This document shows, one piece after another, positions 1 through 64,000 of a stretch of DNA of 64,000 nucleotides (its first letter is position 1; the number at the start of each line of letters is the position of its first letter). The stretch is from assembly GCF_013868415.1 (NCBI RefSeq), contig NZ_JACEMT010000036.1, positions 1 to 64,000 of the forward strand. Direction: 5' to 3'. The DNA is from Marinobacterium marinum. GTDB taxonomy: Bacteria > Pseudomonadota > Gammaproteobacteria > Pseudomonadales > Balneatricaceae. The position numbers were made by a program, and so were the translations under genes. Below the pieces are notes generated by a model. It was not told the DNA's origin, did not search any database, and saw only the letters and a program-made list of their open reading frames with translations.

Positions 1-842
1 GTGATCGGCGCGTGGTCCGGGTAGAAGTAGTCTCCGCCGCAGAACACCTCGTTGCGGTTGCCGGACGGATCAAAGAAGTAGATCGTCTGGCCATGGGTAA
101 TGCCGTGGCGGGTCGGCCCGATATCGATGGAGGTATCGGTCATGGAGATCAAGTCACCGGCACGCAGCACATCTTCCCAGGTTTCAAGGAAGAACGAGGC
201 ATGGTGAAACTTGCCCGGCTCAGGGTGATCGATAAAGGCGATGTCATGCGCCTTCATGCTGGTAGTCAGGAACTGTGCCACTCGCTTGCCGTCCGGCGTC
301 ATGATCTGTTCGCACAGGTCAAAGCCCAGCACCTCACGGAACAGGTCCAGGGTCTGGTCCAGCTCCGGGCCGTACAGCAGGCAGTGGTCAAACCGCTGCG
401 CCTTCATGCCCTTGAGATCACGGGGCCAGGCTTCCGGGTTGTGATTGCCGACGCCGTAACGACCGGTCTGTTCCTTGTTGGCAAAGAGTTCAAAGTAATG
501 CCCGGTCGGTGCCTGAAAGCGGATTCGGCGACCACAGCCCTTGAGTTCCTCGGCCGGGATCTCTTCAACGCCACAGCCGAACGCCAGCAACTCCCGGTTC
601 AGGCGATCAACCACCTCCTCGTTCAGGCACTTGAAGCTCATGAAATCCATGCCGGCTTCATCGGCTTCTCGCAGCACCACCGAGAACTTGTCCACTTCGG
701 TCCAGCCCTTCAGGTAGACACGGCCCTGCTCGTCGCGATCCGTTTCGATCAGCCCCATCAGCTCGACATAATGGTTAACCGCTTCTTCCAGATCCAGCAC
801 ACGAATTTGTACATGTCCGGGGCGCATTACACCTTTTTTCAT
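1..842 (-). CDS. dmpB: catechol 2,3-dioxygenase (partial, 3' end off window)
   Basis: Extradiol dioxygenase that opens catechol between C2 and C3 to give 2-hydroxymuconic semialdehyde, the first step of the meta pathway after phenol hydroxylase. The 280 visible residues align without gaps to XylE/DmpB (307 residues), so about 27 C-terminal residues lie outside the window. The three Fe(II) ligands fall at the same positions as in XylE: His153, His214 and Glu265. The ATG at 842 is preceded by AAAGGTAATC, and the protein begins [12 protein letters not shown] as in the family. It is the last visible gene of the dmp operon, 20 bp after dmpQ. Meta-pathway genes would be expected beyond position 1. 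Confidence 0.97.
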
Positions 843-862
843 GATGATTACCTTTTATTCTT

Positions 863-1228
863 CTATTGGTCAGATTGACCCACAGCCGTGCCATGGGTAC
901 CGATTTCTGGTGGATCGGGTTCAATCAACAGATCACTGCGGGCGAATACCCGGCAGGCCAGCACCTGGCCTTCACGCTCCTGCTCGGGAGAAATCCAGGC
1001 ACGGCTCATGCGCTTACTGAAGTACTCTCCCCGCAGAATACGGATGCGACACTTGCCACACCCGCCGCCTCGGCACCCCACCGGTATCAGTTGTCGACCG
1101 GCTCGCTCCATGGCGACCAGCACACTGATATCCGAGCGCGCACTGAATCCACAGTCCGCTTCATTCAGTGCAACCTGATGGTCTGTCGATGCCTCTGTTT
1201 CGAGGCATGTCTGGTTATTGTTATTCAT
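863..1228 (-). CDS. dmpQ: DmpQ-like chloroplast-type [2Fe-2S] ferredoxin
   Basis: A 121-residue plant-type ferredoxin with cluster ligands Cys52, Cys57, Cys60 and Cys92 (C-x4-C-x2-C...C). In TOL/dmp pathways the XylT/DmpQ ferredoxin re-reduces the iron of catechol 2,3-dioxygenase after suicide inactivation. Its place directly upstream of the dioxygenase gene fits that role. The frame is open to 1399, but the ATG at 1228 follows GAGGT and gives a family-sized protein. The upstream extension would overlap the end of dmpP and shows no ferredoxin sequence. The N-terminal 20 or so residues are family-variable. Confidence 0.92.
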   Translation of the reverse strand: MNNNNQTCLETEASTDHQVALNEADCGFSARSDISVLVAMERAGRQLIPVGCRGGGCGKCRIRILRGEYFSKRMSRAWISPEQEREGQVLACRVFARSDLLIEPDPPEIGTHGTAVGQSDQ

Positions 1229-1245
1229 CGTTCGACCTCTGTTCC

Positions 1246-1259
1246 GCCCGCTTTCGGGC
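1246..1259 (-). other. short intercistronic hairpin between dmpP and dmpQ
   Basis: GCCCG-CTTT-CGGGC (5-bp stem) sits just upstream of the dmpQ ribosome binding site, in a 133-bp gap between dmpP and dmpQ that is unusually long for this operon. No T-tract follows, so it is not a classical terminator. It might affect mRNA stability or dmpQ translation; this is inference. Confidence 0.35.
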
Positions 1260-1361
1260 CGGCTTTCCGTTCTGATCAAACTGTTACCGCAAAAGCGGAC
1301 GACCGACACAGTGGAAAGATAGGATCCCGAAAGCGGGGCCGAACCCGGCTGTCGCCCGGAA

Positions 1362-2423
1362 TCAGATCCGCTTGAACAGAGCAGACCGAGGCTGATCATC
1401 CGTACCGTCCGCCGCCGTCAAGAACTTTTCCATATGAATATCCTGTTCGAACAGACGGCCCTGCATCAGGGCGGTAATCGCAGCATCAATCATGGGTGGC
1501 GGACCACACAAATAGGCCTTGTGACCATTGAACCGGTTGTCAAAATGCTGCACCGCCGCTTCATGTACAAAGCCCTTGAAACCGTGCCAGTTCTCGTCCT
1601 CCCGAGGCTCGTTCAAGGCCGGGATGTAATGAAAGTTGTCGTGCTCGGCGGCCAGGGCTTCGAACACGTCACGGTTGTACAGCTCAGCCACATTGCGCGC
1701 GCCCTGAAACAGGTAAATCGGGCGCGTATCCCCTTCACTCAGCAGGTCGAGAATCATGGACTGAGGGCTGGACAGCCCCGACCCGCCGGCAATAAAGATC
1801 GTGCCCCTGTCATCGGACTTGCGTACGAAGAACTGACCGTAGGGACCGGACACGTCAAGGCTGTCACCTTCCTTCAGCTGCTCATGCAGCCAGGTCGTTC
1901 CCGCGCCACCCGGTACCTTCCGCACGTGCAGTTCCAGCCGGTCACTGTCCCCGGGCGTATTGGCAATCGAAAAGGCGCGTGTGCCTTCAACACCGGGAAT
2001 TGTCAGATTGACATATTGCCCGGCCTGAAACGCCATGCTGTCATCCAGCGCCAGCGTGATGCCCTTGATGGTCGGCGACAGGTCAACGATTTCGGTTACA
2101 CGCCCGACAAAATCGCGCACGGGATGTCCCTGAAAGTCGGGATCTACATCGATGTCGGCTTCAATAACCATGTCGGATTCCGGCATGGCGCAACACACCA
2201 GCACCTTGCCTTCATCTCGCTCCATGTCCATCAGCGCAAACGTGGAAGCATTGCCCAGGTCTGCCTCGCCTTCCAGCACCTGCACCTTGCAGGTAGCACA
2301 GGTGCCGTGCCCACAGGCAAACGGCAGCCAGACACCTTGGCGTAGAGCGGCATCCAGGATGGTTTGTCCCTCTTCCACTTCAATCACATCACCGGTCGGT
2401 TCTACGGTCACTTCGTAGCTCAT
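1362..2423 (-). CDS. dmpP: phenol hydroxylase reductase component P5
   Basis: A 353-residue electron-transfer subunit that passes NADH electrons to the diiron hydroxylase. It has an N-terminal plant-type [2Fe-2S] domain (Cys37, Cys42, Cys45, Cys77), then an FAD-binding ferredoxin-reductase domain (RAFS near residue 150), then an NAD-binding domain (AGGSG near 216 and the C-terminal CGPPPM). This is the full domain order and length of DmpP. The start ATG follows GGAG, 10 bp after the dmpO stop. The protein is cytoplasmic and acts with DmpLNO and the effector DmpM. Confidence 0.97.
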   Translation of the reverse strand: MSYEVTVEPTGDVIEVEEGQTILDAALRQGVWLPFACGHGTCATCKVQVLEGEADLGNASTFALMDMERDEGKVLVCCAMPESDMVIEADIDVDPDFQGHPVRDFVGRVTEIVDLSPTIKGITLALDDSMAFQAGQYVNLTIPGVEGTRAFSIANTPGDSDRLELHVRKVPGGAGTTWLHEQLKEGDSLDVSGPYGQFFVRKSDDRGTIFIAGGSGLSSPQSMILDLLSEGDTRPIYLFQGARNVAELYNRDVFEALAAEHDNFHYIPALNEPREDENWHGFKGFVHEAAVQHFDNRFNGHKAYLCGPPPMIDAAITALMQGRLFEQDIHMEKFLTAADGTDDQPRSALFKRI

Positions 2424-2433
2424 AACGCTCTCC

Positions 2434-2796
2434 TCAGACGCCTGCGTTCTGGTAGCCCTTCAGTTCGGGCGTCTGGAAGCGCAACAGCGACTTGTGGCCG
2501 ATTCCCTGATCCTTCAGCGCCACATCCGGCTGGGGGACAAAAGGCTCGCCATTCAGCAACCAGGTCGCCGTATTCCAGTCGATCTGTTCCCACTCAGGAT
2601 GCAGTGAAAAGCCTTCCGGCATCACCGTTTCCAACAAGCTCCGAAACGGCGTTTCCGGCGGCAGCGGATAGGCAAAGGCGGCACAGAACATCAGATGATG
2701 ATCCCACCCCACATACACCACCTGGTTGCCATGAAAGTTTTCAAAACGGTCTTTAATGTCGCCGACATAGTCCGGCGTAATGGCTTGTACTGGCAT
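2434..2796 (-). CDS. dmpO: phenol hydroxylase gamma subunit P4
   Basis: A 120-residue small subunit of the (LNO)2 phenol hydroxylase, matching DmpO in size and in the start MPVQAITPDYVGD. The frame stays open to 2922, but the ATG at 2796 is preceded by GAGGAT and matches the family start. The upstream extension would run into the structured intergenic region and does not look like protein. It follows dmpN after a 161-bp gap, far larger than the other gaps in the operon; that gap holds a long inverted repeat. Confidence 0.94.
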   Translation of the reverse strand: MPVQAITPDYVGDIKDRFENFHGNQVVYVGWDHHLMFCAAFAYPLPPETPFRSLLETVMPEGFSLHPEWEQIDWNTATWLLNGEPFVPQPDVALKDQGIGHKSLLRFQTPELKGYQNAGV

Positions 2797-2835
2797 TATT
2801 TTTATCCTCAGCTTGTTCTCGATACACAGGTGCCC

Positions 2836-2948
2836 GAGAAGCGTTGGCGAGGCTGGCCGTGCCCGGCAAAAGTCGGCGAGCTCAGGTTTTGCAAAGGACC
2901 GACTTTTGCCAATTTTCAACAAGACACAGCCAACACAACCGGCTTCTC
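2836..2948. repeat. long nested inverted repeat between dmpN and dmpO
   Basis: Three nested pairs of arms share one centre: GAGAAGC (2836-2842) with GCTTCTC (2942-2948), GTTGGC (2843-2848) with GCCAAC (2929-2934), and a perfect 12-bp stem GGCAAAAGTCGG (2865-2876) with CCGACTTTTGCC (2899-2910). In the dmp transcript this would fold into one long stem-loop between the alpha and gamma subunit genes. No T-tract follows the stems on the minus strand. It could be a processing or stability element, or a small miniature-repeat insertion. Confidence 0.75.
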
Positions 2949-2957
2949 AGTTGCCTG

Positions 2958-4460
2958 TCAGGCCACGCCCTTCCATTTTTTCCACCGCTCTTCATCCGGC
3001 GAGCCTTTGATATCCAGGTTGTCGGCCCCCACATTCATGCGGTAGTAGTCGCGCAACACATCCTCGACATCCGGGCCACCGCAATTGCCCTGGAAAATCT
3101 GGTGAACCGGCAGCCAGGACTGCACGTACTTCTCCGGCTCTTCGTCAAAGATTTCCTTACAGCCATCCGAGCAGAAGTGATAACGCTCATCCTTGTAAAT
3201 AGATTCGCGATAGCTGATCTGGGTCGGGTTATCCATCTCGGTGAAGCCCATCGGGATCTGGCAGGTAGTGCACAGCTGCGGCAGCGCCTTGGTATAGAAG
3301 CGCTCACCTTTCGCTTCCATTTCCTTCGCCAACTCCCAGCGCGGGCGGTAATACTTGTCGAAGGTGTCCGGGTATTTCTCACTCAGCCAATCCAGCTCTT
3401 CATCGGTCGGAATCCAGGTGTGGAAACCGGCAGCATGGCCGTGGGTGTAGAAAATCCACCAGGCCTGGTGCGACACGTGCTCTTTTTCCTTCGCGATCAG
3501 ATCGGCATGTTTCGGCATGCGGATGCCATAACGCGCCAAATCCTTGAACAGCGCACCACCGGCTTCTTCGAAGTAGACTTCCCAGGCTTCCTTCCAGCTC
3601 ATCACCTTGTTGGGCAACATGTAGTCCATCATCATGGACACGATGGTGAGCAGACGGGTGCCGCGCCAGAACCACTTGTCGATCCATTTCTGAACAATCG
3701 GCACGTTGTCTTCGTGCTGTTCGAGCAGAAACTTGATCACTTCCAGACCCAGCGTCATGTGACGCGCCTCGTCGGACTGAGCCGAAAAACCGAACGTTAC
3801 CGTGGCCATGTCGCCGTTGTAGGCGGCACCGGACATAAACGGCACAAACAGCAGGTTGGTCAGCACGTATTCGAAGCTGAAACCGATCGCCACCATGAAT
3901 TCGAACGGACCGGCTGCACGTGCATCGTTGAAGAACGACTTGGGCACGGACAGGTACCAGACGCGGTCATGCATGTGTGACCAGTCCTGCAGGCCATCGA
4001 AAAACTTGTTGTAGTGGCTCATGGCATGAACCTGTGTCTGCACGTGACGCAGCTCATCGATCGACTGCATCTGGCAGGCAACACGGGCTCCGACACCGCC
4101 AAACTGGCGACCGGTATGAGCAAAGCCCTGGAACGCCTGATATTCCAGTGGAGAAACACCGGTCAGGAACACTTTCAACGCATTGACATAACGCGGGTCC
4201 GAAATATTCAGCTGGCCATTATTCTGCGCAAAGGCATCAAAAATCGCATATAGCTTGCGCTCCTTTTCGGCCTGATATTTCCAATAGGCGTCCATGGTCA
4301 GTCGGAACGGGTCTTCCCATTTCGACCAGTCGGTAATCTTGATCCCCTCGAATTCCTCGAACGGGAAGGCCTTCTTGTGATCCTGGTAGGAGAATTCCCA
4401 ATCCAGATCACGGGTCAGCAGGCGGTATTTGTCTTTGATGTTGAGTTTCTTGGCTGCCAT
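2958..4460 (-). CDS. dmpN: phenol hydroxylase alpha (catalytic diiron) subunit P3
   Basis: A 500-residue catalytic subunit of phenol 2-monooxygenase that inserts oxygen at a carboxylate-bridged diiron centre. The two E-x-x-H iron-binding motifs are visible as DELRH (135-139) and DEARH (230-234). Strong similarity to DmpN runs the whole length, including the C-terminal Cys-rich segment (LCTTCQ, FCSDGC). The frame opens at a GTG at 4469, but that GTG is part of the AAGGTG ribosome binding site, so the ATG at 4460 (MAAKKLNIKDKYR, as in the family) is chosen. The downstream gene is separated by a structured 161-bp spacer. Confidence 0.97.
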   Translation of the reverse strand: MAAKKLNIKDKYRLLTRDLDWEFSYQDHKKAFPFEEFEGIKITDWSKWEDPFRLTMDAYWKYQAEKERKLYAIFDAFAQNNGQLNISDPRYVNALKVFLTGVSPLEYQAFQGFAHTGRQFGGVGARVACQMQSIDELRHVQTQVHAMSHYNKFFDGLQDWSHMHDRVWYLSVPKSFFNDARAAGPFEFMVAIGFSFEYVLTNLLFVPFMSGAAYNGDMATVTFGFSAQSDEARHMTLGLEVIKFLLEQHEDNVPIVQKWIDKWFWRGTRLLTIVSMMMDYMLPNKVMSWKEAWEVYFEEAGGALFKDLARYGIRMPKHADLIAKEKEHVSHQAWWIFYTHGHAAGFHTWIPTDEELDWLSEKYPDTFDKYYRPRWELAKEMEAKGERFYTKALPQLCTTCQIPMGFTEMDNPTQISYRESIYKDERYHFCSDGCKEIFDEEPEKYVQSWLPVHQIFQGNCGGPDVEDVLRDYYRMNVGADNLDIKGSPDEERWKKWKGVA

Positions 4461-4476
4461 TGCGTTCACCTTATTG

Positions 4477-4746
4477 TTATTCGTTCCAAGTCAGCGTCAG
4501 CTGCTCATCGTCTTCATCAACATTGCCACCGAGGGTAATCAGGTTGATGTGCAGCTCCTGCACATCCCAGTCCCGGCCCATTTTTTCCTCGACGGTTTCA
4601 CGCCTTACCGTCAGGAAATTCTCCGCTTCGATACGAATCATGGCAGGCATGTGAATGACCGTTGCCTCAGCATTGTCATCCTCGATGGCTTCAACGATGT
4701 AGCGGGATTCATCATTATCCTGCAGCGCGATATACACTTTAGACAT
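4477..4746 (-). CDS. dmpM: phenol hydroxylase effector/coupling protein P2
   Basis: An 89-residue cofactor-free regulatory protein of the MmoB/DmpM family that binds the hydroxylase and couples electron transfer to oxygenation. It starts MSKVYIALQDND and carries the family's central segment. The ATG follows GGGAGG, and the gene is packed 15 bp after dmpL and 16 bp before dmpN. Its size is exactly that expected of the family. Confidence 0.96.
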   Translation of the reverse strand: MSKVYIALQDNDESRYIVEAIEDDNAEATVIHMPAMIRIEAENFLTVRRETVEEKMGRDWDVQELHINLITLGGNVDEDDEQLTLTWNE

Positions 4747-4761
4747 CTGTCCGATCCTCCC

Positions 4762-5745
4762 TTATTTGATACCGGCCTTGGCGATTCGCTTGTCCAGCAG
4801 CTCCAGCGCCTCTGCCAGCGCCTCTGCACCCAACATCGCTTCAGCCAAAGGCGCCAGGGCCTCCGCTGCCTTGCCTCGCCAGGTTTCGATCCATTGCGCC
4901 AGCAATGCCCGGTTTTCGTCCGACTCGGCAACCGCCGTTTTCAGGACAGCATCCATCCAGCGCGAGGTATCCTTGTTCCACAGCTGCATGAATTCGGTCA
5001 GCATGCCAATATCCTGAGCACCCTGTTCATTCAGCTTGTTATCGAACTGGCGGTAGACCAGATCCGTCAGCAGTGCATCCAGCACCAGGTTCTGCGCCAC
5101 CATGACTTCAAACCAGTCTTCGGTGACCAGCGTCTCTTCACACAAGGCTCGCAGCCCCTGCCAGATATCCGCCTCCATCCACTGCTGCTTGGCGTCAACC
5201 AGCGCATCACCGCTGTTACCATCCAGAATCAAGCCAATACGCGACAGGTACTGCGCCATACCCAAACGGTCCATACCGTTGAACAGCAACGCCTGCGTAA
5301 TGGCAGTGCCAAAGCCGTAAGCCGTGCCGTACATGTTGTTCAGGTTGGCGGTATGCTCCACATGGCGCAGCGGCACCAGATAACGGATGATATCGGCACG
5401 CACTTCATCACTTATGAAACGCGCCAGGTCACGCTTCTCGAAGAAGGCATAATTGCTCTCGGCCACTTCCTGCATCTTGGCGCGCTGCTGTACATAGGCA
5501 CCGTAGTAAAACTGGCGCGGATCCTTGAAGGCGTACCAGTCCTGCATCACGATCGCCGTACGCCGTGGATCGTTCAGTTCCAGATCCGGCTGCCACAACG
5601 GACGATAGTGAAAATTGGCTTCTGACTGGAGGTCATAAGTGGCCTCCTGATAGCGCGTCGCCGGTTTATCCCCAAAACGACGCTCCACGTTGGCGTAGGT
5701 ATTGCGGACCGGTTCCAGCGTGGCGGTCTTGATCTCAATGCTCAT
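4762..5745 (-). CDS. dmpL: phenol hydroxylase beta subunit P1
   Basis: A 327-residue beta subunit of the multicomponent phenol hydroxylase, related in fold to the alpha subunit but without the diiron ligands. It matches DmpL along its length (for example the DWFEVMVAQNLVLDALL segment) and assembles with DmpN and DmpO into the (alpha-beta-gamma)2 oxygenase. The ATG follows AAGAG. It lies between dmpK and dmpM in the canonical KLMNOP order. Confidence 0.96.
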   Translation of the reverse strand: MSIEIKTATLEPVRNTYANVERRFGDKPATRYQEATYDLQSEANFHYRPLWQPDLELNDPRRTAIVMQDWYAFKDPRQFYYGAYVQQRAKMQEVAESNYAFFEKRDLARFISDEVRADIIRYLVPLRHVEHTANLNNMYGTAYGFGTAITQALLFNGMDRLGMAQYLSRIGLILDGNSGDALVDAKQQWMEADIWQGLRALCEETLVTEDWFEVMVAQNLVLDALLTDLVYRQFDNKLNEQGAQDIGMLTEFMQLWNKDTSRWMDAVLKTAVAESDENRALLAQWIETWRGKAAEALAPLAEAMLGAEALAEALELLDKRIAKAGIK

Positions 5746-5772
5746 GAAACTCTTCCCAGGCTGCAGTTGTTG

Positions 5773-6084
5773 TTATTCGGAAGCTCGGTTGTGGTTGTGC
5801 GCCATCAGCGTTTCATCGCCGTAACGCCACTTTTCCATGTCGGCATCAACGTCACGCATCTGCGCTTCCGTCATGGACACCACATCATTGGCGGCACAAA
5901 AGGCTGCAAAGGCACCTTGAGGCATCACCAGCTCGACAAACAGGGAGGGATCACCAATGGCAAAATCGAATTCGACGAAGCGGGCATCCGGTTCGCTGCG
6001 AACCCGAATGTATTTCATCAAGCGATCAAAGTTCTGCCGAGGCGGCAGATCAGTGTTGCTGTTGTGCAGTGCGAGTCTTGTCAT
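5773..6084 (-). CDS. dmpK: phenol hydroxylase assembly protein P0
   Basis: A 103-residue DmpK-like protein. DmpK is not part of the active enzyme; in Pseudomonas CF600 it helps assemble the iron-containing oxygenase in vivo. The frame is open to 6141, but the ATG at 6084 follows AGAGGAT and gives the family-sized start MTRLALHNSNTD. The extension would include the sigma-54 promoter. It is the first gene of the operon, about 40 bp from the sigma-54 promoter. Confidence 0.9.
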   Translation of the reverse strand: MTRLALHNSNTDLPPRQNFDRLMKYIRVRSEPDARFVEFDFAIGDPSLFVELVMPQGAFAAFCAANDVVSMTEAQMRDVDADMEKWRYGDETLMAHNHNRASE

Positions 6085-6124
6085 TGTTATCCTCTGCTCA
6101 TCAACGCATCTCACCCTGAGATTT

Positions 6125-6140
6125 AGCAAAGGACGTGCCA
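6125..6140 (-). promoter_or_regulatory. sigma-54 promoter of the dmp operon
   Basis: On the minus strand the sequence reads TGGCAC-GTCCT-TTGCT, with the invariant GG and GC at -24 and -12 in correct spacing (consensus TGGCAC-N5-TTGCW). Transcription should start near 6114, giving a short leader before the dmpK ATG at 6084. The divergent gene encodes a sigma-54 activator, which supports the call. Confidence 0.93.
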
Positions 6141-6265
6141 AAGTAATGATGAAACGGGCTTATCCGCAAAAAATCAAACATAAGGCTTTGATTTAAAATG
6201 AAAAACAAAAACATCAATAAAAGGAAAAGACTATTCCAAAATAGCAACAAGAAGACACCAAGAAG

Positions 6266-6310
6266 TGATTAAATGATCAAATCATCCATCCATGATTGAT
6301 CAAATGATCA
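6266..6310. promoter_or_regulatory. two upstream activating sequences for the DmpR-type regulator
   Basis: TGATTAAATGATCA (6266-6279) and TGATCAAATGATCA (6297-6310) differ by one base. Both are inverted repeats, and their centres are 31 bp apart, about three helical turns. They lie roughly 160-190 bp upstream of the predicted dmp start. XylR/DmpR regulators bind paired TTGATCAATTGATCAA-type sites at similar distances, so these are the expected hexamer assembly sites. The rest of the 383-bp space (6085-6467) is AT-rich and shows no gene and no clear promoter for the activator. Confidence 0.85.
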
Positions 6311-6467
6311 GTTTCAAGGTGTTTTCAAGCGGGAGAAATGAGCTTAGACTTTAGTCTGATAAGGGCTTTTTTACCCTTCCCATCGCAGAGCAAATACCTC
6401 AACAATAAAAACAAACCTGTCACTCGATACAACCCACACATCGCCAACAGCCGGTATAAAAACAACT

Positions 6468-8180
6468 ATGGCTAACATGCAATCACTCGAATTTCCGGGC
6501 AGCCGTGATTTGCTGTCCCAGATCTGTTTTGAGAGCGACCAGGGAAAGGTTTGGCTCAACGAACAACGTATGCTGCTGATTCACTCCAGCGCCATGGGTC
6601 TGCTGCGCAAGGAACTGGTTGAAACCCTGGGCGTTGAACGCGCCAAGGGTTTTTTAATGCGCTTTGGCTATCATTCCGGGTGGAAGGATGCCGAGCTGGT
6701 CAGAAAGATCCGACCGGATATGTCAACAAAAGACGCCTTCTTTGTCGGCCCACAGCTGCATTGCATCAAGGGGATGGTGAACGTCAAACCCATTTCACTT
6801 GATTTGGATGTCGATACCGGCATTTTCCATGCTGAATTTGACTGGTTCGACTCTTATGAGGCCGACTCACACCTCCAGGATTCAGGGCCTTCCAGCGAGC
6901 CCGTCTGCTGGACATTGATCGGTTATGCCAGTGGTTACACAACCTATTTCATGGGACGGAACATCCTGTTCAAGGAAACATCCTGCGCCGGCATGGGACA
7001 CGAACACTGCCACATTGTGGGCAGGCCGGTAGAGGAGTGGGAAGATCAGGCTCAGCTTGAACGCTACCTGCTCCCCGACCCCATAGCGGATGAGCTGTTC
7101 AGCCTGCAAAGCGAAATCAGCGAGCTGCGCGACAATTTCCGCAACAGCGACCAAAGCGAGGATCTGCTCTTCAACTCGGTTGGGCAGTCCAGCGCTTTCA
7201 AGAATGTATGCCAGCTTATTCGGCGCGCCTCCAGCAGCCGGGTAACCGTTCTGTTACAAGGCGAAACCGGTGTCGGCAAGGAAATTGTAGCCCGAGGCCT
7301 GCACTTGAGCTCGGACCGTGCCGACAAGCCCTTTGTTGCCGTCAACTGCGCCTGTATACCGCCCGATCTGATTGAAGCCGAACTGTTCGGCGTCGAAAAA
7401 GGTGCCTTTACAGGCGCCACCCAATCCCGTGAAGGAAAATTCGAACGGGCCAACCAGGGCACAATATTTCTGGATGAGGTGGTCGAGCTTTCCCCCCGCG
7501 CCCAGGCCAGTCTGCTGCGCGTACTGCAGGAAGGTGAGGTCGAGCGTGTAGGAGATGTCCGTACCCGCCAGATTGATATCCGCATTGTCGCGGCCGCCAA
7601 CGAAGACCTGGAACAGGCCGTCAGCGATGGCAAGTTTCGGGCCGACCTCTTCTATCGCCTCAACGTATATCCGGTGCATATTCCTCCGCTCAGAGAGCGT
7701 ATCGAAGATATCCCCCTGCTGATTAATCATTTCCTGAAGAAATACCACACGCTGTACAACAAGCACACGCAGGGAGTATCGGACAAGGCGATGCAAGCCC
7801 TGATGCACTACAAGTGGCCCGGCAATATCCGCGAGCTGGAAAACATGATCGAACGGGGAGTGATTCTGACCGACAATAGCCATACCATCGACCTGGATGC
7901 GTTTTTTCCGTCTCTGTCGGAGCCCTCTCACCCGCTCAACAGCATCAACCAGCAGGGTGTGCTGGCCCGGCAGATCGCACAGGATTCCGCAACACCGCTG
8001 TCTCAGACTGAACTGTGCGATCACCTGCTCAAGGAAGAGTTCAGTCTGGAACAACTGGAGGAGCAGCTTATTCGCAGCGCCATGGAGCGCTCCGCCCAGA
8101 ATGTGTCACAAGCCGCCCGCCTGCTGGGCATGACCCGTCCCCAACTGGCCTATCGCCTGAAGAAGCTGGAACTGGCCTGA
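6468..8180 (+). CDS. dmpR: sigma-54-dependent phenol-responsive activator, DmpR/XylR family
   Basis: A 570-residue enhancer-binding protein that activates the divergent phenol operon when phenols bind. The N-terminal sensory domain (about 1-210) resembles DmpR and contains the V4R segment with [11 protein letters not shown] short linker leads to an AAA+ domain with Walker A GETGVGKE (about 265-272) and GAFTGA (about 312-317), the loop that contacts sigma-54. The C-terminal Fis-type helix-turn-helix ([20 protein letters not shown]) binds the upstream sites. No strong ribosome binding site precedes the ATG, so the start is less certain than the gene. Effector range cannot be read from sequence. 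Confidence 0.96.
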
Positions 8181-8253
8181 ATACCTCGCCCGCACACTGC
8201 GCCCATCCGGCAGGGATGCTATGATCGGCGCTTTATCTTGCCCGGTAGCCCTC

Positions 8254-8973
8254 GTGAACCTGATCCTGCTCTACACGTCCGACTTTATCACCCCCCACCG
8301 CGTTCAAATCAGCGGACGCCGCCATCAGCACATGCGCAGCATCCACCAGGCACAGGCAGGCGAAACCTTCAGAGTGGGTGTACTGAACGGCCTGTTGGGC
8401 GAAGGTACCGTCGAGACAATAGGTGAACACTCGCTTACCCTGTCAGTCCGTTTTGACCGAGCACCGCCAACACCGCTGCCCCTGCAGCTGATCATGGCAT
8501 TGCCACGCCCCAAAATGCTTAAGCGTACGCTGGAAACCGCAGCCACACTGGGCGTTAAAGACCTGTGGCTGATCAATTCCTACCGCGTCGACAAAAGCTA
8601 CTGGTCGACCCCTCTGCTGCGCCCCGATAAAATTCGGGAGCACCTGTTGCTGGGGCTGGAACAGGCCGGCGACACCCGCCTGCCCCGTATTCATCTGCGC
8701 AAGCGCTTCAAGCCCTTTGTCGAAGACGAACTGCCCGCCCTGGCACGGAATACTCGCGCTCTGGTGGCTCATCCTTACCAGGCCGCTCCTTGCCCTGCCG
8801 CCCAGGACAGACCCACCACTCTGGCCATTGGTCCCGAAGGTGGATTTATCCCGTACGAGGTCGAAAAACTGCGTGAAGCCGGGTTGAACACCATTCATCT
8901 CGGCCCTCGCATCCTCAGAGTGGAAACGGCCGTACCGGTTCTGCTGTCACGCCTGTTTCCATTGACGTTTTGA
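8254..8973 (+). CDS. rsmE: 16S rRNA (uracil1498-N3)-methyltransferase
   Basis: A SPOUT-fold methyltransferase that uses S-adenosylmethionine to methylate U1498 of 16S rRNA. The C-terminal knot signature is clear (LAIGPEGGFIPYE and LGPRILRVETA), with an N-terminal PUA-like domain. The frame opens at an ATG at 8221, but residues 1-11 of that form do not fit the family. The GTG at 8254 gives a 239-residue protein beginning MNLILLYTSDF, typical for RsmE. The ribosome binding site is weak either way. Confidence 0.94.
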   Translation: MNLILLYTSDFITPHRVQISGRRHQHMRSIHQAQAGETFRVGVLNGLLGEGTVETIGEHSLTLSVRFDRAPPTPLPLQLIMALPRPKMLKRTLETAATLGVKDLWLINSYRVDKSYWSTPLLRPDKIREHLLLGLEQAGDTRLPRIHLRKRFKPFVEDELPALARNTRALVAHPYQAAPCPAAQDRPTTLAIGPEGGFIPYEVEKLREAGLNTIHLGPRILRVETAVPVLLSRLFPLTF

Positions 8974-9084
8974 GCGAGGCGAATTTCATCCTGTCTCCGG
9001 GTCTGAGGCCAAAGCACAGTGTTGATCTGGAACACTGCAAGGCCACTTTTGACGATCATAAAACAAGAATCATACTCAATACCA

Positions 9085-9121
9085 TTGACATGGGAACACA
9101 AACTGATAACAATTCGCATTA
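9085..9121 (+). promoter_or_regulatory. promoter with overlapping Fur-like box upstream of the iron-binding protein gene
   Basis: TTGACA (9085-9090) and TAACAA (9107-9112) are spaced by 16 bp. The segment CTGATAACAATTCGCATTA (9103-9121) overlaps the -10 element and resembles the Fur consensus GATAATGATAATCATTATC imperfectly. Iron repression of a ferric-iron-binding protein gene would be expected. The remaining 8974-9084 is unremarkable. Confidence 0.5.
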
Positions 9122-9176
9122 AGTTCTTATCCGCTTCGACTCCGGGCGCTTCTGCCCTGATGCAATGGAGATACCG

Positions 9177-10202
9177 ATGACCGCGAAAAAAGCATTACTG
9201 GCCGGCTTGGCTCTTTCAACTCTGGGCGGTGTCGCTCAGGCCGCTGATGAAGTGAACATCTACTCCTACCGTCAGGAGTTCCTGATCAAGCCGCTGCTGG
9301 AAGCCTTCACTGAAGAAACCGGTATCAAGGCCAACGTGATTTTCTCCAAGCAAGGCCTGCTTGAGCGCCTGGAGCATGAAGGTGCCAACTCTCCCGCCGA
9401 CGTTATTCTGACGTCCGATGTCGGCCCTCTGCATGATGCCGTCGAACGCGACCTGGTTGCACCGATCCAGAGCGATCTCATCGATGCCAACGTACCGGAT
9501 CACTACCGCTCCAAGGAAGACAAATGGGTAGGCCTGACAGCCCGCTCGCGCATCATCTACGCCTCCAAGGAGCGTGTACAGCCGGGCGAAATCAAAAGCT
9601 ATGAAGAGCTGGCCGATCCGAAATGGAAAGACCGCATCTGTACTCGCAGCGGCAAGCACTCCTACAACCTGTCACTGATCGGCTCCATGATTGAGCACCA
9701 CAGTGTCGAGGAGGCCGAACAGTGGCTGACAGCCGTCAAGGACAACCTGGCTCGCCGCCCGCAGGGTAATGACCGCTCTCAGGTCAAGGCTGTCATGGAA
9801 GGTCAGTGCGATCTGGCACTGGGCAACAGCTATTACTACGGCAAAATGCTGACCAACGACAAAGAACCCGAACAGATCAAATGGGCCAAGTCCGTCAATC
9901 TGGTCTTCCCGAATCAGGATGACCGTGGCGCCCACATGAGCATTTCCGGCGCGGCATTGGCCAAGCACGCTCCACACCCGGACGCCGCCATCAAGCTGAT
10001 CGAGTTTCTGACCAGCGAAAAGGCACAGAAAATGTATGCCGAGGTTAACTACGAGTTCCCGGTTCGCCCGGGGATCGAGTGGTCAAGCCTGCTGAAAGAA
10101 CACATGGGCGAGTTCAAGGCCGACGATATCAACCTGGGTGATGTGGTCAAACACCGCGCCGAGGCCTCCCGTCTGGTCGACAAAGTCGGCTTCGATAACT
10201 GA
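9177..10202 (+). CDS. fbpA: periplasmic ferric-iron-binding protein (FbpA/FutA family)
   Basis: A 341-residue solute-binding protein of a Fe(3+) ABC importer. A signal peptide is evident (KKALLAGLALSTLGGVAQA, probably cut before ADEVNIYS). The tyrosine cluster NSYYYGKML is the iron-ligating site of this family. The frame begins at an ATG at 9165, but GGAG lies inside those extra codons at ideal distance from the ATG at 9177, so the latter is chosen. The permease gene follows after a hairpin. The protein acts in the periplasm and delivers iron to the downstream permease. Confidence 0.93.
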   Translation: MTAKKALLAGLALSTLGGVAQAADEVNIYSYRQEFLIKPLLEAFTEETGIKANVIFSKQGLLERLEHEGANSPADVILTSDVGPLHDAVERDLVAPIQSDLIDANVPDHYRSKEDKWVGLTARSRIIYASKERVQPGEIKSYEELADPKWKDRICTRSGKHSYNLSLIGSMIEHHSVEEAEQWLTAVKDNLARRPQGNDRSQVKAVMEGQCDLALGNSYYYGKMLTNDKEPEQIKWAKSVNLVFPNQDDRGAHMSISGAALAKHAPHPDAAIKLIEFLTSEKAQKMYAEVNYEFPVRPGIEWSSLLKEHMGEFKADDINLGDVVKHRAEASRLVDKVGFDN

Positions 10203-10234
10203 TTTATCATTGAAGAATCGACACTTTGACGCTG

Positions 10235-10263
10235 AAACGGTAGTCTTTCCGGCTACCGTTTTT
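10235..10263 (+). terminator. hairpin between fbpA and fbpB
   Basis: AAACGGTAG (10235-10243) pairs with CTACCGTTT, followed by a short run of T. In an fbpAB pair such a hairpin is probably a partial terminator or 3' stabiliser that keeps the binding protein in excess over the permease. Confidence 0.7.
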
Positions 10264-10280
10264 GTGCGTCTTACCGAATC

Positions 10281-11978
10281 ATGACCAATATCACCGCCGC
10301 TGCCACTACGGCAACACCGCTCGTCGACACCCGCAAGCCCCGTCGTTTCATGCCGGGCTGGTATACGGTCGCCTGGAGCAGTGCCCTGCTGGTGATGTTG
10401 CCGGTGCTGGCCGTTTTCTGGCTGGCCCTGTTTCCGACCGAGAATATCTGGCCACACCTGGTCGACACCATTCTGCCGGTATACATCCAAACCACACTGC
10501 TGCTGCTGGCAGGCGTTGGCGCCCTGTCGGTCATAATGGGCGTTGGCACGGCCTGGCTGGTCACCATGTGCAACTTCCCGGGGCGGCGCCTGTTTGAATG
10601 GGCACTGCTGCTGCCGTTCGCCATGCCGGCCTACCTGATCGCCTATCTGTATACAGACCTGCTCGAATACGCCGGCCCCGTGCAGGGCTTCCTGCGTGAC
10701 CTGTTCGGCTGGCAAACCGCACGCGAATACTGGTTCCCGGAGATTCGCAGCCTGGGCGGCGCCATCAGCATGCTGACTCTGGTGCTCTACCCATACGTTT
10801 ACCTGCTGTCCCGCGCCAGCTTTCTGGAGCAATCGATGAGCATTCGCGATGCCAGTCGCATCTTTGGCTGCTCACCCCTGCAAAGCTTTTATCGGATTTC
10901 ATTGCCGATTGCACGACCCGCCATCGCCGTAGGCCTGTCCCTGGTATCCATGGAAACCCTGAATGATTTCGGCACCGTGGACTATTTTGCCGTCAAAAGC
11001 CTGTCCGCCGGTATCTATGACGCCTGGTTGAATATGGGCAACCTGGGTGCTGCCGCCCAGATCGCCACTCTGATGATGGTTTTTGTCATCCTGCTGATCA
11101 GCCTGGAGCGGATTGCACGCTCGCGCCAGCAGCAATTTACCAGTGGCGACCGCTTCCGCACCATTGACCGCTACACCCTGTCACCACTCAAATCCGGGCT
11201 CGCCACACTGGCTTGCGCCCTGCCGGTAATACTGGGCTTTATTGTTCCATTCCTGGTGCTGAGCACCTATGCCCTGCCGCGACTGGAACAGTTCACCGAA
11301 GCGGATTTCCTGGCCCATGCCAGCCACAGCTTTACCCTGTCGGCACTGGCCGCACTGCTGACTGTAGTCATAGCCATTATCCTGGCCTACAGCAAACGTC
11401 TCTACCCCGGCTTCAAGGCGCTGATACTGGCAACACGCCTCAGCAGTCTCGGCTACGCACTGCCCGGAGCCGTACTGGCAATTGGTGTTGTAATCCCCCT
11501 GGCCGCTTTCGACAACAGCATCGATGCCTTCATGCGGCAAAATTTCGGCTTCGGCACAGGCCTGCTGCTCAGCGGTACGCCTTTTGCGATCGTGTTTGCC
11601 TACTGCGTACGCTTTCTCGCCGTCTCCTCCGGCAGCGTTGAAGCCTCCCTGGCCAAGGTCACACCCAGCATGGACATGGCCTCGCGCTCACTGGGACTGA
11701 ACCCGCTGCAGACCCTGCGCCGGGTGCACCTGCCGCTGATTCGAGGCGGCCTGATGACGGCTCTGCTGGTGGTATTCGTGGATGCCATGAAGGAACTGCC
11801 GGCCACTCTGATTCTGCGACCGTTCAACTACGATACACTGGCGACTTACGTGTATCAGTATGCGTCTGACGAAATGCTGGAGACCAGTGCACTGGCGGCA
11901 CTGCTGATAGTACTGGTCGGCATCGTGCCGGTTATTCTGCTGAGCCGCACCATTACTTCGACACGCCAGGGCGAATAA
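10281..11978 (+). CDS. fbpB: ferric-iron ABC transporter permease (FbpB family)
   Basis: A 565-residue fused permease with two binding-protein-dependent transport domains. Many membrane segments are evident (for example ALLVMLPVLAVFWLAL near 35-50 and ALLIVLVGIVPVILLSR at the C-terminus), and two EAA-type loops can be seen (SIRDASRIFGCSP... near 190 and ASRSLGLNPLQTLRRVHLP near 470). It forms the inner-membrane channel for iron delivered by the protein encoded 78 bp upstream. No ATPase gene follows, so the transporter must use an FbpC encoded elsewhere. The ribosome binding site is weak. Confidence 0.93.
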   Translation: MTNITAAATTATPLVDTRKPRRFMPGWYTVAWSSALLVMLPVLAVFWLALFPTENIWPHLVDTILPVYIQTTLLLLAGVGALSVIMGVGTAWLVTMCNFPGRRLFEWALLLPFAMPAYLIAYLYTDLLEYAGPVQGFLRDLFGWQTAREYWFPEIRSLGGAISMLTLVLYPYVYLLSRASFLEQSMSIRDASRIFGCSPLQSFYRISLPIARPAIAVGLSLVSMETLNDFGTVDYFAVKSLSAGIYDAWLNMGNLGAAAQIATLMMVFVILLISLERIARSRQQQFTSGDRFRTIDRYTLSPLKSGLATLACALPVILGFIVPFLVLSTYALPRLEQFTEADFLAHASHSFTLSALAALLTVVIAIILAYSKRLYPGFKALILATRLSSLGYALPGAVLAIGVVIPLAAFDNSIDAFMRQNFGFGTGLLLSGTPFAIVFAYCVRFLAVSSGSVEASLAKVTPSMDMASRSLGLNPLQTLRRVHLPLIRGGLMTALLVVFVDAMKELPATLILRPFNYDTLATYVYQYASDEMLETSALAALLIVLVGIVPVILLSRTITSTRQGE

Positions 11979-11985
11979 ACACGCC

Positions 11986-12003
11986 CCGGCGCATCAGCGC
12001 CGG
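11986..12003. terminator. GC-rich hairpin between convergent genes
   Basis: CCGGCGC-ATCA-GCGCCGG is a perfect 7-bp stem with a 4-base loop, placed between the fbpB stop and overlapping the stop codon of the convergent thioesterase gene. It lacks a T-tract in both directions, so termination is likely but weak or factor-assisted. Confidence 0.45.
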
Positions 12004-12443
12004 ATGGCGACGTACACCCCCTCCAGACGCATGCATACCTGCCGCTCGCACAGCACCTCGACCACAAGCTCCAGCTTGCCCTTGCCTCGCTCGCCAACAC
12101 GAGCTGCCAGAGCATCCGCATCGGTACCGGCATACAAGGACACCCGTGTCACAAAATCACCGGTAACAGGCTTGAGATAACGCAGATGGCTGTCAGCAAT
12201 GACCACATCACAGTCCAGACCCCGCTCCCGCAGGCAAAGCGTCGTCAGACACCAGCCCGCCACTGTGGCAATGGCCGCCTGCGAGCCGCCAAACCCGGTC
12301 CCCTTGTCATTGACATTGGGTGCCAGCGGCGTCGGAATCTCCAGCGACAGACCGTCCCAGTTCAGCTGTTCAATCCCCAAGTGCTCCAGCAATGGAATCT
12401 GAGTTTTTAACCAAGCCAGAAAATCGACCGTGCTGATTGTCAT
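11994..12443 (-). CDS. hotdog-fold thioesterase, YiiD C-terminal-like
   Basis: A 149-residue protein resembling the putative thioesterase domain at the C-terminus of YiiD. Hotdog-type features include NVNDKGTGFGGSQAAIATVAGW (a glycine-rich turn leading into the central helix) and a following DSHLRYLKPV strand. The frame is open to 12485, but the ATG at 12443 is preceded by GGAGG. The natural substrate is unknown; acyl-thioesters are assumed from the fold. It appears to be a single-gene unit between fbpB and a nitroreductase gene on the same strand. Confidence 0.75.
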   Translation of the reverse strand: MTISTVDFLAWLKTQIPLLEHLGIEQLNWDGLSLEIPTPLAPNVNDKGTGFGGSQAAIATVAGWCLTTLCLRERGLDCDVVIADSHLRYLKPVTGDFVTRVSLYAGTDADALAARVGERGKGKLELVVEVLCERQVCMRLEGVYVAIRR

Positions 12444-12524
12444 CTGAAGTCTAACCTCCGTTGGATTCCCGAATGGGAGTGTCACCTTGGGCCGACAAGG
12501 CCGCGACGACCGAAGCCTCGCCCC

Positions 12525-13082
12525 TTATCCTTCCCAGCGGGTAACAAAATCATCAACCACCAGCTGCGGCGCTTCACGCTTGCGGCAGGGATGCCCCAGG
12601 TAGATATACCCCACGATACCCTCACCTTCAACCAGCCCCAACCCCTGCTCAACGCTCGGATGGTAGGCCATCTCGCCGGTACGCCACATGGCTCCCACAC
12701 CCTGGGCATGGGCCGCCTGTATAATCGCATGCGCTGCACAGCCCGCTGAAATCAGCTGCTCGCTGACCGGCACCTTCGGGTGCTCTTGCGTCACCGCCAC
12801 AACCGTAATGACCATCGGTGCACGCAAGGGCATATTACAGTACTTTTCATAACGGGCCTCCGCCAGCTCAGGATCATCCTGGCGTGCAGCCTCCGCATAA
12901 AGCCGCCCCAGCTTTTCGCGCCCTTCACCTTCGGTGATGATGAAACGCCAGGGGCGCAAGGCCCCATGATCCGGTGCGCGCAACGCCGCTTTCAGCATGT
13001 TTTCGACCTGCTCGGCCGTCGGTGCCGGCCCTTCCAGGCGCGGACAGGAGACACGGTTAATCAAGGCGTCAAGAGCTTCCAT
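12525..13082 (-). CDS. nitroreductase family protein, YdjA-like
   Basis: A 185-residue FMN-dependent oxidoreductase of the minimal YdjA type. Family landmarks are the N-terminal RVSCPRLEGPAPTAEQVENML, RAPDHGALRPWRFIIT (FMN-binding region) and GVGAMWRTGEM. The physiological substrate is not known for the family. It lies on the same strand as queF, 17 bp downstream, so co-transcription with queF and the ABC exporter genes is plausible. Confidence 0.88.
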   Translation of the reverse strand: MEALDALINRVSCPRLEGPAPTAEQVENMLKAALRAPDHGALRPWRFIITEGEGREKLGRLYAEAARQDDPELAEARYEKYCNMPLRAPMVITVVAVTQEHPKVPVSEQLISAGCAAHAIIQAAHAQGVGAMWRTGEMAYHPSVEQGLGLVEGEGIVGYIYLGHPCRKREAPQLVVDDFVTRWEG

Positions 13083-13099
13083 TGGTCCATCCTCTTGGG

Positions 13100-13924
13100 T
13101 TACTGGCGCGAGAGGCGCACGTTCTGCGGCTCATCATTAATACTGGAGCGGTAGGGGTTGATATCCAGCCCGCCACGACGTACGTAACGCGCATACACAC
13201 TCAATTTCTGCGGTCGGCAGCGCTGCCAGATATCCATGAAAATGTTTTCGACACACTGCTCATGGAAATCACCATGCTCACGATAGGAGATCAGATAGGC
13301 CAGCAGCCCCTTGTGATCAATCTGCGCGCCGCGATAGCGGATCTGCACACTGGCCCAGTCCGGCTGCCCCGTCACCGGGCAGTTGGACTTGAGCAGATGA
13401 CTGACCAGCGTCTCCTCCTGCACGGCGCCATTCGTCACAAGCAACTCCGGGGCCGGGGTATAATGCTCGACCTGCAGCGGCAGTTCATCCAGACACAGCC
13501 CCTTGAGCTGCATCACCTCGACGGGTGCGGTCAGCGGCGTCAGCAACACCTCGACAGGCGCACCTGCCACGTCTGACAAATCCTGCTGCATCCGCTCCTT
13601 GACCTGAGCCTCGCTGTCAAAGCGGCTCAGATTGAAGGAGTTCAGGTACAGCTTGAACGACTTGGACTCGACAATATTGGGCGAAACGGCCGGGATACGG
13701 AATTCGGCCATCCGTACAATCGGCTTCCCTCCCTGATCCAGCCAGGACACTTCATAGGCATTCCAGATATCCAGCCCCCGAAACGGCAGAGTGGCCCGCT
13801 TGACCCCTTTGGCTTCCCAGCTCAGGTCCCGCGCAATCGGATATAACAGCGAGGCATCATAGCGGTTTGCATAGAGCGTTTCCTGCCCCAGCGGCGATGC
13901 CTTGACCTGCTCATGCTCGCTCAT
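13100..13924 (-). CDS. queF: NADPH-dependent 7-cyano-7-deazaguanine reductase
   Basis: Reduces preQ0 to preQ1 in queuosine synthesis for tRNA modification. The 274-residue length is that of the two-domain bimodular QueF. Catalytic Cys182 and Asp189 lie in NCPVTGQPDW, and the QueF motif ESKSFK (86-91) is intact. The ATG overlaps the stop of the upstream ABC permease gene (ATGA), indicating translational coupling, though the two functions are not known to be linked. Confidence 0.97.
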   Translation of the reverse strand: MSEHEQVKASPLGQETLYANRYDASLLYPIARDLSWEAKGVKRATLPFRGLDIWNAYEVSWLDQGGKPIVRMAEFRIPAVSPNIVESKSFKLYLNSFNLSRFDSEAQVKERMQQDLSDVAGAPVEVLLTPLTAPVEVMQLKGLCLDELPLQVEHYTPAPELLVTNGAVQEETLVSHLLKSNCPVTGQPDWASVQIRYRGAQIDHKGLLAYLISYREHGDFHEQCVENIFMDIWQRCRPQKLSVYARYVRRGGLDINPYRSSINDEPQNVRLSRQ

Positions 13925-14694
13925 TCACGAATCCCCTTGCCGGTGTTCAACAGATGCAGAGCATAGCCGCCCAGCAGCACGATAAAGCCGACGATCATGG
14001 CAAAGGCAAAACCGATATTGATATCGCTCACGCCCAAGATGCCGTAACGGAAGCTGTTAACCATATACAGTATAGGATTCAACTGGGAAACACCCTGCCA
14101 AAAGTCCGGCAGCAGCTGGATGCTGTAAAACACCCCACCCAGATAGGTCAGCGGCGTCAGGATGAACGTGGGCACAATGGCAATATCATCGAAAGTCCTG
14201 GCGTACACCGCATTGATAAAGCCGCCCAGCGAGAACAGGATCGCCGTCAGCAGCGCCACCGTAATGGTGATCAGCAGGTGATGGATCTGCAGATCCGTAA
14301 AGAACAGCGACAACAGCGTAACAATAAAGCCGACGCCCAGGCCACGAGCGGCCCCGCCGATCACGTAACCGGACAGAATCACCCAGTTCGGCACGGGCGA
14401 CACCAGCAGCTCCTCGATATTGCGCTGAAACTTGGTGCCGAAAAAGGACGAGACAACGTTACCGTAGGAGTTGGTAATCACCGACATCATGATCAGCCCC
14501 GGCACGATATACTCCATATAGTCGAAACCGCCCATCTCGCCGATACGGGAGCCGATCAGGTTGCCAAAAATAATAAAATAGAGCGTCATGGTGATCGCCG
14601 GGGGCAACAGCGTCTGTACCCATATACGGGTAAAGCGGCGAATTTCCTTGACGACAATGGTGACAAAAGCGGTCCAGAGCAACCGGGTGTTCAT
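13921..14694 (-). CDS. yadH: ABC-2 type exporter permease, YadH-like
   Basis: A 257-residue inner-membrane permease with about six membrane segments and the ABC-2 signature region (NPILYMVNSFRYGILGVSD). It closely resembles YadH, partner of YadG. The substrate is unknown. Its start overlaps the stop of the ATPase gene by 4 bp, and its stop overlaps the queF start, so the three genes form a tight unit. Confidence 0.92.
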   Translation of the reverse strand: MNTRLLWTAFVTIVVKEIRRFTRIWVQTLLPPAITMTLYFIIFGNLIGSRIGEMGGFDYMEYIVPGLIMMSVITNSYGNVVSSFFGTKFQRNIEELLVSPVPNWVILSGYVIGGAARGLGVGFIVTLLSLFFTDLQIHHLLITITVALLTAILFSLGGFINAVYARTFDDIAIVPTFILTPLTYLGGVFYSIQLLPDFWQGVSQLNPILYMVNSFRYGILGVSDINIGFAFAMIVGFIVLLGGYALHLLNTGKGIRE

Positions 14695-15623
14695 GCACTC
14701 TCCTGTTTCAGATTCTTGTCCACCAGGGACACAAACAACTCTTCCAAACGGTTGGCCTTGTTGCGCATACTGCTCACATCCAGCCCTTCCGCCGCCAGAT
14801 GCTGAAACAGCGCATTCAAGCCGGCCGCTTTTGGCACATCCACTTCCAGTGTATTGGCATCCCGCGCACGTATGACATAGCCCTCCAGACTGGGCAGCTC
14901 CTTAAAGCCCCCATTCAAGTCGAGAATAAAGGTCTCGGTATCCAGCTGCTGCAGCAAGGCCTTGATACTGGTGTTCTGGATAATGGTGCCATGGTCAATA
15001 ATGGCAATGTTGCGGCACAGGCTTTCCGCCTCTTCCAAGTAATGCGTGGTCAGAATGATGGTCGTTCCTGCCGCATTGATTTCCGTCAGAAAGTCCCACA
15101 TGGAGCGGCGCAGCTCGATATCAACGCCCGCCGTGGGCTCATCCAGAATCAACAACTTCGGCTCATGCACCAGCGCTCGGGCGATCATCAAGCGACGCTT
15201 CATCCCCCCCGACAACATGCGGGCACGCTCATTGCGCTTGTCCCACAGCCCCAGCTTGCGCAGATAGTGCTCGGCACGCTCCGTAGCCTGCTTGCGACCA
15301 ATACCGTAGTAGCCAGCCTGGGTCACCACGATATCCAGCACTTTCTCAAACGGATTGAAATTGAACTCCTGAGGCACCACTCCCAGACACTGCTTGGCCT
15401 GAGCCAGCTGCGTATCGATATCGTAACCAAATACGCTCACCTTGCCCGAACTTTTGTTGACCAGAGAGGAGACAATCCCCAGCGTGGTAGACTTGCCGGC
15501 CCCGTTGGGTCCCAGCAACGCAAAAAAGTCGCCCTGCTGCACATCAAGCGAGATCCCCTTCAGGGCCTCGAAGCCATTGCCATAGACCTTGCGCAGGTCT
15601 TGTATCGATAAAGCTGTCGTCAT
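14691..15623 (-). CDS. yadG: ABC exporter ATPase, YadG-like
   Basis: A 310-residue nucleotide-binding subunit with Walker A GPNGAGKST (38-46), signature LSGGMKRR and Walker B LLILDEPTAGVD, followed by a C-terminal domain typical of drug/polysaccharide-type ABC-2 exporters. The frame opens at 15656, but the ATG at 15623 has AGGAC just upstream and matches the family start (MTTALSIQDLRKVYG). It powers the YadH-like permease; the exported substrate is unknown. Confidence 0.94.
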   Translation of the reverse strand: MTTALSIQDLRKVYGNGFEALKGISLDVQQGDFFALLGPNGAGKSTTLGIVSSLVNKSSGKVSVFGYDIDTQLAQAKQCLGVVPQEFNFNPFEKVLDIVVTQAGYYGIGRKQATERAEHYLRKLGLWDKRNERARMLSGGMKRRLMIARALVHEPKLLILDEPTAGVDIELRRSMWDFLTEINAAGTTIILTTHYLEEAESLCRNIAIIDHGTIIQNTSIKALLQQLDTETFILDLNGGFKELPSLEGYVIRARDANTLEVDVPKAAGLNALFQHLAAEGLDVSSMRNKANRLEELFVSLVDKNLKQESA

Positions 15624-15795
15624 GTCCTGCCTTTGAGCCTGTAGTGGAAAAAACAACCTGTTCCCATATCAGGAGGAGCTACTATGTGCGGCTGAAACTT
15701 GAAAATTCAACCCGCACGCCCCATTGTACCCGTTCTGCTGTCCGGCTTCCCGCCCGAGACACCCCGATTACACCAGCGATCCCTTGGAGTACCGC

Positions 15796-16206
15796 GTGAC
15801 TGATTCCCATGCCTTTCATCTCAACCTGCTGAAAATTGCCTATAACAACCTGATGCAACAGGAGAGCTTCAAAGGCGAACATATCGACCCGGTCAACCTG
15901 GAGTTTCTTGACCAGTTTGCCGAACTGGTGGAAGGCTATGAAACACACCAGCCCGATGCCTTCAACAACGGCCAGGACCTGATGGTACGACTGGTACGCA
16001 CCTACCCTCAGTATGTACACCTGGTCGCACGTGATCTGTTCTGGCTGTTCGGCGGCGAGTGCCTGCACTTCATGAGCGATGATGAGATCGAGCAGTTTCA
16101 GCAATTGGATGAAGCGCTGGCGGAAGCCGAGACACACGAAAACAGCATCGATTACCTGCAACTGAGGCAGGCCATTTTTGAACCCGACTCTGGCGTCAAA
16201 CACTGA
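15796..16206 (+). CDS. PA2817-like protein of unknown function
   Basis: A 136-residue soluble protein that resembles the uncharacterised Pseudomonas PA2817 family, with the conserved-looking stretch RDLFWLFGGECLHFM followed by DDEIEQFQQLDE. The frame is open from 15724, but the GTG at 15796 follows GGAG at good distance and removes a low-complexity leader. It is divergent from yadG. I cannot assign a function. It is acidic and shows no signal peptide or membrane segment. Confidence 0.8.
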   Translation: MTDSHAFHLNLLKIAYNNLMQQESFKGEHIDPVNLEFLDQFAELVEGYETHQPDAFNNGQDLMVRLVRTYPQYVHLVARDLFWLFGGECLHFMSDDEIEQFQQLDEALAEAETHENSIDYLQLRQAIFEPDSGVKH

Positions 16207-16329
16207 GCTTTGCCGGTCCGGGCTGAATGACAGCAGTCCGGGCTTCTTATATCACGCGAAAGCCACACGAAACCAAACCGGATTTAGAAAGCGTACAGAG
16301 AAGATATAAACGTATTTGAGAGGAGAGTT

Positions 16330-16405
<76 letters not shown>

Positions 16406-16423
16406 AAAACTCTAAACAAGAGT

Positions 16424-16499
16424 TGGCATCCCGTAGGGGGTTCGAACCCCTGTTACCGCCGTGAAAGGGCGGTGTCCTGGACCACTAGACGAACGGGAC
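16424..16499 (-). tRNA. tRNA-Glu(TTC), copy 1 of the minus array
   Basis: A 76-nt cloverleaf with encoded CCA and anticodon loop CTTTCAC. The D-loop reads GGTCCAGG, as in the plus-strand copy at 20021 but unlike copies 2 and 3. Confidence 0.98.
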
Positions 16500-16522
16500 A
16501 CACTAAAACTGTTACAGGCATT

Positions 16523-16598
<76 letters not shown>

Positions 16599-16600
16599 AT

Positions 16601-16676
16601 TGGCATCCCGTAGGGGGTTCGAACCCCTGTTACCGCCGTGAAAGGGCGGTGTCCTAGACCACTAGACGAACGGGAC
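16601..16676 (-). tRNA. tRNA-Glu(TTC), copy 2 of the minus array
   Basis: Anticodon TTC with encoded CCA. One D-loop base differs from copy 1 (GGTCTAGG). Only 2 bp separate it from the Gly gene downstream. Confidence 0.98.
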
Positions 16677-16697
16677 GCAGCCTGTTGCAAAAACGCT

Positions 16698-16773
<76 letters not shown>

Positions 16774-16774
16774 A

Positions 16775-16850
16775 TGGCATCCCGTAGGGGGTTCGAACCC
16801 CTGTTACCGCCGTGAAAGGGCGGTGTCCTAGACCACTAGACGAACGGGAC
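16775..16850 (-). tRNA. tRNA-Glu(TTC), copy 3 of the minus array (promoter-proximal)
   Basis: Anticodon TTC with encoded CCA and D-loop GGTCTAGG as in copy 2. It is the first gene after the promoter at 16891-16919 and lies 1 bp from the next Gly gene. Confidence 0.98.
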
Positions 16851-16890
16851 ACTGCTTGACGCTTTTGCGTTCCTCATTGAGGAGGCGCAT

Positions 16891-16919
16891 ATATTACGTA
16901 TCCCCCTTGACGGGATCAA
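16891..16919 (-). promoter_or_regulatory. sigma-70 promoter of the minus tRNA array
   Basis: On the minus strand TTGATC (16919-16914), a 17-bp spacer and TAATAT (16896-16891), followed by a GC-rich discriminator region. The same -10 hexamer and spacing are found before the plus-strand tRNA pair. Confidence 0.85.
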
Positions 16920-16938
16920 CCCCTTTTTTACATTTTTT

Positions 16939-19020
16939 TCACATTTCCTTCATCAGTTGCTGCAACCAGGCCTCGGCCGGCTGGGGCTTGTGCAATACGT
17001 ACCCCTGTAACAGATCACACCCATGCCGAATCAGGTAGTTTGCCTGCGCATGTGTTTCCACCCCTTCCGCCACGACACACAGCTTCAGCTTGCGTGCAAT
17101 GGCCAGAATCGCCCGCACAATGGCGCGACGATCCTCGTCCTCCAACACATCATCGACAAAGCTTTTGTCGATTTTCAGCTCATACAAGGGCAAGCGCTTG
17201 AGATACGCCAAATTGGAGTACCCCGTACCGAAATCATCCAGCGAAAATCTCAAACCGGCTGCCGACAGGCGCCCCATATTCACCGGCACGCCCTGGTGCG
17301 CGTCAATAAACAGACTCTCCGTTATTTCCAGTATCAGCATTCGCGCAGGCACTCCCTTGTCGTGCAAAAGCGCCAGCACAGCCTCCACCAGAGCGTCATC
17401 CTGCAATAACCCGGTACTGAAATTCACCGATAACGGTATTTCAATTCCTTGCCGCATCAACCCAGCAGCCAGATCCAGAGCCTTGGCCAAAACCTGCAGC
17501 GTCAACGACCGGATCAGGCCAGAAGCTTCCGCTATGGGTACAAATTCGGCCGGTGACACCGGACGCCCTTCAGGGCCCAGCTGCCAGCGCACCAGCACCT
17601 CAGCCCCACGCACCTGGCCGTCAGGCGAATACTGGGACTGTACCGCAATACTCAGTGCATCCTGCTGCAGAGCGTGGCGCAGCGCCTCCTCCAGCCGCAC
17701 CCTGCGCAACGCCGCTCGCCCCAGTTCAGGCTCAAACACGGCGTAGCACCCGGCCCCCTGCTGCTTGGCCCGCTTCAGCGCCAGGTCCGCGTGACACCGC
17801 GCTGTCGCAAAATCACGGCCGTGCTGCGGCAGACATGCGACACCGACACTGGACGATATCGAAAGCGTCTGACCAAACACCACCACCGGGCCATTCATCA
17901 GGCGCTGCAGCGCCTGGATTCGGGCAGGCAACCAACCCTGGCTGCCGCAGCCTTCGGCCTTCAGCAACAGGCAAAATTCGTTTCCGCTCAAGCAGGACGC
18001 CATTTCGCCCTCACCGTGACAATACGACTGCACGCGTCGGGCAACACTTTTCAAAACTTCGTCACCCACTCCGTATCCATGCGTGTCGTTTACCCGCCGC
18101 AGGTTATCGATTGTGACCAGCACAAAGGCCAGGCTGGTGCCCTCGGGCGTACGCACCAGAGCCTCCTCCACATGCTGCTCAAACAGACGCCGTCCCGGCA
18201 ACCCCGTCAAAGCATCGTGGTACGCCAAAAATTCCAGCTGTGCCAATGCCTCTTTTTCAGCCGTGACATCCTGTTCCACCGACAGAAACCGAATAATCTC
18301 CCCGTTTTCCTGCCGTACCGGCGACACTATGGCCCGCTTGATGACCTTGTCTCCGTTTTTACGCCGGTTGATGAACTCACCTTTCCAGGCATGTCCACTG
18401 TTCAAACACTGCCAAAAAGCGCGCTTTTCCTCCTCGCTTTTTCGACTCCAGGCCCTGAATCCCGGTCGGCGTCCATAAACCTCTTTGGCGTCATAACCGG
18501 TATTGGCTTCAAACCCGCGGTTGACATACGTAATGCGCCCCTCACGATTAGTAATGATGACGCTGGAGGGACTCTGATCAATGGCATGGCGAAACAGAAG
18601 CAAATCCTGCTCGGTGCGCTTGCGCTCGGTGATGTCAACCTGAGTACTGACAAAGTGGGTGACATCACCGCTTTTGCCACGCAGAGGCCGGATATGAAGC
18701 TCGATCCAGTAGGGATCTCCCGCTCGGGTGTAATTCAGCAGTTCTTCCCGCGCTTCAACCCGCGCTTCAATTGCCGCATTCATACGGGCAACCGCTTCAC
18801 GGTCGGTTCCCTCTCCCTGAAGCAGGCCGGGCGTCCGCCCCAACAACTCATCACGGTTATATCCCGTACGGGTAATGACAGCCTGATTCACATAAATAAT
18901 GACGGGGCGAGGACTCGCATCGGTCACAATCACCAGATCGGTCAGGTGATCAAGGCTCTCCTGCATAAAGCGCAACTGCTCATGCAGATCACTGAAAGGG
19001 GCCGCTGATTCGGGAAGCAC
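16939..19020 (-). CDS. PAS-PAS-GGDEF-EAL signalling protein, probable c-di-GMP phosphodiesterase
   Basis: A 693-residue cytoplasmic protein with no evident membrane segment. Two PAS domains with PAC motifs (about 20-135 and 140-260) are followed by a GGDEF domain whose signature is degenerate (SGNEF for GGDEF, near 345), so cyclase activity is unlikely. The C-terminal EAL domain has EVLVRW for EALLRW, LEITES, DDFGTG and VAEGVET, so hydrolysis of c-di-GMP is plausible. The start is a GTG with only a weak AGAGA upstream; an internal Met (MQESLDHL) is the alternative. It sits between two divergent tRNA arrays with no obvious partner gene. The PAS ligand or cofactor is not predictable. Confidence 0.92.
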   Translation of the reverse strand: MLPESAAPFSDLHEQLRFMQESLDHLTDLVIVTDASPRPVIIYVNQAVITRTGYNRDELLGRTPGLLQGEGTDREAVARMNAAIEARVEAREELLNYTRAGDPYWIELHIRPLRGKSGDVTHFVSTQVDITERKRTEQDLLLFRHAIDQSPSSVIITNREGRITYVNRGFEANTGYDAKEVYGRRPGFRAWSRKSEEEKRAFWQCLNSGHAWKGEFINRRKNGDKVIKRAIVSPVRQENGEIIRFLSVEQDVTAEKEALAQLEFLAYHDALTGLPGRRLFEQHVEEALVRTPEGTSLAFVLVTIDNLRRVNDTHGYGVGDEVLKSVARRVQSYCHGEGEMASCLSGNEFCLLLKAEGCGSQGWLPARIQALQRLMNGPVVVFGQTLSISSSVGVACLPQHGRDFATARCHADLALKRAKQQGAGCYAVFEPELGRAALRRVRLEEALRHALQQDALSIAVQSQYSPDGQVRGAEVLVRWQLGPEGRPVSPAEFVPIAEASGLIRSLTLQVLAKALDLAAGLMRQGIEIPLSVNFSTGLLQDDALVEAVLALLHDKGVPARMLILEITESLFIDAHQGVPVNMGRLSAAGLRFSLDDFGTGYSNLAYLKRLPLYELKIDKSFVDDVLEDEDRRAIVRAILAIARKLKLCVVAEGVETHAQANYLIRHGCDLLQGYVLHKPQPAEAWLQQLMKEM

Positions 19021-19116
19021 TGGGGAAGTCTCTGTTCATGGATGAACCGCCAAGCGACGAATCATGGTTACACAGGGAAATGGACGCCGTTAAACGGAAT
19101 TGACGGATAATACTGC

Positions 19117-19890
19117 TTAACGGTGATACCTGAAAACCCCCGGCTTGAAACGGTCATTCTTGGCCGCTTCCTCCTGCTGACGCTGACGCTCTTCTTTTTC
19201 ACGCGCCTTGCGGTCTTCATCAACCTGTGCCTGAAGATGGTCAATATGCGTTCCCACTTCGTACAACTGACGGTCCAGCTGCTGTGTCTGGTTCAAGCCC
19301 TGCAACTTGGCGCAAACCGTGCGAAAGCGCGGCAAGGCCGCCGCCACACCGCGACCGTTCTCAACCTCAATGGCGTCCATCAGCTCCACATCCAGGCGTG
19401 TGCGGGTATAGGCTTCCTTCACCTGATAAATCACTTCCGACGCATGCAACCCCGACAACATGCCTCCCGCCTGCAGCTCGGTCAAAAACTGATACAGCTC
19501 TCGCAGCAAGGCGGCTGTCCTTTCCGCATGCTGGCGATCCGTATGCAGCGTCATCGAACCTTCCGGGTGCTCCACTACCGGCAATGCCTGCCCGGCCAGC
19601 GCCTCCAGCTCGGCAGGCTGCTTGCGGTTGTCTGGACTGTTTTCCAGCAACAGGATGCTTTTCCAGCGCTGCTGCAGGTAACGCACCAGCACATCACGTA
19701 TTTCGCGGGTGATGTAATGCTCCGGCAGGGTATGCAGCAAGTGGGATGCTCGACGCACCTGGTCCTTGAGTAACAATAGGCGCATGCGGCGTTCACGGCG
19801 CTGGTTCTCAATTGTCTGAATGACAAACGCCACCATTGCCATAACCACAACCACTGCAACAATGATCAACCCGGTTTGTGTCGGACTCAT
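19117..19890 (-). CDS. membrane-anchored coiled-coil protein of unknown function
   Basis: A 257-residue protein with an N-terminal membrane anchor (GLIIVAVVVVMAMVAFVIQTI, about 7-27), a helical cytoplasmic body and a charged C-terminal coiled coil rich in Glu, Lys, Arg and Gln (about 215-247). The ATG at 19890 is preferred over an in-frame GTG at 19902 because a GTGAG-like site lies before it and nothing precedes the GTG. I do not recognise a named family. It is upstream of the GGDEF-EAL gene with a 96-bp gap, so the two may be co-transcribed. Confidence 0.72.
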   Translation of the reverse strand: MSPTQTGLIIVAVVVVMAMVAFVIQTIENQRRERRMRLLLLKDQVRRASHLLHTLPEHYITREIRDVLVRYLQQRWKSILLLENSPDNRKQPAELEALAGQALPVVEHPEGSMTLHTDRQHAERTAALLRELYQFLTELQAGGMLSGLHASEVIYQVKEAYTRTRLDVELMDAIEVENGRGVAAALPRFRTVCAKLQGLNQTQQLDRQLYEVGTHIDHLQAQVDEDRKAREKEERQRQQEEAAKNDRFKPGVFRYHR

Positions 19891-19955
19891 GCCCTCACCC
19901 ACTCAATTCATGCACCAAAGACGTTGATTCTATAACAAAAAAACGAAAAAAACGC

Positions 19956-19984
19956 TTGACGCAAGCAAAGAGCCTTATTAATAT
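19956..19984 (+). promoter_or_regulatory. sigma-70 promoter of the plus tRNA pair
   Basis: TTGACG (19956-19961), a 17-bp spacer and TAATAT (19979-19984), followed by a GC-rich stretch typical of stringently controlled stable RNA promoters. Confidence 0.9.
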
Positions 19985-20020
19985 TCGCACCGCTGTCGGC
20001 CACCGACAGTTATCAGGAGT

Positions 20021-20096
20021 GTCCCGTTCGTCTAGTGGTCCAGGACACCGCCCTTTCACGGCGGTAACAGGGGTTCGAACCCCCTACGGGATGCCA
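20021..20096 (+). tRNA. tRNA-Glu(TTC)
   Basis: A 76-nt cloverleaf with encoded CCA, anticodon loop CTTTCAC and D-loop GGTCCAGG. It matches copy 1 of the minus array. Confidence 0.98.
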
Positions 20097-20112
20097 CTCC
20101 TTTTAGTGTTTT

Positions 20113-20188
<76 letters not shown>

Positions 20189-20353
20189 AACACTTCACAT
20201 ACCCCATCGATCTGATCAGCCAAATTTTTCTCCTGCCAATATGATGCGGCCTGTATCCTTTTTATATTCAGATTGCCACAATCAAACCTGCAGAGGAACA
20301 TCCTACCCTCATGTTCATGCAACCGATTCCATCGTGTTGCCAAAGGATAGATC

Positions 20354-21283
20354 ATGCAGGTAACACTGGAACAGTGGCAGGCCCTGATCGCAGTTGTCGA
20401 TGCCGGCGGTTATGCCAAAGCCGCCGAACAACTGGGCAAAAGTCAGTCCGCCATCAGTTATGCTGTTCAAAAGCTGGAAAGCAGCCTGGATGTGCGCGTA
20501 TTCAAGCTGAGCGGACGTCGCGCAACCCTGACAGAAGCAGGCCAAGCACTCTACCGACACGCTCAACACCTGCTAACACAGGCCGAGCAAACCGAAGAGC
20601 TGGCACGGCAATTCAGTCAGGGATATGAAGCCCAGATCCAGATCGCCATGGATGCAATCTTCCCGCGCAGCTGGATGCTGGACATACTGGCCGATTTTGC
20701 CGAACAGCATGCCCACACCCGCATCGAGCTGCTGGAAACCGTGCTCAGCGGCAGCGATGAGGCCGTCCTGAAACGACAGGTCGACCTCGCCATAAGCGGG
20801 CGCGTTCCTCCCGGCTTTCTGGGCGAAAAACTCATGGATGTGCGCTTTATCGCCTGCGCCTCTCCCGATCATCCTCTGCACCAATTCAATCGCCCCTTGA
20901 CGCTCGACGATCTGCGCCAATACCGCCAATTGGTGGTACGCGATTCAGGCAGCCGCAGTGTAGACTCCGGCTGGCTGGGTGCAGAACAACGCTGGACGCT
21001 CAGCAATATCGAAGCCTCCATGATGGCCGCAGGCAAGGGGATCGGTTATGCCTGGTACCCCGTCACACGCATCCAGCCACAACTGCACTCAGGAGCCCTC
21101 AAGCCCCTACCTTTGGGGAGCAGTGGCGAACGCAGCGTCGAGCTGTATTTGATTTTAACCGATGGCGAGCTGGCCCGGCCCGGCGTACGCAAACTCGCCG
21201 GCATGATCCACAAAAAGGTGCATGGCCAGTTGCCGACCCTATCGGTAGAATGCAATAAACTTTGTAACACCCCGACAGGATAA
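20354..21283 (+). CDS. LysR-family transcriptional regulator
   Basis: A 309-residue regulator with the N-terminal winged helix-turn-helix (residues about 3-60: GGYAKAAEQLGKSQSAISYAVQKLE) and a periplasmic-binding-protein-like effector domain (about 90-290). AAGGA precedes the ATG. LysR proteins often control a divergent neighbour, but here the divergent side is the tRNA region, so the target cannot be inferred. A small Cys-rich gene follows 2 bp after its stop. Confidence 0.93.
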   Translation: MQVTLEQWQALIAVVDAGGYAKAAEQLGKSQSAISYAVQKLESSLDVRVFKLSGRRATLTEAGQALYRHAQHLLTQAEQTEELARQFSQGYEAQIQIAMDAIFPRSWMLDILADFAEQHAHTRIELLETVLSGSDEAVLKRQVDLAISGRVPPGFLGEKLMDVRFIACASPDHPLHQFNRPLTLDDLRQYRQLVVRDSGSRSVDSGWLGAEQRWTLSNIEASMMAAGKGIGYAWYPVTRIQPQLHSGALKPLPLGSSGERSVELYLILTDGELARPGVRKLAGMIHKKVHGQLPTLSVECNKLCNTPTG

Positions 21284-21285
21284 TA

Positions 21286-21447
21286 ATGGAAAAGCCGACT
21301 CCCCCCGCCGATGGCGAGTGCTGCGAAAGTGCTTGCGAACCCTGTGTTTGGGATACCTACTATGAAGAGCTTCGCCTGTGGCAAGACGAGCAGAAGCGAC
21401 TGAAAGCGGAAGCCGACAACGGTAACCCGCGGGACGAACACACATAA
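21286..21447 (+). CDS. small oxidoreductase-like domain protein (53 residues)
   Basis: A short Cys-rich protein with C-C-x3-C-x2-C (ECCESACEPC) followed by VWDTYYEELRLW, the pattern of the small 'oxidoreductase-like' domain family (PF09791 as I recall it), whose biochemical role is unknown. The ATG follows AGGATAATA, and the gene starts 2 bp after the LysR stop, so it is translated from the same transcript. The cysteines could bind a metal or an iron-sulfur cluster; this is inference. Confidence 0.8.
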   Translation: MEKPTPPADGECCESACEPCVWDTYYEELRLWQDEQKRLKAEADNGNPRDEHT

Positions 21448-21510
21448 AAGCGATACACTCGTCCCCCGCTATCACCGGATTCACAATTTTTGTCATCAGG
21501 ATCATGACAC

Positions 21511-22794
21511 ATGCAACACAATACACCGACACAACCCGCCTTCCATCATGATGATGAAATCGACCTGTTTGAACTCGTTGCCAATATCTGGAAGCAGAAA
21601 TGGCTGGTCGTTATCGTTACCGCCATCACGCTGTTTCTGGGCGGTGCCTACGCCTTCCTGAGCACCCCCACCTATCAGGCCAGCGCCCAGTTGGAAATCC
21701 CCCTGGATTCCAGCCTGAAAGACCTGCAGAGCCTGCATAACTTCAAAGGATTGGATACTAATACCCTGTTCAAGACGTACCTGCAGTCATTGAGCTCCAA
21801 CGATGTGAAAACCCGCTTTATCGGGCAGGCGCCGGATGCCTTCAAGGCGGATCTGGGCCAGGACCCTGACCCGCAAAAGCAACTGGAAGGCTTCAACGAG
21901 CGCTTATCCCTCGGCATCCCCAAAAGGGATGATAAGAGCGCCTATGAACTGGATACCCCCGTTATCTCATTGACCGCTTCCAGCGCGACCGCCGCCACAT
22001 CGGCCCTGAATGCGTATCTGGACCAGGCCAATCGCTACCTGCATGACAAACTCCAAGACGACTATAACGCCAGCCGAGCCAGTACATTACGCCTCCTGGA
22101 CGAGCGCATTGAACTGCTCACCAAAACCGAAGCCATGAAGCGGGAAGCTCAGATCACTCAGCTGGAAGAGCAACACCAACTGCAGGTTGAACAGGTTGAA
22201 GACCAGCTCAAGGCACGCCGGTATCAGTACAACCAGACCCTGAACGACCGCGTACAGCGCCTGCAGGAAGCCTTGAAAATCGCCACACAACTGGATATCA
22301 AGCGCCCCTCGACCCTGTCCCAGCAAGGGCGGCAAGCCGGTTCACCCCGTGTCGAGATCAATGCGGATATCCGCTCCAATCAGGACCCACTGTACCTGAG
22401 GGGCACCGATTTCCTGAATGCCGAGCTGACTCAGCTGCAGGCCCGTCCGGAGACCTTCATTGAAGACGGCCGTATTCGCGAGCTGGAGGCCAAGCTGGTC
22501 GAATTGGAAACCAACCGCGAAATCGAGATTCTGAAAGCCCGCACCGACGATGCCGAGTTCAGCCAGAAGATCCAGGACCTGAAAGCTGAACAGGTCGACA
22601 TCATGACTGAACAGTTCCCGGACAACCTGCAACTTGCCTTCACCAACGGCCCCGTTGTAGCAAGTCCTGACCCCATCAAGCCGAAAAAGGCTCTGATCCT
22701 GGCCCTGTCCATTGTGCTGGGCGGAATGCTGGGGGTTATGATTGCGCTGATCCGTGCCGCCGTACGTAACCGAAACGCCAGTAGCAAGGCATGA
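21511..22794 (+). CDS. wzz: polysaccharide chain-length determinant Wzz
   Basis: A 427-residue inner-membrane co-polymerase that sets the modal length of Wzy-made polymer. N-terminal membrane segment at about 30-50, a long periplasmic region rich in coiled coil (about 180-260 and 310-355), and a C-terminal segment (about 393-414) preceded by the proline-rich DPIKPKKA typical of Wzz. There is no C-terminal kinase domain, so this is the O-antigen type and not the Wzc type. AGGAT precedes the ATG. It is translated away from the main minus-strand locus, and galU follows 11 bp later. Confidence 0.94.
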   Translation: MQHNTPTQPAFHHDDEIDLFELVANIWKQKWLVVIVTAITLFLGGAYAFLSTPTYQASAQLEIPLDSSLKDLQSLHNFKGLDTNTLFKTYLQSLSSNDVKTRFIGQAPDAFKADLGQDPDPQKQLEGFNERLSLGIPKRDDKSAYELDTPVISLTASSATAATSALNAYLDQANRYLHDKLQDDYNASRASTLRLLDERIELLTKTEAMKREAQITQLEEQHQLQVEQVEDQLKARRYQYNQTLNDRVQRLQEALKIATQLDIKRPSTLSQQGRQAGSPRVEINADIRSNQDPLYLRGTDFLNAELTQLQARPETFIEDGRIRELEAKLVELETNREIEILKARTDDAEFSQKIQDLKAEQVDIMTEQFPDNLQLAFTNGPVVASPDPIKPKKALILALSIVLGGMLGVMIALIRAAVRNRNASSKA

Positions 22795-22805
22795 AAGGAG
22801 ATCCC

Positions 22806-23681
22806 ATGCTGAATACCGTTGTAATCCCGGTCGCCGGGCTCGGCACTCGTGTGCTGCCCGCCAGTAAAGCCATTCCCAAGGAGATGCTGACCGTTGTCGA
22901 CAAGCCGGTCATCCAGCATGTTGTGGAAGAAGCGGTTGCCGCCGGTTTTACCCGGGTTGTACTGGTGACCCGCAGTGGCAAGTCGGCCATTGAAGACCAC
23001 TTCGATCACAATGCAGAGCTGGAACAGGTACTGGCCGACAAAGGCAAAGATGCCCTGCTGGCAGCCGTACGGGACATCCTGCCGGACGGCGTACAGGTCA
23101 TATCGGTGCGACAGGATGAAGCCAAGGGACTAGGGCATGCAGTACTGTGCGCCGCCGCCCTGACCGGACAGGATGATTTTGCCGTTATGCTGCCGGACAT
23201 GCTGATCGATGCGAACGGCAACACGCCTGACATGCAGCAGATGGTGGCCGCCTATCACAGCAGCGGTACCGGACAAATCATGGTAGAAGCCGTACCCGAA
23301 GACCAGGTCGAACGTTACGGCATTGTCGACTGTGGCGGCGCACGCCCTGCCAGCGGCCACAGTGCGCCCATGCAGGACGTGGTGGAAAAACCGGCTTTGG
23401 CAGCAGCCCCATCCAATCTGGCCATCGTCGGGCGCTATATTCTGCCGGCGCGCATCATGGAGCTACTGAAAACGACACCACGCGGTGCCGGCAATGAAAT
23501 TCAGCTGACTGATGCCATCAAAACCCTGCTGCAGGAAAACAGTCCTCTGGAGGCCTTCACCATGGGGGGCGACCTCTATGACTGCGGTAACAAGGCTGGC
23601 CTGTTGATGGCCAACATCGCTCTGGGACTCAAACACCCGGAAACGGCCAGCGAACTGAAAGCCTATCTGCAGACGCGCTAA
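22806..23681 (+). CDS. galU: UTP-glucose-1-phosphate uridylyltransferase
   Basis: Makes UDP-glucose from UTP and glucose-1-phosphate, feeding the nearby Ugd and the initiating sugar transferase. A 291-residue protein with the nucleotidyltransferase signature GLGTRVLPASKAIPKEML at the N-terminus and VEKP near 190. AAAGGAG is ideally placed before the ATG at 22806, so the ATG at 22791 in the same frame is rejected. It follows wzz by 11 bp in a two-gene unit. Confidence 0.96.
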   Translation: MLNTVVIPVAGLGTRVLPASKAIPKEMLTVVDKPVIQHVVEEAVAAGFTRVVLVTRSGKSAIEDHFDHNAELEQVLADKGKDALLAAVRDILPDGVQVISVRQDEAKGLGHAVLCAAALTGQDDFAVMLPDMLIDANGNTPDMQQMVAAYHSSGTGQIMVEAVPEDQVERYGIVDCGGARPASGHSAPMQDVVEKPALAAAPSNLAIVGRYILPARIMELLKTTPRGAGNEIQLTDAIKTLLQENSPLEAFTMGGDLYDCGNKAGLLMANIALGLKHPETASELKAYLQTR

Positions 23682-23698
23682 AACGGCACATATGACCA

Positions 23699-23726
23699 GG
23701 GGCAAGCCGCCATGTATGCCTGCCCC
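23699..23726. other. weak hairpin between convergent galU and GT25 genes
   Basis: GGGGCA (23699-23704) pairs with TGCCCC (23721-23726) across a 16-base loop. No T-tract follows. It may serve as a convergent-gene terminator but is not a strong one. Confidence 0.35.
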
Positions 23727-23729
23727 GCT

Positions 23730-24545
23730 TTACTCCAAAACCCAACTACGGCGTGATTTTTTACGGAACTTGTTGGTCAGATAATTCAGCATCAGCCGCA
23801 CACACCCCGTCACACCAAACCGCTGTCGACACCAGCAAAGCTTTTGCCACCCGACCTGTAACGGCGATGGTCCCAGCAGACGTGTGCGCTTACGTTCCGG
23901 CAGATCACCCCGATCACCTGCCGCATCGATATTGGAATCAAAAATATTGATCTCGACCCAGGGAGACGGGGTGCAGTAATTTACGGCACCGTGCTCCCAG
24001 ACTCGACGCAAATCTTCATCAATGGCACGAAAACGCCGGGAGCTGTACTCGATAAAGCGCCGTGCCCCCAAGGGAGACACCAGATACAGCCCCATATTAT
24101 TGGGCTGGCGGGTCGTTTCAATCAGTTCGGTGCCACGCGGCATGGCCGGTGATTTCACGATACCACTCAGGCGCACAAACCCCCAGCCATCCGGCAGTGA
24201 CGCCAGCAACTCCCGGATCGCGATCGCGTCCACCAAAGGCCGCAAGTCATCCTCCGCAATCACTATGGGCTGATTGCGCTCAACAGCCTGTGACATCACC
24301 TCAAGGTGAGACGCATAACAGGCGATCTCTCCCGGCTTGAGATCCGCCCAGGGTCGCCCTTGGTCATCATAAAAATACGAACGCCAGCGCTCCGGCAACG
24401 TCGTTGGCGTCAGCGCCGTAAAAAAGGTCAGTGGAATATCAAAATACGCGCCCACCTGTTCCATATGGGCGCGTCGGTCAACCGCCGTGTCCAAGTTGAT
24501 CACAAACCCCGTGATCATATCAGGCGACGTGCTGCGATCAGGCAT
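23730..24545 (-). CDS. glycosyltransferase family 25 (LPS-type)
   Basis: A 271-residue transferase of the GT25/LpsA type, which adds hexoses to lipooligosaccharide or related glycans. Family marks are the N-terminal FVINLDTAVDRRAHM, GEIACYASHLEVM and the acidic IAEDD near residue 100, a likely metal/nucleotide site. The frame extends to 24635, but the ATG at 24545 has GGAGG 8 bases upstream and overlaps the stop of the ligase gene. It is the last gene of the long minus-strand unit. Confidence 0.87.
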   Translation of the reverse strand: MPDRSTSPDMITGFVINLDTAVDRRAHMEQVGAYFDIPLTFFTALTPTTLPERWRSYFYDDQGRPWADLKPGEIACYASHLEVMSQAVERNQPIVIAEDDLRPLVDAIAIRELLASLPDGWGFVRLSGIVKSPAMPRGTELIETTRQPNNMGLYLVSPLGARRFIEYSSRRFRAIDEDLRRVWEHGAVNYCTPSPWVEINIFDSNIDAAGDRGDLPERKRTRLLGPSPLQVGWQKLCWCRQRFGVTGCVRLMLNYLTNKFRKKSRRSWVLE

Positions 24546-25812
24546 GGGCCACGCCTCCGACCAGGGAGCCCGCCTGCATTTCGCGCTGGCGGCGCACCTC
24601 GAAATAATCCAGGCACCGGAATACCGATACCCCAACCATCAACAAATACAGCAGACGGCCACTGGTCATGACGGCCTCGGTCAGTCCGCCTACCACAAAT
24701 ACGGCCAGTATCATTAACACCGCATCCCGATAATGGGTTTTCATCCCCCAGGGAGCCGCAACCATCAGCAGCAGGAATACCGCCAAACCGGGAAAACCCC
24801 GTTTGGCAAAGGCTTCGATGTAGGCATTGTGAAAATGGTGATATTGCAAGGCCCCCTGACTGAAACCCCGCTCCTCAATATAGGCCCGACTCTGGCTGCG
24901 TATCTGCTCCAGATCGTGCCCAACACCGGTGACCGGGTGTTGACTCCCCAGATGCAAAGCCACCGACCACATCTGCAAGCGCTGCCCGAAACTAGTAGTC
25001 AGATTACCGGCCTGAATCTGTTGCAACTCCCACTGCGTTTGAGTCACAGCGCGCTTCACCTGTGGCATCACTTGATAGCAGACCGTCAGCGTACCCAAGA
25101 CCAGCAAGAGCCCTGCTGCCAGCCAGCGCATGCGAATGCCCTTGCGCCATATCCAGCGCACTAACGCCGCAACAGCCACGGCAGCAAAGATCACGGCAAC
25201 TCCACGGGTGCCTGAACTGAACGCCCCGATAATCCCGACAATCCCGGCCAGCAGCATGGTCAGCCGTATTGCCAGCTGCTGCTCATGGCGAGCATAAAAA
25301 AAGCAGAGCAGGCTTAATGCGGCCATCAGGTAGCCAAACGTGATGGGGTAAAAGTCGCCTCGGGCCCGTTTTGCTCCCTCAACAAAGGCCTCATACAAAC
25401 CGGTGTAAGTACCCACCAAGGTTCCCAGCAGCACCGCCAGCCAAAGAAAGCGCCCGGAAAACCCGAACCTCAGCAGATACAGCATCACCAGCGTCATGGC
25501 GACAAACCGGGCCGGTCGATCAAAACGGCTGAACTCGTCGCCCCCTTCCAGAGCCATATAACCAATCAGGAAACATCCGTATAGCAATAGCCCCAGCAGC
25601 CAACTGCGCTGCGACGACCACACCTCCGGCGCATGCTGCAAGGTCGGCACGGCACACAGCAGCGCCAGCAGCAAAAGCCCCGACGTAGAGGGGTTCAAGT
25701 CCAGCGCACTCAAGCCGATAAAGAACCAGCCCAGCAACGCGGTATTAACAGCAAACAGCCATCGGTCTCGGTGCGCCCGCCAGCAGGCTTTCCCTGCGCT
25801 GCACACACTCAC
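24538..25812 (-). CDS. O-antigen ligase family membrane protein (WaaL-like)
   Basis: A 424-residue polytopic protein with about 11-12 membrane segments and the Wzy_C-type periplasmic loop containing HHFHNAYIE. That histidine pattern, plus the position beside the initiating transferase, suggests transfer of finished polymer to lipid A-core. WaaL and Wzy share this fold; since another polymerase candidate lies at 38841, ligase is the better call. The stop overlaps the GT25 start. Confidence 0.8.
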   Translation of the reverse strand: MSVCSAGKACWRAHRDRWLFAVNTALLGWFFIGLSALDLNPSTSGLLLLALLCAVPTLQHAPEVWSSQRSWLLGLLLYGCFLIGYMALEGGDEFSRFDRPARFVAMTLVMLYLLRFGFSGRFLWLAVLLGTLVGTYTGLYEAFVEGAKRARGDFYPITFGYLMAALSLLCFFYARHEQQLAIRLTMLLAGIVGIIGAFSSGTRGVAVIFAAVAVAALVRWIWRKGIRMRWLAAGLLLVLGTLTVCYQVMPQVKRAVTQTQWELQQIQAGNLTTSFGQRLQMWSVALHLGSQHPVTGVGHDLEQIRSQSRAYIEERGFSQGALQYHHFHNAYIEAFAKRGFPGLAVFLLLMVAAPWGMKTHYRDAVLMILAVFVVGGLTEAVMTSGRLLYLLMVGVSVFRCLDYFEVRRQREMQAGSLVGGVAHA

Positions 25813-25824
25813 ATGACAATCCTT

Positions 25825-27210
25825 TTAATACGCATTTTTGTTGATAAATCCCTTGAATACCGTCAGGACAATAATCTTCAGATCCAGCCACAGCGACCAG
25901 TTGTCGATATACCAAAGGTCATATTCGACACGCTTCTGCATTTTTTCCAGGGTATCGGTTTCCCCCCGATAACCGTTGACCTGTGCCCAGCCGGTAATCC
26001 CCGGCTTTACCTTATGTCGGCGCATATAGGACTCCACCAGCTCCTTGTAATGCTCGTTATGCGCCAAGGCATGGGGGCGAGGCCCAACAATCGACATGCG
26101 CCCCTGCAACACATTAAAAAACTGGGGCAGCTCATCCAGCGAGGTACGACGCAAAAAACCGCCAATGGGGGTAATACGACTATCACCCTTGGTGGCCTGA
26201 GTCACCTGCCCAGCCTGTTCTCGGTGTACCTTCATGGAGCGGAACTTGTACACCTTGAACTCACGCCCGTTGATGCCGGTACGATACTGCTTGAACAGCA
26301 CCGGTCCCGGTGAAGTCAACTTGATCGCAATGGCAATGGCCAGACAGATCGGTGCTATCAGCAGCATAATCAAGCCGCCTACCAGCAGGTCTTCCAAACG
26401 CTTCAATACCCGCGCCGGGCCGCTCATCGGCGTCACACTCAGATCAATCGAGTACAGGCCCGCAACCGAGCTGACACGGTGGTTGAGTAGCGGAATGTCG
26501 GTTAGTTCCGGCAGATAGCGAATTTCGACCGTTTCATTGCGCAGCTGGTACATCAGCCTCTTGACGACCGCCCCCATCTCCAGCGGCATACAGATCCACA
26601 CTTCGTTACAGCCGGACTGCCGAATACGCTCGACGGCGCCGGCCAGAACCTCGTCCCCGACAGCCTCGGCCATTCGGGTCACCCCGCCAATGGAAAAGCC
26701 TTCTGTGCGATTTTTGCGCATTTTGCGCGCCACTTTCAGCAATGAAGCGGGTGGCCCCAGCAAATAGACCTGACGCCGGTTACGGCCGGAGGAGCGGATG
26801 CGGGCCAGCAGCGCACTGGCTGACATACGCGCACCGGCAGCCAAAATAAAGGAGAAAAGCAGTGAGAGCGCCAGCCATAAACGGGAGTATTTTTGCGAGG
26901 CATCCGCAAAGAAAATCAACGTGGCAACCACCAGCACCACCAGTGACCAGTTGCGCAACAGGTTCAGCAACAACCGCCACAGGGTTGTCGTGCGCCACTG
27001 ACTGTACGACTCGGTGCTGAAATTCACCAGCACCACGCACAGCGCCATCACCACGGTCGCCAGAACAAAGCGATCAGATACAGGGGTCATGCCAAAGCGC
27101 CAGAGATACGCCAGGGCACTGCCCACCAGAACCGCCATGCAATCGGATAACATGGCCAAACGATGTACCGGATAGGCACTTACTCTTGCAGTCGAAGACG
27201 AAGCAGACAT
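25825..27210 (-). CDS. wcaJ: undecaprenyl-phosphate sugar phosphotransferase (WcaJ/WbaP family)
   Basis: A 461-residue initiating enzyme that moves a hexose-1-phosphate, probably glucose-1-phosphate, from UDP-sugar to undecaprenyl phosphate. Four N-terminal membrane segments are followed by a nucleotide-binding-like central domain (about 130-260), a further membrane segment near 285, and the C-terminal catalytic domain with KFRSMKVH, RRTSLDELPQFFNVL, MSIVGPRP and KPGITGWAQVNGYRGET. The frame's first codon is a GTG at 27213; the ATG at 27210 is used. It defines the first sugar of the repeat unit. Confidence 0.93.
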   Translation of the reverse strand: MSASSSTARVSAYPVHRLAMLSDCMAVLVGSALAYLWRFGMTPVSDRFVLATVVMALCVVLVNFSTESYSQWRTTTLWRLLLNLLRNWSLVVLVVATLIFFADASQKYSRLWLALSLLFSFILAAGARMSASALLARIRSSGRNRRQVYLLGPPASLLKVARKMRKNRTEGFSIGGVTRMAEAVGDEVLAGAVERIRQSGCNEVWICMPLEMGAVVKRLMYQLRNETVEIRYLPELTDIPLLNHRVSSVAGLYSIDLSVTPMSGPARVLKRLEDLLVGGLIMLLIAPICLAIAIAIKLTSPGPVLFKQYRTGINGREFKVYKFRSMKVHREQAGQVTQATKGDSRITPIGGFLRRTSLDELPQFFNVLQGRMSIVGPRPHALAHNEHYKELVESYMRRHKVKPGITGWAQVNGYRGETDTLEKMQKRVEYDLWYIDNWSLWLDLKIIVLTVFKGFINKNAY

Positions 27211-27247
27211 CACATATTCCAGGGGTCAACAACAGGGAACAGCAGGA

Positions 27248-28528
27248 TCAGAGGTTAACCCCTCGCCCAACCGCAGAATAGGTCCAGCCCTGCAATTCCA
27301 TTGCAGCAGGATCATAGATATTGCGTCCATCCAGCAGCAAGGGCCTGCGCATCCGCTGCTGCAAAGCCTGCATGTCCAGGTTCCAAAACTCCTTCCACTC
27401 GGTGACCAGCATCAACGCATCCGCCCCCTCGGCTGCCTGCTCGGGGCTATCGGCATACACCACTCCGGCCCGCTCGCCCAGATGCCTGCGCAAGGCCGGC
27501 AAGGCACGCGGATCATACACCGCCAGCTCCACATCGTGGGCCAACAAGGCTTCAACCAGCGTCAATGCCGGACTGCCCTCAACCGAAGCGGTATTGGGTT
27601 TGAAGGCACATCCCCAAATTGCCACACGTTTACCGGCCAGGTCAGCACGGTAAAAGCGCCACAGTTTCTGAAACAACAGATCTTTTTGCTGCTCGTTGAT
27701 ACTGCAGACACTGCGTAACAGACTGACACCTTCCGTATCACGCTGCTCCAGCTCACCGCTCAGCTGCGCCAGGGTTTTCAGGAATGCCTGCCCACCAAAG
27801 CCACAGCCCGGGTACAGATACTGAAAACCGATACGTGTATCCGACCCAATGCCCTGGCGTACCTGCTCGATATCAATGCCCTTGTCCGCCGCCAGCTGTG
27901 CCAGCTCATTCATGAAGCTGACCCGCGTTGCCAGCATGCCGTTAATCGCCAGCTTGCTCAGCTCAGCCTCTTTTGGCGGCATGACCATCAGGGTGTCACG
28001 ACTGCGATTGAACGGGTTCAACAACTGGCGCATGAACTGGATCGCACCCTCATCACAACTGCCCAGCAGAATACGCTCGGGCCGCATCAGGCTTTCCAGC
28101 GCCCGACCGGCCTGAATGAAGGCCGGCCAGTATACAACCTTAACCTGTCCCCGCCCTGAATCCTGCAGCCACTGCTGCAGCCGGTCAGTCGTTCCCAGCG
28201 GTAGCGGCTGCACCAGCGCAATGACCTTGAGATAGCCATCATCATCCAGTGCCGCACTCAAATAGGGTTCAAGATAACGACAACAGGATTCAAACCCGCC
28301 CATATCCCGACCGATCACCAGCAGTGACGCACGGGTATCCGGATAGCCGGTTTGCAAACGCCCACTCTGGTGCTGGCTATCCAGCAAGCGCAGCAAGTCC
28401 GGTTCATTCACCTCCTGGTTATCACGGGGCAGCCGGTCCGCCGAAACAGAGACCCGACACCCGGTCGATGCCAGGGCAGCACTCAGCGTCCAGGCAACCA
28501 GGTCCTGGCCTTCAATCATCACACGCAT
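27248..28528 (-). CDS. UDP-glucose/GDP-mannose dehydrogenase homologue lacking catalytic residues
   Basis: A 426-residue protein with the three-domain layout of nucleotide-sugar dehydrogenases. Domain landmarks remain: KEAELSKLAINGMLATRVSFMNELAQLA (Lys192, Asn196) and the C-terminal GCAFKPNTASVEGSPALTLVEALL. The active site is gone. The catalytic Cys in the GFGGxC motif is Ala248 (GFGGQAF), the Asp of PKD is Thr252, and the Glu of PEFLREG is Ala136 (PAFIQAG). The N-terminal NAD motif GxGYVG is replaced by IEGQDLVAW. The reading frame is intact and lies in the polysaccharide unit, overlapping pgi by 10 bp. It is likely a binding or regulatory pseudoenzyme, while a canonical Ugd is encoded at 51488. 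Confidence 0.88.
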   Translation of the reverse strand: MRVMIEGQDLVAWTLSAALASTGCRVSVSADRLPRDNQEVNEPDLLRLLDSQHQSGRLQTGYPDTRASLLVIGRDMGGFESCCRYLEPYLSAALDDDGYLKVIALVQPLPLGTTDRLQQWLQDSGRGQVKVVYWPAFIQAGRALESLMRPERILLGSCDEGAIQFMRQLLNPFNRSRDTLMVMPPKEAELSKLAINGMLATRVSFMNELAQLAADKGIDIEQVRQGIGSDTRIGFQYLYPGCGFGGQAFLKTLAQLSGELEQRDTEGVSLLRSVCSINEQQKDLLFQKLWRFYRADLAGKRVAIWGCAFKPNTASVEGSPALTLVEALLAHDVELAVYDPRALPALRRHLGERAGVVYADSPEQAAEGADALMLVTEWKEFWNLDMQALQQRMRRPLLLDGRNIYDPAAMELQGWTYSAVGRGVNL

Positions 28529-30168
28529 GAGGAGGGCTCCTTATCCTGCGTCGAGGGCACTCTCAAGTCATTAATCGTCGTTGCCAGTGCACGGGTAGAC
28601 GAGTCCAGCCGTTCACGACCGGCCGCATTGCCAGGCTCCAGCATCGGCTGCAGCTGCAGCGCAACCTGCTTGCCCAATTCGACCCCCCACTGATCAAAGG
28701 GGTTGATGTTCCAGATCACCGCCTGGGTAAACACCTTGTGTTCATAGGCTGCGACCAGGGCGCCCAAAGACTCCGGTTCCAACCGGTCCAGCAACAGCGT
28801 GGACGACGGCTGATTGCCCGGATAATGGCGGAAGGGGTTGTCACTGGGCTCGACAGCCTCATTGCCAAACGCCAAAACACGAGATTGCGCCAGACAGTTG
28901 GCAATATTCAGTGTGTGCTGCGCCATCAACTCATCATAATGCGCATAATGTTCGGCGTTTTCATAACGACGCGCCGCCAGAATAAAATCAGACGCCACCG
29001 ATTGAGTGCCCTGATGCAGCAGCTGGTAAAACGCATGCTGGGCATTGGCACCGATTTCACCCCACAACACCGGGCAGGTGGCATGGTTTAGCGGCTCACC
29101 CTCAACGCTAACCGATTTGCCATTGCTTTCCATTTCCAGCTGTTCGAGGTATGAGGGGAAGTACTTCAAGCGACCGTCATACGGCAGAATCGCATGGGCA
29201 CGAATATCCAGCCCATTCACGTTCCAAATACCCAGCAGCGCCAACATCACCGGCAGGTTCTGCAGCAAGGGTGCCGTTCTAAAGTGCTCGTCCATTGCAT
29301 GCGCCCCTGCCAGCAGGCGGCGGAAAACCGGCATACCCAGCGCCAACGCAATCGGCAAGCCGATGGTAGACCACAACGAGAAGCGCCCTCCGACCCACTC
29401 CCAGAAGTACAACTGGTTTTCAGACGGAATCCCCCAGTCATCCATCTTCTGCTTTGCCGCCGACACACCAACAAAGTGGCATCGCAGAATCAAGGCATCA
29501 TCATCACAGAAACTGCGCAACCAGGAGCGCACCGTGCGGGCATTGGACAGCGTATCAATCGTGGTAAAGGATTTGGACGACACAATGAACAGCGTGGTTT
29601 CCGGATTCAAGTGGTCCAACAGATCAAACAGCTGGCTACCATCAATGGTCGATGCAAAATGTACCTGTAGGCTACGGGCTTCAAGCCGGGCATGTTCACG
29701 CAGGGCATGCGTTACCATCAAAGGCCCCAGATCACTGCCGCCCACTCCCAGGTTCACCACATCACGGATACGTTTACCGGAAAATCCGCGCCAAACACCA
29801 CTTTGAATCTGTTCAACCAGAACAGACATGCGCTGTAGCTGCTCTTCAACACAGCACTGACTATCGGTCTGCTTTTCAGCCGGCACACGCAAGGCGGTAT
29901 GCCAGGCCGCACGGTTTTCCGTGGGGTTGACCACCTCACCAGCAAACAGACGCGCACGCTTCCCCGGCAGGTCGGCCGACTCGGCCAGCTGCTCCAATGC
30001 CTGAAGAGACTCATCGGTCACCCGCTGCTTGCTGTAATCCAGTTGCAGATGCGGCGCCTCTACCCGACAGTGCTCACCACGATCCGGTTGTTGCTGAAAC
30101 AGGGTGGCAAGGGTTGCTGAACCCGCTTTTTGCGTACACAGGGCATCAAGACTGACCTGTTTATCCAT
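28519..30168 (-). CDS. pgi: glucose-6-phosphate isomerase
   Basis: A 549-residue enzyme interconverting glucose-6-P and fructose-6-P, which here links to mannose-6-P and GDP-sugar supply. Family signatures include VVNLGVGGSDLGPLM, FIVSSKSFTTIDTL and the C-terminal NPFDQWGVELGKQ with the catalytic lysine. The size matches the usual 545-550 residues. Its place inside a polysaccharide locus recalls P. aeruginosa-type and Acinetobacter loci, where pgi sits beside the sugar dehydrogenase gene. Confidence 0.97.
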   Translation of the reverse strand: MDKQVSLDALCTQKAGSATLATLFQQQPDRGEHCRVEAPHLQLDYSKQRVTDESLQALEQLAESADLPGKRARLFAGEVVNPTENRAAWHTALRVPAEKQTDSQCCVEEQLQRMSVLVEQIQSGVWRGFSGKRIRDVVNLGVGGSDLGPLMVTHALREHARLEARSLQVHFASTIDGSQLFDLLDHLNPETTLFIVSSKSFTTIDTLSNARTVRSWLRSFCDDDALILRCHFVGVSAAKQKMDDWGIPSENQLYFWEWVGGRFSLWSTIGLPIALALGMPVFRRLLAGAHAMDEHFRTAPLLQNLPVMLALLGIWNVNGLDIRAHAILPYDGRLKYFPSYLEQLEMESNGKSVSVEGEPLNHATCPVLWGEIGANAQHAFYQLLHQGTQSVASDFILAARRYENAEHYAHYDELMAQHTLNIANCLAQSRVLAFGNEAVEPSDNPFRHYPGNQPSSTLLLDRLEPESLGALVAAYEHKVFTQAVIWNINPFDQWGVELGKQVALQLQPMLEPGNAAGRERLDSSTRALATTINDLRVPSTQDKEPSSCV

Positions 30169-30201
30169 GTCGTAACCTGCTATTTACCATTCAAGGTTTG
30201 G

Positions 30202-31221
30202 CTACCCTTCAACCCAGCGTACGCCTGACCAGTCACCCTTCAACCGCGCAAGCATCGCTTGCAACGCCGGGCTGCGATAACGCAGCCGGGGATCATCCCT
30301 GCGCTGACGTACACTGACATGCAACACTGGCTCGACCTGACGGACGGCACGACGCCGCATGGCGCGGTAGAAACCTCGATACTCGTTATGCTGAGGGCCT
30401 GCATGATCAGGCAACAGGCCCTGCAAAAAATGTGATTCAAACTGCAGGCCACAACGGCCTGCCTCATTCACCAGCCACAAGCCGGCACAGTCTCCCAGAG
30501 ACCGGTCTTCATAGGCACCGCCGATATCCGAGTGCACACCGGCAAACCAGACTTGCTGTACATCGACACCCGCTACCGATTGCCACAACGCCGGTTCAAA
30601 ATCCTGCCGATTCTCGTCAATGGACACCGCGTGGCGCGCATGACGGATGCAACGACCCGGTGCAGTATCGTGAAACAGATACCGTGTACTGCCCAGCGTC
30701 CCCAAAAACGGTGCCGGTATTCCCAAGGCCCCTACCGTATCCAGCACCCCGACAAAGTGAATGCGGCTTATATCGGCCACGGCATACGCCTTGCGAAACG
30801 CGACAGCCCGGGTATTGGATGGTGACGACGACTTGCCCCGCTGACGATACAGCGCATAGGCCTTCGCTGTTTTACCGGCATGCTCACGGCGCAGGATACC
30901 ACAGTTACGCACCAGCCCCGCCAATGAGCGCACCGTGTAAGCGCCACGGCTGAAACCGAACAGGTAGACCCGGTCTCCAACGGCGTAGTTATGCACCAGA
31001 AAGCGATAGCAATCCAGAATATTCTTGTCCAGCCCCTTGCCGGTAATACCGCCCACCAGGCGATCGCCATCAGCGCCGATCCCCCAGTCATAGTAAACCA
31101 CCTGCTTGTGGCCTTCAGTGGTCTGCGGTGCAATACCCCGCGCCAAACGCAGGATATGAGACGCCTGCACCGACTCCGGCGACTGCCAGGTCCCGTCGGC
31201 ACAGATGATGATGCTTTTCAT
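30202..31221 (-). CDS. DUF2235 alpha/beta-hydrolase-like protein
   Basis: A 339-residue protein of the DUF2235 family, which includes Tle1-type phospholipase effectors of type VI secretion. The nucleophile elbow GFSRG follows a DRVYLFGFSRGAY strand, an Asp lies in GVLDTVGALG, and a His in FAGVHSDIGG, so a Ser-Asp-His triad is plausible. No signal peptide is present. The ATG at 31221 is favoured over an in-frame TTG at 31227; AAGGA lies upstream. It sits between pgi and manC, with no VgrG, chaperone or immunity gene beside it, so a secretion role is not supported. The function here is unknown. Confidence 0.85.
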   Translation of the reverse strand: MKSIIICADGTWQSPESVQASHILRLARGIAPQTTEGHKQVVYYDWGIGADGDRLVGGITGKGLDKNILDCYRFLVHNYAVGDRVYLFGFSRGAYTVRSLAGLVRNCGILRREHAGKTAKAYALYRQRGKSSSPSNTRAVAFRKAYAVADISRIHFVGVLDTVGALGIPAPFLGTLGSTRYLFHDTAPGRCIRHARHAVSIDENRQDFEPALWQSVAGVDVQQVWFAGVHSDIGGAYEDRSLGDCAGLWLVNEAGRCGLQFESHFLQGLLPDHAGPQHNEYRGFYRAMRRRAVRQVEPVLHVSVRQRRDDPRLRYRSPALQAMLARLKGDWSGVRWVEG

Positions 31222-31289
31222 GGTCAATCGTCCTTGATTGTTTAATTATTACAGCGCGTCCTGTGCTGCTCTGTGAAAACGACAGCCGG

Positions 31290-32711
31290 TTACTCAACCC
31301 GCCCATACCGATCTTCAAAACGCACAATGTCATCCTCACCGAGATAGGCCCCAGACTGCACCTCAATCAGCTCCAGCGGGATGACACCCGGGTTTTCCAG
31401 CGCATGCACTTGCCCTACCGGGATATAGGTAGATTGGTTCTCGGTCACCAGATAGGTCTTGTCGCCGTTCGTCACCTTGGCCGTACCACTGACAACAATC
31501 CAATGCTCGGCGCGGTGGTGATGCATCTGCACAGAGAGTTTGGCCCCCGGCTTTACCGTTATACGTTTAACCTGATAGCGCTCGCCACTATCGATGGAAT
31601 CATACACACCCCAGGGACGATATACCTCACGGTGGTTCATGTGTTCATGGCGGCCATCCTTTTTGATGGACTCAACCACTTTTTTTACATCCTGCACACG
31701 GTCTCGATGTGCAACCAACACCGCATCCTTGGTTTCAACCACTACCAAATCTTCAACACCGACAGTGGCGACCAAACGACTTTCAGCATGCAGGTAAGTA
31801 TTACGGCTGTCATGTGCCAATACATCGCCTTTACAAACATTACCGTTTACATCTTTATCGCTTACATCCCATAGCGCAGACCAGGCACCAATATCACTCC
31901 ACCCTGCATCCAGCGGCACGACCACCGCAGAGTCTGTTTTTTCCATCACGGCATAGTCGATAGAGTCATCGGGGCAGACGGCGAAAGCTTCCGCATCTAC
32001 ACGGGTAAAATGCATGTCCTGATTTGCGTTTGAGAGCGCTGAACGGCAAGCAGCCAAAATATCGGGGCGATAACGTTCAAGCTCCTCAAGGTAACGTCCT
32101 GCACGGAACATAAACATACCGCTGTTCCATAGGTACTGACCGCTGGAAAGATATTTTTCTGCAGTAACCTGATCCGGCTTTTCGACAAAACGACTAACTA
32201 TATAACCACCGGTATCCAAAGCTGTACCTTGCTCGATATAGCCATAGCCAGTTTCTGCATGAGTGGGCACAATACCGAAGGTGACCAGCTTACCCTGTTG
32301 GGCAAGCGGCAATGCTGTTGCAATACTGGCGTGAAAAGCTTCGACATTCTGAATCAGATGGTCTGCTGCGAGTACCAACAACACAGGGTCTTCATCCTGC
32401 GTTGAGGTGTCAACAGCTCGTAAAGACGCAAGTGCAATAGCGGGTGCCGTATTACGTCCGACAGGCTCAAGCAGAATGTTAGCCTCTTCCATACCGAGCT
32501 GTCGTAGTTGTTCGGCAGCGATAAAACGATGCTCTTCATTGCAGATAAGCAATAGCAATGCCGTATTTAGTCCTTCCAAACGCTGAATAGTGGCTTGCAG
32601 CATGGACCGGTGATTATCTGCCAACGGTAAAAATTGTTTTGGATTCAGCTGACGCGAGAGCGGCCAGAGGCGTGATCCATTGCCGCCGGCCATGATGACG
32701 GGATAAAGCAT
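31290..32711 (-). CDS. manC: mannose-1-phosphate guanylyltransferase / mannose-6-phosphate isomerase
   Basis: A 473-residue bifunctional type II enzyme. The N-terminal guanylyltransferase begins [20 protein letters not shown] with FVEKPD near 165. The C-terminal cupin isomerase (about 350-470) contains [20 protein letters not shown] and the metal-binding [10 protein letters not shown]. It makes GDP-mannose, the precursor used by Gmd and Fcl encoded upstream in the same unit. AGGAAG precedes the ATG. Confidence 0.96.
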
Positions 32712-32732
32712 GTTTAACTTCCTGGTAATTGA

Positions 32733-33200
32733 TTAAAGCGCTGCGAGATAAGCCCGGCTGTTTTCATGAACCTGTGGATCGTCCCGCATCACCTTCGGAC
32801 TCCACCAGCTGTAAGCACTGTGCTGCTGTTTCGGCGGTGTCAGCACCATATCGGCATCCAACTTTAAATGATAACCAAGCACCACATAATGGGTTGAGGG
32901 GTTCCCTTCCCCTTTGCCAAATACACTGTCGGAATAGAAGTGCTCGTACACACCCAACAGTCGTGCCTGAGATCGTTCAAAAACCTGTCCCAGTTCAGCC
33001 TGGGTCAAACGTCTGAATGCGGCGTCCAAGGATTCATCCTTCAAAACCCGTCCTCCCGGGACAAACCAGTAGCCCTGAGCCGGTCGGTTGGTGCGCTGAC
33101 CCAGCAAAATCTCACCGTTGGCATTCTCTACCACCAGATCAATAGATACCAGCGGCGTGGTGTCAACGATAGTCTTGAAGGTGTCGTTATCTATCCACAT
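32733..33200 (-). CDS. gmm: GDP-mannose mannosyl hydrolase (Nudix)
   Basis: A 155-residue Nudix protein. GDP-mannose hydrolases of this type split GDP-hexose to GDP and hexose and use an altered Nudix box, seen here as GGRVLKDESLDAAFRRL followed by AELG. The frame is open to 33344, but the ATG at 33200 lies inside the end of wcaI (14-bp overlap) and gives the family start MWIDNDTFKTIVD. In colanic-acid-type loci it sits beside gmd/fcl/wcaI, as here, and may balance GDP-mannose and GDP-fucose pools. Confidence 0.92.
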   Translation of the reverse strand: MWIDNDTFKTIVDTTPLVSIDLVVENANGEILLGQRTNRPAQGYWFVPGGRVLKDESLDAAFRRLTQAELGQVFERSQARLLGVYEHFYSDSVFGKGEGNPSTHYVVLGYHLKLDADMVLTPPKQQHSAYSWWSPKVMRDDPQVHENSRAYLAAL

Positions 33201-34437
33201 GCTGGTCTGCCTGTACGCCCTTACTGGGCTCAAACACGGTAACGAAACGGGACAGCAATACGTCTTTGTCCAGATACTGGCGTGCGTAGTCTGCGGCAAT
33301 GGCATTAGGCTGCGACCACGCCAGCACTCGTTCAATACCTGCAACCAATTCAGCTACCGATTCAGGCTCAACACATTCCGCAATACCTGGATATTCAGCG
33401 CACAACAGCCCCAGTGTAGTATCCGAGTCTGCCGTAATCACCGCATTGCCACCCACTGCCAGAATGTTGGTCAGTTTGGAGGGCAGTACCGCATCAGCGG
33501 CACCTCGCTTCTGTACAACAAGATGGCAGTCTGCCGATGCCAGCAAAGCCGGCAAAGACTCGTACGGCTGTAGCGGTGCGAAACTGACATTCTCCAATTC
33601 CAGGCTTTGTGCCTGGGCGATAAGCCGCTGCTTCGCAGCCCCATCACCCACAATCAGGAAATGCAGATCGCTTTGATCGCGGAGCAGCTTGGCCGCCTCG
33701 ATAACCGACTCCAGTCCCTGCTTTTCACCCATATTGCCGGAATAGAGCACCACACGTTTGGCGGGATCCACCCCTAACCCGCGCAGCAAGGCCTCATCAC
33801 GGGTGCCCCCCTGGAAACGGTCAACCTCAGACCAGTTGGGGAAGAACAGCAGCTTGCTCTCCTCCACCCCCTTATCGCGGGCGCGTTTTAACATCCCCTC
33901 GGAGATCGTCGACACCCAATCAAAGCGATTGAGCAGCCAACGCTCCACGGCAAAGGCCAACCGCTTAAGGCGACCACCTTTCGCCAGGGACAGGCCGAAC
34001 AGGGCATCCACTTCATAATCCTGAATATGGATAACCCGTTGTGCGCCGGTCAGCGGCCCCAACAGCAAACTCGGCACTGAGCAAAACAGCGTAGGTACCA
34101 CCTGCACCACCAGATCCGGCTTCCAACGCCATTGCACTAACACGGGGAACAAGGAACTGAACGCAAAGCTACCTAGGTGAACCAGCCGCTTTAGTGCCGA
34201 CGGATTGGCCGGCACATATAAAGGGCAACGCGTAACACGCACACCCTCTTCTACTGCCGTGTGGTAACGCAGCGCGGAATAACCTACTCCAACCTTCCAC
34301 TCCGGATAATAGGGCGGTGCTGTAATCACACGCACATCATGGCCTTGCTCGGCAAGCCACCGTGCCATCTCCCCGGAGTACTTGCCGATACCGGTCAATT
34401 CAGGACTGTAATTGATGCCGTAGAGCAGTATTTTCAT
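33187..34437 (-). CDS. wcaI: WcaI-like glycosyltransferase (GT4)
   Basis: A 416-residue GT-B transferase matching WcaI, including the N-terminal [24 protein letters not shown] pattern and the C-terminal retaining-GT4 region (near VLYSGNMGEKQGLESVIEAA). In colanic acid synthesis WcaI is assigned as a fucosyltransferase, consistent with gmd and fcl just upstream. Its start overlaps the fcl stop, and its stop overlaps gmm. Cytoplasmic face of the inner membrane. Confidence 0.9.
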   Translation of the reverse strand: MKILLYGINYSPELTGIGKYSGEMARWLAEQGHDVRVITAPPYYPEWKVGVGYSALRYHTAVEEGVRVTRCPLYVPANPSALKRLVHLGSFAFSSLFPVLVQWRWKPDLVVQVVPTLFCSVPSLLLGPLTGAQRVIHIQDYEVDALFGLSLAKGGRLKRLAFAVERWLLNRFDWVSTISEGMLKRARDKGVEESKLLFFPNWSEVDRFQGGTRDEALLRGLGVDPAKRVVLYSGNMGEKQGLESVIEAAKLLRDQSDLHFLIVGDGAAKQRLIAQAQSLELENVSFAPLQPYESLPALLASADCHLVVQKRGAADAVLPSKLTNILAVGGNAVITADSDTTLGLLCAEYPGIAECVEPESVAELVAGIERVLAWSQPNAIAADYARQYLDKDVLLSRFVTVFEPSKGVQADQHVDR

Positions 34438-35402
34438 CAGCCCATCCGTGCATCATCAACATGGGCCTTGAACCATTCATAGGTGCTCTGCAAACCAGAC
34501 TCCAAATCTATTCCTGCCTGCCAGCCCAAAGAAGCCAGACGCGATACATCCATCAACTTGCGCGGCGTACCATCAGGTTTAGTGGTATCGAACCTGAGTG
34601 CACCCTGGAAACCAGTAACCTTCGCCAATGTTTCGGCCAATTCACGAATGGTGCAATCCACACCTGTGCCCACGTTAATATGGGAGAGCATCGGCTGGGT
34701 ATAGGCCTGATAGACTGTTCCGGCCAGGTTCATCACATGCACTGATGCCGCCGCCATATCATCCACATGCAAAAACTCACGCATAGGGGTTCCTGTTCCC
34801 CAAATTACAACTTCTTCCTGTCCTGACTGCACCGCTTCATGGAAGCGACGCATCATCGCCGGGATCACATGGCTGTTTTCAGGGTGAAAGTTATCGTTGG
34901 GGCCGTACAGGTTGGTGGGCATCACGCTGCGGTAATCGCGGCCATACTGGCGGTTGTAGCTCTCGCAGAGCTTTATACCGGCGATCTTAGCGATAGCATA
35001 AGGCTCGTTGGTGGGCTCCAGCACACCGGTCAAAAGCGCATCTTCACGCATCGGCTGTTCAGCATGTTTGGGATAAATACAGGAGGAACCCAGGAACAGC
35101 AGCTTTTGAACACCGGATTGATGGGCGGCATGGATGATGTTGGCCTCGATCATCAGGTTTTGGTAGATAAACTCGGCCGGGTAACTGTTATTGGCCTGAA
35201 TGCCACCCACCTTAGCGGCAGCCAGGTACACCTGACCAATAGAGTGCTCAGCAAAATAACGCTGCACAGCTACTTGGTCGAGCAGGTTCAACTCATTACG
35301 AGTTGCCGTCAGAATCCGGTAGCCACCTCTTTCTTCTAGCTGGCGCACGATGGCAGAGCCAACCATACCGCGATGGCCAGCTACAAAGATTGTCTTATTC
35401 AT
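34437..35402 (-). CDS. fcl: GDP-L-fucose synthase
   Basis: A 321-residue epimerase/reductase that turns GDP-4-keto-6-deoxymannose into GDP-L-fucose with NADPH. The Rossmann motif GHRGMVGSA is at the N-terminus, and the short-chain dehydrogenase Tyr-x3-Lys appears as YAIAK, followed by the family segment [13 protein letters not shown]. It lies directly after gmd (9 bp) and shares its last base with the wcaI start codon. Confidence 0.97.
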
Positions 35403-35411
35403 CCCTGACCC

Positions 35412-36533
35412 TCAGTTTTCCACCGACACCGGCACCTCATGGCCGTGTTGTTTCAGCAGCGCATGGCGCTTAGCGACCCTGAGGTCTTCCTGAACCATTT
35501 CGGCACACATCTCTTGCACGGTGATCTCCGGCACCCAGCCCAGCTTCTCTTTCGCCTTGGCCGGATCACCCAGCAGGGTTTCCACTTCAGCAGGACGGAA
35601 GTAGCGCGGATCTACGCGAACAATCACATCGCCGACATTCAGCGCCGGAGCATTATCGCCATCAATGGTTTCAACTACAGCGATTTCATCCACTCCCTCA
35701 CCTTCAAAACGCAGGGTAATACCCAGCTCAGCTGCGGACCACTTAATGAACTCACGCACCGAGTACTGCACACCAGTGGCAATCACAAAATCTTCCGGCT
35801 GATCCTGCTGCAACATCATCCACTGCATGCGCACATAGTCCTTGGCATGGCCCCAGTCACGCAGCGCATCCATATTGCCCATGAAAAGGCACTTCTCCAA
35901 GCCCTGTGCAATATTGGCCAGACCACGAGTGATCTTGCGGGTAACGAAGGTTTCGCCGCGGCGCGGCGATTCGTGGTTAAACAAAATGCCGTTGCAGGCA
36001 TACATGCCGTAGGCCTCCCGGTAGTTGACGGTGATCCAGTAGGCGTAGAGCTTGGCCACCGCATAGGGCGAGCGCGGGTAGAAAGGAGTAGTTTCCTTCT
36101 GCGGGATCTCCTGCACCAGACCGTACAGCTCGGAGGTGGACGCCTGATAGAAGCGGGTCTTCTTTTCCAGCCCCAGTAGGCGGATGGCCTCGAGGATGCG
36201 CAGGGTACCCATGGCATCGACATCGGCGGTGTATTCCGGTGACTCGAAGCTCACCGCCACGTGCGACTGCGCGCCGAGGTTATACACCTCGTCCGGCTGC
36301 ACTTCCTGGATGATACGGGTGAGGTTTGAGGAGTCTGTAAGGTCGCCGTAGTGCAGGATGAAGTTCTGATTATCAACATGTGGGTCCTGGTAGATGTGAT
36401 CGACTCTTTCTGTATTAAACGAGGATGCACGACGCTTGATACCATGCACTTCGTAGCCTTTTTCCAACAGAAGTTCAGCCAAATAGGATCCATCTTGCCC
36501 TGTTATACCTGTAATTAGTGCTGTTCTATTCAA
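35412..36533 (-). CDS. gmd: GDP-mannose 4,6-dehydratase
   Basis: Removes water from GDP-D-mannose to make GDP-4-keto-6-deoxy-D-mannose, the first step to GDP-L-fucose. Very strong similarity to E. coli Gmd along the whole length, with [33 protein letters not shown] and the YAVAK active-site motif. The frame is open to an ATG at 36557, but a TTG at 36533, preceded by GAGG, gives exactly 373 residues as in E. coli (MNRTALITG). The TTG start is therefore preferred. Confidence 0.95.
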
Positions 36534-36572
36534 AACAACCTCGCATAAATCAATCAATGATATTCATAAAAA

Positions 36573-37772
36573 CTACTTGGATTTAGCAACCTGAATGGCC
36601 TTATCATAGATATTAACTAGCATTTTCAAGTTAGCCTCTTTTGTATAATGGCTTTCAAATGACTGCCTGGCATTTGAAGCAAGATCTTGGAGTAAAGCAG
36701 GATCGCTCCAAGCAGACCTCACCGTATTAAGCAAAGAATCGACATCAGCTGGTTCAAAAATAAGACCATTATTTTTATGCTGAACTAATGATGGCAAAGC
36801 ACCGATTCTAGATACCGCAGCAGGTGTACCGTGTGCAAAAGCTTCTATCACTACAAGACCAAAAGTTTCAAACCACTCAGACGGTAAAATTTGCAACATA
36901 GAATTGCCAATTTCATTTTGTGTCTGCTCAACAGTGAGCTGCCCAAGGAACTTAACCGAGAGTCCAGCAGACATAGTTTCAAGCTCACAGCGCAATTCAC
37001 CAGATCCTATAATACGCAGTTCGGGTGCCAATGAACCCCATTTTTTCCATGCCCTAATTAATGTCATAACCCCTTTTTCTGAGCTTAAGCGACCCACAAA
37101 AACAACATAAGGCTTACGCTCAGACCAAGGCACAACAGTAGGATTGCCAGGGTAAAAATTAGGCTTTACGTGAACCCTCTCTGCTGGTAGCCCTGCTTTA
37201 ATAACCAGCTCCCGTTGAAAATCAGATAAACAAATAAAGGCATCGACCTTATCATGCCAAGTTTTTATATAGTCATGTAGCGCATTAGAAAAAGCTAAAG
37301 GTAGCGTTGCAGCTCTGCTTTTTTTATAGCAACCATGAAAGATTGAAGGCAAATAAGTCCTTTGATCAATGCACAATGTACATACCTTTCCCGCACGCAT
37401 AGGGATAGCCGCAGGGCAAAAAATCCTATAATTATGTAAAGTCAGGACTGTTGCCACATTCTTAGGGACCGCATAAAAAACCGACGGGGAGAGCATTGGG
37501 AAGGTATTATGTACATGTATCAAGTCAACCCTATTATCTTGGCATATCTTACGAAGCTGACGCACTGCTGAAAAATTCCATGGAGCTAAAACTGCCGATT
37601 TTAATGCACCCAAAACAGGTTTTTTCTTTATATCATTATTATGTCTTAAAAAGGTACCAACAAAAAATCCGTTTTCTTCTAAAACTTTTTTTTCCGCCAA
37701 GAAAACTTGGTTCTCACCAGAGGGTATGGCCGAAGAATAAAAATTATGAACCATTATTATTTTCAAAGCCAA
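36573..37772 (-). CDS. glycosyltransferase family 4
   Basis: A 399-residue GT-B transferase. The N-terminal acceptor domain starts LKIIMVHNFYSS; the C-terminal domain carries VVFVGRLSSEKGVMTLIRAW and the retaining-GT4 E-x7-E region (EWFETFGLVVIEA). It also has a CxxC segment (KVCTLCIDQRTYLP) of the kind found in some family members. No ATG fits. GAGG precedes a TTG at 37772 (spacing 4), with another TTG at 37766 (spacing 10) giving MKIIMVHNF. Base composition shifts here to AT-rich. Donor and acceptor are not predictable. Confidence 0.88.
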   Translation of the reverse strand: MALKIIMVHNFYSSAIPSGENQVFLAEKKVLEENGFFVGTFLRHNNDIKKKPVLGALKSAVLAPWNFSAVRQLRKICQDNRVDLIHVHNTFPMLSPSVFYAVPKNVATVLTLHNYRIFCPAAIPMRAGKVCTLCIDQRTYLPSIFHGCYKKSRAATLPLAFSNALHDYIKTWHDKVDAFICLSDFQRELVIKAGLPAERVHVKPNFYPGNPTVVPWSERKPYVVFVGRLSSEKGVMTLIRAWKKWGSLAPELRIIGSGELRCELETMSAGLSVKFLGQLTVEQTQNEIGNSMLQILPSEWFETFGLVVIEAFAHGTPAAVSRIGALPSLVQHKNNGLIFEPADVDSLLNTVRSAWSDPALLQDLASNARQSFESHYTKEANLKMLVNIYDKAIQVAKSK

Positions 37773-37882
37773 AAAACCTCACCAAATATTAAATATAATA
37801 ATAACTAGAAATTTTATCGCCAATATAAAAAATATATTAATGAAAGACTTTAATTATTAACGTTTAAATTGCAAAAATTAAA

Positions 37883-38794
37883 CTAAAACAAATTTTTGTT
37901 AAAAAAACTTCTACAAAACTTATTAACTCCACGCAAAAATAAGCTTTTTGTATTGATTTTGTAAAAAAACTTAATGCGATGTACAGCCTGCTCTGACTCC
38001 AAAACATCTACAGGGTATTCAATAAAAGACGCTTCACTAGAAATTTCTTGGGAAATTTTTGAACTACTACAGTTAGTACCACTTCCATCATGTCCGATAT
38101 TTTTTACAAAACTAATAGTGGGGTTCAAGCAAAGCCCGTTGTTTTCATAAATAGACGCATACCAAAAAATAGCCCAAGTATCCAGTGACGAGTAGGCATT
38201 CCTTAAAACTTGATTCCAAAACACTCCCGACCCGTCTAAATCAAAGTGTTTCTTCTTAGTCTTATCCCATTTTTTAACTAACTCTTTTGGGTTCTTTTTA
38301 AAATAACTCCATCGATCTGCCCAAGTTGCCCAACCCCAGCAGTTCATCACACGCCAAAAGAAAAAATCCCCTAATCCTTCAGTTTCAATTGGGTAATTCC
38401 AGCCACTGACATGCCAAACCTTCTTTTCCTTCTCATAATAGTCAAGCATCTGGTTCATAAACTTTAAAAACGCAGGGCTAGTCACAATGTCATCCTCCAT
38501 CACAATAACCTTACCGTATTGATTAACTACAGTCGTCACACCATCTATGATATTTGCTGCCAACCCCCAGTTTTTATCACGCTCAAATATCTTTACGCTT
38601 TTAAAGCCTGATATTGATTTGATGAAGTTTCTGACCTCTTGAACACTTTCAACAGATTCTGAATTTCTTGCACCATCAGAATAGATAATCAAGTCACTTA
38701 TAGTTGCCAGTTCATTAGCTTGGAGTGCTTCAACTGTTTTTCGCGTGTGCCAAGGCCTATTGTAAACGAAAAGTACTATCGGAGCTGTGTTCAT
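37883..38794 (-). CDS. GT-A fold sugar transferase
   Basis: A 303-residue transferase with the N-terminal PIVLFVYNRPWHTRKTVEAL typical of GT2/GNT-I-like enzymes, an acidic metal site VMEDDIV near residue 100, and CWGWATWADRW near 155, which recurs in sugar transferases of capsule loci. Two short helices at the C-terminus are basic. AT-rich composition is like its neighbours. A 110-bp AT-rich spacer without signals separates it from the GT4 gene downstream. The linkage it makes is unknown. Confidence 0.82.
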   Translation of the reverse strand: MNTAPIVLFVYNRPWHTRKTVEALQANELATISDLIIYSDGARNSESVESVQEVRNFIKSISGFKSVKIFERDKNWGLAANIIDGVTTVVNQYGKVIVMEDDIVTSPAFLKFMNQMLDYYEKEKKVWHVSGWNYPIETEGLGDFFFWRVMNCWGWATWADRWSYFKKNPKELVKKWDKTKKKHFDLDGSGVFWNQVLRNAYSSLDTWAIFWYASIYENNGLCLNPTISFVKNIGHDGSGTNCSSSKISQEISSEASFIEYPVDVLESEQAVHRIKFFYKINTKSLFLRGVNKFCRSFFNKNLF

Positions 38795-38840
38795 TAATAA
38801 CCTTCGATTATAAATTCTATCTACATGATTTATTTAAAAA

Positions 38841-40055
38841 TCAAGATCCTTTATAGTTACTACTAAATAACCCAACACTGCTATTTAATTTGTTACAAGT
38901 CTTATAACAAATAATGATAACAAAAAAAATAGCTGAAGACGGATAAGAAGGTATCCCAAATTTCAAAAAAACAACCAACAGAAAAAATGCCGAGAATAAA
39001 TTTAAAAAAACATTTCTCATAAAATACAAGTATGTCATTAAAAAAAACATACCAATTATTAAGCCATGTACTACAAATTGGTTTAGAAAAAATGTATGGT
39101 CGCCCAATGAATTGAGCGGATCATTCCATTCGAGATTTTTCTTATGTACATCACCAAAGCCATAAATCAACTTATTAGTGTCAGAGAAGAATTTATACAA
39201 TAGATTTAACCTTAGTGAAGTACTAGCATCAGCACCTTCGATAAATCTCTCATATCTCAAAACAAGTGGTTCATATATGTAAATTAAAAAAACAACTACT
39301 GCGGAAGGAATAACAACCAGTGAAAGGATTCTATATCTCTGATGTAGAATTCCAATAAACAAAAAAACTGCAGGAATAACCAAAAAATAAGAAATTGTTG
39401 ATTTAGTTATCAATATGGTAATTACAGAAAAAAAATAAATTAATAATGAAGACCCGCCGTACAAGTAATATAGAAAAAGAAAAGCAGCAATATGCGCAGC
39501 CTGAATACTAGGTTCCAAAAAAAAACCAGAATATCTAACACCAAAATCATGAATATATGCAGTGTTAAATGCAGTTGTAGGCACACCATTAAACCATGAA
39601 TTCATATCAATGTATAATCCAAAAACATTGTACAAAAAATACTGAAAAACCAAAAATGATATATTGAGAATCAAGACGATAAATATTGATTTATGTACAA
39701 ATACAATTCCAAACTTTGAAATTCCAAATGAAAAAATAACCGCATATATTAATGGAAGAGTTGAACTGTATAATCCATTAAAAAGTTTAAATAAAGTTAA
39801 CCGCCCAAGGGCACCATCTACAAGCAAACTTAACACACCCAAGAAAAACACTGCCAAACCAAAGAAAATAAAATCCTTTCTTAACTTAAAAGATCCAAAA
39901 ATTGAAATTATTAATAAAATTATCCCTACTGAAAAAGGTATCAATAGCGAGTTTATATAATAGCCAACATAATTCATCAACTTTAAATAGGGCAAAAAAA
40001 TAACACCAAATATAAAAAGATACATTTTTTGATTGTTAAGCAAGGAAGAATTCAT
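38841..40055 (-). CDS. wzy: O-antigen polymerase candidate (Wzy)
   Basis: A 404-residue polytopic membrane protein with about 11 hydrophobic segments and a larger periplasmic loop (about 275-315, GVHKKNLEWNDPLNSLGDHTFFLN). Sequence conservation in Wzy is low; the call rests on topology, AT-rich composition and position between wzx and glycosyltransferase genes. No other polymerase candidate remains in the locus once 24538 is called ligase. Polymerises lipid-linked repeat units in the periplasm. Confidence 0.75.
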   Translation of the reverse strand: MNSSLLNNQKMYLFIFGVIFLPYLKLMNYVGYYINSLLIPFSVGIILLIISIFGSFKLRKDFIFFGLAVFFLGVLSLLVDGALGRLTLFKLFNGLYSSTLPLIYAVIFSFGISKFGIVFVHKSIFIVLILNISFLVFQYFLYNVFGLYIDMNSWFNGVPTTAFNTAYIHDFGVRYSGFFLEPSIQAAHIAAFLFLYYLYGGSSLLIYFFSVITILITKSTISYFLVIPAVFLFIGILHQRYRILSLVVIPSAVVVFLIYIYEPLVLRYERFIEGADASTSLRLNLLYKFFSDTNKLIYGFGDVHKKNLEWNDPLNSLGDHTFFLNQFVVHGLIIGMFFLMTYLYFMRNVFLNLFSAFFLLVVFLKFGIPSYPSSAIFFVIIICYKTCNKLNSSVGLFSSNYKGS

Positions 40056-40175
40056 GTGCGCCTATTTTAAAACGATTGTTGAAATAAAAAAATCGATCTT
40101 GTCAAAATTAAAATTCGAATACCATGGCAGTAAGTAAATAAGGATAGGAATAAGGGCCAGGGTAAAAATTCATTA

Positions 40176-40976
40176 TTAACTTTTCCACTTGTCAATAACC
40201 TTTTCAAATTGGATATAGATCTCTGGTGAGTTTCTTTTTGCTCTTACCGCGTCGATGTAGGGCTTAGCTTTTCTGAAGTGATTTTCAAGCTTGTGAACAT
40301 ACATTTCCTTCGCAGTTTTTGAGTCAATATTTCCCTTATTTAGTGCGAGACAAAAACCTTCTATTTGGTTCAGATAAAGATGAAATTTTCTTCTAATATC
40401 AAGGAAACGCTCTTTAATTAGAGGCGCATAATCGTCACAGTAGGCCAATCCGCATACCTGGTTTGGTAGCTTATCGTAATTATGATCTCCTGTATTTGGA
40501 CTATTATATGATTGGCTTTTAGGTTTTTCAGCATGATATTTATTATATACATCCAATATTTCGCGCTTAACTTGGTTGGATAATCGATCCCAGCATAATT
40601 GATACTCAACGCTGGTGATTTCTTCATCAAGCATCAGTTTCACCTCGTGACTTGCCATTGCATAGCTACTTGACCAAAAATTTAGCACTCTATCAATTTC
40701 ATTTTCGATCCTTTCAAGCTCCATGGGCCTGGGATAATAGGTAAGCGCTGCTTCTTTCCGCTGTACACTTTTGTTGCTTAAGAACTGAATCCAAGCCAGA
40801 AACAAGCCAACCATAACAACTGATGGCATAATCAAGTCTTTTTTATTTATATAACAAGACTCTCCAATCCATTGCCATGATATCAAAGAAAATATAGAAA
40901 TAAAAACTAATCCTATGACGACGTCTACCCTATGCTCTAATATTGACCTTATAATTTCTTTTATGTTTTTATTCAT
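40176..40976 (-). CDS. hypothetical two-TM protein
   Basis: A 266-residue protein I cannot assign. Two membrane segments near the N-terminus (about 19-36 and 48-66) are followed by a mainly helical cytoplasmic domain with many charged residues and a C-terminal RAKRNSPEIYIQFEKVIDKW. The first frame codon is TTG; the ATG at 40976 is used, with only a weak AGATGG upstream. AT-rich. It lies between wzy and the TPR protein gene, at the end of the accessory module, and might be part of it. No role in glycan synthesis is visible. Confidence 0.65.
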   Translation of the reverse strand: MNKNIKEIIRSILEHRVDVVIGLVFISIFSLISWQWIGESCYINKKDLIMPSVVMVGLFLAWIQFLSNKSVQRKEAALTYYPRPMELERIENEIDRVLNFWSSSYAMASHEVKLMLDEEITSVEYQLCWDRLSNQVKREILDVYNKYHAEKPKSQSYNSPNTGDHNYDKLPNQVCGLAYCDDYAPLIKERFLDIRRKFHLYLNQIEGFCLALNKGNIDSKTAKEMYVHKLENHFRKAKPYIDAVRAKRNSPEIYIQFEKVIDKWKS

Positions 40977-41030
40977 CAAAAAACCATCTTAAATAGGTGC
41001 AATGGAGATCAGAGAAAAACTGAATAAAAC

Positions 41031-42842
41031 TCACACATAGAAGGCCCCATCCAACTCCCCACAAACAAACCCATAATGCCCTCTCAACCAACTCGCATAA
41101 TGGTCCAGCGACGGCTCGTACATCTTCACAACACGCATCCAACGCGCCGCGGCGACTTTGTCTTCACGCAGCCTCAGGTTGAAGTAGGCCAGGCCAATCA
41201 ATTGATCGACCTGTTGGCGGTGGTGTTTCAGGCCTGCCATCAGTGCGGTGGCCTGATCGAGTGCATGTTGGGCCAGGTCTGAATACTGCGCACGCCAGCT
41301 GGGCTGTGCTGCGGGTGGCCATTGATCGTGATAGGCCACCAACTCATCGCAGATGATCAGCCAGGCTTCTATTGTTTGCTGCGCAGTGCCCTGTTCTGCC
41401 AACCATTCGGCTTTTTCACGCAGGTGGTCGAACAAAGCGTTGAACGCGGCTTGTAAGTTGGTTGAGCCTTCGGCGAGTTCGATCCGTGCCTTGTCGGCAT
41501 CTGTTCGGTAGCGGTGCCATAGCGTCAGCGGGCCGATCAGTTTGGGTGATAAGTTACTCAAGTACGTTTCGATTGTCGCGGTGTGTTTCAGCAGCTGCTG
41601 GGCGGATTGCTGCATCAGGTTGATTAGCTGCACAGGCACTTTGTTGGTTTGCTGGAGTTCTGTTTCTATCTCTCGCTTGAGATCATGGCGCAGTTCGACC
41701 AGCCCGGCCACACGCTCGCTTATTGGTACGGCAGGTGTGGTGGTTGCCAGCCTGTCCAGCAGGTGCTCGATCAACTCGGGATAGTTATCGATTGTGCACG
41801 ATATACCATCGTTGCGCATCATGCGTAGCTGGGTGATATCCAGTGCAAGCTGTTCGCGCGACGTGCGTGGTTTTAACCGTTCGAGCTGTCGATCAAACTC
41901 TGCATAGATGTTGCGCACCCAGTCCGCATACCCGGCTTCACGCGCGGTGTGCAGGTGGTTATTAAGCACTGCAATCACATGCGCCAATCCGCTGGTATCA
42001 CCCGCTGCAAAGGCTTCGCGTAACACCGCTTTGGCATCTTCCGGTTGGCCTTTACGCACCAATGCGATGGCCAGGTTGTGGTGGACAATATCGGTCAAGC
42101 CAGCGCGAGGCGCTTTGCTGAATTCTACCCTTGCTGATTGCAGATGACGCAGTTGGGCATCCCTGTGCCCTTGCAACCCTTCCAGGCGCGCCATGTTATT
42201 GTGTAACAGCACTCGATCTGCCGGCTCTTTGCAGTGGTCCAGACCGGATTCCAGCAGCGTCCGGGCCTGCGGGTAGTGCTCATCCTGTAATGCCAGCTCT
42301 GCTTTGAGTAGCAGGCAGTTGAGGTTTGCCTGGCATTCCTGATCAGAAATATCGGCCAGCCTGCGCCGGGCTTCGGCTGGATTATCAGCCTCGATGAACA
42401 ACTGCGCCCAGGCGATTTGCAGACTCAGTTGCTCATCCGGTAGCAGGTATCGGGTGTCGTGTGCACTGAGTACCTCATGCGCTTTGATGAAATCACCCTG
42501 ATGACAATATGCACGCGCCAGCAAGACGGCGCGCTTGACCTGATAATGCGTGCCTGCCAAAGCCAATGGCTTGAGCAGGATGCCGATCGCGCGATCCGGT
42601 TGGGCTGCATTCAGGGCATGTTTAGCCTTATCGAGCCTCGCCCACTCGTGGGGCAGCCGTTTGAGCCAAACCAGGCGCACGCAACCGAGTGTGGCGATCA
42701 GCAGTAATGGCAGCGCGACTGTCCCCTGCCCACTTGCGCTGCTGCCGGTGGCCAAAAGCAGCGGCACTGCAATAACGGCATAGCGCGGAACGGTGAGCCA
42801 GTGCAGTTTGCTTGGCTGGAGAAGGTCAATTAGGGGCGGCAT
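41031..42842 (-). CDS. membrane-anchored TPR-like repeat protein
   Basis: A 603-residue protein with two hydrophobic N-terminal segments (about 20-34 and 42-59), then helical repeats with TPR-like periodicity (about 70-300: DRAIGILLKPLALAGTHYQ, ARAYCHQGDFIKAHEVL, ARTLLESGLDHC, AIALVRKGQPEDAKAVL), and a helical C-terminal half ending WLRGHYGFVCGELDGAFYV. Base composition is clearly richer in GC than the wzy side. It starts 20 bp after the DUF3037 gene, so it is co-transcribed with it. No enzymatic motif is seen; a scaffold role is likely. Confidence 0.72.
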   Translation of the reverse strand: MPPLIDLLQPSKLHWLTVPRYAVIAVPLLLATGSSASGQGTVALPLLLIATLGCVRLVWLKRLPHEWARLDKAKHALNAAQPDRAIGILLKPLALAGTHYQVKRAVLLARAYCHQGDFIKAHEVLSAHDTRYLLPDEQLSLQIAWAQLFIEADNPAEARRRLADISDQECQANLNCLLLKAELALQDEHYPQARTLLESGLDHCKEPADRVLLHNNMARLEGLQGHRDAQLRHLQSARVEFSKAPRAGLTDIVHHNLAIALVRKGQPEDAKAVLREAFAAGDTSGLAHVIAVLNNHLHTAREAGYADWVRNIYAEFDRQLERLKPRTSREQLALDITQLRMMRNDGISCTIDNYPELIEHLLDRLATTTPAVPISERVAGLVELRHDLKREIETELQQTNKVPVQLINLMQQSAQQLLKHTATIETYLSNLSPKLIGPLTLWHRYRTDADKARIELAEGSTNLQAAFNALFDHLREKAEWLAEQGTAQQTIEAWLIICDELVAYHDQWPPAAQPSWRAQYSDLAQHALDQATALMAGLKHHRQQVDQLIGLAYFNLRLREDKVAAARWMRVVKMYEPSLDHYASWLRGHYGFVCGELDGAFYV

Positions 42843-42862
42843 AGTGAATAGACGTTAGCCTT

Positions 42863-43672
42863 CTACGCAATCACAAACTCAGCCAGCCGTTCGATTTCAG
42901 CCATTGTAATAACTTCAGCCCCTGTTTCAGCCAGCAGATCAACGGCACGCAGGTAGGCATGTGTATGCTGTGTGTCTTGGTTTCCGGGTCCATCAACTGC
43001 AAAGAGCATCTGCCGGGGTTTTTTGCCCCGGCGTGCGAGCTCATTCATACGGAACTGCCACTGGCCAGCTTTTTCGACCATCTTGATGGTTTCACGCTGG
43101 TTCAGGTCAAGTGGCTTGATGGCTTTGCATACTTGCTCGCCTTGGCGAGCCACAAACGGCAGTGCAACCTGGTATTCGTCATCACCCAATTTGGCAGACT
43201 TATACCGATCAGCCAGATCGAACTGATGCAAAAGCGTTTTGATTCTCTTTTCGAGCACCGTTTCACGGTATTGTAGCGTAACAAAGCGGTGCTCGACGTA
43301 GTGTTCGTACAGCTCAGTCAACGTTTTGGCTGGATCATCCGTCAATACCACGCCCGGGTCACTGAACCGGAACAGCGCTTCACGCGGGCGCGTCAGTTCC
43401 TGAAACAGCCCATCGGTCAATGCAGTTTGGCTGGTGGCCAGTTGTTGAATGCGCGTGAGTTCGTTTTTCATCGCCTGGATAGCCGTTTTGTAGGTGCGGC
43501 TATCCAGGTCCTTGAAAAAATCGGTCAGCCGCTTGTAGCGCTTATCCTGCAGCTGGAAGCCGAAATAAGCTACATTACCGGCAGCCAGCACAATACCGAC
43601 GTTGGCAAATTCGCTTGTTTCAACATAGGGCATATACCGCAGAATGGCATACTGGCAGGCTACTCGTTTCAT
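42863..43672 (-). CDS. DUF3037 family protein
   Basis: A 269-residue protein whose N-terminal half has the DUF3037 pattern (CQYAILRYMPYVETSEFANVGIVL...). The C-terminal half is longer than the minimal domain and helical-basic. The ATG at 43672 overlaps the stop of the HipA-like gene (ATGA), which argues for coupled translation; an in-frame TTG at 43684 is less likely. DUF3037 genes are, from memory, often paired with HipA-like kinase genes, as here. Molecular function is unknown. Confidence 0.82.
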   Translation of the reverse strand: MKRVACQYAILRYMPYVETSEFANVGIVLAAGNVAYFGFQLQDKRYKRLTDFFKDLDSRTYKTAIQAMKNELTRIQQLATSQTALTDGLFQELTRPREALFRFSDPGVVLTDDPAKTLTELYEHYVEHRFVTLQYRETVLEKRIKTLLHQFDLADRYKSAKLGDDEYQVALPFVARQGEQVCKAIKPLDLNQRETIKMVEKAGQWQFRMNELARRGKKPRQMLFAVDGPGNQDTQHTHAYLRAVDLLAETGAEVITMAEIERLAEFVIA

Positions 43673-44406
43673 GGCGTATTCCAAAAATCGGGATCGATGA
43701 CTCTGTTCAGTAATTGTAGAATCTGCGTTGTATCAAAGCTGACCGAGACACTCATCTCATCATCAATGTACCACCACTCATTGGGTACAATGAGGATGAT
43801 AGCATGCCAATTATCCAGCGCTTGGTGCATTGTGTGCCGTAACACGGCCAGCGCTGCCAAGTCGGCTTGCAGCAAACGGAATTGTTGATGAAATACATGA
43901 TGATCAACGAAGCTTGCTGCATCAAAGCCGGTATCGAACGACTGGTTGTGGTCGATGACAACCAATTGCCGCTCACCCTCATCCCAAAATAGATTGGGAT
44001 TACCGCCTTCAAACGACAGGGTACGATCCTCGTTGTGAATCCACCAATCGAATGCAGCGACCAGCTGTTGCAAATTTTGCGGTATTTCGTGGATACGACT
44101 GAATGCCAGTTCGGTTACGCCGCATTCACGCGAACCGAAGGCCGATCCCGCGCCCAAATCTTACAAATCCAGGCCTGCAGAGAATGCAAGCAACTCTTCA
44201 GGTACATCAACGATAGCGAAAGGGGCGATGGGCACATTAGTCAGCAATGCCAGTTTGCCTGCAATCCACTCACAAAGCAGACTACGACGGCTGGCACCCT
44301 CACCCTTCACGAAGTAGATATTGCCATCATTACCTCTACAGATATATGGGCGAGTTACACCCTGATCAGCGCGGCGTATGACTTCAATGATCTCGACTCG
44401 GCTCAT
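43669..44406 (-). pseudogene. HipA-like kinase gene with a single in-frame stop
   Basis: One continuous frame of 245 codons broken only by TAA at 44163-44161 (codon 82). Before it: MSRVEIIEVI... with Lys34 in IYFVKGEG (ATP-binding-type Lys). After it in the same frame: DLGAGSAFGSRE, the glycine-rich segment of small HipA-like proteins, then FDWWIHNEDR (catalytic-loop type, about 119-128), GGNPNLFW and VIDHNQSF (metal-binding DxG-like, about 150-156). Both halves look well conserved, so the stop is recent, a sequence error, or read through. The last codons overlap the DUF3037 start (ATGA). HipA kinases phosphorylate serine on protein targets; the target here is unknown. Confidence 0.85.
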
Positions 44407-44425
44407 GCTAGCCCTTGGATCAGGC

Positions 44426-45124
44426 CTACTGCCCCTGAAACACTTGTACCGCCGCCGCTCTCAACTCATCGGCCTTGCCACCCACCAGTGCGCCGAAGAA
44501 GTCTGATACCTGCTGCATGGCGGCTTCGCCGGTATCGGATGCGATTCGATGGGCAAGCTTACTACAGGCCGCCTTGATCACGCCCTTAATGCTGGTATCC
44601 GGTGCGCCGGCTTCTTTCAGCACTCTTTCAGCGGTTTCAAGCTCGTCCTTTAGCGCATCCTCTACCAGCGCCACGAAAGCATCGACCGACAGTTTGACCA
44701 GACTGGATGAGAAAGATCCGTCACTGATGTAACCAAGCTTGCGTACCTTGTCACGCAGATGATCCAGCAGCAGTGGGTTATCCACTTCGAGCATGAAGTG
44801 GGTGCCTTTCTTGTCGATCAGTGGGCTGCGCAACAGTTCCTTTACCCGACTATCGAGATCCGTGCTGGTTGAACGACGCAACTCACGCTCGTACAGCAGT
44901 TTGTTCGCTTTGGTACGCGTTACCTTGAGTTTGGAAACCAACTCATAGACCTGTGGCTGCGGGCTAATCACGCCCAACTGTTCCAGCGCATCGAGCATGA
45001 TCAGCTCGACTTCCAGTTTTGGCAGCGCACCAAATGCAGGGCTGAGGTAGCGGTCGAGCAGTGTGTTGAGTACCTGGGTGGCGCTCTGGTTGCCTGCGGT
45101 ACCCTGCTCGGCTTTTAAGTCCAT
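44426..45124 (-). CDS. hypothetical protein with helix-turn-helix-like segment
   Basis: A 232-residue soluble helical protein not recognised by family. Residues about 57-85 (PQVYELVSKLKVTRTKANKLLYERELRR) have the look of a winged-helix or helix-turn-helix, followed by a charged central region and an Ala-rich C-terminus (DFFGALVGGKADELRAAAVQVFQ). It lies 14 bp after wzx and 19 bp before the HipA-like gene, so it forms part of the same accessory module. It could be a DNA-binding partner or antitoxin-like regulator; this is inference only. Confidence 0.65.
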   Translation of the reverse strand: MDLKAEQGTAGNQSATQVLNTLLDRYLSPAFGALPKLEVELIMLDALEQLGVISPQPQVYELVSKLKVTRTKANKLLYERELRRSTSTDLDSRVKELLRSPLIDKKGTHFMLEVDNPLLLDHLRDKVRKLGYISDGSFSSSLVKLSVDAFVALVEDALKDELETAERVLKEAGAPDTSIKGVIKAACSKLAHRIASDTGEAAMQQVSDFFGALVGGKADELRAAAVQVFQGQ

Positions 45125-45138
45125 TTTTAGCGTCTTGT

Positions 45139-46551
45139 TTATTTTCTTAATCTGACAGCGACAAACCCGACCGCTTCAAGCACTTCAGCTTTGAAACTGA
45201 ATAGTGCCGCAACAAGCAGCAATCCCCAAAACGCCAACATAAATGGGTAGATGCTGGCACCGTAAAGCGTAAAAATGCTGGCCCCTGCTACCGTCAAAGC
45301 TGAGTACCCATACAGCAGCAACCTTGGCATCGGTTTCCACAAATAGATTGAAAACTCAGTACGCAGTACGAAAAAGACCCAAAACGAAATACAGGTACTA
45401 ACGGCTGCACCAGCAGCACCGAAGCGCGGGATCATCAGCCAGTTCCCAACAAGATTGACAGCAAAGGCAACCAAAGCGGACAACATGGCAAAGCTGCTGC
45501 GGCGTGAGATACCTATGCCCACCACGGTTGTTTCTGACAGGGTATAGAGCAAGGGTGCGCCAAGGCATGCCACCAGAATCCATTGCACTGCGATATAGTT
45601 TGCCGGTAAGAAAAGTGTGACGATCCATGACAGCAGTCCCGCCAGGCAGAACACCAATACAACAAGGCCAAGTATGTAACGGCTTACCTTATGTACGTTC
45701 TCCAGCCCTTCGCCCTTGCTGGCCCATTTATACACTGTAGGCGCCCAAACGGTGGAGAATACACTTTGCAGAATGGTTGCAGCCCCTGCAAAGCTCACAG
45801 CCACTGAATAGACGCCAAGCTCTTCAAAGCTGGCCAGTGTACGCAAGAACACCTTGTCAATTGCTGTCAAACCCCAGTAGGCAACGCCTCCCAGTATCAG
45901 GGGAAGACCAAAGCGCAGCATCAGTTTCAGATGCTGCCAGTCAAGCGTTGCAGTTATTCCGGCGATCCATTCCTTGCGGGTATTGAATGCAAATACCACG
46001 CAGACAAACACAAAGGCAGCTGTATTTGCGATCACCAGGTTGGTCAGGCTTGTATCGGCACCCAGCAAGACATAGCCAGCGATGATGGCGAGCAATACCA
46101 GCTTGGGCAGTAACTGGCTCATTGAGAATGCCAGACCCTGCTCGTTCATCCGCAGCACCAGTGACAAGAAACGGGATATGAAAGCCGCAAGCAAGACCGT
46201 CGCTATCAGCAGGCTCAAGTGCCATTCAGGGCGCTCAAACAACCAGCCCGCAAGGGTACCGCCGAATGACAGCAAGACCAGCAGTGTCACAAACAGTATG
46301 GATAAACCCGGCAACAAAGCACGCTTGAGCAAAGCCGGTTTATCGTCCACCTCGTGAAATTCACGTACATAGGCTTGGTCCAACCCCAGACTGAACAGCA
46401 GTGTGCTAAAGCCGATAGTGACCTGCAGCATCGCCATTCTGCCGACATCTTCCTGTGAAAAGAACCAGGTGATGATCGGCAGCGTGATAAGGCTCAGCAG
46501 TGCGCCACCGATCGGGCCAATGGCGAAGGCGGCTATTTTACGTGGTGTCAC
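45139..46551 (-). CDS. wzx: O-antigen flippase (Wzx)
   Basis: A 470-residue polytopic protein with about 12-14 membrane segments and the polysaccharide-synthesis flippase N-terminus (IGGALLSLITLPIITWFFSQEDVGR). It moves undecaprenyl-linked repeat units to the periplasmic face. The start is a GTG at 46551, with GAGG six bases upstream, and it overlaps the preceding gene's stop (GTGA). It lies in the same transcription unit as the candidate Wzy. Confidence 0.93.
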   Translation of the reverse strand: MTPRKIAAFAIGPIGGALLSLITLPIITWFFSQEDVGRMAMLQVTIGFSTLLFSLGLDQAYVREFHEVDDKPALLKRALLPGLSILFVTLLVLLSFGGTLAGWLFERPEWHLSLLIATVLLAAFISRFLSLVLRMNEQGLAFSMSQLLPKLVLLAIIAGYVLLGADTSLTNLVIANTAAFVFVCVVFAFNTRKEWIAGITATLDWQHLKLMLRFGLPLILGGVAYWGLTAIDKVFLRTLASFEELGVYSVAVSFAGAATILQSVFSTVWAPTVYKWASKGEGLENVHKVSRYILGLVVLVFCLAGLLSWIVTLFLPANYIAVQWILVACLGAPLLYTLSETTVVGIGISRRSSFAMLSALVAFAVNLVGNWLMIPRFGAAGAAVSTCISFWVFFVLRTEFSIYLWKPMPRLLLYGYSALTVAGASIFTLYGASIYPFMLAFWGLLLVAALFSFKAEVLEAVGFVAVRLRK

Positions 46552-47735
46552 ACATTGCCTCTTGGCTTACAACTGCTTTTATTTGCAAGGCTTAATGCAC
46601 GGTCTACAAGTGCCTTTGTCCTGGCAATGCCTGACTCTCTTGACCAATAATCACTTACTAACCGCTTATTGCGTTCCTTTTCTTCAATGGATAGCGGTGT
46701 GTCTAACAGTGAAATGTCTTTTTCCAGTTCTTGTACTGATGAAATAACAACACCTAAATCTTTCAGAAACGGAAATGTCGGGTTTTCTTCACGCAAAAAT
46801 ACACGAGCACCCAAGTACAGCATGATTACAATATTACCGACCGCTTGTTGGCGTTTATGATTCATAATCACATAGCCGCATTGTTTGATTGTGGCCACAT
46901 AATCTTGTATAGGCATAAAGTCTTTCAGCGGATTAAAATCCAAGCCGAAATATTTTTTCCCCAGTGCTGCAATCTTTTCACCATATACTGTATCGCCATA
47001 GCTGAGCGGTGCTATAACTTTCCGGTTTTCAACACCGGTTTTAACCAGGAAATCAAATGTTTCTTTGTGATTGCAGGTCAGTGAAGCACTATTACCAACC
47101 AGGATTGCGTTGCCATCTACCTGCTCACCTTCAAAACCCTTAATGAGATGATCTTCCATGGTACCGTAGTTCCAGCTCGTATGTTCAGGGAAGCTCTTCC
47201 AGTTACGGGACCTCAGCACCATGTCGTATTCATTCGGGAGAACAGGTGAAAATAACGAAAGCCTTTCTATAGCTTTTTTTCTAGACTTTGAAATACCAGC
47301 CAATTTGAATGCAACCCGAAGGGCCTTACCAATCGTCGATCGAATTAGCGCTTTATAGCTTTGAACCGCAACTTTTTTGGTTTCGGGCAGTAAAAGATCA
47401 CCAGGATTACCGATCAAGTCGTAGTAATCATACCCCCAGCCCAGCCATACCGTTGGTATATTTTTAGGTATGTTAAATATCTCAGGTGAAATCACCTCAC
47501 CAAAAGAGTGAAACACAACCAGGTCGTAATTTTGATAGCATTCTTTATAGACTTTTGGAGCCCACCTTTTAATTAGGCTTAAAGGGATTATTTTATCTAC
47601 ATTGAGCTTCACAAATTTTAAATCGCTCGATTTGGACAGAACCCATACCTCATTCTCACTGGGATAAGCCCTCTCGAAGACCGTATAGGCATGATCTATA
47701 AATTTATCATCTGAAGCGATGTGCAATATCTTCAT
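46548..47735 (-). CDS. wecF: WecF-like 4-acetamido-4,6-dideoxyhexose transferase (GT56)
   Basis: A 395-residue transferase resembling the TDP-Fuc4NAc:lipid II transferase family. Family-like segments are WLGWGYDYYDL, LVGNSASLTCNH, APLSYGDTVYGEKIAALGKKYFG and GYVIMNHKRQQAVGNIV. Upstream genes for a 4-amino sugar nucleotide (acyltransferase, VioA-like aminotransferase, RfbA, RfbB) fit a dTDP-4-acylamino-4,6-dideoxyhexose donor. AT-rich. The start overlaps the acyltransferase stop (ATGA), and the stop overlaps the wzx start. Confidence 0.87.
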   Translation of the reverse strand: MKILHIASDDKFIDHAYTVFERAYPSENEVWVLSKSSDLKFVKLNVDKIIPLSLIKRWAPKVYKECYQNYDLVVFHSFGEVISPEIFNIPKNIPTVWLGWGYDYYDLIGNPGDLLLPETKKVAVQSYKALIRSTIGKALRVAFKLAGISKSRKKAIERLSLFSPVLPNEYDMVLRSRNWKSFPEHTSWNYGTMEDHLIKGFEGEQVDGNAILVGNSASLTCNHKETFDFLVKTGVENRKVIAPLSYGDTVYGEKIAALGKKYFGLDFNPLKDFMPIQDYVATIKQCGYVIMNHKRQQAVGNIVIMLYLGARVFLREENPTFPFLKDLGVVISSVQELEKDISLLDTPLSIEEKERNKRLVSDYWSRESGIARTKALVDRALSLANKSSCKPRGNV

Positions 47736-48295
47736 CGTTTATTAATAAAATCCATTTCAAGAGCCTTCAGATCTTTTTTTCTTGCCTTTATAGGCTTAGC
47801 GGGAACACCTGAATATATTTTAAATTCTTCACAGTCCTTCGAAACTAGGCTCAGTGCTCCAATCGAAGCGCCCTCGTTTATTTTTACGCCAGGAAGTACT
47901 ACACAGCCTGCACCAACGATAACATGCTTACATAGTAGGACGTCCGCGGAACGAACATTTTTGAAATCATCGGGGACCGTTGGATTTGTTAATGACAAAC
48001 CTGAATAATCATCGTTACTACTATAAATAGAAACGCGAGAAGATAAGCCAGAAAAATCTGATAGCTTTATTCGCCCATTTCCCATCAAAGAACAAAACAC
48101 TGCAATATGAACGTGATCTCCTATTTCAATACCACCATCGCCAGCTGATAAAACACAGAAATCATCGATACGAACATTACTACCTATAGAGATTTTTTTT
48201 GAATTATAAAAAGAAGCTTTATCCGAAATCAGTACATTCGAACCAAGTTCCGCAAACCCCATAGTATTTAGTTGCTCAGACGAAAGAAATGCCAT
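47732..48295 (-). CDS. left-handed beta-helix acyltransferase
   Basis: A 187-residue hexapeptide-repeat acyltransferase of the WcaF/maltose-acetyltransferase-like type, with repeated [IV]-G-x4 turns (KISIGSNVRIDDFCVLSAG, GIEIGDHVHIAVFCSLMG, HVIVGAGCVVLPGVKINEGASIGALSLVSKDCEEF). It probably acylates the 4-amino group formed by the aminotransferase encoded just upstream, in the role of VioB. O-acetylation of a hydroxyl cannot be excluded. GGAG precedes the ATG. AT-rich. Confidence 0.82.
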   Translation of the reverse strand: MAFLSSEQLNTMGFAELGSNVLISDKASFYNSKKISIGSNVRIDDFCVLSAGDGGIEIGDHVHIAVFCSLMGNGRIKLSDFSGLSSRVSIYSSNDDYSGLSLTNPTVPDDFKNVRSADVLLCKHVIVGAGCVVLPGVKINEGASIGALSLVSKDCEEFKIYSGVPAKPIKARKKDLKALEMDFINKR

Positions 48296-48302
48296 TGACT
48301 TT

Positions 48303-49406
48303 CTACTCCAACCTCATGTGTGATTTGATCACATTAATAATACCTTCCTGTTCCGACTTTTCCAATGCTGCATAAATTGGGAGACACAAAATTCTACTTG
48401 CTATATTTTTTGAGTATGGCTGCATTTCCTTTTGGTCTAAAAACTCAACTATTTCCAATGATGGAAAAAAGTATCGACGCGCCAGAATCCCATTATCTTT
48501 GAGCAGGTCTGCTACCCGCACTACCTCCTGCTCTGACTTGAACACTATCGGGAAGTAGGCGGCGTTGTAGGACAGATCGTCACTACGCTTTTGCAATTGC
48601 ACCAAACCTGCCAGCTCTCGCGCATAGCGCTCCCAAATAGTGTGTCGCGCATTCAAATTGGCTTCAATTTCATCCAGCACACACAAGCCCATCGCGGCCT
48701 GCAGCTCATTCATTTTGGCGTTAATGCCCAGCTCTTCTATACATTCCGGCCCTGTAATGCCGAAGTTAATCATCTTCTTCGCCCGCTCAAGCTCTTCCTT
48801 GTGCTTGAAGATAATGGCCCCGCCCTCACCTGTGTGAAACAGCTTTGTTGCGTGAAAACTCAGGGTTGCGGCATCACCATGCTTGAGCAGGCTTTCACCC
48901 TTGTATTTCACACCGAAAGCGTGAGAGGCGTCGTAGATCACTTTCAGTTTGTACTTCTGGGCAATAGCCTCAATCGCCTCTACATCACAGGCATTACCAA
49001 AAACGTGTACGGGAACAATCGCACGAGTATTCGGTGTAATAGCCGCCTCAATGTTGTCCGGGTTTAGGCACCAGGTATTCGGGTCTATGTCTGCAAATAC
49101 TGGTTGTACCCCATCCCACTTCAAAGAACTGGCGGTGGCGATAAAAGTAAACGGGGTAGTGATCGCCTCAGGCTGTGCGCTAGGTGCTGCATCGCTCACG
49201 CCCAAAGCACGATAGGCAATTTGCAGAGCCAAAGTGCCATTGGAAACAAGCAGCAGGTTTTCAACACCCAAATAGTCTTCCAAGCGTTTTGTAAGCTCTT
49301 GTACCAACTGACCGTTATTGGTCAGCCATTGACGTTCGTAAATGCCATCAATGTATTTATCGAGCTTTTCTCGACTGGGGAAGTATGGCTTAGTTACTGG
49401 AATCAT
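48303..49406 (-). CDS. vioA: dTDP-4-amino-4,6-dideoxyglucose aminotransferase (VioA-like, DegT family)
   Basis: A 367-residue PLP-dependent sugar aminotransferase. It opens [19 protein letters not shown]...[19 protein letters not shown] like VioA. The PLP lysine is in [14 protein letters not shown] (about residue 188), and [13 protein letters not shown] is also present. It would convert dTDP-4-keto-6-deoxyglucose, made by the RfbA and RfbB encoded just upstream, to dTDP-4-amino-4,6-dideoxyglucose (Qui4N); a Fuc4N product cannot be excluded. The ATG overlaps the rfbA stop. Confidence 0.85.
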
Positions 49407-50275
49407 GCTTTTTCACCCGCCAAGGCCAACAGGTACTGGCCATAACCATTCTTGCTTAACGCCTTGCCTTCCTCGATAAGCTTGTCTTTTGTTAGCCAAC
49501 CATTGCTGAAGCCGATCTCTTCCAGACATGCGACCTTGTAGCCTTGACGCTTTTCGATGGTTTCAACAAACTGCGCGGCTTCCAGCAGACTTTCATGGGT
49601 GCCGGTATCCAGCCAGGCAAAGCCACGCCCCAGCAGCTCCACATTCAAATCGCCGCGTTCAAGGTAAGCCTGGTTGACGCTGGTAATTTCCAGCTCGCCA
49701 CGGTGTGAGGGTTTCACCTGCTTGGCAATTTCCACGACATCGTTGTCGTAGAAATAGAGGCCGGTCACGGCATAGTTGGACTTGGGCTGTTCGGGCTTTT
49801 CTTCAATGGAGATCGCTTTGTTGTTTTCATCAAAAGCGACCACACCAAAGCGCTCCGGGTCTTTCACCTGATAGCCGAATACGGTGGCGCCGGACGTGCG
49901 GGCAGCTGCCTGTTTCAGCTTGGGCGAGAAGCCCTGACCGTAAAAGATGTTATCGCCCAGTACCAGGCAGACGCTGTCATCACCGATAAACTCTTCACCA
50001 ATGATAAAGGCCTGCGCCAGACCGTCCGGGCTGGGCTGTTCGGCGTAGCTGAGTTGAATACCGAAGTTGCTGCCATCGCCCAGCAGTTTTTCAAAGTTGG
50101 GCAGGTCTTCGGGGGTGGAGATGATCAGGATGTCACGGATACCGGCCAGCATCAGTACCGAGAGCGGGTAATAGATCATCGGCTTGTCGTAGATGGGCAG
50201 CAGCTGCTTGGACACGCCTTTGGTGATCGGATACAAACGGGTGCCGGAACCACCGGCGAGGATAATGCCTTTCAT
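49403..50275 (-). CDS. rfbA: glucose-1-phosphate thymidylyltransferase, copy 1
   Basis: A 290-residue enzyme making dTDP-glucose from dTTP and glucose-1-P. Signature [27 protein letters not shown] is at the N-terminus, with IEEKP and [11 protein letters not shown] further on. It is clearly homologous to a second copy at 57177 but differs throughout, most visibly at the C-terminus, so this is not a recent duplication. It lies with rfbB copy 1 upstream and the aminotransferase gene downstream, so its product likely feeds the amino-sugar branch. Confidence 0.96.
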
Positions 50276-50305
50276 GGTCTGTCCTTGTAACTGAAACTGT
50301 TGTAA

Positions 50306-51376
50306 TCAGAGCTGCCCAAGGCGCTCACGCTGGTAGGTGCCATCCTGTACACGGCGGCACCATTCCAGGTTGTCGAGATACCACTGTACGGTTTTGCGGA
50401 TACCTGACTCGAAGGTTTCTGCCGGTTTCCAACCCAGTTCGCGCTGTATTTTGCTGGCGTCAATCGCGTAGCGGCGGTCGTGGCCGGGGCGGTCTTGTAC
50501 GTGCGTGATCAGGTCACGGTAGCGGGTTTCAGCCGGGGCCAGTTCCTGCAGAATATCGCAGATGGTGTGGACCACTTCGATGTTCTGCTTTTCGTTATGG
50601 CCGCCGATGTTGTAGGTTTCGCCTAATTTGCCTTCGGTGACGACCTTATACAGTGCACGAGCATGGTCTTCCACATAGAGCCAGTCGCGGATCTGGTCGC
50701 CATTGCCATAGATCGGCAGCGGCTTGCCTTCCAGCGCATTGAGGATCATCAACGGTACCAGCTTTTCCGGGAAGTGATACGGCCCGTAGTTGTTGGAGCA
50801 GTTTGTGACCAGCACCGGGAAACCATAGGTGCGCATCCAGGCACGTACCAAGTGGTCCGAGCTGGCTTTGCTTGCAGAGTATGGGCTGCTGGGTGCGTAG
50901 GCGGTAGTTTCGGTGAACAAGTGCTGGGTTGCATCATCCGCCTCTGCCGGGTGCGGCAGGTCGCCGTAGACCTCGTCGGTGCTGATATGGTGGAAGCGAA
51001 ACGCCTGTTTGCGTGTATCGTCCAGCCCTTGCCAATAGCTGCGAGCGACTTCCAGCAAGGTGTAGGTGCCAACGATGTTGGTTTCAATAAACGCAGCCGG
51101 GCCATCGATGGAGCGGTCTACATGGCTTTCTGCGGCCAGATGCATGATGGCATCGGGCTGATGCTCAGCAAATACTCGCTCCAGCTCGGTGCGGTTGCAG
51201 ATATCGACCTGCTCGAAGGCGTAGCGGTCAGAGCTGTCGACTTCACGCAGGTTTTCCAGGTTGCCTGCATAGGTGAGCTTGTCGACGTTGACGACGCTGT
51301 CCTGAGTGTTTTGGATGATGTGGCGGATAACCGCCGAACCGATAAAGCCGGCACCGCCGGTTATGAGGAGTTTCAT
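50306..51376 (-). CDS. rfbB: dTDP-glucose 4,6-dehydratase, copy 1
   Basis: A 356-residue NAD-dependent dehydratase making dTDP-4-keto-6-deoxyglucose. [14 protein letters not shown] at the N-terminus, STDEVYGDL and [10 protein letters not shown] (catalytic Tyr-x3-Lys) are intact. It starts the dTDP-amino-sugar block. A 111-bp spacer with a REP-like palindrome separates it from ugd. Copy 2 at 58084 belongs to the rhamnose block. Confidence 0.96.
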
Positions 51377-51398
51377 AATGGGTGTTTACCTTTGGGCG

Positions 51399-51417
51399 AG
51401 CTACTGGGTAGCTTTTT
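51399..51417 (+). other. small stem-loop with T-tract in the ugd-rfbB spacer
   Basis: AGCTAC-TGG-GTAGCT followed by TTTT on the plus strand. It looks like a small intrinsic terminator pointing against the operon. No plus-strand gene precedes it, so its role, if any, is unclear. Confidence 0.35.
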
Positions 51418-51445
51418 GTAACCTGAACGTATTGGTTGGGTAGGT

Positions 51446-51471
51446 CATCGCCTGCAAGCAGGCTCCCACAG
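51446..51471 (-). repeat. REP-like palindrome between ugd and rfbB
   Basis: On the minus strand the element reads TGGGAGCCTGCTTGCAGGCG with GCCTGC-TT-GCAGGC as the stem. It closely resembles Pseudomonas-type REP units (GTGGGAGCGGGCTTGCCCGCGAT). It is the only copy I notice in the window and may be one member of a genomic family. Confidence 0.6.
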
Positions 51472-51487
51472 TAGTGGTATCTACACG

Positions 51488-52654
51488 TTAATCACTACCA
51501 AACAGGTCCCGCGTATACACATTGGCGGCGACATCTTCCAGCACATCCGCCTGGCGGTTGGCGATAATCACATCGCTGATCTGCTTGAACTCATCCAGAT
51601 CGCGGATCACGCGGGAGTTGTAGAAGCTATCGGCATCAAGTACCGGTTCATACACTACCACCTCTACCCCTTTGGCCTTGATCCGCTTCATCACGCCCTG
51701 AATTGCCGAGGCGCGGAAATTGTCGGAGCCGGATTTCATCACCAGCCGGTAGATGCCGACTACCTTGGGGTTACGCTTCAGGATGGATTCGGCAATGAAG
51801 TCCTTGCGGGTGGTGTTGGAGTCGACAATGGCGCGGATCAGGTTGCTAGGTACGTTGGCGTAGTTGGCCAACAGTTGTTTAGTGTCTTTGGGCAAGCAGT
51901 AACCGCCGTAGCCAAAGCTGGGGTTGTTGTAGTGCATGCCGATGCGCGAGTCCAGCCCGACGCCTTGGATGATTTGACGGCTGTCGAGGCCATGGCTTTC
52001 AGCGTAAGTGTCCAATTCATTAAAGTAGGCGACACGCATTGCTAGGTATGTGTTGGCGAAGAGTTTGATCGCTTCAGCTTCAGCGCTGTCGGTAAACAGG
52101 GTAGGCACGTCCTGTTTGGTCGCGCCTTGCTGTAGCAAGGCGGCGAAGGTTTGCGCCCTTTCAGACTGCTCACCGACGATGATGCGCGAGGGATAGAGAT
52201 TGTCATACAGTGCCTTGCCTTCACGCAGAAACTCCGGTGAGAACAAAATGTTGTCGCTGCCGAACTTTTCCCTGACGCTTTGGGTATAGCCAACCGGCAC
52301 AGTGGATTTGATCACCATGATGGCACGTGGGTTTATCGTTAGTACGTCTTTGATTACGGCTTCGACACTTTGGGTGTTGAAGAAATTGGTGTCGGGGTCG
52401 TAATCGGTGGGGGTGGCGATGATAACGAAATCAGCGTTAGCGTAGGCGCTCTGTTTGTCGGTTGTGGCCGTCAGATTAAGCGGCTTGCCGGCCAGGTAGT
52501 TTTCTATCTCGGCATCTTCAATCGGTGAGCGACGCGCGTTGATCAGGTCAACCTTAGCTTGCACGATGTCCAGTGCGATCACGTTGTTGTGCTGGGCCAG
52601 GAGTACAGCGTTGGACAGGCCCACGTAGCCGGTACCTGCGATAGTGATGTTCAT
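51488..52654 (-). CDS. ugd: UDP-glucose 6-dehydrogenase (canonical)
   Basis: A 388-residue enzyme oxidising UDP-glucose to UDP-glucuronate with two NAD+. All key motifs are present: [10 protein letters not shown] at the N-terminus, [15 protein letters not shown] and [12 protein letters not shown] with catalytic Cys253. The length equals E. coli Ugd. The first frame codon is a TTG at 52660; the ATG at 52654 matches the family start ([12 protein letters not shown]). It lies 2 bp after the phosphomannomutase stop and contrasts with the degenerate homologue at 27248. Confidence 0.96.
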
Positions 52655-52656
52655 AT

Positions 52657-54021
52657 TCAACTTTGAATCAATTCCTTAACGCTATTCACTGTACACACGA
52701 CCAATTCGCTATCCCGGCGACTCTCCACATTCAACCTCAACAACGGCTCGGTATTCGACCCACGAATATTCATCCGCCAGTCTGTAAACTCCATGCTTAA
52801 TCCGTCCGTTTCATCGATTAACGGACTCTGATCCTCAAAGTGTGCTTTCACCTTCCGGATGCAGGCTTTCACGTCCGCTACCTTGAAGTTGATTTCACCA
52901 CTGCACGGGTAGGCCTGCTGGCGTTCGTGAATCAGTTGCGAGAGTGTTTTTTTCTCGGTGCTGATCAGCTCGGCCACCAACAACCAAGGGATCATGCCGC
53001 TGTCACAGTAGGCAAAGTCACGGAAGTAGTGGTGCGCGCTCATTTCGCCGCCGTAGATGGCGTTTTCCTTGCGCATGCGCTCTTTGATGAAGGCATGGCC
53101 GGTTTTGCTCTGGATCGCCTGGCCATCGTATTGTTTGCAGATGTCGATGGTGTTCCAGGTCAGGCGTGGGTCGTGAATGATCTTTTCACCGGGGTGTTTC
53201 TTCAGGAAGGCTTCGGCCAGCAAGCCGACAATGTAGTAGCCTTCGATGAATTGGCCCTGTTCGTCAAACAGGAAGCAGCGATCAAAGTCGCCATCCCAAG
53301 CGATACCCATATCGGCCTGATGTTCGATAACAGCTTGGGCTGTAGCGTCACGGTTTTCTACCAGTAGCGGGTTGGGTATACCGTTGGGGAATGTCGGGTC
53401 AGGCTGGTGGTGTACTTTGATAAAGATGATCGGAACACCACGTTGCTGTAGCTCGGATTCCAACGCATCGATTACTGGCCCAGCGGCTCCGTTACCGGCA
53501 TTGACGACCAGCTTCAAAGGCTTGAGCTGTTGCAGGTCAATGTAGGTCAGCAGGTGCTGCAGGTACGCCTGTCGCAGATTCAGTTGGCTGAGCTGACCTA
53601 TATGTTCTGGCGTGGTGAAGGCTTGTTGTTCGGCCAGCTGCTGTATCTCTTTCAGGCCGCTATCGCCGCTGATCGGCTGGGCATCGCGTTTGACCAGCTT
53701 CATGCCGTTAAAGTCGATGGGGTTGTGGCTGGCGGTAACTTCGATGCCGCCGTCTACATCCAGATGGAATGCGGCAAAGTACACTTCTTCAGTGCCTGTC
53801 ATTCCCAGATCGATGACATCACAACCGGCATCTATGATGCCCTGTGCCAGGGCCTGCTTGAGTGCTTCACTGGTGGCACGTACATCGCCACCGACCACAA
53901 CTTTTTTCGCATTCAGGTATTGGGCATAGGCACGGCCAATACGGTAGGCGATGGTTTCGTTGAGTTCAGTGCCCAGTTGGCCACGGATGTCGTAGGCTTT
54001 GAAGCAGGTGAGTTGGGTCAT
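52657..54021 (-). CDS. manB: phosphomannomutase/phosphoglucomutase
   Basis: A 454-residue alpha-D-phosphohexomutase. The phosphoserine loop TASHNP (Ser98), the metal-binding DGDFDR near 245, the sugar-binding [10 protein letters not shown] and the C-terminal phosphate-binding [10 protein letters not shown] are all intact. It supplies mannose-1-P for ManC and possibly glucose-1-P for GalU and RfbA. It follows the beta-CASP gene by 12 bp. Confidence 0.95.
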
Positions 54022-54033
54022 GCTGTAACCTGG

Positions 54034-55464
54034 TTATTCCTTGATATACAAACCTGAATAAGCCCTTTGCAGGGCGGCTTTAAGTGCTTTCTTGACAACG
54101 CGATCCCCATGCACCAACCGTATTTCACTCGGTCTATGCTTCATGCCCTTCACAAAACTAACCAGTCCCTGCTGATCGGCATGGGCCGAGTAGCCGCCTA
54201 TGGTTTCAACACCCGCCCGGATGGTGTATCGCTCGCCATCCAGTTCCACATAACCACCTTTGGGGCCGTACTGCTGTATGGCTCGTCCGGGCGTACCTTC
54301 CGCCTGATAACCGACAAACAGCACATCATGGCGTTTATCGCCCAGCATCGCTTTCAGGTAATTCACGATACGTCCGGCGTTACACATGCCGCTGCCGGCA
54401 ATCACAATTGCGGGCCTGCCTGAACGCGCCAGGTGGTGGACCATTTTCAGGTGTTCATCATGGCTGTCTACCGTTAGCAAAGTATCGAACGCCAGCGGTT
54501 TACGGCCCTGCCTCAAGCGGGCATGTGCCTCTTCATCCCAGAAGGGCTGCAGTTCACGGTAGACCGCCGTGAATTTTGAAGCCAGGGGCGAGTCCAGAAT
54601 CACCGGCAAGTCATCCTGCCCCTTCAGCAGCTCTTCCAGTTCATACAGCAGTTCCTGAGTGCGTCCGATACTGAAGGCCGGTATCAGTACCGTCCCCCGG
54701 TTCAGCAAGGCTCGGTCGATAGCGGCCTTCAAACGGTGCTTTCGGGTGGCACGGCTTTCGTGGTTGCGGTCGCCATAGGTACTTTCAAGCACCAGGACAT
54801 CGGCCCGCTGCGGCGGCCGAGGCGCGGGTAACAGCGGTGTATGGCTGGCCCCTAAATCACCCGAGAAAACGATCCGGGTACTGTTTTTGTACTTTAATGA
54901 ACTTCCACTGAACTCGGCAGTCACTTGACTCAAGGCAGGGACAGTTTTTGATGCTGGCCGGGTAACGCTCTCTATATCCACTTCTACATAGGCAGAGCCC
55001 AGGATATGCCCTGCGCGCTGTAATCGAACTCGCACTCTCTGCTCAGGCGTTTCAAGCAGAGTAAACCAGTGCTTGTACGGCAAGGCGACAAGACGCGATT
55101 CTATCCGTGACAGGTAACGCTCAACCAGAGCCCTGTCACGGCTGATACCCAGCTTGAAAGCATCTTCCAGCACCAGCGGCAGCAGTCGAGCCGAAGGTTG
55201 AGAGCAGATGATCGGGCCATCAAAGCCTGCGGCCAACAGCCAGGGAATACGCCCCACATGGTCAATATGCACATGGGTGGCAATCAGTGCGATGACGCCA
55301 CTGATATCAAAATCAATCTGATGGCGGTCGTGCGTATTCTCGTCACCTGCTTCGCTGCCCTGAAACAGGCCGCAGTCAACCAGCAGACTCGTGTTATCGC
55401 TGACGTGCAACTGATGACAGGAGCCGGTTACGCCGTTGCGAGCTCCATGATGCTCAATCTTCAT
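54034..55464 (-). CDS. beta-CASP metallo-beta-lactamase-fold protein (RNA nuclease-like)
   Basis: A 476-residue protein of the CPSF73-like MBL family. Zinc motifs: THVHIDH near 62-68, GHILGSAYVEV (motif 3 His), FSGDLG (motif 4 Asp), the beta-CASP insert with LESTYGDRNHE, and C-terminal GSGMCNAGR and GYSAHADQQ. Such proteins are usually RNA endo/exonucleases or of unknown substrate. It is the first gene of the main polysaccharide unit, about 90 bp behind the ops element. A direct role in glycan synthesis is not evident. Confidence 0.9.
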   Translation of the reverse strand: MKIEHHGARNGVTGSCHQLHVSDNTSLLVDCGLFQGSEAGDENTHDRHQIDFDISGVIALIATHVHIDHVGRIPWLLAAGFDGPIICSQPSARLLPLVLEDAFKLGISRDRALVERYLSRIESRLVALPYKHWFTLLETPEQRVRVRLQRAGHILGSAYVEVDIESVTRPASKTVPALSQVTAEFSGSSLKYKNSTRIVFSGDLGASHTPLLPAPRPPQRADVLVLESTYGDRNHESRATRKHRLKAAIDRALLNRGTVLIPAFSIGRTQELLYELEELLKGQDDLPVILDSPLASKFTAVYRELQPFWDEEAHARLRQGRKPLAFDTLLTVDSHDEHLKMVHHLARSGRPAIVIAGSGMCNAGRIVNYLKAMLGDKRHDVLFVGYQAEGTPGRAIQQYGPKGGYVELDGERYTIRAGVETIGGYSAHADQQGLVSFVKGMKHRPSEIRLVHGDRVVKKALKAALQRAYSGLYIKE

Positions 55465-55554
55465 TCGGGCAGGTCCTTTGCCGATTCAGGACGCTGAGAA
55501 TACCGGTACAAGCCAAACGGCACGGCACAGAAGGGCCGGATAAACCGCTTCAGA

Positions 55555-55566
55555 CACGCTACCGCC
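55555..55566 (-). promoter_or_regulatory. ops element (RfaH recruitment site) in the polysaccharide operon leader
   Basis: GGCGGTAGCGTG on the minus strand is an exact match to the core ops/JUMPstart element that pauses RNA polymerase and loads RfaH in E. coli O-antigen, LPS-core and capsule operons. It lies 90 bp upstream of the first codon of a unit of about 31 kb of minus-strand polysaccharide genes. I saw no other exact copy. Confidence 0.85.
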
Positions 55567-55660
55567 CGGAGGTTACATTTCGGGCAATCCTCAACACCCC
55601 TGTTTGCCGATTGTCAGTCAATATCGCCCAAGCCATGGCTTTTATTTCAGCGGCGACTCA

Positions 55661-55680
55661 AATGATATTGACTCTCATTA
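55661..55680. promoter_or_regulatory. Fur-like box
   Basis: AATGATATTGACTCTCATTA resembles the Fur 7-1-7 consensus TGATAAT-n-ATTATCA (TGATATT-g-ACTCTCA, three mismatches) and the AATGAnAATnnTTCTCATT form common before iron-uptake genes. No iron gene is next to it; the only downstream genes are the polysaccharide unit. Confidence 0.4.
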
Positions 55681-55764
55681 ATAACGCCGTTAATATGCGT
55701 GCGTCGAACCTTATCACTTCTTATATGGTTTCATAAGCTAGACAATAGCACTAAGCTGTTGTAA

Positions 55765-56637
55765 TTAAGCGTCACCTAACATTTCTTCCAACTCTACATG
55801 CCAGTCCGGCTGAGCAATGCCAAATACCGTCATCATGCGTTCACACGATAATACCGAATTGGCAGGCCGGCGCGCCGGTGTCGGGTAGTCTTGAGTCGTA
55901 ATGGCATTGAGCCTCGGGATAGCCTGAATCAGCCCTTGCCGATGGGCCTGTTCGAATATGGCAGCCGCGAACCCGTGCCAGGTGGTCGCCGGAGCGCCAC
56001 TGAAGTGATAAACACCCCAGGGCAGTGTTTTTTGAGTCTGATACTGCAGGGCCATGGCCCACAGGGCCGCTGCAATACTGGCTGCCCCCGTTGGCCCACC
56101 TGACTGGTCAGCCACCACTCCCAGCACATCCCGCTCACGCGCCAGACGTACCATGGTTTTCACAAAGTTGTGGCCAAAACGGCCAAACACCCAACTGGTA
56201 CGCATGATGATGTGCTGTGGACAGGTCGCTTCCAGTGCACGCTCACCGGCCAGCTTGCTGGCACCGTATACGCTGGCGGGACAGGGGGTATCCGTTTCAC
56301 GGTAGGCCTGCCGGGCCATGCCATCAAATACGTAATCGGTCGAGATATGTAGCACGGGGATACCCGCCGCAGCGGCCGCCTGTGCCAGGTTCCGGATGCC
56401 TGTTTCATTCACGGCATAGGCACGTTCCGGCTCCGACTCGGCCTTATCAACAGCGGTATAGGCCGCCGCATTGATGATCAGTGCGGGCTGACGAACCTCC
56501 ACGGCAGCCTGAACCGCTTCCAGCCGCGTGATGTCCAGCTCGTCAGACCCGACGCCTACCGCCTCTACACTCTCTGGCGCAAGGCGCAACAATTCCTGCC
56601 CCACCTGTCCACGGGCACCCGTAATCAAAACACGCAT
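55765..56637 (-). CDS. rfbD: dTDP-4-dehydrorhamnose reductase
   Basis: A 290-residue NADPH-dependent enzyme completing dTDP-L-rhamnose. N-terminal MRVLITGARGQVGQELLRL, AAYTAVDKAESEPERAYAVNE, HISTDYVFDG and Tyr-x3-Lys in SVYGASKLAGE are all present. It is the last gene of the rhamnose unit, 3 bp after rfbC. Confidence 0.96.
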   Translation of the reverse strand: MRVLITGARGQVGQELLRLAPESVEAVGVGSDELDITRLEAVQAAVEVRQPALIINAAAYTAVDKAESEPERAYAVNETGIRNLAQAAAAAGIPVLHISTDYVFDGMARQAYRETDTPCPASVYGASKLAGERALEATCPQHIIMRTSWVFGRFGHNFVKTMVRLARERDVLGVVADQSGGPTGAASIAAALWAMALQYQTQKTLPWGVYHFSGAPATTWHGFAAAIFEQAHRQGLIQAIPRLNAITTQDYPTPARRPANSVLSCERMMTVFGIAQPDWHVELEEMLGDA

Positions 56638-56640
56638 GAT

Positions 56641-57180
56641 TTACCCCTGTGCCAGCAGTGCTTTCAAGGTCAGGTTGACTTGATCCTTGGCCGAAAGCTG
56701 TGGCTCATCAATCGGCCATTCAATACCAATATCGGGATCATTCCAGAGCAGCCCACCTTCATCTTCCGGGTGGTAGTAATCGGTACACTTGTACTGGAAA
56801 TCGGCAATATCACTCAGCACACAAAAGCCGTGCGCATAGCCGGGCGGAACCCACAGCTGGCGATGGTTTTCATCGGTTAGCTCGACGCCCACATATTGTC
56901 CGCAGGTAGGCGACTCGGGGTTGATATCAACCGCCACGTCATACACCGCGCCACGGCTGCAGCTCACCAGCTTGCCCTGGGGGCGGGTTTTCTGGAAGTG
57001 CAGACCTCTCAATACCCCCTTCTGTGAGCGGGAATGGTTATCCTGCACGAACGGCAGCGTAATACCGGCTTCGCGATAACGCTCCAACTGGAAGGTTTCC
57101 TTAAAAAAACCGCGATGATCGCCAAATACGGTCGGTTCGATGATCAGTACGCCCGGCAATCGGGTTTCGATAACGTTCAT
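56641..57180 (-). CDS. rfbC: dTDP-4-dehydrorhamnose 3,5-epimerase
   Basis: A 179-residue cupin epimerase acting between RfbB and RfbD. Family marks: [34 protein letters not shown] (active-site His) and [16 protein letters not shown]. Length is normal. The start overlaps the stop of rfbA copy 2 (ATGA), with AGGAG just upstream. Confidence 0.97.
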
Positions 57181-58052
57181 TGCATCTCCTGTTGCAACAG
57201 GCGCTTCAGGTATTGTCCGTAACCGGTCTTGCTCAGCGCCTGAGCTTGTTGTTCCAGCCTGGTCGCGCTCAGCCAGCCCTGACGGTAGGCAATCTCCTCC
57301 AGACAGGCGACCTTTAACCCTTGGCGAGCTTCCACCGTATGGACAAAGTGGCTGGCTTCCATCAGCGAATCGTGAGTGCCTGTATCCAGCCAGGCAAAAC
57401 CACGCCCCAACAGGCTGACATTGAGATCACCGCGCTGAAGGTAGGCATTGTTCACATCGGTAATTTCCAGTTCGCCTCGATGCGATGGTTTGACCTGCCG
57501 GGCAATTTCAATCACATCGTTGTCATAGAAGTAGAGGCCTGTGACGGCATAGCTCGATTTGGGGTGGGTCGGTTTTTCTTCGATCGACAGCGCCTTGCCC
57601 TGCTGATTAAATTCCACCACACCGAACCGCTCGGGATCGTTTACATGGTATCCGAATACGGTTGCACCTTTGTGTCGCTCAGCGGCGGCGCGCAACATGC
57701 CGGTAAAACCATCGCCATAGAAAATATTGTCGCCCAGAATCAGGCACACCGAGTCGGTGCCGATAAAATCCTCACCAATAATGAATGCCTGAGCCAGGCC
57801 ATCCGGCGAAGGCTGTTCGGCGTAGCTGAGTTCAACGCCGAACTCGCTGCCATCGCCCAGAAGTTTGCGAAAGTTGGGCAGATCTTCCGGCGTGGAAATG
57901 ATCAATACTTCCCGTATACCCGCCAGCATCAACACCGACAGGGGGTAGTAAATCATCGGCTTGTCGTAAATCGGCAGCAACTGCTTGGAGACACCACGCG
58001 TGATGGGATGCAAACGCGTGCCTGAACCTCCCGCCAAGACTATTCCTTTCAT
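57177..58052 (-). CDS. rfbA: glucose-1-phosphate thymidylyltransferase, copy 2
   Basis: A 291-residue RfbA with [20 protein letters not shown] and [14 protein letters not shown]. It belongs to the complete rfbBACD rhamnose set, between rfbB copy 2 and rfbC. Compared with copy 1 (49403) it keeps the same active-site segments but diverges in many surface positions and at the C-terminus (LLQQEMQ). Having both copies fits separate dTDP-sugar branches. Confidence 0.96.
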
Positions 58053-58083
58053 GGATCACCTCAATAACAAAAAACAGGAGACA

Positions 58084-59187
58084 TCAATGAGCCGTTTCGC
58101 TCTTGTCGCCCAATCGACCCAAACGGTAGTCTCCGCTTAGCACTCGCTGCCACCACTCAGGGTTGTCCAGATACCATTGCACTGTTTTGCGAATACCGGT
58201 TTCAAACGACTCCTCAGGCACCCAATCCAGTTCACGCTGGATTTTACTCGCATCAATGGCATAGCGCACATCATGCCCCGGACGGTCCTTCACAAACGTA
58301 ATCAGATCACGGTAGTGGACGACACCCTGTGTGGAAGCCCCCTTTGCAATCGCGCAAGACCCCGGCGGCGCCATCTCCTGCAGCAACTCACACAGGGTTT
58401 CAACCACCTCAAGATTGCGCTTCTCGTTATGGCCACCGATGTTGTAGGTCTCCCCTACTTGGCCCCGAGTCGCAACAGTCACCAGCGCTCGTGCATGATC
58501 ATCCACATACAGCCAGTCCCGAACCTGGCCACCATCGCCATACACCGGCAATGGCTGCCCCGACAACGCATTCAAAATCATGTGCGGTATCAGCTTTTCG
58601 GGGAAGTGGTAAGGGCCGTAGTTATTGGAGCAATTGGTAATCAGCGTCGGCAGCCCGTAGGTCCGCTGCCAGGCGCGTACCAGGTGGTCTGAACTGGCCT
58701 TGGATGCCGAGTAGGGTGAACTGGGCGCGTAAGAGGTTGTTTCCGTAAACAGGTCGTCGGTGCCTTCAAGGTCACCGTATACTTCATCCGTCGATATATG
58801 ATGAAACCGAAAGGCGGACTGCTGCTCAGACGACAGTTTGGACCAGTAACGGCGGGCTGCCTCCAGCAGAGTGTAAGTCCCCACGATGTTGGTCGCGATG
58901 AAATCGGCCGGGCCGTCAATCGAACGGTCAACATGGCTTTCTGCCGCCAAATGCATCACGTGCGTTGGCTGAAAGTCGGCAAAAATCCCGTCCAGTGCTT
59001 CCGCATCCACAATATCGGCCTGATAGAAACGATATCGGGGCGAGTCTTCCACCGACGTTAACGATTCCAGGTTGCCTGCGTAGGTCAACTTATCCAGGTT
59101 AGCCACGTCGGCCCGGGTATTTGCTATCAAATGGCGTACAACAGCCGAGCCGATGAAACCGGCGCCACCGGTAATCAGAATTCGCAT
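58084..59187 (-). CDS. rfbB: dTDP-glucose 4,6-dehydratase, copy 2
   Basis: A 367-residue dehydratase with [23 protein letters not shown] and [10 protein letters not shown] intact. It is 11 residues longer than copy 1, mainly through an insertion before [15 protein letters not shown] ([18 protein letters not shown]). It opens the rhamnose block after two glycosyltransferase genes. Confidence 0.96.
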
Positions 59188-59195
59188 ATCTCCCC

Positions 59196-60326
59196 TTACT
59201 CTTGTTCCGATACCGGGTAATGCCCCAGCAGCAGTTGTTCATAGTCGTGCAGTATATGCGGCCAGGTAAAGCATTGTTGAAACCGGGCACGACTGGCAGT
59301 TTTCAGATCTGTAAGTTGTTGTTCATTGTCCAGCAAGCGGTCAAACAGGTCGACGCAGTCCGCTTCCGTTTTGAAATAGACCGCGCCCGCGCCCGCCACC
59401 CAGCGGTTAAACGGGTTATCCTGGGCAATCACGGCACACCCCGCCCCCAGCGCTTCAACCAGTGACGGATTGGTCCCGCCAACCTTATGCCCGTGCAAAT
59501 ACAGGCGCGCATGAAAGCGCAAGGCCTGAACCGTCGGGGCTGAATAGATCGCCCCCGGGAACAGGACCTCATCAGATGCGGCGTCCAGCACTTCTCGGTG
59601 CAACGGCACAATATCCGGGTAAAAACTGCCCAGCACGACCAGGGTATGCTGGCGCGGTTTCCGGCTGAACGCACGCACGATCTCCAGCGATGAATTTTCA
59701 GGCTCGGGACGTGCAATCACCACCGAAAACCGCCCGGGCAGCAGTCCGTAAGGCTCCAGCAGTGCGGCATCGGCTGCCGTCACTTCTTCGGCCCCATACG
59801 GCAGCATGGTGATTTTGCGTTCGGGTGCGCAGGTCATCAAATGCTGTTTGATTTCCGGGTGGTCGGCCACCAGATGATTCGCCGTTCTGCAGGCCACACG
59901 TTCATTCAGACGCAGCCAGAGCTTGGCCATCACACCCCATTTTTCGCGCTTCCACTCCAAACCATCCATATTGATGATATTGGTCTGCCCGACCAGTCGC
60001 TGCAGCACATTGAAGCAGGCCGTGTTATAACCCAGCGTCAGAAAGATGCCCGGCTCGGACAGAGCGTGTCTGGTTGCCTTCCAATCAAAAAGGATGGTAC
60101 CGGCAGCCCCTGCCGTTTTGACCGGAACATGGACAAGACGCACGCCTTGCCATTCGCTTTCATATATCGCGCCCCGGCCCTCTTCCTGGCAATACACGGT
60201 CACCTGCCAGCCCCGTCCCACCAGGTACACCGACAGTTTTTCGGCAAAGGTTTCAAAACCGCCATGCCGTGCCGGTATGCCACGAGTCCCCAGAATGGCC
60301 AGATGCTTTATCCCTTCATGCCTCAT
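59196..60326 (-). CDS. DUF1972-type glycosyltransferase (probable rhamnosyltransferase)
   Basis: A 376-residue GT-B enzyme with an N-terminal DUF1972 domain ([21 protein letters not shown]) and a GT4 C-terminal domain ([22 protein letters not shown]). Members of this type in capsule loci are often rhamnosyltransferases, and rfbBACD follows directly, so a dTDP-rhamnose donor is likely but not proved. The ATG overlaps the upstream gene's stop (ATGA). Confidence 0.87.
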
Positions 60327-61420
60327 ACAAACACTTCATTCCGGTAAAAAGATGTGATGGCTTCATTAAACCGGGATGGCAGAAAATCGTGCGCGCGCCG
60401 GTACGCCCTGTCGGACATCTGCTGATAGAAGGCCCTATCCTCGGCCAGCTCGACAAGATGCCGCTCGATAGTGTCAAGATCATAGCAGGACAGTCGGTAG
60501 CCTTCCTCACCCTGTGTAATCAGCTCAACGGGCCCTCCCACCGGGGGCACTATCACCGGCAGGCCGTGTGACATGGCCTCGACAATGGTAAGGCCGAAAG
60601 ATTCGATCCATTCATCAGACCGGGACAGATTCAGCAAAACAGAGGCCTGATCATAGAAAGATGACAATTCGCTTTGACGTGCGTGGACACTCAGGTTATC
60701 CGGCAATGCCCGACCCGCAAAATAGTGCTCGACCTCCGCCTCATCAGCGTTCAACACCAGCACAAAACGCACGGCCTTTTTGCCGGCGTCCGACCGGTCA
60801 TGAAAACGGTGAGCCAGATGCAGGTATTCATCCACCCCCTTGTACTTTTTCAGCGAGCAAACCATCAGGATATCAAACTGATCGGCCGGGCGCGGTACTC
60901 TGGCGGCCGGCAGTGTATCCAGCGCGTTGTAGATCACGCAGCTCGGCTTGCCTGCAACGGCTTCCACTCGAGCCAGATACTGGCTGACGAAAATAACATG
61001 TCGCGCTGTCAGACGAATAAACGCACGCAGGATTTTCTTGAGCAACGGCGGTTTGATCGATGTTTCATGCACGTGATACACCACCCGCTTCCGCATGACC
61101 CAGCCTGCCAAAGCCGCCCCAAAGGGCATCATGGTATTGACGTGAAAGACCACGTCTTTTCGAATGTAGGCCAGGCACTGGAAGAACAGCAGCACCTGTG
61201 ACACCAGATACCAAAAGAGTGTCAGCAGCTTGTTTTCCGAGCGACGATAAAACAGCCCCCTGCGCCGACCGGGGACATCATCCAGAAACCCGCCGGAGTG
61301 ACGACTGGTCAGTGTCTCCACCTCTAGCCCTGCTGCGTGCAGCGCCTTAATCGCTTGCAGCAACACCTTGGGGCTTCCACTACGATCATTGTATAGATGG
61401 ATAAACACAACCGAGTTCAT
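60323..61420 (-). CDS. glycosyltransferase family 4
   Basis: A 365-residue GT4 enzyme. N-terminal VVFIHLYNDRSGSPKVLLQAI, C-terminal domain with DILMVCSLKKYKGVDEYLHLAHRF and the E-x7-E region ESFGLTIVEAMSHGLPVIVPPVGGP. First gene of the rhamnose unit; no strong ribosome binding site before the ATG. Donor unknown. Confidence 0.88.
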   Translation of the reverse strand: MNSVVFIHLYNDRSGSPKVLLQAIKALHAAGLEVETLTSRHSGGFLDDVPGRRRGLFYRRSENKLLTLFWYLVSQVLLFFQCLAYIRKDVVFHVNTMMPFGAALAGWVMRKRVVYHVHETSIKPPLLKKILRAFIRLTARHVIFVSQYLARVEAVAGKPSCVIYNALDTLPAARVPRPADQFDILMVCSLKKYKGVDEYLHLAHRFHDRSDAGKKAVRFVLVLNADEAEVEHYFAGRALPDNLSVHARQSELSSFYDQASVLLNLSRSDEWIESFGLTIVEAMSHGLPVIVPPVGGPVELITQGEEGYRLSCYDLDTIERHLVELAEDRAFYQQMSDRAYRRAHDFLPSRFNEAITSFYRNEVFV

Positions 61421-61767
61421 TAATCAATTTCGCACATCAGATTCAAGGATGCCCGCATCCGTGTTGCGGGCACTGCTGACAGTGTATTCGGCAGTTCCGA
61501 TACCCCCCGAACATACCCTCAAACACTCACTGTTGTCGCCTATTCGCGCCACCCGCACACATGCAGCAATGACGGGCTTTACAACGACAGGACCAACTGC
61601 TGACAAAAGTATACAAGTGTAGCAGTTTTTCCTTAACCAGGCTTTACTCAAGCCGCTGTATTCTCGGGACGATGTCCCCCTGTGACTCGAATTCGGCCCC
61701 GAACGTTCAATCCGATATACTGCCTCTCTTCAACCGCTCTTTCCAACCGCTTAATCGGGACCCTGTG
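61421..61767. other. 347-bp divergent intergenic region (GT4 unit / pyrC)
   Basis: Contains a GC-rich hairpin GCCCGCA...TGCGGGC (61451-61471) in the leader of the minus unit and a second inverted repeat AACTGCT...AGCAGTT followed by TTT (61595-61630). A TATACT (61716-61721) may be the pyrC -10, with only a poor -35 (TTCGGC). No ops element or coding sequence was seen. Confidence 0.5.
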
Positions 61768-62805
61768 ATGACTGATCGCCTGACAATTACCCGCCCTGAT
61801 GACTGGCACCTTCACCTGCGTGACGGTGATGTGCTGCAGCATGTTGTACCGGCCACCGCCAACCAGATGCACCGCGCTATCGTAATGCCGAACCTGCGGC
61901 CACCGGTCACCAATGCCGAGCAGGCCATGGCCTACCGCGAGCGCATTCTGGCCGCCGCCCCCGAAGGCAGCCGGTTCGATCCGCTGATGACGCTTTATCT
62001 GACCGACAACACCACACCGGACATGATTGCGGCTGCAAAAGCCACAGGCAAGGTTGCGGCCGTCAAGCTCTACCCGGCAGGCGCCACCACCAACTCGGAC
62101 TCAGGCGTAACGGATCTGGGCAAACTGGATGAAATCTGTGCTGCGCTGGCAGCGGCTGGCATGCCCCTGCTGGTACATGGCGAAGTGACCCACCAACACG
62201 TGGATATATTCGACCGTGAGAAGCAGTTCCTTGACGAGATTCTGACCCCGCTGGCCGGTCGCCACCCGAATATGAAAATGGTGGTCGAGCACATCACGAC
62301 TCGGGACGCCGCCGAATTCGTCAACGCCCACGGTGATAACGTGGGTGCCACCATCACCGTGCAACACCTGGCGTTCAACCGTAACCACATGCTGGTTGGC
62401 GGCATCCGCCCCCATCTGTTCTGCCTGCCGATTCTGAAACGCAACGTACACCAGCAGGCGCTGCAGGATGCCGTGGTCAGCGGCAGCAAGAAGTTTTTCC
62501 TGGGAACCGATTCGGCCCCACACGCCAAAGGCGCCAAGGAAAGTGCTTGCGGCTGCGCCGGGTGCTACAGCGCTTACGCCGCCATCGAACTCTATGCCGA
62601 GATTTTTGAAGACCTGGACGCACTGGACAAGCTGGAAGGCTTTGCCAGCCACCACGGTGCCGATTTCTACGGTTTGCCACGCAACAGTGACAGCATTACG
62701 CTGGTAAAAGAGGCTTGGCAGGTACCGGCCGAAATGCCGTTTGGCGAAGACATCATCGTTCCCTTGCGTGCCGGTGAAACGCTGCGCTGGAAACTGGAGA
62801 GCTGA
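61768..62805 (+). CDS. pyrC: dihydroorotase
   Basis: A 345-residue class II dihydroorotase closing carbamoyl-aspartate to dihydroorotate in pyrimidine synthesis. Zinc ligands His14 and His16 in WHLHLRDGD, the carbamylated lysine in [15 protein letters not shown], the His of LLVHGEVTH, and [13 protein letters not shown] are present. The frame is open from 61672, but the ATG at 61768 ([13 protein letters not shown]) matches the family; GGGA lies 8 bases upstream. Length is as in E. coli PyrC. Confidence 0.96.
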
Positions 62806-62856
62806 GCCTCCGAACCGTCACAAACACGACTTATCATGATCCACAAGGGAACTGGT

Positions 62857-62893
62857 ATTAATAAAAGCTATCGAGTCGTTAGGTTTTATTAAT
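62857..62893 (+). promoter_or_regulatory. OxyR-type operator upstream of ahpC
   Basis: Two 15-bp half sites, ATTAATAAAAGCTAT (62857-62871) and TTAGGTTTTATTAAT (62879-62893), are separated by 7 bp (CGAGTCG). They fit the OxyR pattern ATAGnTnnnAnCTAT-N7-ATAGnTnnnAnCTAT with the T/A core positions kept in both halves, and form an overall palindrome. Confidence 0.75.
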
Positions 62894-62922
62894 TTACAAA
62901 ATATAAGCGGCAACGCTAGTAT
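62893..62922 (+). promoter_or_regulatory. sigma-70 promoter of ahpC
   Basis: TTTACA (62893-62898), an 18-bp spacer and TAGTAT (62917-62922). The -35 abuts the OxyR-type site, the usual arrangement for OxyR activation. Confidence 0.6.
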
Positions 62923-62972
62923 AGAACCGTTTCCAAGCGATCCACTCACTCGAGTCAAGGAGATATACACCA

Positions 62973-63536
62973 ATGGGTATCGTGAATACTGAGATCAAAC
63001 CGTTTCAGGCTACCGCTTTCAAACAGGGTGAATTCGTAGAAATCACCGAAGCGGACGTAAAAGGCAAGTGGGCTGTGTTCTTCTTCTACCCGGCAGACTT
63101 CACCTTCGTTTGCCCGACCGAGCTGGGCGACGTTGCTGACAAGTACGAAGAACTGCAGAAAATGGGCGTTGAAGTGTTCTCCGTGTCGACCGACACTCAC
63201 TTCACCCACAAGGCATGGCACGACACGTCTGACACCATCGGCAAGATCAACTACTTCATGGTAGGCGACCAGACCGGCACTATCACCAACAACTTCGGTG
63301 TTATGCGCGAAGGCCAGGGCCTGGCTGACCGTGCTACCTTCCTGATCGACCCGCAGGGTGTGATCCAGGCGGTTGAAATCACTGCTGAAGGCATTGGCCG
63401 TGACGCTGACGACCTGCTGCGCAAGATCAAGGCTGCCCAGTACGTAGCCGCTCACCCGGGTGAAGTATGCCCGGCGAAATGGAAAGAAGGCGAAGCGACT
63501 CTGGCTCCGTCTCTGGACCTGGTTGGCAAGATCTAA
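62973..63536 (+). CDS. ahpC: alkyl hydroperoxide reductase peroxiredoxin subunit
   Basis: A 187-residue 2-Cys peroxiredoxin that reduces hydrogen peroxide and organic peroxides. Peroxidatic Cys47 (FTFVCPTE) and resolving Cys166 (GEVCPAKW) are at the same positions as in E. coli AhpC. An excellent AAGGAG lies before the ATG. No ahpF follows; a strong terminator does, so the reductant must be AhpF encoded elsewhere or thioredoxin. Confidence 0.98.
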
Positions 63537-63549
63537 GATCTGACCAACG

Positions 63550-63577
63550 CCCCGCCGGTTGGCACTGACCGGCGGGG
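63550..63577 (+). other. strong GC hairpin after ahpC
   Basis: CCCCGCCGGT (63550-63559) pairs perfectly with ACCGGCGGGG (63568-63577). No T-tract follows directly; it precedes the intrinsic terminator and may protect the 3' end of an abundant mRNA. Confidence 0.8.
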
Positions 63578-63582
63578 ATCGG

Positions 63583-63603
63583 CCTCCTTCGGGAGGTTTT
63601 TTT
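63583..63603 (+). terminator. intrinsic terminator of ahpC
   Basis: CCTCC-TTCG-GGAGG followed by seven T (63597-63603), a classic tetraloop terminator. It ends at the stop codon of the convergent PH-domain gene. Confidence 0.95.
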
Positions 63604-64000
63604 ATGCCTGTGGCTTACTGCGCCGCGCCAATACGCAACGGTCGATCTTGTCGCGAATCTCATCGGGACGACGCACATAGTCAAAACGCACCTGATTGTT
63701 TCCGCGCCCGGCCACGACCAGGCTGGCATGTCCCAACAAACGCCCCAGCACATTTTGTTCAAGTGACACACCATCCACGCTGAGCAGGTACAGCTGGTCA
63801 ACCTTACGCCCCAATACACCGGTATGCGCCAGTACGCGCTGACCGGTCAGACGGTAGCGCCGACTCCATTCCGTGAGCAACTGACGTATGGCACTCAACC
63901 CTACCCAGGCCGCTACCAGCCCCAGCACAGCGGCAACCCAGGTCGCCGGAATGCCCGCGCCCTCCCACAAGAAGCGCGTCGCCAGCGTGCGGTATTCTTC
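63602..64000 (-). CDS. bacterial PH-domain membrane protein, YdbS/YdbT-like (partial, 5' end off window)
   Basis: 133 C-terminal residues are visible and the frame is open to the window edge; the TTG at 63970 is not the start. After a short leader (EEYRTLATRFL...) there is a membrane segment (about residues 18-35, VAAVLGLVAAWVGLSAI), then a bPH_2 domain with YRLTGQRVLAHTGVLGRKVDQLYLLSVDGVSLEQNVLGRLLG. Such proteins are inner-membrane proteins of unknown role. The TAA stop lies in the T-tract of the ahpC terminator. Confidence 0.85.
   Translation of the reverse strand, partial: EEYRTLATRFLWEGAGIPATWVAAVLGLVAAWVGLSAIRQLLTEWSRRYRLTGQRVLAHTGVLGRKVDQLYLLSVDGVSLEQNVLGRLLGHASLVVAGRGNNQVRFDYVRRPDEIRDKIDRCVLARRSKPQA

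What the first reader, a model, noticed from the sequence alone, without database searches (positions are those of the whole stretch)
41031..45124. HipA-like kinase / DUF3037 / TPR module embedded in the O-antigen operon
Four tightly packed minus-strand genes (unknown HTH-like protein 44426-45124, HipA-like kinase 43669-44406, DUF3037 protein 42863-43672, two-TM TPR-like protein 41031-42842), perhaps with the two-TM protein at 40176, lie between wzx and wzy. Spacings are 14, 19, -4 and 20 bp, so they read as one unit. None has a motif for sugar metabolism. HipA kinases are known in toxin-antitoxin/persistence systems, and HipA-DUF3037 gene pairing is known to me from other genomes. The combination with a membrane TPR protein and an HTH-like partner could be an undescribed kinase-based stress or phage-defence system riding in a variable surface locus.
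Basis: partly seen in the sequence, partly recalled or inferred. Interest (0 to 1): 0.78.

Follow-up and report, generated by a model that had tools for sequence, protein, structure and literature searches.

The report
Broken HipAD pair in O-antigen locus
Two of the four flagged genes are a copy of HipAD, an already described bacterial anti-virus toxin-antitoxin pair whose toxin gene is cut short here, and the other two genes are unrelated neighbours, so the locus is largely ordinary.

Summary
HipA_2 plus DUF3037 is not undescribed: it is PADLOC candidate PDC-M66, published as HipAD/DS-6, a kinase with a DUF3037 partner that protects E. coli from phage (passages). The four-gene unit did not recur: 14 of 14 strong HipA_2 matches in two genome samples lie beside DUF3037, yet 0 of 20 other pair neighbourhoods hold a relative of the 232-aa, TPR or DUF4760 protein. 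The 232-aa protein belongs to the SidN/Lpg1083 fold family; the TPR protein found only itself. Best reading: a decayed HipAD copy beside two orphan genes directly behind wzx, absent there in the one congener whose wzx matched. The interruption rests on one assembly. Side leads: a bacterial context for the SidN fold, and interrupted toxin frames in 4 of 14 pairs.

The parts
43669..44406 (-). hipA (HipA_2 kinase toxin) reading frame, interrupted by an in-frame stop; fragments 44161-44406 (81 aa) and 43669-44157 (162 aa from a TTG)
   Evidence: PF20613 E 8.9e-83 over residues 6-243 read with X at the stop; PDC-M66A E 4.6e-12; phrog_3162 E 5e-49; stop
44161..44163 (-). in-frame TAA, codon 82 of the hipA frame, between the N-terminal lobe (VKG motif) and the conserved NEDR / IDHN motifs
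   Evidence: alignment of 12 HipA_2 sequences
42863..43672 (-). hipD (DUF3037 antitoxin), 269 aa, open, overlaps the hipA frame by 4 bp
   Evidence: PF11236 E 4.5e-26; PDC-M66B E 1.6e-22 over residues 6-265; phrog_5137 E 2.3e-64
44426..45124 (-). 232-aa protein of the SidN/Lpg1083 fold family; no evidence that it belongs to HipAD
   Evidence: phmmer to PDB 7yji E 1.1e-5; family profile E 1e-29; Foldseek top match 7yji, E 1.4e-3, probability 1.00; relative of 53% identity in G025
41031..42842 (-). 603-aa orphan protein with N-terminal hydrophobic helix or helices and TPR repeats; no evidence that it belongs to HipAD
   Evidence: TPR_14 E 2.5e-6; no relative
40176..40979 (-). DUF4760 protein with two hydrophobic peaks, GC 0.36, of a different base composition; better left out of the module
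   Evidence: PF15956 E 1.2e-21; composition

Best explanation
The core of the finding is a decayed copy of the HipAD anti-phage toxin-antitoxin locus that sits, with two unrelated genes, directly behind the O-antigen flippase gene. In the intact system (tested by others in E. coli) a small HipA-family kinase is the toxin and the DUF3037 protein (HipD) neutralises it; infection is thought to free the kinase, which stops the cell and so aborts the phage (release and substrate are inferred). Here the kinase frame is cut by a TAA after 81 codons, before the conserved motifs of the second lobe, so the toxin is most likely inactive (inferred), while the antitoxin frame is open. What is left would do nothing by itself, or would act as a spare antitoxin against HipAD brought in by phages and plasmids (inferred, untested). 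The 232-aa SidN-fold protein and the TPR protein are passengers or a separate unit read in the same direction.
For: Matches to HipA_2, DUF3037 and both PDC-M66 models. Same order and adjacency in 14 of 14 strong HipA_2 matches (E below 1e-50, own genome included) in samples of 244 and 398 genomes. A 4-bp overlap of the two genes in six of six annotated phage and plasmid copies read (a seventh record had no annotation). In phage PhiR5_1 the pair is annotated HipA toxin / HipD antitoxin. Published tests: kinase deletion abolished defence and DUF3037 deletion was toxic (PMC12548924, passages); mutation of a predicted catalytic residue lost defence (PMC13092281, passages). TAA seen directly; TAA also ends the neighbouring wzx gene. 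No relatives of the other genes in 20 of 20 neighbourhoods. Third-position GC of hipA and hipD (0.51, 0.57) differs a little from that of the 232-aa and TPR genes (0.65, 0.63).
Against: The stop rests on one assembly; no second strain was found (only the window's own genome carries the module among 8 genomes of the genus), so a sequence error cannot be excluded. The four genes are tightly packed and co-directional, which suits one transcript. Compositional differences are small: the share of core stretches at least as distant is 0.165 for the 232-aa gene, 0.035 for hipA, 0.050 for hipD and 0.000 for the TPR gene. Co-occurrence was tested only against 20 neighbourhoods of about 4 to 10 kb a side.
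Confidence: 0.8

Rival explanations
1. The HipAD copy works: the TAA is a sequence error, is read through, or restarting at the TTG that is the second codon after the stop makes a two-piece kinase.
For: The frame is otherwise open over 245 codons with the conserved motifs kept, so decay would be recent; the TTG lies right behind the stop; the antitoxin is open.
Against: TAA is an ordinary stop in this window (wzx ends with it); the first fragment lacks the conserved NEDR and IDHN motifs and the second lacks the N-terminal lobe; interrupted HipA_2 frames occur in 3 of the 13 other strong matches, so decay is not unusual.
Confidence: 0.15
2. One reading: four (or five) genes form one undescribed kinase-based defence system.
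For: Tight spacing and shared direction; HipAD itself is a defence system; one relative of the 232-aa gene (L009) lies near SIR2-HerA and PD-T4-7 defence genes.
Against: 0 of 20 other pair neighbourhoods carry relatives of the 232-aa, TPR or DUF4760 proteins; the TPR protein found only itself among 244 order and 99 family genomes and nothing in genome contigs, viral contigs (both scans reach close relatives only) or plasmids; in a published copy the pair gives defence without the rest of its operon; the kinase frame is interrupted.
Confidence: 0.04
3. The 232-aa and TPR genes were once a two-gene unit of their own into which HipAD was inserted.
For: Their GC and third-position GC are alike (0.555/0.648 and 0.567/0.632) and differ from hipA and hipD (0.495/0.512 and 0.519/0.574).
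Against: No genome was found with the two genes adjacent; the TPR gene was found nowhere else; no partner shared by the seven other loci of the 232-aa family was seen in their ORF lists, of which only part was scanned against families.
Confidence: 0.2
4. The genes are routine parts of O-antigen loci.
For: They lie in the same direction inside the cluster.
Against: No sugar-related family in any of the four; the congener with an 86% identical flippase has other genes there.
Confidence: 0.02

Closest known systems
HipAD (DS-6; PADLOC PDC-M66) anti-phage toxin-antitoxin system
   Same: HipA_2 kinase gene followed by a DUF3037 gene with a 4-bp overlap; matches along most of both PDC-M66 models
   Different: The kinase frame is interrupted; the locus lies in an O-antigen cluster, whereas other copies read here lie in a phage, on plasmids and, in three chromosomal loci scanned for it, near restriction-modification genes
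HipBA toxin-antitoxin
   Same: HipA-family kinase toxin
   Different: Partner is DUF3037, not the HipB repressor, and its gene comes after the kinase gene; HipBA facts are recalled or from the passage
Retron-Sda1 operon (retron with HipA-like kinase and DUF3037)
   Same: Same two protein families; kinase and DUF3037 account for the defence against Bas51 (passages)
   Different: None of the nine window proteins scanned matched a reverse transcriptase
SidN/Lpg1083 fold family (PDB 7yji)
   Same: The 232-aa protein matches over most of its length by family profile (E 1e-29) and by fold
   Different: No secretion context was looked for; role in bacteria unknown. Relatives in other bacteria are already in print (passages of PMC10729856, and PMC11696984)

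Membership tests
HipAD / PDC-M66 | HipA_2-type kinase homologue | tested here: met
   PF20613 E 8.9e-83 with X at the stop; PDC-M66A E 4.6e-12
HipAD / PDC-M66 | DUF3037 partner gene directly after the kinase gene | tested here: met
   PF11236 E 4.5e-26, PDC-M66B E 1.6e-22, 4-bp overlap
HipAD / PDC-M66 | uninterrupted kinase frame (kinase activity is needed for defence) | tested here: not met
   TAA at 44161-44163; so filed as a relic of a HipAD locus, not as a working member
HipAD / PDC-M66 | toxin neutralised by DUF3037; protection from phage | not testable with these tools
   needs expression and plaque assays
SidN/Lpg1083 fold family | sequence and fold similarity along the chain | tested here: met
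   the model is of moderate confidence (pLDDT 69) and VIA-align Z 5.8 over 181 residues is modest, so the sequence match carries the claim
SidN/Lpg1083 fold family | injected effector function | not tested
   shared ancestry does not show shared function
   0 of 20 neighbourhoods

The most novel reading that the evidence does not exclude
The interrupted toxin with an open antitoxin is kept by selection: HipD without an active HipA acts as an anti-addiction or anti-exclusion factor that blocks HipAD carried by incoming prophages and plasmids, and the SidN-fold neighbour is a bacterial conflict protein of the kind from which the Legionella effector was recruited.
Probability: 0.06. Interest if true: 0.6.

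Novelty: already known. Interest (0 to 1): 0.2.

Why it matters
It removes a false lead (a supposed new four-gene defence system) and places the locus as a decayed copy of a published system. The side leads matter a little more if they hold. HipAD toxin frames were interrupted in 4 of 14 pairs and the antitoxin frames in 0 of 14 (Fisher p = 0.098, not significant), which hints at selective loss of the toxin.

Tried and rejected
Rejected: a four-gene system; polysaccharide function; an HTH reading of the 232-aa protein (no family match; the weak transcription-factor resemblance of SidN's N-terminal domain reported in its paper is the only thing in its favour). The weak PADLOC matches of the 232-aa protein to Cas7 (E 0.007) and of the TPR protein to CorA (E 0.008) were taken as noise.

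Led nowhere: scans of genome contigs with the 232-aa and the TPR proteins; scans of viral contigs with the 232-aa family, the TPR protein and the DUF3037 protein; plasmids with the 232-aa protein, two of its relatives and the TPR protein; phages with one 232-aa relative. The window's 232-aa protein and the TPR protein were not searched in the phage collection. The TPR model had pLDDT 45 and was not used for a fold search. Other folds in the VIA-align list for the 232-aa model (homing endonucleases, WhiA, ribosome recycling factor, arginine repressor) cover mostly residues of about 80-158 with middling Z and were not taken as relatives. The repeat scan showed no clear boundary repeats; promoter and terminator patterns were fewer than in shuffles. 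The window's HipA and DUF3037 proteins found no convincing solved relative by sequence. Dropped before the count of 14: HipA_2 matches weaker than E 1e-50, that is 8 genomes and 21. Five of these (G326, G508, G276, G615, G319) were checked and all five have DUF3037 next to them; the others were not checked.
Full report
Observation. The ORF list and translations confirm four minus-strand frames between a flippase-family gene (45139-46551, Polysacc_synt E 2.2e-21) and a very hydrophobic 404-aa protein (38841-40055, no Pfam match) that may be wzy. The spacings of 14, 19, -4 and 20 bp are right. One thing was missed: the HipA-like frame 43669-44406 is not open. It holds TAA at 44161-44163, codon 82, and the search of the genome reports the same single TAA. 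The list shows the two halves as ORFs of 81 and 162 aa. In an alignment of 12 HipA_2 sequences the stop falls between the N-terminal lobe with the VKG motif and the conserved NEDR and IDHN motifs (the reading of these motifs as ATP-binding and catalytic is recalled knowledge of HipA kinases). TAA is an ordinary stop in this window: wzx ends with it.

Identity of the pair. Read with X at the stop, the first gene matches Pfam HipA_2 at E 8.9e-83; the second matches DUF3037 at E 4.5e-26. PADLOC-DB names the two PDC-M66A and PDC-M66B, E 4.6e-12 and 1.6e-22. Both also match phage protein families (phrog_3162, phrog_5137). Two papers (passages read, not whole texts) test this pair. PMC12548924 reports that in the Retron-Sda1 operon the HipA kinase is needed for defence against phage Bas51, that loss of DUF3037 is toxic, and that retron parts are not needed; the authors see a standalone system with the kinase as toxin. 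PMC13092281 calls it DS-6, renamed HipAD, and reports that mutation of a key predicted catalytic residue abolishes defence and that AlphaFold3 predicts contacts between the two proteins and with DNA. Its reference 35 for the name is Brenes and Laub 2025 (seen in the reference list; that paper was not read). The record of phage PhiR5_1 annotates the pair as HipA toxin and HipD antitoxin between cI and kil. A pair close to the PhiR5_1 one is present in 283 of 5,426 complete E. coli genomes, 282 of them at 99% identity or more. So the pair is not undescribed. In the held library DUF3037 occurs in three papers (search listing), one of them on Arabidopsis.

Does the four-gene unit recur? In 244 genomes of the order (own included), HipA_2 matches with E below 1e-50 occur in 7, and DUF3037 in the same 7. 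In 398 genomes of the phylum, 10 have such a match, three of them shared with the first sample. In all 14 the DUF3037 gene lies next to it. I fetched neighbourhoods of the 13 other chromosomal copies and seven phage or plasmid copies and compared their ORFs of 60 aa or more that close within the stretch with the five window proteins: HipA and DUF3037 matched in 20 of 20, the 232-aa, TPR and DUF4760 proteins in 0 of 20 at E up to 0.01. Conversely the 232-aa family was found in 3 other genomes of the order sample and 4 others of the phylum sample. G276, G326 and G508 also carry a distant HipA_2 relative, but on another contig or more than a megabase away. The TPR protein found only itself in 244 order and 99 family genomes, and nothing in genome contigs, viral contigs (these two scans reach close relatives only) or plasmids.

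Site. By DNA, none of the 7 other genomes of the genus carries the module; one, G245, matches only the end of wzx. There the flippase protein is 86% identical and is followed by a gene that looks like a glycosyltransferase (label recalled from sequence, no family search), without the module; DNA similarity fades shortly after the end of wzx. So the module was seen in one species of the genus only and sits directly behind wzx. The DUF4760 gene and the two genes below it are lower in GC (0.36, 0.29, 0.37) than the module (0.50-0.57), so the DUF4760 gene is better left out of it.

The 232-aa protein. No family library knows it (noise apart). A single-sequence model of moderate confidence (pLDDT 69) has PDB 7yji, Legionella Lpg1083/SidN, as top Foldseek match, E 1.4e-3, probability 1.00, TM-score 0.42. 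Sequence supports this independently: phmmer of the window protein alone gives E 1.1e-5 and a profile of four family members gives E 1e-29 over almost the whole chain. The SidN paper (abstract and passages) reports a new fold and already aligns relatives from other bacteria, and an effector atlas (passages) names a Campylobacter relative, so the wider distribution is not new. One relative, in L009, lies next to a PD-T4-7 gene and about 5 kb from SIR2-HerA genes. Of 10 neighbours tested in L007, L008 and L049 (3, 7) none matched PADLOC at E 1e-4, nor did one further L009 neighbour; neighbours in L046-L048 were not scanned. No common partner emerges.

Function. Best reading: a decayed HipAD locus. 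Shown here: homology, order, pairing, interruption, no recurrence of the rest in the places searched. Shown by others: kinase-dependent defence and the antitoxin role of DUF3037. Inferred: that the fragments have no kinase activity, that the remaining antitoxin is idle or acts as a spare antitoxin, and that the 232-aa and TPR genes are passengers.

Interrupted toxins elsewhere. HipA_2 frames are interrupted in 4 of the 14 copies while DUF3037 is open in 14 of 14. The four differ in kind: the window's stop precedes the NEDR and IDHN motifs; in G252 the frame shifts between those two motifs; in G185 and G520 both motifs stay in one open stretch, with a TGA and a TAG in the C-terminal part (G185 also lacks the first 17 profile positions in frame), so these two might still make active protein. 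Fisher p for 4 of 14 against 0 of 14 is 0.098. This is a lead, not a result.

Context elsewhere. Upstream of hipA, L032 has a type I specificity gene directly next to it; L099 has one, and L035 an MmeI-like gene, one gene away (ORFs, families). The other ten chromosomal copies were not scanned for this.

Verdict. Ordinary in kind: a broken copy of a published defence pair beside two unrelated genes. Interest 0.2. The most that the data leave open is a kept antitoxin and a conflict role of the SidN fold, at low probability.

Noticed in passing
L037, L098, L102 and window 43669-44406: HipA_2 toxin frames are interrupted in 4 of 14 strong matches (two of them only in the C-terminal part or ends) while the paired DUF3037 frames are open in 14 of 14; Fisher p 0.098.
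   Followed up: partly
L009 8-2535, 7782-8423 and 8554-9426: A SidN-fold relative of the 232-aa protein lies next to a PD-T4-7 gene and about 5 kb from a SIR2-HerA pair (PADLOC matches).
   Followed up: partly
L032 10347-12062, L099 10098-11867, L035 11595-15083: HipAD copies lie near restriction-modification genes: type I specificity genes directly upstream (L032) or one gene away (L099), an MmeI-like gene one gene away (L035).
   Followed up: no
window 49403-51376 and 57177-59187: Two paralogous gene pairs in one sugar locus that look like rmlA/rmlB (names recalled); the copy in G245 matches the first pair at 92-94% and the second at 72-79% identity.
   Followed up: no
window 37001-41000: A strongly AT-rich block (GC 0.29-0.36 per kb) inside a locus of about 0.55 GC, holding the putative wzy, a glycosyltransferase-family gene and the DUF4760 gene.
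   Followed up: no
L040 10898-11911: The same part of the O-antigen locus of G245 holds a gene that looks like an IS30-type transposase (label recalled from sequence, no family search), a possible route for gene turnover there.
   Followed up: no
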